This document shows positions 1 through 32,880 of a stretch of DNA of 32,880 nt, in pieces. The notes under the pieces are model-generated. The model was not told where the DNA came from. It worked only from the letters and a program-made list of their open reading frames with translations, and made no database searches. Source of the stretch: a virus; the IMG/VR virus record IMGVR_UViG_3300022204_000015, positions 1 to 32,880 of that record. One strand, given 5' to 3'. Made by a program: the position numbers and the translations under genes. Positions within the stretch are counted from its first letter, which is position 1; every line of letters starts with the position of its first letter.

Positions 1-41
1 GAAAAAACGTTTGTGTGTCAAAATTGGAAGGGGGGGTATTG

Positions 42-497
42 ATGAAAGGTAGAAACAAACTTCCAGTAGAACAAAAAAAATTAGCTGGAACATTTCGCTC
101 CGATAGATTTAAAAATGGTTTACAGTTTACACAGTTAAATATTTGCCCTGACGCCCCTTTGTGGTTAGATATTTCAGCAAAGAAAAAATTTAATGAAGTT
201 GCGTTGCTGCTAATAAGTAAACAAATGTTATACGATGCCGACATTCATTTACTGGCAATATTGGCAAAAGAGCTTTCTGTTTATGAAATGGCTTGCGCAG
301 AACTTAAAACAAAAACAAAATTTATAATTGAAACAAAATCTGGATATAAACAGCCGAGTCCGTGGGTTGCAATAAGGAGTCAAGCTCAAAAAAATGTACG
401 TGAAATTGGCAGCTTATTTGGATTGGACCCGTTAAGCCGTTCGCGTTTCAATATAAAAGATGAAAAACCGGAAGAAAACCAATTCTCAACATTATGA
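42..497 (+). CDS. terS: Terminase small subunit, P27-like
   Basis: Recognises phage DNA and hands it to the large terminase for packaging. The N-terminus (GRNKLP, then LAGTFRSDR) has the look of the P27 family of small terminases, and the position directly before the large subunit fits. I take ATG 42, preceded by a G-rich stretch (GGAAGGGGGGG), rather than an upstream in-frame GTG at 15, because family members usually begin just before the KLP-like segment. The resulting 151-residue length is normal for the family. The stop overlaps the terL start by four bases (ATGA), so the two are translationally coupled. The gene is AT-rich, unlike most of the structural genes downstream. Confidence 0.85.
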   Translation: MKGRNKLPVEQKKLAGTFRSDRFKNGLQFTQLNICPDAPLWLDISAKKKFNEVALLLISKQMLYDADIHLLAILAKELSVYEMACAELKTKTKFIIETKSGYKQPSPWVAIRSQAQKNVREIGSLFGLDPLSRSRFNIKDEKPEENQFSTL

Positions 498-2173
498 AAT
501 ACTGCTCCATCGCTGAGAAATATATAAATGATGTTCTTAATGGCAATGTTAATGTTTCAAAATTAACAAAACTTACCTACATCCGCCAGATTAACGATTT
601 GGAAATGGCGTCTGAAAAAGGATGGTATTTCGACAAAGAAGCAGCGGAGCGTATAATGAAATTTTTTAGTTTATTAAACCACACCAAAGGTCGACGTTTT
701 GTAAACAAACCTTTTATACTAGAGCCGTGGCAATGCTCCATTGTTTATATTATTTTCGGTTGGAAGAAAGCAGATGGCACCCGAAGATTTTCAAAAACTT
801 ACACTGAAATACCAAAGAAAAACGGAAAGACTGCGTTTGCCGCTGGTATTGCTGATTTTCTTTTAGGCTTTGATGATGAAGCAGGCGCGGAAGTGTACTG
901 CGCCGCCACTAAAAAAGAACAGGCAAAAATTTGCTTTTCCCAGGCGTATGATTTTATAAGTAAAAACACAAAATTAAAGGCACATTTAGGGGCAAAATTT
1001 GTAACGAATAATGTAAATATTCCATTGACTGGGTCTAAAATGGAACCTTTAGGCCGTGATAGTTTGGGACTGGATGGTATAAACCCATCGGCGGCGATTA
1101 TAGATGAGTTTCACGAATGGAAAAACACAGACGTTTTAGATTCAATTGAGTCTGCAACAGTTTCCAGAGAACAGTCTTTAGTATTTATTATCACCACTGC
1201 CGGTTTAAATAAAACTTTCCCATGTTTTGAGTTTCGGGATTTTTGTATAGACATCCTAAAAGGCATAAAAGTTCAGGATGATATTTTTACAGTAATTCAT
1301 ACACTCGACGAGAAGGATGATTGGCGCGATCCACTTAACTGGGCAAAAGCCAATCCAAATTATAATATCTCAGTAATACCGGATAAATTAAGAGCAGAAT
1401 GTGAGAAAGCAATTAACCAGGGTGGTGCAAAAGAGGTAAGTTTCAAAACAAAAAACCTCAACCTTTGGGTGGATGCCCCCACCGTTTGGATACAAGACGA
1501 GAAAATACTCGCCTGTAACTACGACACCGACCCCGAAAAACTAACAGGTAAGGAGTGTTACGGCGGCCTCGACCTCGCCAGCCACGTAGACATTAACGCC
1601 TTCGCCCTGTTTTTCCCAAAAATAAACGGGCGGGCAGCGGTTAAAATGTGGTATTTTATACCCGAAAGTAAGGTAACCGAGCGCGAGGACCGCGTGGATT
1701 ACCGCCGATGGATAGCCGAGGGCCGTATAATTATGACCCCCGGCAACATTATCGACATCGACGAGCAGGTAAACCACATCTATAAAATTATAAAACAATA
1801 CGACTGCCGCAACATCGCATTCGACCCGGCCAAAGCCTACCACGGAACCGTCCAGGCCTTACAGAAAAAAGGGCTCGACAAAATCCTCGACGAGTTTAAC
1901 CAGGGCATCCGCTACATGAGCGAACCCATCCGCGAAATGCAGCGCATGGTAGAGGGCGCCGAAATCGACTTACTCGCCGACCCGGTCCTCCGCTGGATGT
2001 TCCGCAACGCCGTGGCCTACACCGACACCAACGACAACATTAAACTCGACAAAAAGAAAAGCCAGGATAAAATCGACGGGCTTATCGCGCTGGCCAACGC
2101 CATCGGCGGTTACATGAGCGGCGACAAAATAAAACCATACGAGAAACATTCATTAAGAGAAATAAATTTTTAA
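494..2173 (+). CDS. terL: Terminase large subunit
   Basis: ATPase-nuclease motor that cuts concatemeric DNA and pumps it into the prohead. Residues about 105-113 (EIPKKNGKT) form the Walker A-like loop typical of Terminase_1 proteins; AAIIDE at about 200-205 is Walker B with the catalytic Glu. The nuclease domain starts near residue 353 (GGLDLASHVD), with further acidic positions near FDPAKAYHG and a C-terminal DGLIALANAIGGY stretch. Length (559 residues) is usual. Base composition changes abruptly inside the gene: the ATPase half uses AT-rich codons, while from about position 1460 the nuclease half is GC-rich with many C-ending codons, suggesting a mosaic gene joined between domains. Confidence 0.95.
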   Translation: MKYCSIAEKYINDVLNGNVNVSKLTKLTYIRQINDLEMASEKGWYFDKEAAERIMKFFSLLNHTKGRRFVNKPFILEPWQCSIVYIIFGWKKADGTRRFSKTYTEIPKKNGKTAFAAGIADFLLGFDDEAGAEVYCAATKKEQAKICFSQAYDFISKNTKLKAHLGAKFVTNNVNIPLTGSKMEPLGRDSLGLDGINPSAAIIDEFHEWKNTDVLDSIESATVSREQSLVFIITTAGLNKTFPCFEFRDFCIDILKGIKVQDDIFTVIHTLDEKDDWRDPLNWAKANPNYNISVIPDKLRAECEKAINQGGAKEVSFKTKNLNLWVDAPTVWIQDEKILACNYDTDPEKLTGKECYGGLDLASHVDINAFALFFPKINGRAAVKMWYFIPESKVTEREDRVDYRRWIAEGRIIMTPGNIIDIDEQVNHIYKIIKQYDCRNIAFDPAKAYHGTVQALQKKGLDKILDEFNQGIRYMSEPIREMQRMVEGAEIDLLADPVLRWMFRNAVAYTDTNDNIKLDKKKSQDKIDGLIALANAIGGYMSGDKIKPYEKHSLREINF

Positions 2174-2182
2174 AAAACAATT

Positions 2183-3202
2183 ATGAAACTACTTTCTTTA
2201 ACCATTACTAAAGTCGACAGCACGAGCTTTTACAGGGCCAACGGCGTATTCGGCGACCTGCAACGGAAAATGCCCGACCTCCACATTACCAGCATGGATG
2301 TAAAAGACCTGCGCGACATGAACTGGAGCGACCTCAACCTGTTTGATGTTATTTTTATGCAGCGCCCTTACTCCAGTATTAACTACCAGATGGCCCGCTT
2401 TGTAAAAGACATGAACTTGCCCTTGTGGATCGACTTCGACGACAACCTGTTTGAAATACCCACCGACAACCGGGCCTTCGATACCTTCGCAAACCCCACC
2501 ATCCGCAAAAATATTGAGGAAATTTCGAAGCTGGCCGACCTTATCACCACATCAACCGGCGAACTGGCAGGGGTTTTCAGTAAAATAAACCCAAACACGC
2601 AGGTAATCCCCAACGCATTAAACACCCAAATACTCCAGCCACGCCCAAAAAAACAAAATAATACGGTATTGTGGCGCGGCTCCGATACCCACCAGATGGA
2701 TATTTTCTTTTATGCCGACCAGATGTTTGAGGCGCAAAGCACTTTTGCCGATTTTGATTTTATTTACTTCGGCTACAACCCCTGGATTATACCAGCCACC
2801 ACCAATAAAAAACACATCAAAACCACCGACCCTATTATTTATTTCCAGCAACTCAACCAACTCGCCCCCAAAATTATGCAGGTGCCTTTGGTCGATAGCC
2901 ATTTTAACCGATGCAAAAGCAATATCGCCTACCTGGAGGCCACCTATGCCGGCGCCGTTTGCCTGGTCCCAGACTGGCCTGAGTGGGATTTGCCTGGAAC
3001 CGTCCGCTACAACAGCCCGGAGGAATACGCCGAAAAATTAAAACTACTCCTCACCGGCGGTATTAGCTTTAACAAGTACAACCGCCAGGCGTGGGAGTAT
3101 ATACTCGAACACCGCACTCTCGAAACCGTAAACACCCAACGCGCCGAATTATTAACACAGCTCACAGCCCACAGCCCACAGCTAAAAGCACAATTATTAT
3201 GA
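2183..3202 (+). CDS. Glycosyltransferase-like protein
   Basis: A 339-residue cytoplasmic protein resembling the GT4-like, GT-B fold proteins that some Bacteroidota phages carry next to terminase. The N-terminus is a Rossmann-like start (MKLLSLTITKVDSTSFYR) with an acidic WIDFDDNLF segment at about residues 82-90. The middle has VIPNALN (about 141-147) and VLWRGSDTHQMD, the place where GT-B proteins begin their sugar-nucleotide-binding half. No signal peptide or membrane segment is visible. Sugar donor and acceptor are unknown; modification of virion, DNA or host surface are all possible. The last codons run into a short CACAGCC-type 7-bp repeat at about 3157-3183, so the C-terminal tail may be a recent extension. 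Confidence 0.7.
   Translation: MKLLSLTITKVDSTSFYRANGVFGDLQRKMPDLHITSMDVKDLRDMNWSDLNLFDVIFMQRPYSSINYQMARFVKDMNLPLWIDFDDNLFEIPTDNRAFDTFANPTIRKNIEEISKLADLITTSTGELAGVFSKINPNTQVIPNALNTQILQPRPKKQNNTVLWRGSDTHQMDIFFYADQMFEAQSTFADFDFIYFGYNPWIIPATTNKKHIKTTDPIIYFQQLNQLAPKIMQVPLVDSHFNRCKSNIAYLEATYAGAVCLVPDWPEWDLPGTVRYNSPEEYAEKLKLLLTGGISFNKYNRQAWEYILEHRTLETVNTQRAELLTQLTAHSPQLKAQLL
3157..3183. repeat. 7-bp tandem repeat, CACAGCC-like
   Basis: Four back-to-back heptamers (CACAGCT, CACAGCC, CACAGCC, CACAGCT) at the 3' end of the glycosyltransferase-like gene. Similar period-6 to 8 tracts with other units sit before later structural genes. Confidence 0.7.
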
Positions 3203-3299
3203 GCATCCAACAATCAAAAATTGCCCACAAATACCTTAACGGTTTAAAAGGTATTGAAATCGCCAGATCGGCCACAACCAATTCTTAAAACAGATTTAA
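3199..3299 (+). pseudogene. Truncated, frameshifted methyltransferase N-terminus
   Basis: The ATG at 3199 opens a 29-codon frame reading AHKYLNGLKGIEIARSA before a quick stop. From memory, this matches the opening of a family of SAM-dependent methyltransferase-like proteins found near glycosyltransferases, which start with a KYLxGLKGIEIGGSAHNPF-like segment. If one base is restored at about 3272 the next frame reads HNQFLKQI and then stops at 3297-3299, so the expected SAHNxF motif is split across two frames. I therefore read it as a relic with both a one-base deletion and loss of everything beyond about 35 residues. It overlaps the end of the glycosyltransferase-like gene and lies just ahead of an intact methyltransferase. 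Confidence 0.6.
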
Positions 3300-3300
3300 A

Positions 3301-3903
3301 ATGAAGATAATAACCGACTACCCGGTGGCCAAAAGTTCGCCGGATCATATAACACCGAAAGGGGCGGTAAATGATAACACGCACTGCCCTGCGTTTGTGA
3401 TAGAGGTAGAAAAATTATTCAAAACAAAAATAACCCTACTCGACCTGGGCTGCGCGGGCGGCGGATTGGTGGCCGACTTCCTTAACGCCGGGCATACAGC
3501 CGCGGGTGTTGAGGGATCGGATAAACCACGCGCATTAAAATTGGGCGAGTGGGAAAATATACCCAGTCACCTGTACACAGCAGATATTACAAAGCCGTTC
3601 CATTTTACCGCCGAAAACAAAAGGCAAAAGTTTCACCTGGTTACCGCGTGGGAGGTGTTGGAACACATAAGCGAGGCGGATATTAATACACTAATAAATA
3701 CGATAAAAGAAAATTTGTATGCCGGTGGTTTTTTTATTGCATCGGTAGCCTGTTTCCCCGACCCGCCCTACCACGTAACCGTAAAACCAAAAGAGTGGTG
3801 GGCGCAAAAGTTTGAAAACGCAGGTTTTGTACCCGTTGAAACCGGAATAAAAACATGGCCACGAGCCGGATCATTCCATTTAACACTAAAAAAAGCAAAA
3901 TGA
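3301..3903 (+). CDS. Class I SAM-dependent methyltransferase
   Basis: A 200-residue methyltransferase. Motif I is LLDLGCAGGGLVADF at about residues 46-60, followed by an acidic strand (GVEG) and TAWEVLEHI, the motif IV region typical of Methyltransf_11/23 proteins. There is no DPPY-type motif, so nucleic-acid base methylation is unlikely; sugar or small-molecule targets fit the adjacent glycosyltransferase-like gene better, but the substrate is not visible from sequence. The start codon follows the broken methyltransferase relic by one base, and the stop overlaps the next gene's ATG (3900), suggesting one transcript from the terminase genes onward. Confidence 0.82.
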   Translation: MKIITDYPVAKSSPDHITPKGAVNDNTHCPAFVIEVEKLFKTKITLLDLGCAGGGLVADFLNAGHTAAGVEGSDKPRALKLGEWENIPSHLYTADITKPFHFTAENKRQKFHLVTAWEVLEHISEADINTLINTIKENLYAGGFFIASVACFPDPPYHVTVKPKEWWAQKFENAGFVPVETGIKTWPRAGSFHLTLKKAK

Positions 3904-4430
3904 ATACCAACAATCTTCAACAACTTATCCAAAACCTACGCCGGGGCGACCACCTCGCCGTAAGTAAAACGGAATTTTTTAACGAAATGAACGTAAACAT
4001 GCCCTACTGGTGCAACACTTTAAGCCTGCGCTGGCTGGTTTCCGTGGCCGATACCTACATAGACCACGGCACACCCACAGAGGCGCGCAACGCAATGGTA
4101 ATATCAACCTATTTTAATATGGTGAAAATAGCCGATACCTCCCGGCTACTCAGTAACCCCTGCCGCGACATGCTCCCGCGCCTGCTCGACGATGTGGTGT
4201 TTATGTACGACGAGGTAAACAGCCTGAAAATTACAACCGACGATATGCCAAACATACTTTTTTACCGAATCAACGAGCTAATGCAACCCACCCCCGCGCT
4301 GCAAATGCTTTTCGAGGAAATCAAGCGCCGCCTGGCACACCATAGCCAAACCATGCAAATAGCAGGCTACCACAAGGGGTTTTATAATAAAATATTTTTT
4401 GAAGGCCGCCGAAATTATAAAAACGCATAG
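3900..4430 (+). CDS. Hypothetical protein (176 aa)
   Basis: I do not recognise a family. Start chosen at ATG 3900, which overlaps the methyltransferase stop in an ATGA arrangement; a longer frame from 3855 would run through that gene. The protein is mostly helical, soluble and without signal peptide or membrane segment. GC-rich codon use matches the glycosyltransferase and methyltransferase genes, so it belongs with them rather than with the AT-rich block that follows. The C-terminus is basic (FYNKIFFEGRRNYKNA). It could be a packaging accessory or part of the modification cluster, but nothing in the sequence decides this. Confidence 0.6.
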   Translation: MNTNNLQQLIQNLRRGDHLAVSKTEFFNEMNVNMPYWCNTLSLRWLVSVADTYIDHGTPTEARNAMVISTYFNMVKIADTSRLLSNPCRDMLPRLLDDVVFMYDEVNSLKITTDDMPNILFYRINELMQPTPALQMLFEEIKRRLAHHSQTMQIAGYHKGFYNKIFFEGRRNYKNA

Positions 4431-4431
4431 C

Positions 4432-4635
4432 ATGTTAACAGGACGGCAAATACAAATGATGACTAAAACCGGGTTCGTTGATCTGTTTTGGTCAGACCTG
4501 AAAGCCCTGCAAAAAAGTAGCCCTGCCATAACACACGAGCAGGTTTACGAGCGAATGGAAACCGAATACACAGCAACCTTTAAGCAGCGCCGGTACGCTA
4601 ATTTTAAAAGTTTCCGGGTGAGGAGGGATGAGTAG
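4432..4635 (+). CDS. Hypothetical protein (67 aa)
   Basis: A small charged protein beginning MLTGRQIQMMTKTGFVDLFWSDL and ending in a basic tail (KSFRVRRDE). Start ATG 4432 lies one base after the previous stop; an upstream TTG at 4399 would overlap it and is less likely. No family recognised, no membrane segment. It is the last gene before the hairpin-bounded accessory block: the first AACG core of that block begins three bases after its stop. Confidence 0.5.
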   Translation: MLTGRQIQMMTKTGFVDLFWSDLKALQKSSPAITHEQVYERMETEYTATFKQRRYANFKSFRVRRDE

Positions 4636-4645
4636 GTAACGTTGA

Positions 4646-4909
4646 GTACATGAACTGAATGCTGTTGAAATACGCAGAAAATTTGATACGAGTTATAAAC
4701 CTTTAAAATCCGAGCGATGGAATTACAAAGACTAATTGATTATTGTGGGGAACAAATTAATGAAGGTAAATTAGATGGAATGGAATGCCCTGATTTAGAT
4801 GAATGCCAAATTGAGATACAGGTATTTGAAAGATTAGCAGTTGAAGAAGTAATAAGAAGTGTGCGGAATGGCAAAAGCTCATACGAGAAATAGCATTTTG
4901 TTTATGTAC
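4646..4909 (+). repeat. Y segment 1 (stem 4646-4662 / 4893-4909)
   Basis: Follows AACG at 4638-4641 and linker TTGA. The arms pair over 17 positions with two G-T pairs and one T-T mismatch, and end at ATT-GTT (4910-4915). The loop holds the 58-residue gene, whose stop codon's last base is the first base of the right arm. Confidence 0.75.
4717..4893 (+). CDS. Hypothetical protein in segment 1 (58 aa)
   Basis: A small acidic protein starting MELQRLIDYCGEQINEGKLDG and ending VRNGKSSYEK. No family recognised. Its two Cys (DYCG, ECP/ECQ region) are too irregular for a clear metal site. It fills the loop of the first hairpin-bounded segment, with the TAG stop touching the right arm. Codon use is AT-rich. 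A plausible but unproven reading is a small helical accessory protein; expression would need a promoter in the 60 bases between the left arm and the start, where I see no clear TAnnTTTG box. Confidence 0.5.
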   Translation: MELQRLIDYCGEQINEGKLDGMECPDLDECQIEIQVFERLAVEEVIRSVRNGKSSYEK

Positions 4910-4912
4910 ATT

Positions 4913-5019
4913 GTTATAAATAGTAGCCGTCTGAATCCGCCTGTATAGATGCGCACCCTCGCGGCATGGGTAGGCACTGGATGAAAAGCTGACGAGTTTT
5001 ACGGCTATTATTTTATAAC
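4913..5019 (+). repeat. X segment 2: non-coding, structured (stem 4913-4930 / 5001-5019)
   Basis: An 18-bp stem (GTTATAAA plus TAGTAGCCGT against ACGGCTATTA plus TTTATAAC) with one bulged T and one G-T pair. The 70-nt loop is much more GC-rich than its surroundings and contains further complementary runs (for example ACCC/GGGT near 4955-4972). It has no open frame of note. It could be a structured RNA or only a recombination site. Confidence 0.65.
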
Positions 5020-5024
5020 GCTGA

Positions 5025-5236
5025 GTATATGAATTGTTTAATTAAAATTTAAAGAAATGAAAGTAGTAAACACATACATTGTAAAATACAAAGAAAGTTA
5101 TGCTCCAAATGAATTAGCAATTTTGTTTGAGTTGGAAGATGGAACTTACATTGTAAAATATGAATGGTTTGAAAGAGAAAGAATTGAGCCAATAGACACA
5201 AAAATTGCGGTGTCTTTAATTAAATGATTTATATAC
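5025..5236 (+). repeat. Y segment 3 (stem 5025-5046 / 5215-5236)
   Basis: The longest stem of the chain: 22 paired positions, of which three are G-T or T-G and none is a true mismatch. It follows AACG (5017-5020) and linker CTGA and ends at ATT-GTT. The loop is almost exactly one 56-residue gene, whose last codons and TGA stop lie inside the right arm. Confidence 0.85.
5057..5227 (+). CDS. Hypothetical protein in segment 3 (56 aa)
   Basis: Reads MKVVNTYIVKYKESYAPNEL and continues with alternating hydrophobic residues (LAILFELEDGTYIVKYEWFERERI), suggesting a small beta-rich protein. No family recognised. The start lies only about ten bases after the left arm and the stop (5225-5227) is within the right arm, so the gene is essentially the cargo of this one hairpin. 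AT-rich codon use, like its neighbours in the block. A long-range stem in the mRNA would close directly around the reading frame. Confidence 0.5.
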   Translation: MKVVNTYIVKYKESYAPNELAILFELEDGTYIVKYEWFERERIEPIDTKIAVSLIK

Positions 5237-5239
5237 ATT

Positions 5240-5268
5240 GTTGTAAAATCGTTTTAATGTTTTACAAC
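5240..5268 (+). repeat. X segment 4: empty hairpin (stem 5240-5248 / 5260-5268)
   Basis: A perfect 9-bp stem GTTGTAAAA / TTTTACAAC with the 11-nt loop TCGTTTTAATG. The same loop occurs in the empty Y segment 9 at 7015-7025 although the stems differ. It contains no gene. Confidence 0.85.
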
Positions 5269-5302
5269 GACCTGTACAAGTTGCGTAATTTCCAGCGACC
5301 TT

Positions 5303-5327
5303 GATTAAATGTACTGCCGTTTCTGTT
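5303..5327 (+). repeat. 25-bp direct repeat, copy 1
   Basis: An exact 25-base repeat beginning GATTAAATGTACTGCC, found again at 6300-6324. Both copies sit 20-40 bases inside the left arm of a gene-bearing Y segment, and both are followed by a GGGAGG-TTTT motif. It looks like a shared segment leader. Confidence 0.85.
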
Positions 5328-5412
5328 CTTTTTATTTTTAGGGAGGGTTTTTGTTTTAATGTTAATTCAATGTTAACACTAAGTAAATACTTAAATAAAT
5401 ATTGCAAAACAC

Positions 5413-5443
5413 TTGCACGGTATTAAGTAAATGCTTATATTTG
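5413..5443 (+). promoter_or_regulatory. Promoter, TTG-N20-TATATTTG
   Basis: TTG at 5413-5415 and TATATTTG at 5436-5443 match the Bacteroidota -33/-7 pattern (TAnnTTTG), 22 bases before the ATG at 5466. The second promoter of the block (6361-6391) has exactly the same 20-base spacing. Confidence 0.65.
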
Positions 5444-5465
5444 GATATAATTAAAAACAAACAAG

Positions 5466-5690
5466 ATGACAACAACAGCAAAATACCAAGTTTCAAGTTT
5501 CGGAGAGCAAATCAAAGATGCAAACGACAAATTCAACACCAAAAAAGAAGCAATAAATTTCATGAAAAGAATGCACAGCTTTATGATTGAAATGGAAGCT
5601 TCAACATTCAGTTTAGCAAAACTTGAAATTGAAGATGGTGAAACTTACGAAATGCCAATACAAACAAAATACACAATTCATAACTACTAA
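5466..5690 (+). CDS. Hypothetical protein in segment 5 (74 aa)
   Basis: A soluble small protein with the N-terminal reading MTTTAKYQVSSFGEQIKDA and a Lys/Met-rich helical middle (KKEAINFMKRMHSFMIEME), ending IHNY. I recognise no family. It has its own good promoter 22 bases upstream, and a GAAA-tetraloop hairpin follows eight bases after the stop. It is the first of three small genes in this segment; the promoter makes it likely to be expressed independently of the phage late operon. Confidence 0.6.
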   Translation: MTTTAKYQVSSFGEQIKDANDKFNTKKEAINFMKRMHSFMIEMEASTFSLAKLEIEDGETYEMPIQTKYTIHNY

Positions 5691-5697
5691 AATTAAC

Positions 5698-5711
5698 GGG
5701 GCGAAAGCCCC
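5698..5711 (+). terminator. GGGGC-GAAA-GCCCC hairpin
   Basis: A perfect 5-bp GC stem closed by a GAAA tetraloop, just after the 74-residue gene and before the next start. No T-run follows, so it may stabilise the mRNA end or attenuate rather than terminate. Confidence 0.45.
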
Positions 5712-5726
5712 ACTAAATTAAACTAC

Positions 5727-5909
5727 ATGAGTAATTCAGAAGCATATCCGAAAGCGTGGAAATATTTTGAAAAGAATGCAAGATATTTGGGAGAGAGTAA
5801 CTACTACATAGTGCACCCAACTAATAGGACGCCCATTTTTACAGACACAGTAACTGAGTTGTTTGAGTTTGTTAAGGATATATTTTACCCAAATGAAAAA
5901 ACTAATTAA
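5727..5909 (+). CDS. Hypothetical protein in segment 5 (60 aa)
   Basis: Reads MSNSEAYPKAWKYFEKNARY, with aromatic-rich helices and a C-terminal FEFVKDIFYPNEKTN. No family recognised, no membrane segment. Second gene of segment 5, 36 bases after the preceding stop with a stable hairpin between them. The composition (many Tyr, Phe, Trp in 60 residues) suggests a compact folded domain, perhaps an inhibitor or adaptor, but this is a guess from composition only. Confidence 0.5.
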   Translation: MSNSEAYPKAWKYFEKNARYLGESNYYIVHPTNRTPIFTDTVTELFEFVKDIFYPNEKTN

Positions 5910-5952
5910 CATTATCGACACATCAAACTAGCTTAATATAATTCAGATTAAC

Positions 5953-6150
5953 ATGGATATTGAACAACTTAAAAAAGAACTCGGAATTACAAACGCTGAT
6001 ATTGCAAAGTTTTTTGATTTAACACCAATGGCTTATGCAAACTCATCAGCTAAAAAGAGATACGAACAAGCAATTTGCCGTTTCTATGCTTTTGTAAAAA
6101 GCACAGCGCGAGGGCAAAATAAAAAGAACTTAACCACTGACGTTGATTAA
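5953..6150 (+). CDS. Small helix-turn-helix-like protein (65 aa)
   Basis: The segment IEQLKKELGITNADIAKFF followed by DLTPMAYANSSAKKRYEQAI looks like a compact HTH: a helix, ADIAKFF as the first HTH helix and a Ser-rich recognition region. Similar short proteins occur as DNA-binding accessory genes in Bacteroidota mobile elements (family knowledge from memory, not checked). The C-terminus (STARGQNKKNLTTDVD) is basic, then acidic. It is the last gene in segment 5, its stop being eight bases from the right arm, and shares GTTGATTAAATGAAAG at its end with the end of segment 13. Confidence 0.5.
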   Translation: MDIEQLKKELGITNADIAKFFDLTPMAYANSSAKKRYEQAICRFYAFVKSTARGQNKKNLTTDVD

Positions 6151-6157
6151 ATGAAAG
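6142..6157 (+). repeat. 16-bp segment-end repeat, copy 1
   Basis: GTTGATTAAATGAAAG overlaps the stop of the HTH-like gene and leads into the right arm of segment 5. The same 16 bases occur at 9215-9230 leading into the right arm of segment 13. Confidence 0.8.
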
Positions 6158-6177
6158 TATTATGCAGTTTGTACTTT

Positions 6178-6257
6178 GTTAGCACGCTGAAAGGTACGTT
6201 TTGCTTAAACTGCTTTTCTTATTTGCTTCAAAGTTTATTAGCAAAATGCGTGCTAAC
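6178..6257 (+). repeat. X segment 6: non-coding (stem 6178-6187 / 6248-6257)
   Basis: A perfect 10-bp stem GTTAGCACGC / GCGTGCTAAC around a 60-nt AT-rich loop with no gene. Confidence 0.75.
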
Positions 6258-6299
6258 GGACAGCGGTTTGTAAAGTAGCGTGAAATACTCGCGAACCTG

Positions 6300-6324
6300 G
6301 ATTAAATGTACTGCCGTTTCTGTT
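6300..6324 (+). repeat. 25-bp direct repeat, copy 2
   Basis: Exact copy of 5303-5327, again shortly inside the left arm of a gene-bearing Y segment and upstream of a GGGAGG motif and a promoter. Confidence 0.85.
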
Positions 6325-6360
6325 TTTAAAAATTTTGGGAGGATTTTCTTTATTGTTTTA

Positions 6361-6391
6361 TTGTATATATTATATATATGATGTATATTTG
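6361..6391 (+). promoter_or_regulatory. Promoter, TTG-N20-TATATTTG
   Basis: TTG at 6361-6363 and TATATTTG at 6384-6391, 20 bases apart, 20 bases before the ATG of the ribbon-helix-helix gene. The spacer is an alternating TA tract. Confidence 0.65.
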
Positions 6392-6411
6392 ATAAACTTT
6401 AAAATTATCCT

Positions 6412-6540
6412 ATGAAAAAACTAATTGATATACCTGATGAGATTTTAACAGACCTTAAAATATTAGCCGCAAAAGCTAATAAAGACCTAAAGAATTATAT
6501 ACAAGATTTATTAGTTAGCCACGTAAAAAATAAAAAATGA
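6412..6540 (+). CDS. Ribbon-helix-helix antitoxin-like protein (42 aa)
   Basis: Reads MKKLIDIPDEILTDLKILAA and continues KANKDLKNYIQDLLVSH, the standard short ribbon-helix-helix pattern: one beta strand (KKLIDIP), helix one (DEILTDLKILAAKA) and helix two (DLKNYIQDLLVSHV). Proteins of this size and pattern in Bacteroidota are often annotated as CopG/Arc-type antitoxins. It has its own promoter and overlaps the next gene by four bases (ATGA), as toxin-antitoxin pairs usually do. It would bind DNA as a dimer and probably represses its own promoter. Confidence 0.7.
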   Translation: MKKLIDIPDEILTDLKILAAKANKDLKNYIQDLLVSHVKNKK

Positions 6541-6839
6541 AAGTAAAGATTATAATTCCAAATATTAATTTCCTTAATTTATTGGATTTTGAAGGATATA
6601 CAGAAAAGGATGCCATTAACTTTACAAAAATTTTTTTGGAATATTGTGACAAAATAATTGATATTCCATATATACCACATCATAAAACATTAGTTAATTA
6701 TGCGTCTTTCTCGAATATATTTGGATTTTCAAGCGAGTTTGAAAAAGCAATAAACTTGATTCAAGCTGAACAGTTATGGATTTCTTGCATTGTATTGTAT
6801 TCTGAATATACAGAAATTCAATTAGAATATGATTTATAA
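6537..6839 (+). CDS. Unknown partner of the RHH protein (100 aa)
   Basis: A 100-residue acidic, Ile- and aromatic-rich protein (MKVKIIIPNINFLNLLDFEGYTE...). It does not show RelE, HicA, PIN or MazF motifs that I can recognise. Coupling to the upstream ribbon-helix-helix gene by ATGA overlap makes it a candidate toxin or other effector, but the sequence gives no catalytic signature, and bacteriophage or plasmid exclusion are equally open. A hairpin follows its stop within three bases. AT-rich codon use suggests transfer from an AT-richer source than the structural genes. Confidence 0.55.
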   Translation: MKVKIIIPNINFLNLLDFEGYTEKDAINFTKIFLEYCDKIIDIPYIPHHKTLVNYASFSNIFGFSSEFEKAINLIQAEQLWISCIVLYSEYTEIQLEYDL

Positions 6840-6841
6840 AA

Positions 6842-6858
6842 CGGGTTTAAAAAACCCG
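6842..6858 (+). terminator. Hairpin after RHH gene pair
   Basis: CGGGTTT and AAACCCG form a perfect 7-bp stem with a 3-nt loop, three bases after the stop at 6839. No clear T-run follows, so it is a weak terminator or an mRNA-end hairpin. From here to the methyltransferase start at 7140 there is no gene; the stretch holds the end of segment 7 and segments 8 and 9. Confidence 0.45.
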
Positions 6859-6934
6859 AAGCGCGTCGGCAATTTTTAAAAACCTACCACTGCCGTTAAT
6901 TTGAAATTATGAACAGCTATTTTATAAACCGCAT

Positions 6935-6999
6935 GTTACCCGCCGTATTTTTTTACGGTTGGTTTCGTGCGTTTGTAATTGGTTAATATGGCGGGTAAC
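6935..6999 (+). repeat. X segment 8: non-coding (stem 6935-6949 / 6985-6999)
   Basis: Fifteen paired positions, one G-T, starting at GTTACCCGCC and ending GGCGGGTAAC, with a 35-nt loop. No gene. Confidence 0.85.
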
Positions 7000-7004
7000 G
7001 GTGA

Positions 7005-7035
7005 GTATAAACGGTCGTTTTAATGCCGTTTATAC
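7005..7035 (+). repeat. Y segment 9: empty hairpin (stem 7005-7014 / 7026-7035)
   Basis: A perfect 10-bp stem GTATAAACGG / CCGTTTATAC with loop TCGTTTTAATG, identical to the loop of segment 4. It follows AACG and linker GTGA and ends at ATT-GTT. This may be a segment without cargo. Confidence 0.85.
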
Positions 7036-7038
7036 ATT

Positions 7039-7856
7039 GTTGTATGTCTGGTGCGACTTTAAAGCACAAACTTTAATTGTAAACACAGACCCTTTTTCTT
7101 CTTTTTTTGAGCGAGGGCAAATTAATTTGAAAAATTAAAATGATAGAACTAATACAAGGAAATTGTAATGAAGTAGAAATTAAACACAAATATGATTTTG
7201 TTATAAGTGATTTACCATACAATACAAATTTTGCAAAGTGGGATAAAAACGTAAAACCAAACGAGGTTTTTAATTTTAAGGCTAAAGGCTTTGTGTTGTT
7301 TTGTGTACAGCCATTAACATCTGAATTGGTTTTAGGTAACTTAAAGCAATATAGATATGATATTGTTTGGAGAAAGAACACCTATAAAAGCAACTCATTT
7401 AAAACAAGAGTTGGCAGACAACACGAAACTATTTTAATTTTTGGTAATTTGCCATACAATCCACAAATGGTAAAAAGAACCGAAACAGAAATGAAAAGAT
7501 TAAACTATGAACAACGTAAAAAATATGCGTATAAAAACCCAAGTTCTGTAATAGATTTTGATGCAATAAATAACAGAAACGGAAGCAGAACAGGACACCC
7601 TTGCGAAAAGCCAATTGAATTAATGGAATGGATTATTAAAACCTACACTAACAAAGGTGATACAATATTAGACCCTTATATGGGAACAGGAACAACTGGT
7701 GTGGCTTGTAATAATTTAGGCAGGAACTTTATAGGTATAGAGCAAGATAAAGATTATTTTAACATAGCAAAAAAAAGGGTGGAAGAAAAAAAAGAAGAAA
7801 AAGAATTTAAACAACAAACTTTATTTAATGCCCAGACCTAAGCACTTGCATACAAC
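7039..7856 (+). repeat. X segment 10 (arms 7039-7054 / 7842-7856)
   Basis: GTTGTATG pairs with CATACAAC over 8 bp, followed by one T-G pair, a small internal loop and a further GTGC/GCAC helix. The loop carries the first DNA methyltransferase, whose stop codon ends one base before the right arm. Confidence 0.65.
7140..7841 (+). CDS. Orphan DNA methyltransferase, N6/N4 type
   Basis: Methylates the exocyclic amine of adenine or cytosine in DNA. Residues 24-27 (DLPY) are the catalytic motif IV; the SAM-binding motif I comes near the C-terminus (ILDPYMGTGTTG, about residues 176-187) followed by FIGIEQDKDYF. Motif IV before motif I is the beta-class order of the N6_N4_Mtase family. At 233 residues it is compact, with a short target-recognition part between the motifs. 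No restriction endonuclease gene lies nearby, so a role in protecting phage DNA or changing regulation is likelier than a complete restriction system. The start is 11 bases after a TTAATTTG box that also precedes the second methyltransferase. Confidence 0.88.
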   Translation: MIELIQGNCNEVEIKHKYDFVISDLPYNTNFAKWDKNVKPNEVFNFKAKGFVLFCVQPLTSELVLGNLKQYRYDIVWRKNTYKSNSFKTRVGRQHETILIFGNLPYNPQMVKRTETEMKRLNYEQRKKYAYKNPSSVIDFDAINNRNGSRTGHPCEKPIELMEWIIKTYTNKGDTILDPYMGTGTTGVACNNLGRNFIGIEQDKDYFNIAKKRVEEKKEEKEFKQQTLFNAQT

Positions 7857-7861
7857 GGTTT

Positions 7862-7969
7862 GGCTATGTTTAGGCTGGATTTTGAAACACTTAAATATCA
7901 AATATTATGGAATTTACATTAGAACAATTAACGGTTGATTTACCAGAACTGCCCAGCTTAAATATAGCT
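7862..7969 (+). repeat. Y segment 11 (stem 7862-7878 / 7953-7969)
   Basis: Seventeen paired positions including three G-T pairs. It follows AACG (7854-7857) and linker GTTT and ends at GAT-GTT. The loop is only 74 nt but contains the start codon of the 102-residue gene, so the right arm and the next core are protein-coding. Confidence 0.75.
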
Positions 7970-8215
7970 GATGTTACCAACCGTTTTATCAAAGAACAGA
8001 GCGAAAGGCAAAATGCTATTTTAGAAAAAGCAGTTCGAGAAAATGCAGTACCTCAATTAAAAGGTGAAATTACAAAAGGTAAGGTGCGCTGGCGTGGATT
8101 AAGAATGATTCAAAAAGGTGGTGTCGCTGATGGATTTACAGAAACTTGGATAGAGCAACGAGGCAAAAGGATTACACCTATTATCAGAAATGAATATAGT
8201 TATCAGCTTCCTTAA
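7907..8215 (+). CDS. Hypothetical protein crossing a segment boundary (102 aa)
   Basis: Reads MEFTLEQLTVDLPELPSLNI and continues with a basic central helix region (KEQSERQNAILEKAVREN) and a mixed C-terminus (KGKVRWRGLRMIQKG...). No family recognised; it could be a small DNA-related accessory protein, going by its basic patches and position between two methyltransferases. Its first 21 or so codons lie in segment 11 and the rest in segment 12, and the GAT-GTT core is read as codons. The stop overlaps the right arm of segment 12. No other in-frame ATG exists before about codon 67, so if the frame is real the hairpin has been captured as coding sequence. Confidence 0.55.
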   Translation: MEFTLEQLTVDLPELPSLNIADVTNRFIKEQSERQNAILEKAVRENAVPQLKGEITKGKVRWRGLRMIQKGGVADGFTETWIEQRGKRITPIIRNEYSYQLP

Positions 8216-8227
8216 ATGGTTGGTAAC
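7973..8227 (+). repeat. X segment 12 (stem 7973-7986 / 8214-8227)
   Basis: GTTACCAACCGTTT pairs with AAATGGTTGGTAAC: 14 positions, one G-T. The loop is filled by the C-terminal part of the 102-residue gene. Confidence 0.75.
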
Positions 8228-8235
8228 GGTGGGTG

Positions 8236-8266
8236 TTTGTTGCGTTACTTCCAGCTAATTAATTTG
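8236..8266 (+). promoter_or_regulatory. Possible promoter for second methyltransferase
   Basis: TTTG at 8236-8239, then 19 bases, then TTAATTTG at 8259-8266. The -7 box differs from TAnnTTTG at one position. The -33 element would lie inside the left arm of segment 13. Confidence 0.35.
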
Positions 8267-8329
8267 AAATACTACACTAAAAAAAATAAAAAAGGGAGGG
8301 ATTTTTAAACCAATCTAATTTTAAAAACT

Positions 8330-9154
8330 ATGTTAATACATGACCATTTTCAAAACTTTAAGGTATATCAGATACCAAAGGCGCAATTGATAATTGCAGA
8401 CGTGCCTTATAATTTAGGTAATAATGCCTATGCTTCTAATCCTGCATGGTACAAAGACGGCGATAATTCAAACGGTGAAAGCGAACTTGCAGGAAAATCG
8501 TTTTTTGATACTGACAAAGATTTTAGACCAGCGGAGTTCATGCACTTTTGCAGCACAATGTTGAAACCTGAAAAGAAAATAAAGCAGGTTGAAGGTGAAA
8601 AAAGGCAAAAAGGCGATGCCCCTTGTATGATTTTATTTTGTGCTTTTGACCAACAAATGTATTTTATTGAACTTGCAAAAAGATACGGTTTGAATAATTA
8701 TATAAACTTAGTATTTCGTAAAAATTTCTCTGCTCAGGTATTAAAGGCCAACATGAAAATAGTTGGTAATTGCGAATATGGATTAGTGTTATATCGTGAA
8801 AGGTTGCCGAAATTTAGGAACAACGGCAAAATGATATTCAACTGCATTGATTGGCCTCGCGATAACGAAAATGAAAAGATTCATCCAACACAAAAACCAG
8901 TCGAATTACTTGAAACGTTAATTAAAATATTTACAGACGAAGGAGATATTGTAATTGACCCGGTGGCTGGTAGCGGCTCAACATTAATTGCAGCCGAAAA
9001 TACAGGAAGGAAAAGCTATGGTTTTGAAATAAAACGCAACTTCTTTAAAGATGCTGAAAAGTGGATTAAAGAAAATGAAATAACACAAAAAGAGTTAAAA
9101 ACAATTGGTTATGCTAAAACAAAGCTAAACAAGGCACATGCAACTCTTTTCTAA
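8330..9154 (+). CDS. Orphan DNA methyltransferase, N6/N4 type
   Basis: A second beta-order DNA methyltransferase (274 residues). Catalytic motif IV is DVPY at residues 24-27; the SAM loop is IDPVAGSGST near residues 208-217, followed by YGFEIKRNFF; a HPTQKPVELL segment just before it is typical of the N6_N4_Mtase family. The central region (about 30-190), with LFCAFDQQMYF and the IDWPRDNENEK stretch, is the likely target-recognition part and is unlike the first methyltransferase, so the two probably modify different sites. No cognate endonuclease is visible. It sits alone in segment 13, preceded by a GGGAGG-TTTT leader and followed by a hairpin. Confidence 0.88.
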   Translation: MLIHDHFQNFKVYQIPKAQLIIADVPYNLGNNAYASNPAWYKDGDNSNGESELAGKSFFDTDKDFRPAEFMHFCSTMLKPEKKIKQVEGEKRQKGDAPCMILFCAFDQQMYFIELAKRYGLNNYINLVFRKNFSAQVLKANMKIVGNCEYGLVLYRERLPKFRNNGKMIFNCIDWPRDNENEKIHPTQKPVELLETLIKIFTDEGDIVIDPVAGSGSTLIAAENTGRKSYGFEIKRNFFKDAEKWIKENEITQKELKTIGYAKTKLNKAHATLF

Positions 9155-9173
9155 AAGGTTTTGCAAAAACCTT
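9155..9173 (+). terminator. Hairpin after second methyltransferase
   Basis: AAGGTTTT and AAAACCTT form a perfect 8-bp stem with loop GCA, starting at the base after the stop codon. A TTTTATTTTTT tract follows at about 9186-9197, so weak termination is possible. Confidence 0.45.
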
Positions 9174-9214
9174 GCGCGGGAGGGCTTTTATTTTTTGACT
9201 TATCAAGCTGAAAT

Positions 9215-9230
9215 GTTGATTAAATGAAAG
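9215..9230 (+). repeat. 16-bp segment-end repeat, copy 2
   Basis: GTTGATTAAATGAAAG, identical to 6142-6157, again leading directly into the right arm of a Y segment. Here it is not coding. Confidence 0.8.
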
Positions 9231-9249
9231 GTAATGCAATAAACACATT

Positions 9250-9331
9250 GTTACCTGCTGGCCTTAGTAAAATTGAAAAAACTAAGGCCAGAACACAGCT
9301 TAAAACTTCAATTTTTAGGCTTGCAGGTAAC
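9250..9331 (+). repeat. X segment 14: non-coding, nested hairpins (stem 9250-9258 / 9323-9331)
   Basis: Outer stem GTTACCTGC / GCAGGTAAC. Immediately inside is an 11-bp perfect hairpin (9258-9268 with 9281-9291) with a 12-nt A-rich loop. It ends at the last AACG (9329-9332), after which I find no partner for the following arm; this is the right edge of the chain. Confidence 0.75.
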
Positions 9332-9368
9332 GGACCGATAAATACACCTTAACCAAAGACCAAAAACC

Positions 9369-9593
9369 ATGCAATCAATAACTTATACCATTGAAATTAA
9401 GTGGGAAATCCGCGGGTTGGAACACTACGGATTTGGAACCGATAAAAACCTCTATAATCTGAAAACCGGGCGGCGCATTAAACAATGCTACAACTCAGGC
9501 AGCATTGGCTACTGGTTATCCAAAAAATTTATTACACTTAAAGCGCTGAAAACCAAACTATACAAACCAAAAAAAGAAACGCTCCCCTTTTAA
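9369..9593 (+). CDS. Hypothetical protein (74 aa)
   Basis: A small basic protein: MQSITYTIEIKWEIRGLEHY, then GTDKNLYNLKTGRRIKQ and SIGYWLSKKFITLKALK. The layout (short beta strands, a KTGRRIK turn, then a basic helix) recalls short proteins related to nuclease-associated modular DNA-binding domains, but I cannot assign it with confidence. Codon use is intermediate between the AT-rich block and the head genes. It lies after the last core of the hairpin chain and before the portal promoter, so it may be the remains of the host or phage gene next to which the block was built. Confidence 0.55.
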   Translation: MQSITYTIEIKWEIRGLEHYGFGTDKNLYNLKTGRRIKQCYNSGSIGYWLSKKFITLKALKTKLYKPKKETLPF

Positions 9594-9601
9594 TATTTAA
9601 A

Positions 9602-9620
9602 AATACAACATTGTTGTATT
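9602..9620. repeat. Palindrome AATACAAC-ATT-GTTGTATT
   Basis: A perfect 8-bp inverted repeat around ATT. The AAC-ATT-GTT centre looks like the right-hand core of the hairpin chain, but no matching left arm is found, so it may be a degenerate chain end or a separate operator. Confidence 0.5.
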
Positions 9621-9649
9621 GTTTACAACAAACAAACTCCCTTACTTTG
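9619..9649 (+). promoter_or_regulatory. Probable promoter of the head operon
   Basis: TTG at 9619-9621 and TTACTTTG at 9642-9649, 20 bases apart as in the two promoters of the accessory block. The predicted start of transcription would fall within the following palindrome, giving a very short leader for the portal mRNA. Confidence 0.5.
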
Positions 9650-9667
9650 TAAGGTAAATTACCTTAC
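9649..9667 (+). promoter_or_regulatory. Palindromic operator abutting the portal start codon
   Basis: GTAAGGTAA and TTACCTTAC flank a single A; the ATG of the portal gene follows at once. The perfect 9-bp inverted repeat overlaps the -7 box end and the expected transcription start, the usual place for a repressor or activator site. A hairpin in RNA would also cover the start codon's upstream side. Confidence 0.5.
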
Positions 9668-10873
9668 ATGAATTTTATCGACAGGGCAATACAGTATGTG
9701 GCAGAAAAACGCGGCGTTTTTGTACAACCAAATGCCGACTATATACCCGATATTTCAGCCATTACGGCGGCGGGTGTAAGTGTAAACCACAAAAATGCAC
9801 TCACTTTTACCGGCGCTTTCTCCGCCATTTCCACCAAAGCCGAAAATATGGCATCTTTGCCAAAGGCGGTTTTTAAAACCACCAAAACAGGCAAGGAAAC
9901 CGACAAAAAACACCCCGTTTACAGCCTTATCCACTACCAACCAAACCCCATGATGACTGACTTTGCCTTTTGGGAAAAAGTCGAGGCCGATGTGGCAGGA
10001 TGGGGCAACAGCGTGGCGGTAATTGAATTTAGTAACAAGGGCTACCCAAAAAATTTATGGCCGGTTGATGCAGATAATTACCAGATTATAAAAAGTAATC
10101 GCGAACTTTTTTATAAGGTAAACAGCGGCGATTTTGCAGGCACTTACCCATCCTCCGAAATTTTACACTTTAAATATTTCTCAAAAGACGGGATTAATGG
10201 CATCGACCCAATATCACTGGCAGCCGAGGCCATCGGCATTGGTATTGGCGGGCAACAGTTTGCAGCCGATTATTTCGCCACAAAGGGAAAGATGCGCGGC
10301 GTTTTTGAAATGGATAACGAGCTGGGCGAAAAAGAATATAAACAATGGAACAAACGTATGGCCCGCACAAAAGACCACGCCACCCCATTGCTGGAGTACG
10401 GGATAAAATACAAAGGCATTTCGGTTTCACCCGACGCCGCCCAGGCAATCCAAAGTCGTATTTTTAGCATACAGGACGCCTCCCGCATTTGGAAGGTCCC
10501 CGTTTCGCTACTGGCCGAACACAGCCACTCCACTTTTAGCAACACCGAACAACAGGATATCCAGTTTGTAAAATACGGCCTCCGCCCGGAATGTAAACGT
10601 TTCGAAACCGAACTCGAAACCAAACTTTTTACCGGCGACGAGCGCGATGTGTACGAAGTAAAATTTAACCTGGAGGGATTACTCCGCGGCGATGCAAAAA
10701 CCCGCGCACTGGTTAACCATTACGCCATACTTGACGGCTATAAAACCCGTAACGAAATACGCCTGATGGATAATTTAAACCCCGCACCCGGACTCGACGA
10801 GTTTTTAGTCCCACTTAATATGACCACACCCGAAGCCTTACAAAACGCCATAAAAGACGAAAATAATAAATAA
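9668..10873 (+). CDS. Portal protein, HK97 family
   Basis: Twelve-subunit ring at one vertex of the head through which DNA is pumped and ejected. The order of conserved stretches is that of HK97-type portals: an N-terminal KAENMASLP segment (helix-turn before the wing), VYSLIHYQPNPMMTDFAFW, GNSVAVIEF, LWPVDADNY, the stem region with IGIGIGGQQFAADYF at about residues 187-201, then VPVSLLAEHSHSTFSNTEQQ and FLVPLNMTTPEALQNA at the C-terminus. Length 401 is typical. It begins the GC-rich structural operon, seven bases ahead of the protease, and is preceded by a promoter-operator arrangement. Confidence 0.93.
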   Translation: MNFIDRAIQYVAEKRGVFVQPNADYIPDISAITAAGVSVNHKNALTFTGAFSAISTKAENMASLPKAVFKTTKTGKETDKKHPVYSLIHYQPNPMMTDFAFWEKVEADVAGWGNSVAVIEFSNKGYPKNLWPVDADNYQIIKSNRELFYKVNSGDFAGTYPSSEILHFKYFSKDGINGIDPISLAAEAIGIGIGGQQFAADYFATKGKMRGVFEMDNELGEKEYKQWNKRMARTKDHATPLLEYGIKYKGISVSPDAAQAIQSRIFSIQDASRIWKVPVSLLAEHSHSTFSNTEQQDIQFVKYGLRPECKRFETELETKLFTGDERDVYEVKFNLEGLLRGDAKTRALVNHYAILDGYKTRNEIRLMDNLNPAPGLDEFLVPLNMTTPEALQNAIKDENNK

Positions 10874-10879
10874 AAAGGT

Positions 10880-11545
10880 ATGGAAAACAGGAAGTTTACA
10901 ATCGGGAAAGTAAGGACATTCGACCGCAAAGTGGCCGAGGAAACCCGCCAGATTGATTTTGTAATTTCAGACGAAAGCCGCGACCGCCACGGAACCATTA
11001 TACCATTAAACGCATGGAAGTTGCAAAACTTTAATGCCAACGGAATTGTGGGCTACCAGCACGACGTTTACGGCGACGATTTTTTAACCAAAGCCGACCC
11101 CGACGATGTAATCGGTATTGGCGAGGCATTTACCGAAGATGGTAAACTGATTGGCCGGGTAACCTTCGAACCCGCCGAAATTAACCCAAAAGCCGAGAAA
11201 ATATTTCAAAAAGTATTACACGGCACCTTAAAAGCCACATCGGTTGGTTTTTACGAAACAAAAAAAGGCGCCTGGGGCGAAAAAGAACAGGCCCGCGACG
11301 GCGCAACACCCACCTACTTTTTTGGTGAGGTAGAGTTACTGGAGTTTTCCATCGTAAACATCCCGTCGAACCCCGCGGCATTACGCCGCAAACTGGAGGA
11401 AAAAACACTGGCCGCCGACCTGGAGGAAACCCGCCAGCAACTTTCCACCGCACAACTCGAAATTGCAAGCCGCGATATAACCATTGCCAGCCTTAAACAA
11501 AACCTGCGAATCGCAAAAATGAGAACGGCCTTCAAAGGTCAATAA
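10880..11545 (+). CDS. Prohead protease, HK97 gp4-like
   Basis: Serine protease that trims the capsid protein's N-terminal scaffold after prohead assembly. The catalytic His is visible in GYQHD (His61) and the Ser in LKATSVGF (Ser121), with ELLEFSIVNIPSNPAA supplying the usual region after them. Residues about 160-215 form a charged coiled coil, probably linking it to the scaffold. It lies between portal and capsid genes, the standard order. Length 221 is at the upper end for the family owing to the coiled-coil tail. Confidence 0.92.
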   Translation: MENRKFTIGKVRTFDRKVAEETRQIDFVISDESRDRHGTIIPLNAWKLQNFNANGIVGYQHDVYGDDFLTKADPDDVIGIGEAFTEDGKLIGRVTFEPAEINPKAEKIFQKVLHGTLKATSVGFYETKKGAWGEKEQARDGATPTYFFGEVELLEFSIVNIPSNPAALRRKLEEKTLAADLEETRQQLSTAQLEIASRDITIASLKQNLRIAKMRTAFKGQ

Positions 11546-11560
11546 ATTAAAGTTAGTAGT

Positions 11561-12805
11561 ATGAAAAAGTCTGATGAATTGAAACAAAGGCTGGCTACTT
11601 TGGAGGCCGAAAACAATGAGTTGGTTTCTAAAGAAAGCCGCAGCGTTGAGGAAAACGCAACAGTCGACCAGTACATCGCCGATCGCGAAGCACTGGAAGC
11701 TGAAATCGATCGCGAGGTAAAACTCGAAAAAGTAAGGTTGCTGGTTGCTGCCCGTAACGGTAAAACAATCTCCAACGAAGATGCAAAAGAATTGAAAAAT
11801 TATTCCTTTGCAAAAGCCATCCGCGAAACCATCGCCGGTAATTTAACCGGGCTGGAAAAGGAAATGCACGAAGAAGCACTCCGCGAAAATCCGGGCGTTG
11901 AGGGTATTGGTGTACCATCCATCATTATCAACCCCCGCGCCGCTTTGGGCGCTGCCAGTTCGCCGGTAATTTCTACCGACACCACGGGGTTTATTGATGC
12001 ACTCCGCGCAAAATTGGTTTTGGCCGGTGCCGGAGCACAATTTTTAAGCGGGTTAAAAGGAAACATTTCTATACCGAAAAAAACCACAGCAGGATCGGCC
12101 ACTTGGGAGGGTGAGGTTGATGCATCGGCTGATGCAGGTATGGTTTTAGGATCGGTTACCATGAGCCCAAAACGTTTGAGCGCTTTCCAAACATTATCAA
12201 AACAATTACTGGTCCAAAGCGCCTACAACGTAGAGCAGATTTTGCGTAACGACCTGATTACCGCCATACAAATTGGCGTAGACTCCGCCGGTATTAACGG
12301 CGCCGGATCGGCTACCGTTCCAACAGGTATTTTAAATTATTCGGGCATCGGATCAGTGGCCGGTGGTACAACCGGAGCGGCACCAACCTATGCAAACATC
12401 ATTAACCTGGAGCGCGAAGTAGCGGTCGACGATGCCGACATCGGCGCGCTGGCTTTCCTTACAAATCCAAAAGTAAGGGCAAAATTAAAAGCCACAGCAG
12501 TGGGTACCGACCAGCGCATGGTTTGGAGCGATAACGGGAACAACCTTTTGGGCTACAATGCCCATGTAACTACACAGGTACCATCCGACTTGGATAAAAG
12601 TACCTCCACCGGCGTTTGTTCCGCCATCATCTTCGGAAATTTCAACGAACTGATAATTGGCCAGTGGGGTGGGTTGGACATTGTTGTCGATCCTTATACC
12701 GCTGCCAGCAACGCACAGGTAAAAGTGTACATCCACTCTTTCTGGGATACATTAATCCGCCACGCGCAATCTTTCGCCGCAATGAAAGACGCGCTGACTA
12801 CTTAA
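11561..12805 (+). CDS. Major capsid protein, HK97 gp5-like
   Basis: Builds the icosahedral shell. Residues 1 to about 115 are charged and helical (KQRLATLEAENNELVSKE...), the delta or scaffold domain expected to be removed by the adjacent protease; a likely cleavage zone lies before IGVPSIIINPRAALGAASS. The rest has the HK97 fold signatures: SIPKKTTAGSATWEGE, a long spine-helix region (SKQLLVQSAYNVEQILRNDL), the A-domain VAVDDADIGALAFLTNPKVRA and a C-terminal DIVVDPYTAASNAQVKVYI. Length 414 is standard. Confidence 0.95.
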   Translation: MKKSDELKQRLATLEAENNELVSKESRSVEENATVDQYIADREALEAEIDREVKLEKVRLLVAARNGKTISNEDAKELKNYSFAKAIRETIAGNLTGLEKEMHEEALRENPGVEGIGVPSIIINPRAALGAASSPVISTDTTGFIDALRAKLVLAGAGAQFLSGLKGNISIPKKTTAGSATWEGEVDASADAGMVLGSVTMSPKRLSAFQTLSKQLLVQSAYNVEQILRNDLITAIQIGVDSAGINGAGSATVPTGILNYSGIGSVAGGTTGAAPTYANIINLEREVAVDDADIGALAFLTNPKVRAKLKATAVGTDQRMVWSDNGNNLLGYNAHVTTQVPSDLDKSTSTGVCSAIIFGNFNELIIGQWGGLDIVVDPYTAASNAQVKVYIHSFWDTLIRHAQSFAAMKDALTT

Positions 12806-12823
12806 AAAATAGCTATGAGCCAC

Positions 12824-12850
12824 GAGCCATGAGTTTGATACTCATGGCTC
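12824..12850 (+). terminator. 11-bp hairpin after capsid gene
   Basis: GAGCCATGAGT and ACTCATGGCTC with loop TTGAT make a perfect stem between the capsid gene and the next start. It is followed by the AAAGCCC repeat rather than a T-run, so partial attenuation or mRNA stabilisation of the highly needed capsid message is likelier than full termination. Confidence 0.5.
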
Positions 12851-12869
12851 AAAGCCCAAAGCCCAAAGC
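12851..12869. repeat. 7-bp tandem repeat AAAGCCC
   Basis: Two full copies and a partial third of AAAGCCC, ending nine bases before the next start codon. A related CCAAAGCT pair lies at about 13173-13194. Confidence 0.7.
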
Positions 12870-12877
12870 AAATTAGT

Positions 12878-13183
12878 ATGAAAATTAAATTCTTACGCCC
12901 CGTGCAGGGTTTCGCCTACTTCGAAAACGACATCGCAGAAAACCTGCCCGATGAAAAGGCTGGAATGTTGGTATCCAAAGGATGGGCGGTACTGATACCT
13001 GAAACCGAGGGCAACGCAAACAAACTGCCCGAAGATATACCCGCCCGCGAGTTATTGTTTGAAAACGGTTTGGAAACATTAACCGACGTAAAAAACGCCC
13101 TGCCAACCATCACCGATTTAAAAGGAATTGGCCGCAAAACCGCCAAAGACATCGAAAAATATTTAACAGGCCAAAGCTCATAG
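12878..13183 (+). CDS. Small head-region protein with helix-hairpin-helix (101 aa)
   Basis: The C-terminal third reads LPTITDLKGIGRKTAKDIEKYL, a clear helix-hairpin-helix with the GIG hairpin at about residues 85-87; such motifs bind the DNA backbone without sequence preference. The N-terminal 50 residues resemble short phage proteins found after capsid genes (FLRPVQGFAYFENDIAENLP, then VSKGWAVLIPE). It lies between the capsid and the gp6-like connector genes, so a role at the DNA-head interface is plausible. The family is not one I can name. Confidence 0.65.
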   Translation: MKIKFLRPVQGFAYFENDIAENLPDEKAGMLVSKGWAVLIPETEGNANKLPEDIPARELLFENGLETLTDVKNALPTITDLKGIGRKTAKDIEKYLTGQSS

Positions 13184-13199
13184 ACCAAAGCTAACAAAA

Positions 13200-13763
13200 A
13201 TGGAAAGCACAAAACTAATATCAGCAACCCGCACCGAAAGCCCGGTCGACCTTACCGGCTTTAAAAACCACATTGGGTTTAGCATTGCCGATGCCACGCG
13301 CGACGAAAGTTTTACACTTTTGCTCGACGCCGCCACCGACGAGGCCCAAAGCTATTCGGGTTTACAATTGCTGCCCGCCATTTTTGAGCTACAGTTAAAC
13401 GAATACAAACAGGTTGTGCTATTCGACATCCACCCGGTTACAGGTATTAACCAGGTGAAGTATTTCGATGCCAGCAACGAGGAGCAAATCCTCGTTTCCG
13501 GCACCGATTACTATTTTAATGTGGATGCCAACCCCGCAGAGTTACACTTTATAAACGAATTAAATATATACCCCTACCGCACCGACGCCATTGTGGTAAA
13601 CTTCGGCGCTGGGTATGCCAGCGCGGCAAAAGTGCCGCCACTGGTTAAGGCAGCCATTTTACTGGCCGCCGCAAATATGTATGTAAATCCTGCCGACTCG
13701 GTAAGGGTACTCCCCACCGCCTCGCGCAATTTACTCCGCAATTACAGAACGCATAATACATAA
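13200..13763 (+). CDS. Head-tail connector, gp6-like
   Basis: Adaptor ring under the portal. The N-terminal helical part (VDLTGFKNHIGF, then DESFTLLLDAATDEAQSYSG) is the usual helix-rich core of phage gp6-like connectors, followed by a beta-rich insertion (ELQLNEYKQVVLFDIHPVTG...VNFGAGYASAAKVPPLVKAAILLAAANMY) and a C-terminal arm ending in a basic NLLRNYRTHNT. Length 187 and position fit. The last bases run into a TTTAGG-like repeat before the next gene. Confidence 0.85.
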   Translation: MESTKLISATRTESPVDLTGFKNHIGFSIADATRDESFTLLLDAATDEAQSYSGLQLLPAIFELQLNEYKQVVLFDIHPVTGINQVKYFDASNEEQILVSGTDYYFNVDANPAELHFINELNIYPYRTDAIVVNFGAGYASAAKVPPLVKAAILLAAANMYVNPADSVRVLPTASRNLLRNYRTHNT

Positions 13764-13770
13764 AAATACA

Positions 13771-13803
13771 GGTTTAGTTAGGTTTAGGTTTTAGGTTAGG
13801 TTA
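13771..13803. repeat. GTTTAGG-type short repeat
   Basis: Degenerate tandem units GGTTTAGTTA, GGTTTAGG, TTTTAGG, TTAGG between the connector and the head closure genes. Non-coding for the neighbours. Confidence 0.7.
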
Positions 13804-13855
13804 ATGTGGGGCCGTGGTGGTTCGCGGCTCCACTCTTTTAAAAAGAAAAACAGAA

Positions 13856-14188
13856 GTGAAAAACGAGAACATCAACATAGGGAATTTTAACGAGCCAATC
13901 ACCTGGCAGGCGCCCACGCTTACCACCGCCGCAAGCGGGCAGAAGTTACGCTCCTTTGCCGATTATAAAACCGTTTATGCCGATGTTTCACCCCTTACCA
14001 TAAACGAGGGCGAAGTCTCCGCCCGCATCCAGTACGCCGAAACCTACGCTTTTACCACCCACTACGACGCGGCCATTAACAGCCGCTACCAGGTAAGATA
14101 CAACGGCGAAAGCTACAACATTATAAAACTCGAAACACTGAATTTAAAACGTTTTACACGGGCCACGGCCACAAAAATAGTACAATAA
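13856..14188 (+). CDS. Head closure / head-tail joining protein
   Basis: Resembles the SPP1 gp16 / Phage_H_T_join family: NIGNFNEPITWQAPTLT at the start, then FADYKTVYADVSPLT, ARIQYAETYAFTTHYD, and NSRYQVRYNGESYNIIKLETLN, the conserved small beta-barrel order. It plugs the connector and receives the tail. I choose GTG 13856 (110 residues) because the family starts a few residues before the NIG segment; an in-frame GTG at 13814 would add 14 basic residues. A separate ATG frame from 13804 runs 28 codons in another frame and stops; if a one-base error lies there the true start could be ATG 13804. Confidence 0.8.
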   Translation: MKNENINIGNFNEPITWQAPTLTTAASGQKLRSFADYKTVYADVSPLTINEGEVSARIQYAETYAFTTHYDAAINSRYQVRYNGESYNIIKLETLNLKRFTRATATKIVQ

Positions 14189-14189
14189 A

Positions 14190-14666
14190 ATGCCGGTACA
14201 GGAATATGAAATAACAGGCGCAACGGAACTCCAGCAAATATTTGCACAGTTACCGCTTAAATACGGGAAAAAGCCCATACAGGCAGCCTTCCGTAAGGGC
14301 GCGCGTATTTTTACCACAGCATTAAAAAGCAACACACCAACGGCAAGCGGCGAAACAAGGCGCTCCATAAAAGTAAAAGCGCTGCGCGGCGCAGCCATCA
14401 CCGTCGGCTTTTCGGGCTCAAAGGGAAACATGCCCGGCTATTTTAAAGCCTACTGGAGCAACTACGGAACCCTGGCACTCCGCAACAGCGCACACAAATT
14501 TAAAAAAAGCCGCAAACCAAAATCCGCCGGATGGGATGGCGGTATCCGCGCAGGCGGTTTTGTAGAGGAAAGCTGGGAACAAACCAAAAACCAGGTGGAG
14601 CAAAAAATCACCGCCGAAATAGAAACCGAAACACGTAAATTTTTAAACAAATACGCGGTCAAATGA
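14190..14666 (+). CDS. Tail component, HK97 gp10-like
   Basis: Member of the HK97 gp10-like family that acts at the neck or tail top during head-tail joining. Characteristic stretches are ITGATELQQIFAQLPLKYGKK at the N-terminus, FRKGARIFTTALKSNTPTASG, RRSIKVKALRG, and a late GGFVEESWEQTKNQVEQKI helix. At 158 residues it has the normal length. Start lies one base after the previous stop and the stop overlaps the next gene by four bases, so expression is coupled along the connector-tail genes. Confidence 0.85.
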   Translation: MPVQEYEITGATELQQIFAQLPLKYGKKPIQAAFRKGARIFTTALKSNTPTASGETRRSIKVKALRGAAITVGFSGSKGNMPGYFKAYWSNYGTLALRNSAHKFKKSRKPKSAGWDGGIRAGGFVEESWEQTKNQVEQKITAEIETETRKFLNKYAVK

Positions 14667-15025
14667 TATTAGATGCACTCTATACAACAATCAACCCGGT
14701 ACTAAGCGCCCACCCGCTTATCGGCGACATAGAGGCCGCAACGCCCTTTTGTATGTTTAAGGTAACGCCCGAAATACTGCGCGACAAAACAGGCATAATC
14801 GGTTACAGCCATCTGGTGGAAATCGGCATTGTCGACCGCGAAATTACAGACATTAACACCTACACCACAGGTGTAACCGCCGCCATTTTAGCCATCACCG
14901 GAACCGTAAACTCAACCATTTTCGAGGGGGTAATGCACACCGACGAAAGCGGCATTTATTACAACGATGCCGACCAGGTTTATATGAATGATTTAGAGTT
15001 TAGGATATTCACTAAAAACAGATAA
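14663..15025 (+). CDS. Tail terminator / completion protein, DUF3168-like
   Basis: A 120-residue alpha/beta protein with the DUF3168-like pattern: LDALYTTINPVLSAHPLIGD, then a beta region (FCMFKVTPEI, HLVEIGIVDREIT), a helix (TGVTAAILAITGTV) and FEGVMHTDESGIYYNDADQVYMNDLEFRIF. Such proteins cap the tail tube at the head-proximal end. The ATG overlaps the preceding gene's stop (ATGA) and the next gene, the tail tube, follows after three bases, the standard order in siphoviruses. Confidence 0.75.
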   Translation: MILDALYTTINPVLSAHPLIGDIEAATPFCMFKVTPEILRDKTGIIGYSHLVEIGIVDREITDINTYTTGVTAAILAITGTVNSTIFEGVMHTDESGIYYNDADQVYMNDLEFRIFTKNR

Positions 15026-15028
15026 GAG

Positions 15029-15460
15029 ATGAGTTTAGCAAAAGTTTTAGGATTCAACATCCGGTCGAAATTTAACGGAAAATATTTGGCTGGGGTAACC
15101 AATCACTCTTTTAATTTGGAACCCAAATTAAAAGACTCGATTATGAAATCGGACCAGGGCAACAAACAGCAGGAGGTCGATGGCCGCATTGTAACGTTTA
15201 ATGCCAGCATGTACATAATGAAAGACGCCACAGGCAGCGCCTCGGGTACTTATATGGACATCGGCGACATCCGCGAAACCGTGGCAGCAGGCACAACCGG
15301 CACCTACGAATACGGCGGAAACATACAGGGCGACCACCTGGTTACAGGTACCTGCCGCATGGTAAAACTCGGCGAAACGACCGACAGCGAAAACTTCGGC
15401 ACCGCCTCGGTAGACTTCTCCGAAATAGAAGGAACCGGCGGATTCGGGACACAGTCGTAA
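15029..15460 (+). CDS. Major tail (tube) protein
   Basis: Forms the stacked hexameric rings of the tail tube. The 143-residue protein starts MSLAKVLGFNIRSKFNGKYLAG and is Gly/Thr-rich and beta-dominated throughout, with alternating strands (RIVTFNASMYIM, TYMDIGDIRETV, GDHLVTGTCRMVKLGE). It lies between tail terminator and tail chaperone genes, which is the best evidence. The absence of a sheath gene next to it argues for a long non-contractile tail. The hairpin after the stop may limit read-through into the chaperone gene. Confidence 0.8.
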   Translation: MSLAKVLGFNIRSKFNGKYLAGVTNHSFNLEPKLKDSIMKSDQGNKQQEVDGRIVTFNASMYIMKDATGSASGTYMDIGDIRETVAAGTTGTYEYGGNIQGDHLVTGTCRMVKLGETTDSENFGTASVDFSEIEGTGGFGTQS

Positions 15461-15465
15461 AAACG

Positions 15466-15514
15466 GGATTTTGGGATTGTCGGATAATTAGATTTTTAAA
15501 AAATCCAAAAATCC
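15466..15514 (+). terminator. Imperfect hairpin after tail tube gene
   Basis: GGATTTTGGGATT (15466-15478) pairs with AATCCAAAAATCC (15502-15514), one mismatch in 13. The right half is part of an AATCC repeat. Probably an attenuator between the abundant tube protein and the low-level chaperone. Confidence 0.45.
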
Positions 15515-15540
15515 AGTAATCCAAAAATCCAGCAATCCAA
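15502..15540. repeat. AATCCAAAA / ATCCAG short repeat
   Basis: Alternating AATCCAAAA and ATCCAGT/ATCCAGC units, repeat length 16, ending six bases before the chaperone start codon. Same class of intergenic tract as at 12851 and 13771. Confidence 0.7.
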
Positions 15541-15544
15541 AAAA

Positions 15545-15877
15545 ATGAAACACGACACCATCGACATAAACGGCGCCACCTACCGGGTAGAATTTAACTG
15601 GAACGCCACCGTAGATTTCCTCGAAACCGAGGGCTTAAATTTAACCGACGCCGACAGCCTCGACAATTTAAAGCCTTCGCAAATTACCTCGCTTATTTAC
15701 GCCGGGGTAAAAGAGGGTGCCCGTATGGAGGCCAAAGATTTTCCCTTTACCGTGAAAGACTTTGGCGCAGCGCTGGGTTTTGCCGAGGTTGCCGCTTTGC
15801 TCGAAATTTTTAAGGCCCACACCGCCGTAAAAACAACAGCAAAAAAAAAGACGAAACCGTTTTACCGACGGAAATAA
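15545..15877 (+). CDS. Tail assembly chaperone, short form (gpG-like)
   Basis: Binds the tape measure protein while the tail tube polymerises around it. The 110-residue product opens HDTIDINGATYRVEFNWNAT, continues with helical stretches (TVDFLETEGLNLTDADSL; FGAALGFAEVAALLEIFKAH) and ends in a Lys-rich tail (KTTAKKKTKPFYRRK). Position between tube and tape measure is diagnostic. Near its end the codons GCA AAA AAA AAG contain the classic A AAA AAG slippery heptamer, so a fraction of ribosomes should shift -1 and make the long form. Confidence 0.82.
   Translation: MKHDTIDINGATYRVEFNWNATVDFLETEGLNLTDADSLDNLKPSQITSLIYAGVKEGARMEAKDFPFTVKDFGAALGFAEVAALLEIFKAHTAVKTTAKKKTKPFYRRK
15844..15850 (+). 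promoter_or_regulatory. Programmed -1 frameshift site, A AAA AAG
   Basis: The heptamer is in the correct register for the upstream frame (…A AAA AAG). After a -1 shift the frame reads AAA AAA GAC GAA and stays open to 16206. Conserved tail chaperone genes use this mechanism widely. Confidence 0.8.
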
Positions 15878-16206
15878 ATATCGACTGGTTTTTGGGTTTG
15901 GCAATCGGGGTGCTGCACATGGCCCCCGACGAGTTCTTCGAAATGCGTTTAAAACATTTTTTCCTGAAGTTGCAGGAATACAACCGGAACCGCGAAAGCG
16001 AAATTAAAACAAACTCCGAATTGGTGCGACTGCAAACAACGGCATTAATAAACATCCAGCTAAAGCCGTCTGATAAAATTACCCCGCAACAGCTTTGGCG
16101 CTTCCCCTGGGACGAGGAAACAGAGGTAGCCAAAAAACTTGCACAACTAAGCGCAAAGGAACTCGGCGAGGCATACGGCGAATTTATAAACAAAAGCAAA
16201 CTGTAA
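15845..16206 (+). CDS. Tail assembly chaperone extension (gpGT-like, by -1 frameshift)
   Basis: The downstream frame has no acceptable start of its own near its beginning: a TTG at 15892 and the first ATG only at 15919. It is open back through the slippery A-run, reading DETVLPTEINIDWFLGLAIG before MAPDEFFEMRLKHFFLKLQE. I therefore read it as the T-part of a G-T fusion of about 220 residues. The T-part is helical and charged (ETEVAKKLAQLSAKELGEAY near the C-terminus), as expected for a protein that wraps the tape measure. The stop is two bases before the tape measure start. Confidence 0.8.
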
Positions 16207-16207
16207 C

Positions 16208-17782
16208 ATGGCAGAACAAATTACAAATTTAAAGGTAAGGTTTGGCGCCGACACCACCCAGTTTAAAAAGGGGATGAACGACGGAAAACGCGCCGTGCAA
16301 ACCTTCCAGAAAGATGCCGGAAACGCCATCGAACGTTTTGCCAACCAGTTTGGGGTTTCGCTGGGACCCCTGCGCGGGGTGTTAAACAGCTCTACCGCCG
16401 CCACAAAAGGTTTGTCGGCAGGGATGAAAGGCGCCGCAGCATCCACAAATATATTCTCAACCGCATTAAAACTATTTAAAATTGCACTGATCTCCACCGG
16501 CGTCGGCGCTTTGATCGTCGCCCTGGGTACACTTATCTCTTATTTTACCAACACCCAGCGCGGGGCAGACAAAGTTAAAACGGTAATGACAGGTTTTAAA
16601 GCGGTGATTAATGTATTAATCGACCGCCTGAGTATGTTTGGCGAGGGCCTGTTTAAAATATTTACCGGCGATTTTAAGGCGGGGTGGGACACCCTAAAGG
16701 AATCGGTTAAAGGGGTGGGAGATGAATTAAAAAACGAGGCCATCGCCGCCGCAGGTTTGGAAAAGGCCCGCCAGAAATTACGCGACCAGGAAATCTCCTT
16801 AATCGAGGTACAATCCGAGCGAAACAAGGAAATTGCCAAAGCCCGTTTACTGGCAGAGGATGAAACCGTGGCCGCCGACAAACGGCTGGCAGCCATGCAG
16901 CGGGCACAGGCCTTGGAACAACAAACCCTGAACGAAAACAAGGAGCTGCAAAAAGAGCGCATCCGCATTATGGAGGAGGAGGTGGCACTCGGCGAAAGTA
17001 CCGCCGAAGATTACCGGATGCTGGCAGAAGAAAAAGCTAAAATAAACGACATTGAAACCGCCAGTTTACGTTTACAAAAACGACTGCAAACCGAAATAAA
17101 CAGCCTTACCAATGAAATAGAAAGCGAAACTGCCGCCCTTATTAAATTGCGCGAAGCCGAAACAGCAGGCTTTAAACCCGTGGAAAGCCAAACCGCAAAA
17201 ATTAGTGTGGAGCTCGATACCAAAGGACTTGAAACCGACAAACTCCTCGCTAATTTAAAACCCGCACTCGACCAGGCAAAAGGGGTGGTACTCGATTTTG
17301 CAGATACATTTAACAACGCCTTCGCAGGTTTGGCTGTTGGTTTCTCCGAAAGCATCGGCGCCATGATTTCCGGGGCCGAAGGTTTCGACGACCTGGGAAC
17401 GGTTATTTTAAGCAGCCTGGCCGATTTGGCCATACAGGTAGGTAAAATTGCCATCGGCGCCGGTATTGCAGTTCTCGGAATAAAGCAGGCTTTAATGAGT
17501 TTAAACCCGGTGGTGGCCATTGCAGCGGGCGCCGCGTTAATCGCAATCGGTAGCGCAATAAAAGGCTCATTAAAAAGCGCAGCAAGCGGCGGCGGCTCCG
17601 CGGGTACCTTCACCGGCAACGCCGGGGTGTACGACAGCCGTGGCACACAAACCATAAACAACAGCACACCGCAAACCGCACCGCAACGGGTGGATGTAAG
17701 GGTAACGGGTGAGTTTATACAACGTGGTTCAGTGGCAGTGGCCACCATTGCCGAAACCGCCAAACGAAGCAGGTACAACTAA
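16208..17782 (+). CDS. Tape measure protein
   Basis: Sets tail length and is ejected with DNA. The N-terminus (ITNLKVRFGADTTQFKKGM) is the standard start of phage tape measures. A hydrophobic stretch lies at about residues 88-113 (FKIALISTGVGALIVALGTLI), then a long coiled coil (about 170-300: LEKARQKLRDQEISL..., LRLQKRLQTEINSLTNEIE), and a second hydrophobic, Gly/Ala-rich region (about 390-450: IQVGKIAIGAGIAVLGI, VVAIAAGAALIAIGSAI). At 524 residues it is short and predicts a tail of about 80 nm if the usual 1.5 angstroms per residue holds. Confidence 0.93.
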   Translation: MAEQITNLKVRFGADTTQFKKGMNDGKRAVQTFQKDAGNAIERFANQFGVSLGPLRGVLNSSTAATKGLSAGMKGAAASTNIFSTALKLFKIALISTGVGALIVALGTLISYFTNTQRGADKVKTVMTGFKAVINVLIDRLSMFGEGLFKIFTGDFKAGWDTLKESVKGVGDELKNEAIAAAGLEKARQKLRDQEISLIEVQSERNKEIAKARLLAEDETVAADKRLAAMQRAQALEQQTLNENKELQKERIRIMEEEVALGESTAEDYRMLAEEKAKINDIETASLRLQKRLQTEINSLTNEIESETAALIKLREAETAGFKPVESQTAKISVELDTKGLETDKLLANLKPALDQAKGVVLDFADTFNNAFAGLAVGFSESIGAMISGAEGFDDLGTVILSSLADLAIQVGKIAIGAGIAVLGIKQALMSLNPVVAIAAGAALIAIGSAIKGSLKSAASGGGSAGTFTGNAGVYDSRGTQTINNSTPQTAPQRVDVRVTGEFIQRGSVAVATIAETAKRSRYN

Positions 17783-19983
17783 TGGCAGCGCAAATAAAAT
17801 ACCGTTTGGAGGCTTACAGCAGCAAATACCGCGATGTGTACCGCGTAGATATACTGGAGGAGGGCTACACCGGAGCCGTAACACGCAAAAGTATTGGCGG
17901 CAACAAATTGCGCTTTAATAAAAATACGGGGGCGGTACAACACACCTCCCTTACCATTTCCATACAAAGCGACAGCAACTTCGAGTACATCGGTTTTTTC
18001 CAGTACGACAACCGCCGCTACCCGGTACGGTTATATAAAAACGACGTACTAATCTGGAGCGCTTACCTGGTGGCCGAAAGTTACAGCGAGCCCTACCAAA
18101 ACCCGCCCTACGATGTGGAGATTGTTGCCACCGACGGCCTCGGCCTGTTGGAAGATTATACCTTTAGCAACGGAGGGATGCAAAGCCGACTGGAGGCAAT
18201 TATCCATTGTATAAGCAACCTGGGGCTGGAGCTGGAATACGCCATCGCCGTCGATTTTTACGAAGACAGCATGAACACCGCCCGCGCCATGCTCGACGAG
18301 GCCAAATTTAACGGCGATATTTTTGAGGGTGAAAAATGCAGCGATGTATTAAAAAAGCTCCTGCCATTTGGTACCATACTCACCCAGCAAAACAACCGCT
18401 GGCTCATCCGCCGCCCCTTCGAGGACGCCGAAAAAACCCACCACGTTTACAGCGCCGCGGGTGTTTACCAGGAAACCATAACGGGAGAAGCGGAGTTATC
18501 AATGGGCGACGTTAAAAACGGCGGGGTGTGGCCCCACGGGATGCCTCTGCTTACAATGGAACATGCCTGGCAAAATGCCATCATCCGAAAAATATACGGG
18601 CGCACCGACAGCTTTTTTAAAAACTACGATTTCCAGCGCCTAAAAGAATACTGGACAGACCCCAACGATATACTCAGAATTTACCAGATAGCCGATTTAA
18701 ACTACGCGCAGTTAATTGGCTACACCGCCCCCGGCTCCAACCAATACGTGAGCCAGAGCATTAGTGTGGCCAACTCGGTAAACAGCGGCGGTGCTTTTTA
18801 CTTCGAGATAAAATACGACGCCCTGGGCGCCCAAAACTCCACCGCCCTGGCAGTGGGCAGCGGGATTACCCTAACCGTTGAAATGATGCTCCGCCTTTAC
18901 AACGGCCAGCAAACCTATTATTTAACCACCGACGGGTGGACAGAAAAAGAGGAAAAGCTTTCGTTTACCTTCACCAGTACCGTTGGCTCACCCGTTTGGA
19001 AGGACTTAAAAATTATTACCAACAGCATACCCATCGACGGCACAATGGAGCTGCGTTTGTACCGCATAGAAAAAGCCACATCTGGCAACCCGCGGAACCG
19101 CCCACGCATTGCGGGGGTTACTTTTGCCGCCATAAAAGTATATACCGCCGACCTGGCCGCCTACCCCGATACCGAAGATGTAACCGTGGAAATCCGCGAC
19201 AACGCCGCCGACAGTAATGGGGTGATTGAATTAATGCCGGTTGATTTGCCGGCCATACAGAACGCCCGCCTGTTTTTCGACAACGGAAACTATACGGGAA
19301 CAACCGGAGCTTACGAGCTGGCTACCCTATGGAGCAACAACAGCGACATAGCCCTGCCACTGGAAAAGGTAATTGAAAACCAGTTATTGAGGTATTACGG
19401 CCAGCCGCGGCACCGTTTGTCGGGCTGCGTATGGCGCGGCGAGGGTTTACATTTAAACGCCATTGCTAAACACCCCATTAATTACAACCGGGTTTTTGTG
19501 TCCGACGGCGGTGAGTGGAACATACTCGACGACACTTTTAACATTAACTGGGTAGAAATACCGGGCACAGCCACAGAATCACCAGGCGATCCGTGGATTT
19601 TAGAGGACGGCGTTTGGGGCGACGATGGCGAAATCTGGAAAGACGGCGAAGGCTGGGAAGATGTAAATCAAAACCTATACGAGATAGAAATCGACGGGCT
19701 TGTGGCAGGCGAGCAAATAAATATTACCAGCCTTACGGGTATTGTATCCGGCGACATAATTACAGCAGTTTCTTTTGTGGAAGTTATTAAACCAGGCTCG
19801 CCGGATAATTTAGGGGATAAGCTATTTTCAGACACAACGGAAATCACCAGCTACCCCCACGAGTTTACAGGAACCAGCTTATTTTTTGAGGTATCATCCC
19901 TGCACATGGTATCTTTTAATACATCGTTTACGGTGATTCTTTCGGGCGTTGAAAAAACAGTACAATTAATAATAACACTATGA
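17782..19983 (+). CDS. Tail tip / baseplate protein (733 aa)
   Basis: Large structural protein directly after the tape measure, where distal tail and baseplate hub proteins lie. The first 130 residues are beta-rich (IKYRLEAYSSKYRDVYRVDI, TSLTISIQSDSNFEYIGFF, YPVRLYKNDVLIWSAYLVAE) like distal tail proteins of Bacteroidota siphoviruses. The middle is mixed and aromatic; the C-terminus (about 610-640, DPWILEDGVWGDDGEIWKDGEGW) is acidic and Trp-rich, followed by beta repeats ending VILSGVEKTVQLIITL. No signal peptide. Its ATG overlaps the tape measure stop by one base. Exact role (hub versus fibre) is uncertain. Confidence 0.75.
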   Translation: MAAQIKYRLEAYSSKYRDVYRVDILEEGYTGAVTRKSIGGNKLRFNKNTGAVQHTSLTISIQSDSNFEYIGFFQYDNRRYPVRLYKNDVLIWSAYLVAESYSEPYQNPPYDVEIVATDGLGLLEDYTFSNGGMQSRLEAIIHCISNLGLELEYAIAVDFYEDSMNTARAMLDEAKFNGDIFEGEKCSDVLKKLLPFGTILTQQNNRWLIRRPFEDAEKTHHVYSAAGVYQETITGEAELSMGDVKNGGVWPHGMPLLTMEHAWQNAIIRKIYGRTDSFFKNYDFQRLKEYWTDPNDILRIYQIADLNYAQLIGYTAPGSNQYVSQSISVANSVNSGGAFYFEIKYDALGAQNSTALAVGSGITLTVEMMLRLYNGQQTYYLTTDGWTEKEEKLSFTFTSTVGSPVWKDLKIITNSIPIDGTMELRLYRIEKATSGNPRNRPRIAGVTFAAIKVYTADLAAYPDTEDVTVEIRDNAADSNGVIELMPVDLPAIQNARLFFDNGNYTGTTGAYELATLWSNNSDIALPLEKVIENQLLRYYGQPRHRLSGCVWRGEGLHLNAIAKHPINYNRVFVSDGGEWNILDDTFNINWVEIPGTATESPGDPWILEDGVWGDDGEIWKDGEGWEDVNQNLYEIEIDGLVAGEQINITSLTGIVSGDIITAVSFVEVIKPGSPDNLGDKLFSDTTEITSYPHEFTGTSLFFEVSSLHMVSFNTSFTVILSGVEKTVQLIITL

Positions 19984-21536
19984 AAAAATTAAAATTAACC
20001 CTGTTATTTAAAGGAAAAATAAAACCCGCGCTTTTACTTTTTACGTTTTGTTTTCTCCTTTCTACCTCCTTCGCCCAGCAGCAAGTAATTAACAACGGCG
20101 AAACGGGGCTGGTGGTCCGAAATAAACTCAACGCCATGTTTGAGCAGATTTACGACAACCTGGTAAACATCCAGTTCAGTGCCGACGGGGTTACCAGCTG
20201 GCACGAAGTTTACGCCCCCGCCGATAACTATTTCCGCACCACACAAGACCTCGGCGTTACCTGGGGGCTGGCAGTTGAACTGAGCGCCTCCTTTGTGGTA
20301 CAATTCAGTGCCGATAACATTACGTACAGCAACAGCTACACAGAGGGCGACGATTATTACCGTTTTTCCACAAACAACGGCGTTCTGTGGAGCCCCGGCA
20401 TTGCCATTACCAGCGAGGGGGTTGGCGATGTAGTCGGACCCGACGGCGCCATTGCCGAAAACATTGCCACCTACGACGGATCAACAGGTAAATTAATCCA
20501 GGACGGCGGGTATAGTATTGCAACCATACTGGCCGCAGGAAATAAAACGCATGTTGGTGATGTGAGCGGTGACTCGGTTTTAACTATTGGCGCCAACAAA
20601 GTAAACGAAACACACATGGACTGGGGAACCGGCACCGACGAAATAAATGCAAACGATTTACCCATCGAGGACACGGCGGGAAACTTCACCGCCACCAATA
20701 CCGAGCAGGCATTAAAGGAACTGGCAGAAGCAGGGACAGGTACCTCCACCGACATTTCGGGCATCCGCGACACCCTACAATTACACCGCGACAGCCTTTT
20801 ACTGGTTTTCGATTCGCTTGCCGTACACCGCACCGCCATAAATTTAAACACAGCAAAAATAACTTTCCCAGGGTTTACGGATTTGGCTACTGATTATAGT
20901 TTTACCGATGATACCGGAACCGATGACCAAACCGCTGCCGAGGTAAACATTACCGATGCAGGAGAATACTACACAGGCACCGAAGTAGAAACAGCCTTAC
21001 AGGAAATAGGGGCAAGCATAGCCAGTGGTGGCGATGGTTGGGGTGCTGATACCGTAACCACCGACATTACCCTGTTGGGCGATGGAACAGGCGGAGACAT
21101 CTTAAAAATAGACACCACCGTAATTGCAACCCCAAACGACATAGCCGTAGCCGTAGCCGCCGTAACCCCCAACGCCACACACTCCGGCGAAGTTACCGGA
21201 GCCACCGCCTTAACCATTGCCGACGACATTATAGAATATGCCAACCTTTCGGTAAACCTTACCGATAGCCTGGTAAACAATACACTAACCTGGGATATTA
21301 GCGGCAAACCCTTAATTTATTGCACCCCCAGCACCGGAACGGTGGCATTTTCAAACCCACAGGTAAACAAAAGCATAACCATAATATTAACACTTTCTTC
21401 GGCAACACTTACATGGCCCGCCACCGCCAAAATTCTGGACGGTTCGGCAACCCTGGCAGATGGAACATTTTTCATTTATATACATTGTATTTCCACATCA
21501 ATTTTTACAATATCAATAACCAAAGAAGCCGCATAA
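19980..21536 (+). CDS. Tail fibre-like protein with signal peptide (518 aa)
   Basis: The N-terminus has a basic start, a hydrophobic core (PALLLFTFCFLLSTSFA) and a predicted signal peptidase site after FA32, an odd feature in a phage structural gene. Then comes INNGETGLVVRNKLNAMF, a segment I associate with Bacteroidota phage tail proteins. Two tandem modules follow, about 62-100 and 105-144, sharing the pattern QFSAD-n-SW/Y-n-Y-n-D-YFR-n-GVxW; these look like receptor- or sugar-binding beta repeats. The rest is low in charge and Thr/Asp-rich with repeated DI/ADDI stretches typical of trimeric fibres, ending in a compact beta domain (VNKSITIILTLSSATLTWPAT). Its ATG overlaps the previous stop. 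Confidence 0.7.
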   Translation: MKKLKLTLLFKGKIKPALLLFTFCFLLSTSFAQQQVINNGETGLVVRNKLNAMFEQIYDNLVNIQFSADGVTSWHEVYAPADNYFRTTQDLGVTWGLAVELSASFVVQFSADNITYSNSYTEGDDYYRFSTNNGVLWSPGIAITSEGVGDVVGPDGAIAENIATYDGSTGKLIQDGGYSIATILAAGNKTHVGDVSGDSVLTIGANKVNETHMDWGTGTDEINANDLPIEDTAGNFTATNTEQALKELAEAGTGTSTDISGIRDTLQLHRDSLLLVFDSLAVHRTAINLNTAKITFPGFTDLATDYSFTDDTGTDDQTAAEVNITDAGEYYTGTEVETALQEIGASIASGGDGWGADTVTTDITLLGDGTGGDILKIDTTVIATPNDIAVAVAAVTPNATHSGEVTGATALTIADDIIEYANLSVNLTDSLVNNTLTWDISGKPLIYCTPSTGTVAFSNPQVNKSITIILTLSSATLTWPATAKILDGSATLADGTFFIYIHCISTSIFTISITKEAA

Positions 21537-21537
21537 A

Positions 21538-22266
21538 ATGAAACGATTAACAATTTTATTATTTATAGTAGCAACCTTATTTAGTTGTGAATGTGATAGC
21601 CAGGTGCCGGGTATTGGGGGTACGCCATTTATCGCGGGCGGCGGTGGAGCAAGTACAATGTCTTTCGTCGGGTATTCGTCGGTATATGTGCAAAGTAATT
21701 TAACAGTAACTATAACAGCACCCGACAACATAGAGGCGGGCGATTTACTAATCGCTACTTTTTCTAATTCAGAGAACGGTGCAAACACTATAACAGGAGT
21801 ACCAACGGGGTGGACTTTAGTAACTCAATTACTAACTTCAAGTGTTTTGTGTTCATATACTTATATGAAAACGGCAACGGCTTCTGAACCGTCCGATTAT
21901 ACATTTACTAAATCATCAAGTTTTTTTGGTTATTGGGCGGTAGTCTGTTCTGTTTTTCGAGATTCAGAAACAGGAACGTGGGCGGTTGCAGACACAGCCA
22001 CAAATTACAGTAATACTGATGTGTACACAAGTGGCGCCGTAGATTGCGCCGACAATTGCCTTTATTTATTTTCTTTATGTGTTGACGGAGCTAGAACGAT
22101 AGATACACCCCCGTCCGACATGACAGAAGTATACGGAGTAACAGGGGTTGCCTCAAATTTTACTTATTATTCTTTTCAAAATTCAGAAAGTGGAATAACT
22201 AAATCTATTACATCAGATAGTATAGACGAAGCGCACACTATGGCGGTGGTAATTACTCATAACTAA
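21538..22266 (+). CDS. Putative tail adhesin with lipoprotein signal (242 aa)
   Basis: Begins MKRLTILLFIVATLFSCECD: a short signal peptide with lipobox LFSC, so Cys17 would be lipidated. The mature part starts with a Gly-rich linker (FIAGGGGASTM) and then a beta-sandwich domain with TVTITAPDNIEAGDLLIATF, GVPTGWTLV, CSYTYMKTATASEPSDYTFT and FRDSETGTWAV, the pattern of a widespread domain in phage tail and adhesin proteins. More AT-rich than the genes on both sides, which suggests a swapped-in module. Four Cys in the mature part may form disulphides, consistent with an exported protein. Function as receptor-binding protein is inferred from position. Confidence 0.6.
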   Translation: MKRLTILLFIVATLFSCECDSQVPGIGGTPFIAGGGGASTMSFVGYSSVYVQSNLTVTITAPDNIEAGDLLIATFSNSENGANTITGVPTGWTLVTQLLTSSVLCSYTYMKTATASEPSDYTFTKSSSFFGYWAVVCSVFRDSETGTWAVADTATNYSNTDVYTSGAVDCADNCLYLFSLCVDGARTIDTPPSDMTEVYGVTGVASNFTYYSFQNSESGITKSITSDSIDEAHTMAVVITHN

Positions 22267-22279
22267 ATACATTTTAAAA

Positions 22280-23029
22280 ATGAAACATATATTGCATATA
22301 CTACTAATTTTTCTTTGTTTAACAGGATTTGCACAAAGAAAACATTTAATTATAGATAGAGAGATAATTAAATCAGGTCTACCCGAAAAGTTTACAAGAC
22401 CAAACGGCCAAACTATTTACGGCGGTTATAAAGCCCTAACCGATTTACATTTTATAGACGGCTGGCGCGACGAAGTACGCCCGGAAATTAACCCCGCCTT
22501 ACAATATTACGGCCCGCGCTATTATAATGCTGCCATGGATGCCGTTACATGGCCGATAATAGATAAAACCATTGAAGAACTGGCAGAAGAAAAAGAAAAC
22601 CTACTTCAAAGCATTGAACAGGATTTTGATATTTTAGCCATAAAACAGCTATTAATTATTTTAACAAAAGATATTTTAAACGCGCCAGAAATTACCGCCG
22701 AAACCATAAACGCCATTGCCACCATTTACCCGCAATATAGAGCAGACAAAAGCTATCTATTAAACGATGTTTTTGTATATGAAACGGAATTGTACAGGGT
22801 AGTACAGGCGCATACTTCACAAAGCGACTGGAACCCAAACACCACCCCGGCATTATATACCAAATATACACCACCGGTCCAGGTGGCCGAGTGGGTACAA
22901 CCCACAGGAGCGCAGGATGCTTATAATATTGGGGACAAGGTATTGTTTGAGGGGAAAACCTACACAAGTCTGATAGATGCAAATACGTGGTCGCCTGCGA
23001 CTTACCCCGCAGGATGGCAAGAAATATAA
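22280..23029 (+). CDS. Putative tail fibre-associated protein with carbohydrate-binding modules (249 aa)
   Basis: A signal peptide (MKHILHILLIFLCLTGFA, cut after Ala18) precedes a helical region resembling XkdW-like accessory proteins (about 100-150: IEQDFDILAIKQLLIILTKD, INAIATIYPQYRADKSY). The C-terminal 90 residues hold two copies of a short aromatic module, YLLNDVFVYETELYRVVQAH-SDWNP and YNIGDKVLFEGKTYTSLIDA-TWSP, ending PAGWQEI. That is the pattern of CBM5/12-type chitin-binding modules, common at fibre tips. It likely helps bind a surface polysaccharide. Third consecutive tail gene with an export signal. Confidence 0.65.
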   Translation: MKHILHILLIFLCLTGFAQRKHLIIDREIIKSGLPEKFTRPNGQTIYGGYKALTDLHFIDGWRDEVRPEINPALQYYGPRYYNAAMDAVTWPIIDKTIEELAEEKENLLQSIEQDFDILAIKQLLIILTKDILNAPEITAETINAIATIYPQYRADKSYLLNDVFVYETELYRVVQAHTSQSDWNPNTTPALYTKYTPPVQVAEWVQPTGAQDAYNIGDKVLFEGKTYTSLIDANTWSPATYPAGWQEI

Positions 23030-23050
23030 ATTCACTTAAAAAATAAAGTT

Positions 23051-23419
23051 ATGAGAAAATTATTTTTAAAAGTATTGTATGTGTGGTTGAGATTAATTGT
23101 GGTAGAACGAACCGTTTCACGACCAGACATAAAAGACCACCTGGAGGGCGGAAAAATTATTTCGTTGGTGGTTACACTCCTTACGCCCTTTCTTTCCCTT
23201 ATTACCGAATATTGGCATGTTTACTCCCTGTTCACCGGATGGGTTACAGCAGCCTTACTCGGGTTGTTATGGGAAGGTTACCAAAAGAAAACGGGTAGAG
23301 GTACAGCCGACTGGTCAGATTTCAGGGCTACATCCAGGGGCGGTATGATAATGAGTTTCCAGTTAGGGGGAGTTATCGTTGCCGTATACTTTATACAAAA
23401 TTTAATTAACACCCTATGA
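23051..23419 (+). CDS. Membrane protein, holin candidate (122 aa)
   Basis: Three hydrophobic segments (about 35-53 IISLVVTLLTPFLSLITEY, 57-74 YSLFTGWVTAALLGLLW, and 100-118 SFQLGGVIVAVYFIQNL) with short charged loops; the loop TADWSDFRATSRGGMI recalls small membrane proteins of several families. It opens the lysis region after the tail genes, so a holin or antiholin role is plausible. There are no further diagnostic motifs. Its stop overlaps the next ATG (ATGA). Confidence 0.55.
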   Translation: MRKLFLKVLYVWLRLIVVERTVSRPDIKDHLEGGKIISLVVTLLTPFLSLITEYWHVYSLFTGWVTAALLGLLWEGYQKKTGRGTADWSDFRATSRGGMIMSFQLGGVIVAVYFIQNLINTL

Positions 23420-23592
23420 TAACAGATGCAGACATATTAGGCTCCACCCGGCAGGGCATGTATGAGGTAGTATTGTTTGGCGAAAAAAAGATCGCAGAAA
23501 AACACACCCACCCGGATATCGTGGATGCGTTGTGGTTAATAGATGGGGAGTTCTGGCCGGGTGAATTGCTGGATAAACAAAAGGAAATATAA
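23416..23592 (+). CDS. Small acidic protein (58 aa)
   Basis: Reads MITDADILGSTRQGMYEVVL, then EKHTHPDIVDALWLIDGEFW and a short charged tail. No membrane segment, no family recognised. The ATG overlaps the stop of the holin candidate and it lies in the lysis operon between two membrane protein genes. It might be a regulator of lysis timing or a tail leftover; the sequence does not say. Confidence 0.5.
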   Translation: MITDADILGSTRQGMYEVVLFGEKKIAEKHTHPDIVDALWLIDGEFWPGELLDKQKEI

Positions 23593-23608
23593 ATTTTAAA
23601 CGAATATT

Positions 23609-23887
23609 ATGGACGCAGTTATTATCACATCGATGGGGAGCCTTATGTCAATATTGCTTTTTATTATCGGCTATTTTTTGAAAATGCAAATAACGGTGAT
23701 AGAGGAATTAACCGTCTCTGTAAACATTTTGTCGCGCACCGTGGCGGTATTGGAAAACAAGACGGAAAACTCAATGCTAAATTGCGACATAAAACACAAC
23801 ACAATCGATAGTAGGTTGAAACGGCATGGGGAGCGTTTGGATGTAAACGAAAAAGAGATTGCTATTTTAAAAGAAAAAGTTAAATGA
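23609..23887 (+). CDS. Lysis-region protein with N-terminal membrane anchor and coiled coil (92 aa)
   Basis: One transmembrane segment at about residues 8-25 (SMGSLMSILLFIIGYFL), then a periplasmic or cytoplasmic coiled coil (IEELTVSVNILSRTVAVLEN; HGERLDVNEKEIAILKEKV). Topology matches small proteins next to endolysins that act as holin-associated or i-spanin-like proteins. Because a unimolecular spanin candidate follows at 24647, an accessory holin role is somewhat likelier. Its stop overlaps the endolysin start (ATGA), which supports joint expression. Confidence 0.5.
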   Translation: MDAVIITSMGSLMSILLFIIGYFLKMQITVIEELTVSVNILSRTVAVLENKTENSMLNCDIKHNTIDSRLKRHGERLDVNEKEIAILKEKVK

Positions 23888-24321
23888 GTGATTTATTAAA
23901 AATAGCATTGAGCCAATACGGGCAGGAGGAACGCCCTGGAGATAAGAACAACCCAACGATAGTTAACTATTCTAAGGAGTTGGGAAAGGGTTTTGAACGG
24001 GTGAACGATGATGAAACGCCCTGGTGCAGCATTTTTATAAATTGGGTTTGTTTAAAGGCAGGTGTGGAACGGTCGAAAAGTGCATCGGCACGTAGTTGGC
24101 TTAAGGTAGGTGAAAAGGTTGAACACCCGGAACCGGGCGACATTGTGGTTTTTATTAGGGGAAATAACCCGGCACAGGGACATGTAGGTATATTTATTTG
24201 CAAAAACAACCGACATGTAACCGTATTGGGCGGCAACCAGAATAACCGGGTCCAAATAAGCGAAAACTACCTTTTGTCGAGCGTACTTGAATACCGGAGA
24301 TTAAAGAAACTAATTACTTAA
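23884..24321 (+). CDS. Endolysin, TIGR02594-like peptidase
   Basis: Cell-wall hydrolase for host lysis. The sequence follows the TIGR02594 / CHAP-like pattern: IALSQYGQEERPGDKNNP at the start, DDETPWCSIFINWVC with catalytic Cys48, SASARSWLKVGEKV, PGDIVVF, and GHVGIF with the active-site His100. Full-length for the family at 145 residues. No signal peptide, so it depends on a holin for release. It lies in the middle of the lysis operon, coupled to the upstream gene by a four-base overlap. Confidence 0.9.
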   Translation: MSDLLKIALSQYGQEERPGDKNNPTIVNYSKELGKGFERVNDDETPWCSIFINWVCLKAGVERSKSASARSWLKVGEKVEHPEPGDIVVFIRGNNPAQGHVGIFICKNNRHVTVLGGNQNNRVQISENYLLSSVLEYRRLKKLIT

Positions 24322-24324
24322 AAG

Positions 24325-24417
24325 ATGGAAGATATAATATTATTAGCCTACACACTGGGAGTTGCATTAATTATACTATACAAGGTCTTGGCATGTTGGC
24401 GCGATGTTAAACATTAA
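24325..24417 (+). CDS. Tiny membrane protein (30 aa)
   Basis: MEDIILLAYTLGVALIILYK followed by VLACWRDVKH: a single transmembrane segment with a basic end. It starts three bases after the endolysin stop. Size and place suggest a pinholin-like or antiholin peptide, but such short frames can also be chance. Kept because the spacing fits the operon and the hydrophobic stretch is continuous. Confidence 0.4.
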   Translation: MEDIILLAYTLGVALIILYKVLACWRDVKH

Positions 24418-24428
24418 AAATTAAGAAA

Positions 24429-24650
24429 ATGAAACAGTTTATCAAAGAAATGCTGTCGGGTTCTGACGATACCTCTATAAAGAGAGTGTTGGCTTTTTTA
24501 TGCTATATCTGGTACTACGGAATATATGCAACAACCTATTTTGGTGAGTTGAGTACAACCCAAATAGAAATGTCGAATAATATTTTCTATATGGGTGGTG
24601 CTTTGATACTGGGGACGATGTTTGAGAAATTTAAGTTTAATTCCAAATGA
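24429..24650 (+). CDS. Small membrane protein (73 aa), holin-like
   Basis: Starts MKQFIKEMLSGSDDTSIKRV, then two hydrophobic segments at about 20-38 (VLAFLCYIWYYGIYATTYF) and 52-66 (IFYMGGALILGTMF), ending KFKFNSK. The two-segment topology with a basic C-terminus is that of class II holins. Its stop overlaps the spanin start (ATGA). Three candidate holin genes in one cassette is more than usual, so which one triggers lysis cannot be said. Confidence 0.5.
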   Translation: MKQFIKEMLSGSDDTSIKRVLAFLCYIWYYGIYATTYFGELSTTQIEMSNNIFYMGGALILGTMFEKFKFNSK

Positions 24651-25204
24651 AACAGCTAATTATATTCATATTTGCATGGTCGTTAACAAGTTGTTTGACT
24701 GTTAACCGCATCCAAAAAAACTGCGACAAGTTTGCAACGGTTTGTGTGGTCCCGGTTAAAACCGTTATCCAGCGAAAAGACACTACCATTTACCTGGAGC
24801 GTAAAATCCCGGTACCAATACCTGGCGACACGGTACGAATAGAAATACCCGTAATGGTTAAGGGTGAAAACAACCAGCCCGTAATACGGCCTCAAATTTC
24901 CATTAAACCAATTTACCGGGAAAGCGAACACATTGTATTAACGGCAAAAATAGAAAACAATAAAATACTGGCCGAGGCAAGGTTAAAGGAGGGGTTTGTA
25001 ATTGTTTCCATCGAGGACACCATCACCATAAAAGATGCCATTGTAAATACAACCACCGAAAACAATATAATACAACCCCCGTTTAAATTCATTCCCAAAT
25101 TATACAAGTTTACATTTTGGTTGTTTTGGTCTGAAATGTTGGCCATTGCCTTACTGGTTGTCTGGAAATTAAAAGGGGGAGTTATTAAAAAAATATTAAG
25201 GTAA
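24647..25204 (+). CDS. Probable unimolecular spanin (185 aa)
   Basis: The N-terminus MKQLIIFIFAWSLTSCLTVN has a lipobox LTSC with Cys16, placing that end in the outer membrane. Near the C-terminus, about residues 152-175 (FTFWLFWSEMLAIALLVVW) form a transmembrane segment for the inner membrane, ending in a basic tail. The middle, beta-rich part (TTIYLERKIPVPIPGDTVRI; SIKPIYRESEHIVLTAKIE) would span the periplasm. Lipoprotein at one end and membrane anchor at the other is the topology of T1 gp11-like u-spanins, which fuse the two membranes in the last lysis step. Assignment rests on topology and place, not on sequence similarity. Confidence 0.65.
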   Translation: MKQLIIFIFAWSLTSCLTVNRIQKNCDKFATVCVVPVKTVIQRKDTTIYLERKIPVPIPGDTVRIEIPVMVKGENNQPVIRPQISIKPIYRESEHIVLTAKIENNKILAEARLKEGFVIVSIEDTITIKDAIVNTTTENNIIQPPFKFIPKLYKFTFWLFWSEMLAIALLVVWKLKGGVIKKILR

Positions 25205-25239
25205 AAGTTCCCTAATTCGTTCCCTACAAAAATAAAAAA

Positions 25240-25270
25240 CGCCGTAAACACAAGGCTTACGGCGCTTTTT
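25240..25270. terminator. Bidirectional terminator
   Basis: CGCCGTAA (25240-25247) and TTACGGCG (25257-25264) with a 9-nt loop, an A-run before and a T-run after. It ends the late operon on the plus strand and, read on the minus strand, follows directly after the tRNA-like 3' end. Confidence 0.75.
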
Positions 25271-25271
25271 A

Positions 25272-25300
25272 TGTACCCGGGGCGGGACTAGCCCACACGT
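25272..25300 (-). other. tRNA 3'-end-like sequence, possible att core
   Basis: On the minus strand the stretch reads CGTGTGGGCTAGTCCCGCCC then CGGGTAC. GTGGG and CCCGC can form a T-arm-like stem, and CCCGGGT looks like the 3' half of an acceptor stem. The loop is CTAGT instead of the usual seven-base TTCGANT, so it is not a functional tRNA here. Integrases of this type often use tRNA 3' ends as attachment cores. Confidence 0.4.
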
Positions 25301-25392
25301 AATCAAATACATGAAACCCCCGTGTTTATTACACTTTTCAATTTTAATTATGTTTAAAAGTAAGTATTATTTGAATAAAATTACCTAAAAAG

Positions 25393-25423
25393 TTCCCTAA
25401 TTCGTTCCCTAGTTGTATCTTTG
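25393..25423 (+). promoter_or_regulatory. Integrase promoter
   Basis: TATCTTTG at 25416-25423 is a perfect TAnnTTTG box, 19 bases before the integrase ATG. The -33 position (TTC at 25393-25395) is weak and overlaps an arm-type box, suggesting control by integrase binding. Confidence 0.5.
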
Positions 25424-25442
25424 TTTTTTAAAACAGAGCCAC

Positions 25443-26711
25443 ATGTTTTACCTCAAAGATAAGAAAAAAGAACGAACCGCCATAGAGGCCATTATTTCCA
25501 TACAGGGAAAAAAATACAAATACGCCACCGGGCAAAGCGTTAACCCGGAAGGATGGAAGGATGGAAGGGCGAAATTTTCGAAAGCTTACCCTGATGGCAA
25601 AGCCATAAACCTGCGACTGGAGTTGATTAAAACCGCCATAAATGAGGCCGTTGAGTTTTACGCACTTGGCCGCACCGTCCCGCAAACGGGTGAGTTTAGG
25701 ACAAAGATAAACGAGCGTTTACAAACGGGACCGGGTGCCGGTAAAAAAACCCTTATTGCATACACCCGCCAGTTTATCCGTGATAAACATTTTTCGGACT
25801 CCACCTGCGACAAATACATTACCACCATCAACAAACTAGAGGAATACGAGGCACAGTATGGGCTTAAATTGTATTTCGACCACATCGACATTGCCTTTTA
25901 CAACCATTTTAAAACGTGGTTTTACAGCCTTATCAACCCACAGACTGGCGAGTCCTACTCCAAAAATTATTTTGGGAGCCTTATAAAATGTATTAAAAGG
26001 GTGATGCGTTACTCGCTCGAAAACGGCGACCATTACAATAAAAAATTTAACCACAGCGAGTTTGTGGTCGACAACGAGGATGCCGAAACCATTTACCTCA
26101 CCGCCGCCGAATTAATGGCCATTTTTAACCTGGAGATCAACACCGAAAATGTAAGGAAATTAACCACCGACCGCCGCGAAATTAACATCAACAAAAAGGT
26201 TCAATCTCTCCGCCGGGTACGCGACCGTTTTTTAATTGGCGCCTATACCGCCCTGCGGGTGAGCGATTTTAACCGCCTCAGTTTTGTACACATCGAGAAT
26301 GGGTTTTTAAAAGTATCCACATTAAAAACACAAACGCCCTTAATTATCCCGGTTCACCCGGTTGTGAGCGCCATTGTGGAGCGCGGCGGGCTCGATTACC
26401 GCGTAAGCTCACAAAAAATAAACGAACACATAAAAGAGGTCTGCCTATTGGCGGGTATTGTTGCACCCGTTACGCTTTCGCGCACCCACGCGGGCCGGCG
26501 GGTAGAAACCACCCTCCCAAAATACAAGCTGGTGGGAACACATACCGCCAGGCGCAGCGCCGCGACAAATATGTATAAAGCAGGCATACCCGCCATTAGT
26601 ATTATGAAAATTACCGGCCATTCTACCGAAAAAAGTTTTATGAAATACATTAAAATAACCGCCGAGGAAAACGCCGAGATTTTGGCGGCACACGCCTATT
26701 TTAACGGCTAG
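25443..26711 (+). CDS. int: Tyrosine integrase, Bacteroidota phage type
   Basis: Site-specific recombinase that inserts and, with an excisionase, removes the phage. Start ATG 25443 gives 422 residues beginning MFYLKDKKKERTAIEAIISI: an N-terminal arm-binding domain (GQSVNPEGWKDGRAKF at about 31-46), a SAM-like core-binding domain (about 105-215) and the catalytic domain with Arg272 (ALRVSDF), Lys295 (STLKTQ), His367 and Arg370 (HTARR), His393 (TGHS) and nucleophile Tyr402 (KYIK). All catalytic residues are present. It is adjacent to an attP-like region and convergent with the lysogeny genes, overlapping the next stop by 11 bases. Confidence 0.93.
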   Translation: MFYLKDKKKERTAIEAIISIQGKKYKYATGQSVNPEGWKDGRAKFSKAYPDGKAINLRLELIKTAINEAVEFYALGRTVPQTGEFRTKINERLQTGPGAGKKTLIAYTRQFIRDKHFSDSTCDKYITTINKLEEYEAQYGLKLYFDHIDIAFYNHFKTWFYSLINPQTGESYSKNYFGSLIKCIKRVMRYSLENGDHYNKKFNHSEFVVDNEDAETIYLTAAELMAIFNLEINTENVRKLTTDRREININKKVQSLRRVRDRFLIGAYTALRVSDFNRLSFVHIENGFLKVSTLKTQTPLIIPVHPVVSAIVERGGLDYRVSSQKINEHIKEVCLLAGIVAPVTLSRTHAGRRVETTLPKYKLVGTHTARRSAATNMYKAGIPAISIMKITGHSTEKSFMKYIKITAEENAEILAAHAYFNG

Positions 26712-27087
26712 GAATTGGCGAAGCCGCTGCCCGCAGGTATTTTTCTGCTGAAAGCATGGTAATTAAACCGCTTAGCGATAAGGCCGCGCCCCCGGCAACC
26801 GCAATTTTTTGCGCCTGCTCGTCTTTTATAAAAAAAGCGGCAGTTGTACCGGCCACCCCAACAAACTGTAAAATAAACCCCGTTTGCCGTTGTTTGTGGT
26901 ACTGGTTAAGGCTTTGTTTTATCCAGGCTATTTCGGTGGGTTGATCGCTTATCTGTTTGGCCATTTCAGTAAAAACACTTTTCTGCTCCGGCTCAAAATA
27001 AATGGCGTCGGTTTTTATTTTTCTTTCCTGCGAATACGCAAATAAACTTACAAGTGTAAAAAGTAGGGCAAGTGTTAAGTTTTTCAT
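26701..27087 (-). CDS. Exported membrane-associated protein of the lysogeny region (128 aa)
   Basis: Begins with a signal peptide (MKNLTLALLFTLVSLFAYSQ) and has a hydrophobic hairpin near residues 70-110 (GFILQFVGVAGTTAAFF; KIAVAGGAALSLSGLITML). No family recognised. It is the last gene of the leftward lysogeny transcript, coupled to the upstream membrane protein by a four-base overlap. A superinfection-exclusion or moron function expressed in the lysogen would fit its place and its envelope location, but that is inference. Its end overlaps the integrase end. Confidence 0.6.
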   Translation of the reverse strand: MKNLTLALLFTLVSLFAYSQERKIKTDAIYFEPEQKSVFTEMAKQISDQPTEIAWIKQSLNQYHKQRQTGFILQFVGVAGTTAAFFIKDEQAQKIAVAGGAALSLSGLITMLSAEKYLRAAASPIPSR

Positions 27088-27356
27088 TTGTTTAATAGTT
27101 GTCGAAGTTCAAAAATATAATTTTCTAAATTATGTATTTTACCATTATTGATAATTAATATAACTATACAAATAATAACACAGGCAATGGAACAAATATG
27201 GAACACTATTACTATCTTGACTGAATATTCCATGCGGTGCTGGTACTTGCTTATTTTTTTCCCCAGTTGGGTATGCTCCTTTTTTAGTTGAGCGGTAGCC
27301 GGGGCGATGTTGATAATGTTATTTTTATCACCATCGCTTTTTGCGGTTTGTGCCAT
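27084..27356 (-). CDS. Membrane protein of the lysogeny region (90 aa)
   Basis: I start at ATG 27356 (MAQTAKSDGDKNNIINIAPA) since the longer frame would read through the C11 tract. A basic helix (QLKKEHTQLGKKISKYQHR) precedes one strong transmembrane segment (VKIVIVFHICSIACVIICIVI) and a short coiled end (NLENYIFELRQLLNK). No family recognised. It is cotranscribed leftward with the exported protein, probably from the promoter region that contains the poly-C tract, and may be an exclusion protein. Confidence 0.6.
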   Translation of the reverse strand: MAQTAKSDGDKNNIINIAPATAQLKKEHTQLGKKISKYQHRMEYSVKIVIVFHICSIACVIICIVILIINNGKIHNLENYIFELRQLLNK

Positions 27357-27433
27357 TAAATATTCTGTATTAACTGGTTTTGGGTAAATATATAATAATT
27401 TTACCCCCCCCCCCACAGGTTAACAAAATATTT
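27357..27433 (-). promoter_or_regulatory. Leftward promoter region with C11 (G11) tract
   Basis: On the minus strand eleven G (27404-27414 on the plus strand are C) are followed after 11 bases by TATATTTA, one mismatch from TAnnTTTG, upstream of the ATG at 27356. The homopolymer would occupy the -33/-7 spacer. Slippage there could vary promoter strength. Confidence 0.35.
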
Positions 27434-27832
27434 TTACTGTTTTAAAACACTCTTTAAAATTTTTATTTGCTCGTCTTTTTCCTTTATTATAGCCTTTAAG
27501 TGTTTAACCTCCGTTTCCAGTGCCGCACTGTTCCCGCCCATATTTCCATGAAACCCGCCGCCAATATTGGCAAGGGTATTACCGCCGCCGTTACTGCTTA
27601 TACTTTGTGTTTGTTCACCGCTTATCGCTTCCCCACGTATTAACCAGTTTAAGTCCAGATTTTTAAAATGACCGGCAAGTAATACCAGTTTTTGGAAGGT
27701 GAGATTATTGGTTCCTTTTTTCAGGTGGCTGATAAACCCCCGGTCACTTTCTAATATAAGTGCCAGCTCTACATTTTTACACTTTTGCAGGTAGGTAAAT
27801 TCAAACAATCGGTTATAGATTTTAAGGCTCAT
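27434..27832 (-). CDS. XRE-type phage repressor (132 aa)
   Basis: The N-terminal 65 residues form a helix-turn-helix: CKNVELALILESDRGFISHLKKG with LILE-SDRGFISHL as the HTH, then LTFQKLVLLAGHFKNLDLNWLIRGE, a typical end of the Bacteroidota CI-like domain. A Gly/Asn-rich linker (SSNGGGNTLANIGGGFHGNM) joins a C-terminal leucine-zipper-like coil (LETEVKHLKAIIKEKDEQIKIL) for oligomerisation. There is no S24 self-cleavage domain, so induction cannot use RecA-stimulated autocleavage. It is divergent from the Cro-like gene across an operator-rich region. Confidence 0.82.
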   Translation of the reverse strand: MSLKIYNRLFEFTYLQKCKNVELALILESDRGFISHLKKGTNNLTFQKLVLLAGHFKNLDLNWLIRGEAISGEQTQSISSNGGGNTLANIGGGFHGNMGGNSAALETEVKHLKAIIKEKDEQIKILKSVLKQ

Positions 27833-27955
27833 AATGCTTTTTTATGTTGTACAACACACAACAAAATTGTAAATACTATTGTATATATTACAACTATGTT
27901 GTACTATTGTACTGTTCAATTATTACTCAACTGTTCAAAATTAGTTAAAACGAGA
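27833..27955. promoter_or_regulatory. Divergent operator-promoter region
   Basis: Between the repressor and Cro-like genes. It contains a perfect 12-bp palindrome TGTTGTACAACA (27845-27856), repeated TTGTAC boxes (27848, 27899, 27907), a TTGTAA/TTACAA pair (27868 and 27888), and two CTGTTCAA boxes 19 bases apart (27912, 27931). These look like sites for the two regulators. I see no perfect TAnnTTTG box in either direction. Confidence 0.6.
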
Positions 27956-28210
27956 ATGAAAAACAATACCGAAATAACGTTACAGGGTTTCACCGCCGAT
28001 TTTGACAACCAGCCCTTTTGGCTGCAAAAAAAGCTGCGTAAAGACATTATGTACCGTTGCGGCTGGAAAAGCAGAACCACCTTTCAAAACAAGCTAAAAG
28101 GGGAAACACCCATTAAACCACCCGAAAAAGCGGTTATACGCGAATTATTTAAGGCCCACGACATTGAGGTGAGTATTGTTGCACCCGTGTGTGCGCCCGC
28201 TGAAATTTAA
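27956..28210 (+). CDS. Cro-like / early regulator (84 aa)
   Basis: Starts at ATG 27956 (MKNNTEITLQGFTADFDNQP); the longer frame from 27785 would cross the operator. The core DIMYRCGWKSRTTFQNKLKG reads as a short helix-turn-helix, and the next part (PIKPPEKAVIRELFKAHDI) resembles the end of small Bacteroidota phage HTH proteins. First gene of the rightward early operon opposite the repressor, the place of Cro. Likely binds the shared operator and allows early transcription. Confidence 0.65.
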   Translation: MKNNTEITLQGFTADFDNQPFWLQKKLRKDIMYRCGWKSRTTFQNKLKGETPIKPPEKAVIRELFKAHDIEVSIVAPVCAPAEI

Positions 28211-28227
28211 CCTTAAAAAGTAAAACC

Positions 28228-28614
28228 ATGAACCTGCATGTAACACCGCGCGAAACGCAAATTATGGAGCTTTTATCCTTCGGCAACAGCCAGAAGGAAA
28301 TTGCCGATATTTTGGGCTGCTCCATTAATACGGTCGACACGCACATTAAAAATATCAAAGAAAAAACAGGTCTGCAAAAAGCCAACGAAATCGGCTGCGC
28401 CTACCTGTTTAAACGTTACCACCTGCCAATTAGCGACATTTGCGAACGTACCCGAAAACGCATTGCCATTGCCCTGCTGGCCCTGAGCCTTTTTAGCATT
28501 TTTATGCACACCACCGATTTTTTTAGAGTATTGCGCCCAACAACCCGAGCCACATCACGCACAGGCGCAAAAAGGGGAAGGAAAGACGACGCATTTTATT
28601 TAAAAACCGCTTAA
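28228..28614 (+). CDS. LuxR-type HTH protein with membrane segment (128 aa)
   Basis: The first 65 residues are a clean LuxR/GerE HTH: TPRETQIMELLSFGNSQKEI, then ADILGCSINTVDTHIKNIKEKTG. A hydrophobic stretch follows at about residues 80-95 (RIAIALLALSLFSIFMH), then a basic tail. A LuxR domain followed by a transmembrane segment, with no receiver or sensor domain, is unusual but seen in Bacteroidota mobile elements. It may tether DNA to the membrane or be an activator of early or late genes. Confidence 0.75.
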   Translation: MNLHVTPRETQIMELLSFGNSQKEIADILGCSINTVDTHIKNIKEKTGLQKANEIGCAYLFKRYHLPISDICERTRKRIAIALLALSLFSIFMHTTDFFRVLRPTTRATSRTGAKRGRKDDAFYLKTA

Positions 28615-28624
28615 TAATAAAGTT

Positions 28625-28765
28625 ATGGAACAAATTGCAGCATTATTTATCATTCTGGCGCTTTACGTGGTACTGTTCCACGAAGATTACGCCTTCGCAC
28701 TAAAACTAAAATTATGGTTAAAAAAGAGCACGTCGGGTTTACTAAACTCGACCCTAAAAAAGTAA
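28625..28765 (+). CDS. Small membrane protein (46 aa)
   Basis: MEQIAALFIILALYVVLFHE, then a short DYAFALKLKLWLKKS part: one N-terminal transmembrane segment and a basic amphipathic helix. Lies ten bases after the LuxR-like gene in the early operon. Function unknown. Spacing, start codon and hydrophobic profile make it a likely real gene despite its size. Confidence 0.5.
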   Translation: MEQIAALFIILALYVVLFHEDYAFALKLKLWLKKSTSGLLNSTLKK

Positions 28766-28792
28766 AACTACAAACCCGTAAAAAAGTAAAAA

Positions 28793-29047
28793 ATGAAAGG
28801 ACTGATACTGGAGGAAATAACAAAGCCCGAACTGCTTAACGCCATTGAGCAAACCATCGGCGACAGTGTGCTGGTATTAATGACCACCGCCGAAGCCGCC
28901 GCCTTAATTGGCGTAAATGCAAAAACTGTCACCGATTACAAAAACCGGGGAATATTAACCGATTATAGCCGCGCGAACCAACACCGTAAATTTTCTGCCA
29001 GACAGGTTCTAACGCTAAAACGATCGAAAAATGAGCATGAAGGTTAA
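28793..29047 (+). CDS. xis-like: Excisionase-like / HTH_17 protein (84 aa)
   Basis: The part TTAEAAALIGVNAKTVTDYK then NRGILTDYSR matches the winged HTH_17 pattern of excisionases and similar DNA-bending proteins; the N-terminal 30 residues (MKGLILEEITKPELLNAIEQ) form a helix. A basic end (RKFSARQVLTLKRSKNEHEG) completes it. Genes of this kind next to early regulators usually encode the excisionase partner of the integrase or an early regulator. Which of the two is not settled by sequence. Overlaps the next gene by 17 bases. Confidence 0.7.
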   Translation: MKGLILEEITKPELLNAIEQTIGDSVLVLMTTAEAAALIGVNAKTVTDYKNRGILTDYSRANQHRKFSARQVLTLKRSKNEHEG

Positions 29048-29207
29048 AGAGCTGGCGCCCAAAGTATGCGAGTACACCATTACAACCAAAAACAAACGAA
29101 TTTTTGGGACCTACGAAGTTGAAAACAGAAATTTTAAAATTTTTTTAATTGAAGGTGAACAGGCCCGCGAGCTGCACCAGGAAATAATTAAAAATGAGGA
29201 ATTATGA
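29031..29207 (+). CDS. Small hypothetical protein (58 aa)
   Basis: Reads MSMKVKELAPKVCEYTITTK, then a short beta region (RIFGTYEVENRNFKIFLIEG) and a helical end. No family recognised. Overlaps the excisionase-like gene by 17 bases and the following gene by four (ATGA), the packing of a real early operon. An alternative start at ATG 29037 would shorten it by two residues. Confidence 0.5.
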   Translation: MSMKVKELAPKVCEYTITTKNKRIFGTYEVENRNFKIFLIEGEQARELHQEIIKNEEL

Positions 29208-29317
29208 CAAACGCTGATTTAGTATTAAAAGCACGCTGGTTTTTTGCCGCATTGTTGGTAAGTAGCCTTATGTGGTGCGGGATTATCCTTTTTATCATCC
29301 ACCTAATAAACCAATAA
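29204..29317 (+). CDS. Tiny membrane protein (37 aa)
   Basis: MTNADLVLKARWFFAALLVS continues SLMWCGIILFIIHLINQ: a single long transmembrane segment with a short soluble start. Coupled to the upstream gene by ATGA overlap, next gene one base on. Unknown role. Confidence 0.45.
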   Translation: MTNADLVLKARWFFAALLVSSLMWCGIILFIIHLINQ

Positions 29318-29318
29318 A

Positions 29319-29618
29319 ATGTATTTTAACACCACAAAAGAAACCGGCGCCCCCCTGCGTATTTTTGAACACAAAAGCGATGCCCAGGAGGCCAAAATAT
29401 GGAAACTGTTTAAAAAGCACGTGGGCCGCGAATTAACCGCCTCCGAAGTGTTACGCATCTACCCCGAAAAAGGCATGTTAATTACCTCGGTACGCCGGGC
29501 CTTATCGAACCTCAAAAACCAGAAGTTTATCGAAAAAACCGACAAAAAACGCGAGGGTATTTATGGCCGCCCCGAATGTGCATACCGCATTTATACCGGA
29601 CAACAAACACTCTTTTAA
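29319..29618 (+). CDS. Winged-helix-like protein (99 aa)
   Basis: Residues about 25-95 look like a winged helix: AKIWKLFKKHVGRELTASEV, LITSVRRALSNLKNQKFIEK, then a DKKREGIYGRPECAYRIY wing. Similar small proteins in Bacteroidota phages probably read as DNA-binding accessory factors. It lies in the early operon before the DnaA-like gene, so a replication or regulatory part is plausible. The family name is not known to me. Confidence 0.6.
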   Translation: MYFNTTKETGAPLRIFEHKSDAQEAKIWKLFKKHVGRELTASEVLRIYPEKGMLITSVRRALSNLKNQKFIEKTDKKREGIYGRPECAYRIYTGQQTLF

Positions 29619-29619
29619 T

Positions 29620-29784
29620 ATGGAAACCAAACGCTGGAAATCGAACGGGAAAAACTATAAAATGTTTTTAAACGGTAAGTTAAACACCAATTTTCCACGA
29701 AATTACAACCTCCTGCTGGGTAGGGTAGAGTTTTATCCTACCGAGGATGAACCACTCAAATTAAATTATAAAATCATAAAATAA
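29620..29784 (+). CDS. Small hypothetical protein (54 aa)
   Basis: ATG 29620, one base after the previous stop, gives METKRWKSNGKNYKMFLNGK, then short strands (YNLLLGRVEFYPTEDEPLKL). Compact, basic and then mildly acidic. No family. The upstream extension of the frame would overlap the winged-helix gene and is not likely. Confidence 0.5.
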   Translation: METKRWKSNGKNYKMFLNGKLNTNFPRNYNLLLGRVEFYPTEDEPLKLNYKIIK

Positions 29785-29791
29785 ACTAAAC

Positions 29792-30157
29792 ATGGATGTA
29801 AATTATTTTATTATACCTGGAGTCCGTAAAATGCCTTTTAAAAAGCTGGATCGCGAAAATAGAAAGGAGTTAATGTACGACGAATTTTCAAAGGTTTGTG
29901 AAAGCTACCAAATGGACCCCGAAGATGCCCTGCAAAACAACCGATCACGGGCACGCGAATATGTGGAAGTGAGACAATTATCCATTGCACTGTTTATCTG
30001 TAAATTAAAAGCCTCCACAGGCGAGTCTGGCAGGTTTTTTGGGAAAGACCACGCCACGGCTATACACGCCACCAAAACAATTCGCAACCTTGTCGAAACC
30101 GACCGCACCTTCCGATTACAAACCGCACCGCTTTTGGCAGGTGTTAACCTTTATTAA
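29792..30157 (+). CDS. DnaA domain IV-like protein (121 aa)
   Basis: The C-terminal 60 residues follow the DNA-binding domain IV of DnaA: RQLSIALFICKLKASTGESG, then RFFGKDHATAIHATKTIRNL, the position of the DnaA signature (GxDHxTVxHA). There is no ATPase part; the first 50 residues are a short helical region. Freestanding DnaA-C-like proteins in phage early operons could bind the phage origin or compete for host DnaA sites. I saw no perfect DnaA box (TTATCCACA) in the window by eye. It precedes the replication protein gene by two bases. Confidence 0.75.
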   Translation: MDVNYFIIPGVRKMPFKKLDRENRKELMYDEFSKVCESYQMDPEDALQNNRSRAREYVEVRQLSIALFICKLKASTGESGRFFGKDHATAIHATKTIRNLVETDRTFRLQTAPLLAGVNLY

Positions 30158-30159
30158 TA

Positions 30160-30822
30160 ATGGCAAAAGATCCAGGCTTTATATTTTACCCAGGTGATTA
30201 TTTAAGAGACACGCAAACATTAAGCGAAAAAAGCCAGGTGGCTTACGACCGTATTATGTGCGAACATATGAGAAACATATGTATTTCACACATGCAGCTA
30301 AAATTCTTCACAAAACGGCTCGATCAGAACGAAATCGACGAGCTGATGTTTGTACTCACCGAAACAAAAGAAGGTTACCAAATAGAATGGGTGGCCGAAA
30401 GTATCATTAAACGCAAGGCTTACAGCGAATCGAGGAGGCAAAACAGAAGCCATAAAACTACAAAACATATGAATAACATATCTAAAACATATGTAAAACA
30501 TATGGAAAATGAAAATGAAAATGAAAATGATAATATAAATGGTTTAAAAGGGGGTCCGGGGGAAAAAATAAATTTTGCCGATTTAGAGAACGAACAATGG
30601 TTTATCGGAGTATTATCCTTTTTAAACAATAAAATAGATTTTATCAAATTAAAAGAATACTGGCAGCAATACCAAAAGGCTATGATTGCCGACGATGATT
30701 TATACCGCGACGCTAAAAGTTACCGCAGCCACTTCCGCAATTGGGTTAAAATACAGACCGAAAAGAAAAACGGAACCGAAAGCGGGTTAATGAAACGAAA
30801 AAATGTATTTGCACAAATTTAA
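30160..30822 (+). CDS. Phage replication protein, origin-containing gene (220 aa)
   Basis: The first 90 residues (DPGFIFYPGDYLRDTQTLSE, then KSQVAYDRIMCEHMRN) resemble DUF1376-like N-terminal domains of phage replication initiators, a winged-helix fold. The middle (NENENENEND) is encoded by hexamer repeats and is surely a linker. The C-terminal part (YWQQYQKAMIADDDLYRDAK, YRSHFRNWVKIQTEKKNG) is the helical region often seen in such O-like proteins and may contact helicase. The gene itself carries six ACATATG boxes with 11-bp spacing followed by an AT-rich tract, so it probably contains its own origin, as lambda O does. Confidence 0.7.
   Translation: MAKDPGFIFYPGDYLRDTQTLSEKSQVAYDRIMCEHMRNICISHMQLKFFTKRLDQNEIDELMFVLTETKEGYQIEWVAESIIKRKAYSESRRQNRSHKTTKHMNNISKTYVKHMENENENENDNINGLKGGPGEKINFADLENEQWFIGVLSFLNNKIDFIKLKEYWQQYQKAMIADDDLYRDAKSYRSHFRNWVKIQTEKKNGTESGLMKRKNVFAQI
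30264..30281 (+). repeat. Iteron pair ACATATG, 11-bp spacing
   Basis: ACATATG at 30264-30270 and 30275-30281, spaced 11 bases start to start. Same box and spacing as the four-copy cluster at 30465. Confidence 0.65.
30465..30528 (+). other. Candidate replication origin: four 11-bp iterons plus AT-rich (GAAAAT)4
   Basis: ACATATG or ACATATC starts at 30465, 30476, 30487 and 30498, exactly 11 bp apart, so the boxes face about the same side of the helix. They pass through all three codon frames, so protein coding does not explain them. The run is followed at once by four GAAAAT hexamers (30505-30528) and ATAATATAAAT, a likely unwinding element. Confidence 0.6.
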
Positions 30823-30828
30823 TAAATT

Positions 30829-31395
30829 ATGTACGAACAAATAAAAGACCGACCCATCCGCCTCTTATCCGAAACCGTTTTAAATGAATGGATCTCTGAG
30901 GAGGTTATCGACCTCGCCAACGACTTTGGCCAAACACTGGCCGACGACCTGCTAAAACACATCTGCGAACGCCTGCGCGGCGCCATGCTTACAAAATACC
31001 GGAGCTGGGCAGTGGGCGATATACACGCCGCTTTACAGGTGGGTATGAGTGGAGCGTATGGCCCTGTACATAAAATTACGGTACAACGAATCTTTATGTG
31101 GCTGAAATCAGCCGAAAAGCAGCGGGTATTACACACCGTTGTTACATCCGAAAGCAACCGCAAGGAGCCTGAATTATTACCAGAAATAAGCTCAACCGAT
31201 TACGGCGCCTTTGTTTTGTGGTGTACACATAACAAAATATGGCTCGACGAGCTGGCACCCGGCGCCGATTTAAACCGCAACAACATTGAGCCACTCCGCC
31301 GCTATGCCTCCGAATTTGCCACAGCAAAAAAATCGGGCAAATTATACGAGTTCCGATATAAGCTAATGAACCAACGCGCTTACGCCACAACATGA
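30829..31395 (+). CDS. Hypothetical early protein (188 aa)
   Basis: A helical, soluble protein: RPIRLLSETVLNEWISEEVI at the start, a central basic WAVGDIHAALQVGMSGAYGP-HKITVQRIFMWLKS part, and an acidic-to-basic C-terminus (DELAPGADLNRNNIEPLRRY). It lies between the replication protein and HNH genes. Some Bacteroidota phages carry such a gene in this place, but I cannot name the family; helicase loader is one possibility by position only. Confidence 0.55.
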   Translation: MYEQIKDRPIRLLSETVLNEWISEEVIDLANDFGQTLADDLLKHICERLRGAMLTKYRSWAVGDIHAALQVGMSGAYGPVHKITVQRIFMWLKSAEKQRVLHTVVTSESNRKEPELLPEISSTDYGAFVLWCTHNKIWLDELAPGADLNRNNIEPLRRYASEFATAKKSGKLYEFRYKLMNQRAYATT

Positions 31396-31514
31396 AAACA
31401 CACAACCACGAAAGCTGGCACATCTGCCTGTACTGCGGGCACGAATACAACTTATGGGACTTCGGATACATCTGCCCGAAATGCGGCAAAATAACACAAA
31501 TACATGCCAAGTAA
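31392..31514 (+). CDS. Zinc-ribbon protein (40 aa)
   Basis: A compact zinc ribbon: CLYCGHE and CPKCGK give two CxxC pairs about 15 residues apart, enough for one zinc site in 40 residues. ATG 31392 overlaps the previous stop and the end overlaps the HNH nuclease start by 11 bases. It is probably an accessory nucleic-acid binding protein. Confidence 0.65.
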   Translation: MKTHNHESWHICLYCGHEYNLWDFGYICPKCGKITQIHAK

Positions 31515-31839
31515 ACCAGGGAGCCGCCAAAGGCTTTACAGACCAGTAGCGCAAACGGGTACTAAAATGGAACACCGCGAGCGCTCACGCAAAGAGTACC
31601 ACACCAACCGCTGGACGGTAATAAGCCGCAAATTCAGGGCATCGCACCCCCTTTGCCAGCGTTGTTTAGAAACGGGTATTGTTACCGAGTCGGAAGTAGT
31701 CGATCACATTATACCTGTTGAGGTACACGGCAAATTTTGGGACCGCTACAACTACCAGGCATTGTGTAAAAAGTGCAACATCATAAAAGGAAACGAAGAT
31801 AAAAAGCTAATCAATGAACACCGAAAAGCCATTAAATAA
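31504..31839 (+). CDS. HNH endonuclease
   Basis: An HNH nuclease of the kind that works with terminase during packaging. The motif order is CQRC (about residues 51-54), VVDHIIP with the catalytic His, a spacer, then NYQALCKKCN with the second CxxC and the Asn, a zinc-stabilised beta-beta-alpha fold. Basic N-terminus (GSRQRLYRPVAQTGTK). Length 111 is typical for phage HNH proteins beside terS. In a circular map it would lie just upstream of the terminase genes, separated only by the recombinase gene that follows. Confidence 0.88.
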   Translation: MPSKPGSRQRLYRPVAQTGTKMEHRERSRKEYHTNRWTVISRKFRASHPLCQRCLETGIVTESEVVDHIIPVEVHGKFWDRYNYQALCKKCNIIKGNEDKKLINEHRKAIK

Positions 31840-32761
31840 ATTGGTATCCGAATATACCGGGCAGATGGATGCCCGGGAATACGTACAGAAAAATACTTTA
31901 TGGGTGTTACAGCGTTTCATAACGTGGATGGTTAAGGCCCGCATTGATGTACGCAACCCACGCAGGGCCGATATAATACACTACAAAAACTCTGTTATAT
32001 CAGAGGGCAAAACACCCACAACAGTTAACAGATACCTGGCTCCTGTACGTGGTTTCTTTCGCTGGCTGGATGATAGCGGTATTTACACCAATGTAGCCGC
32101 GGGTATCAAGTCACCCAAAGACGACCGCGCTTTCCGTCGCGATTACCTTAACCCCGCACAAATAAGACAGCTATTAAACAGCATACAAACAGACACCATT
32201 GCAGGCCTGCGTAATTATGCAATGGTAAACCTAATGGTACACATGGGCCTGCGTAGGGTGGAGGTGTTGCGCCTTACCATTGGCGACCTCACCACAGCCA
32301 ACGATGGTTATGTATTAAACATCCACCGCAAAGGACGTACATACAAAGAGGCAATCAGAATTGAGGAGGAGGTATTCTACCCGATTGAAAGTTACTTACT
32401 AAATCGTAAGCACTACACCAACGACAGCCCAATGTTCACCAACCACAGCCAGCACACCACTGATAAGTTGAGCGCGGTTATGGTAAGTGGCATTGTTAAG
32501 CGCTACCTCAAACAGATCAGTAATTCAAAGAAACTAACCTGCCATTCGTTGCGCCACTCGGCAGCAATTAACTTGCTAAATGCCGGGCGCTCCATCTACG
32601 ACGTCCGCGATATGTTGGGCCATCGCAACACACAAACAACAGAAATCTATTTAAAGGCCATAGAGGCAGAGCGCCGCTTTTCCAACCCTGCTGCCCGCGA
32701 CCTTATTAAACTATACAGGAACGACATTAAAACAACGAATAAACAACGGCTTACTATATAA
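31814..32761 (+). CDS. Second tyrosine recombinase, XerC/D-like
   Basis: A 315-residue recombinase without the arm-binding domain of the first integrase. An N-terminal SAM-like domain (about 10-95: REYVQKNTLWVLQRFITWMV, TPTTVNRYLAPVRGFFRWL) is followed by the catalytic domain with Arg147 (MGLRRVE), Lys173 (HRKGR), His244 and Arg247 (CHSLRHSA), His270 (LGHR) and nucleophile Tyr279 (EIYLK), all present. It overlaps the end of the HNH gene by 26 bases. Possible jobs are resolution of phage genome multimers, a second integration system, or recombination of the hairpin-bounded segments elsewhere in the genome; none is proven. Confidence 0.88.
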   Translation: MNTEKPLNKLVSEYTGQMDAREYVQKNTLWVLQRFITWMVKARIDVRNPRRADIIHYKNSVISEGKTPTTVNRYLAPVRGFFRWLDDSGIYTNVAAGIKSPKDDRAFRRDYLNPAQIRQLLNSIQTDTIAGLRNYAMVNLMVHMGLRRVEVLRLTIGDLTTANDGYVLNIHRKGRTYKEAIRIEEEVFYPIESYLLNRKHYTNDSPMFTNHSQHTTDKLSAVMVSGIVKRYLKQISNSKKLTCHSLRHSAAINLLNAGRSIYDVRDMLGHRNTQTTEIYLKAIEAERRFSNPAARDLIKLYRNDIKTTNKQRLTI

Positions 32762-32880
32762 ATGCAAGCCCGTGTATGTTTTCCGTTAAGAAATATAAAC
32801 ATGACAATAAATAGCACTAAAATGATTGATTTAATAGGGGGTAGGGGGTTAAAATCTCTTTTTTGTTTAATCTCCAAGAC
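32762..32880. other. Right-end stretch without recognised gene
   Basis: Nothing supported on either strand. It contains a GGGGGTAGGGGG run near 32837-32848 and an AT-rich TTTTTTGTTTAATC end. Whether it joins position 1 in a circular genome or leads into host DNA cannot be seen here. Confidence 0.4.

Follow-up and report, generated by a model that had tools for sequence, protein, structure and literature searches.

Organization of the locus

The window, i.e. the whole 32,880-bp stretch of viral DNA that we analysed, contains an open reading frame with two clusters of short boxes, an AT-rich tract and a G-rich element within its coding sequence (Table 1). AlphaFold2 predicted three parts for the encoded protein: a winged-helix N domain (residues ~10-97, pLDDT mostly >90), a disordered linker (~98-138, low pLDDT) and a helical C domain (139-204). 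The second cluster of boxes is encoded within the predicted linker. Structure comparison returned generic winged helices only, the best match being the ORC2 winged helix (Z 5.5 over 70 residues), with a weak match to DnaD (Z 2.7) and no Foldseek hit at E <0.3; the matches support the predicted fold class, winged helix, and nothing narrower. Against Pfam DUF1376 the protein scored 14.3 bits, below the gathering threshold of 30.1.

Table 1. Features of the predicted initiator gene and its upstream neighbour (window coordinates)
Feature	Position	Strand	Basis or details
Upstream small protein with DnaA domain-IV-like (Bac_DnaA_C) DNA-binding domain	29792..30157	+	Pfam 2.1e-10
Predicted replication initiator gene, 220 aa	30160..30822	+	ORF, AlphaFold2 model, 80 viral relatives
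N-domain iteron cluster (putative)	30264..30281	+	ACATATG at 30264-30270 and 30275-30281; spacing 11
Linker iteron cluster (putative)	30465..30504	+	Boxes at 30465, 30476 (ACATATC), 30487 and 30498; spacing 11, 11, 11
(GAAAAT)4 hexamer repeats, start of probable DNA unwinding element	30505..30528	+	
C-free AT-rich tract	30505..30555	+	
G-rich element AAAGGGGGTCCGGGGGAAAA	30547..30566	+	Codes KGGPGEK; right behind tract

The next gene (30829-31395) had no match in Pfam, PHROG or NCBIfam and could not be assigned to a helicase-loader family. Two different tyrosine-recombinase (integrase) genes, at 25413-26711 and 31814-32761, flank the replication region.

Boxes at 11-bp spacing and the AT-rich tract

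The preliminary description of this DNA had reported six ACATATG-type boxes in two clusters, of two and four copies, with an exact 11-bp spacing inside each. We confirmed the positions and found that the arrangement exceeds what shuffled sequence gives by chance. The five exact boxes are the sole + strand copies of ACATATG in the 32,880 bp; a looser copy (ACACATG at 30288) lies 13 bp further on, off register. In 200 dinucleotide-preserving shuffles of the whole window, the longest run of boxes at 11 bp (up to one mismatch) was 2, compared with 4 observed, and a 4-copy array of any 7-mer with a spacing of 8-24 bp occurred in 0 of the 200. Among 7-mer arrays with such spacing, the one at 30465 was the best in the window. 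Lone near-match boxes scattered elsewhere in the window were at or below chance. Successive boxes fall in different codon phases of the 220-codon gene, as had also been described, since 11 is not divisible by 3.

The run of (GAAAAT)4 and AT-rich DNA said to follow the boxes is present. Duplex stability within the gene is lowest over the 60 bp at 30478-30537, which rank among the least stable 0.45% of the window. A check by GC skew, proposed in the same description, was uninformative, with no turn at the locus.

Relatives of the encoded protein

Scanning viral contigs with the window protein gave 80 loci in two groups, group 1 being 46-77% and group 2 29-44% identical to it. The scan was redone with the N domain alone because the patterns of the first scan had included the linker peptide KHMENENE. 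One alignment (A1) was used in viral and genome contigs and a second (A2) in viral contigs; the A1 patterns overlap the first-cluster peptide, with codons left free, and those of A2 lie far from any box. Named bacterial matches to A1 were Flavobacterium and Flaviramulus genomes and two MAGs (titled Bacteroidetes and Deltaproteobacteria). Among annotated phages we found no relative of the window protein, and one partial match for a group-2 relative.

Group-2 relatives score 21-28 bits against DUF1376, below gathering. The C domains differ among relatives: one (L032) has Phg_2220_C, and another type is common to Vibrio phage DUF4373 proteins. C domains of one type, FPTFEDFWNxYDKKVGK..., stand behind unrelated N domains (L001, L062, L077, L338, L428). 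Such combinations suggest module swapping at the linker that carries the putative origin.

Conservation of the DNA in both clusters

Linker boxes were counted in non-redundant relatives with an ORF of at least 450 nt, shorter ORFs (e.g. L231, L233) being excluded. Each of the 63 relatives of sufficient length had at least one pair of linker boxes 10-12 bp apart, and 113 of the 121 linker pairs in this range were spaced by exactly 11 bp. Loss of the 11-bp spacing in relatives had been named beforehand as evidence against an origin; the spacing is kept. Box pairs in the linker were about three times as frequent as in synonymous-codon shuffles, and exact boxes numbered 31 compared with 4.4. No exact box was found in the remaining gene sequence of the relatives (14 kb). 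The codon for Asn depended on its place, being AAC inside the box (31/33) and AAT in the tract (46/46). Other linker codons were invariant: ACA for Thr (40/40), TAT for Tyr (47/47), CAT for His (47/47) and, in the variant box TCATATG, TCA for Ser (22/22). In two relatives (L096 and L137) the peptides (HMSPHMSIHMSSHM and HMSQHMSPHMYQHM) imply a box spacing of 12 bp rather than 11 bp.

Codons of the first cluster were compared in 40 aligned group-1 sequences. CAT for His36 and AAC for Asn39 were found in 40/40, ATA for Ile40 in 38/38, GAA for Glu35 in 39/40 and TGT for Cys41 in 37/39, while the background use of AAC and ATA is 0.35 and 0.36, respectively. For most equally invariant N-domain residues of group 1 that lie outside the first-cluster boxes, codon use was near background. 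In group 2, whose members were identified by patterns distant from any box, there are three boxes with 11-bp spacing. They lie ~30-40 bp farther along the gene than in group 1 and encode another peptide (DMLKICKTYDED), and their codons are frozen too (ATA and ACA at 100%). Just past the first cluster, group 1 also shows unusually little variation in the codons CTA..TTC TTC ACA (30298-30312); this DNA contains TTCTTCACA, which differs from a DnaA box at one position.

With box codons frozen and those of equally invariant residues elsewhere free, these counts show that selection acts on the DNA of both clusters and not on the protein alone. The pattern might instead be a by-product of the protein, generated by a low-complexity linker (KHMxNISKTYVKHMENENEN) and a conserved helix (CEHMRNICI), and the peptide is indeed conserved in close relatives. 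We consider this highly improbable: freezing of synonymous codons is confined to the boxes, so that the codon tests largely refute it, most of the array is lost on synonymous shuffling, the register is held across frames, and group 2 has its first cluster at different codons.

The tract behind the linker boxes is similarly constrained. In the relatives, the 45 nt behind the last box contain a mean of 0.57 C, where synonymous codon choice would give 3.2, and C is absent there from 28 of 47 relatives. The box-tract junction ACATATGGAAAATGAAAATG was found in at least 120 viral stretches. In one stretch (L114) the ORF that holds the junction of box and GAAAAT is very short and uses another frame (MKMKMKMK); this may be a frameshift, a sequencing error or a non-coding copy of the origin.

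A G-rich element behind the tract in unrelated genes

The G-rich element, generalized as the pattern AAAGGGGGTNNGGGGGAAAA, was matched in 90 viral stretches, whereas the reversed control pattern gave 9 control-only stretches. The reversed control partly coincides with the element, and overlapping cases were removed before these 9 were counted; several of them are still near the element, with T at the same place and a shorter A-run. Among 80 element stretches examined (of the 90 matched), 54 lie in long same-strand ORFs, where the element is read as a KGGxGEK-type peptide in 49 and in another frame (RGxGGK) in 5. As a single DNA sequence is thus read in two frames, it is the DNA and not the peptide that is common to the carriers. 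In group 1, six sequences including the window have the element, exact or near, and two of these have GAGGGT in place of GGGGGT.

Grouped by N domain, 52 carriers fall into 17 families; their genes are initiator-like, and the element comes behind repeats and low-complexity tracts in them. One carrier (L388) passes the DUF1376 gathering threshold with 35.2 bits, and DUF6291 was matched by one carrier. A significant direct repeat was found just upstream of the element in 27 of 45 non-redundant genes. In 20 of these 27 the period was 11 or 12, compared with ~15% expected; a period of 12 can partly reflect four-codon repeats, which is not the case for 11. The repeats vary by family (e.g. AAAGCCCCTTC, GACAAATGTCA, TGTCGAGACAC), as would follow if every initiator recognised an iteron of its own.

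A probable replication origin within the initiator gene

The boxes lie inside the coding sequence of the predicted initiator, are conserved beyond the need of the protein and adjoin an easily melted tract. A winged-helix N domain followed by a linker that bears the second cluster is the layout expected for an initiator carrying its own origin. On the best reading, this segment is very probably the replication origin of the phage, a Bacteroidota phage, of the lambda type and located inside the gene of its own initiator. The preliminary description had proposed a probable origin inside a replication protein gene, and it gains support from the codon freezing, the spacing and the predicted layout of winged helix and linker.

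We considered whether the boxes are operators, at which the encoded protein or another phage regulator blocks or tunes transcription of the replication operon, the AT tract being incidental. Arrays of short boxes one turn apart would also suit cooperative repressors, and the first cluster is early in the gene; yet both clusters are within the gene and away from its start. Moreover, the C-free, unstable hexamer tract always comes directly after the linker cluster, for which an operator has no need, and the same order is found with other repeats in unrelated initiator-like genes. We therefore regard operators in place of an origin as unlikely. In part, the boxes might also serve the same protein as operators.

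An origin could also be bound by something other than the encoded protein, such as a host protein or the DnaA domain-IV-like protein encoded directly upstream. Bac_DnaA_C-like homologues are found beside the initiator, upstream or downstream, in 18 related loci, some of which are duplicates of one contig, and the upstream protein is a possible accessory factor. Its gene accompanies a minority of the relatives, though, while the boxes are in all of them; ACATATG does not correspond to a DnaA box, and genes whose N domains are of other kinds carry other repeats. That such a protein binds the boxes in place of the encoded one seems quite unlikely. A DnaA-dependent, oriC-like origin was rejected, since near-matches to the DnaA box TTATNCACA are at chance in the window (37 compared with 36.3 expected).

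For an origin read by the encoded protein, we propose the following scheme. The winged-helix N domain would bind the ACATATG boxes and, 11 bp being about one helical turn, neighbouring protein copies would line up along the same face of the double helix. The linker cluster adjoins the tract and would nucleate a complex that melts the (GAAAAT)n/AT-rich DNA and holds one strand single. The variable C domain would then bring the helicase loader or helicase of host or phage. The first cluster, ~180 bp upstream in the part encoding the DNA-binding domain, might recruit additional initiator, contact the second cluster through a DNA loop or have a regulatory role. We infer box binding and tract melting from lambda O (PMC7466680) and plasmid Rep proteins (PMC4081077).

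Comparison with known origins

Origins inside initiator genes are already known, with lambda as the type case. In lambdoid O genes, iterons and an AT tract are found mid-gene, and O binds the iterons (PMC7466680). The origins of lambda and Stx phages resemble the present locus in their position in the middle of the initiator gene, in boxes followed by an AT-rich tract and in iterons that are written into the protein (PMC7466680). The parallel with lambda gene O that had been drawn from this sequence thus holds for the architecture; it does not extend to the protein family, the repeat unit or the presence of two clusters. Lambda has 4 (Stx phages 6) iterons with G-tracks next to the AT tract (PMC7466680), whereas here 7-bp boxes without G-tracks recur every 11 bp in two separate clusters. 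Membership of the window protein in Phage_rep_O (the lambda O family) was rejected, with no Pfam match at E up to 0.1. Lambda also has the helicase loader P, while no counterpart was recognised in the flanking gene here; conversely, the G5TNNG5A4 element after the tract is an addition with respect to lambda.

Iteron plasmids have their origin outside the sequence that encodes Rep. The present locus is like origins of this kind (RK2/TrfA type) in combining iterons and repeated tract elements with a winged-helix protein (PMC4081077). Plasmid winged-helix Rep binds the iterons and also one strand of the repeated DUE elements (PMC4081077). We found no sequence relation to Rep of the RK2/TrfA type.

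A repeat-type ori has been predicted within a replication gene of the Francisella phage KIRK (fhv_0043, a Phg_2220_C replication protein; PMC7924643), and our relative L032 has the same C domain as the KIRK protein. KIRK is a single predicted case from another host phylum, and the available portion of that report gives no codon or spacing conservation (PMC7924643).

Phage proteins of the DUF1376, DUF4373 and DUF6291 types share matches or a C domain with the proteins described here; no function is annotated for these families, and the literature searched held no description of an origin inside their genes. Our results suggest a role as replication initiators for DUF1376-like proteins.

What is new here are iterons spaced by a helical turn, an additional cluster in the part encoding the DNA-binding domain and the G-rich element. 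The literature searched, which may miss older work on lactococcal, SPP1 and staphylococcal origins, contained no description of two-cluster iterons at 11 bp, of the codon evidence or of the recurring G-rich element. Most phage origins are unmapped, and in Bacteroidota phages codon freezing and 11-bp boxes together offer a way to pinpoint one to ~300 bp from sequence alone.

A possible common plan and the role of the G-rich element

Phages of very different hosts, with unrelated initiators, might share one plan, in which initiator-specific iterons of 11 or 12 bp, a C-free hexamer tract and a near-invariant, functional G5TNNG5A4 are placed in the initiator gene. We put this forward tentatively, judging it somewhat short of an even chance. 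If true, the window would be one instance of a widespread and so far unnamed class of origins. Within such a plan G5TNNG5A4 might, for example, stabilise a priming RNA:DNA hybrid or bound the melted bubble; these roles are a guess from the G-runs and the orientation on the coding strand. Confirmation of the element would provide a single origin signature of 20 letters for unrelated initiator families, and would connect transcription with initiation in a testable way.

A search of 345 Bacteroidota genomes gave no copy of the G-rich element, and these therefore supplied no prophage context. Nine viral stretches (L342, L346, L361, L365, L385, L387, L405, L413 and L417) contain near-identical non-coding copies of the element. 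Copies of the L342 type are preceded by an inverted repeat (CCCCCTTTGG) and have a context unlike that of initiator genes; this non-coding family may be unrelated to the other copies of the G-rich element.
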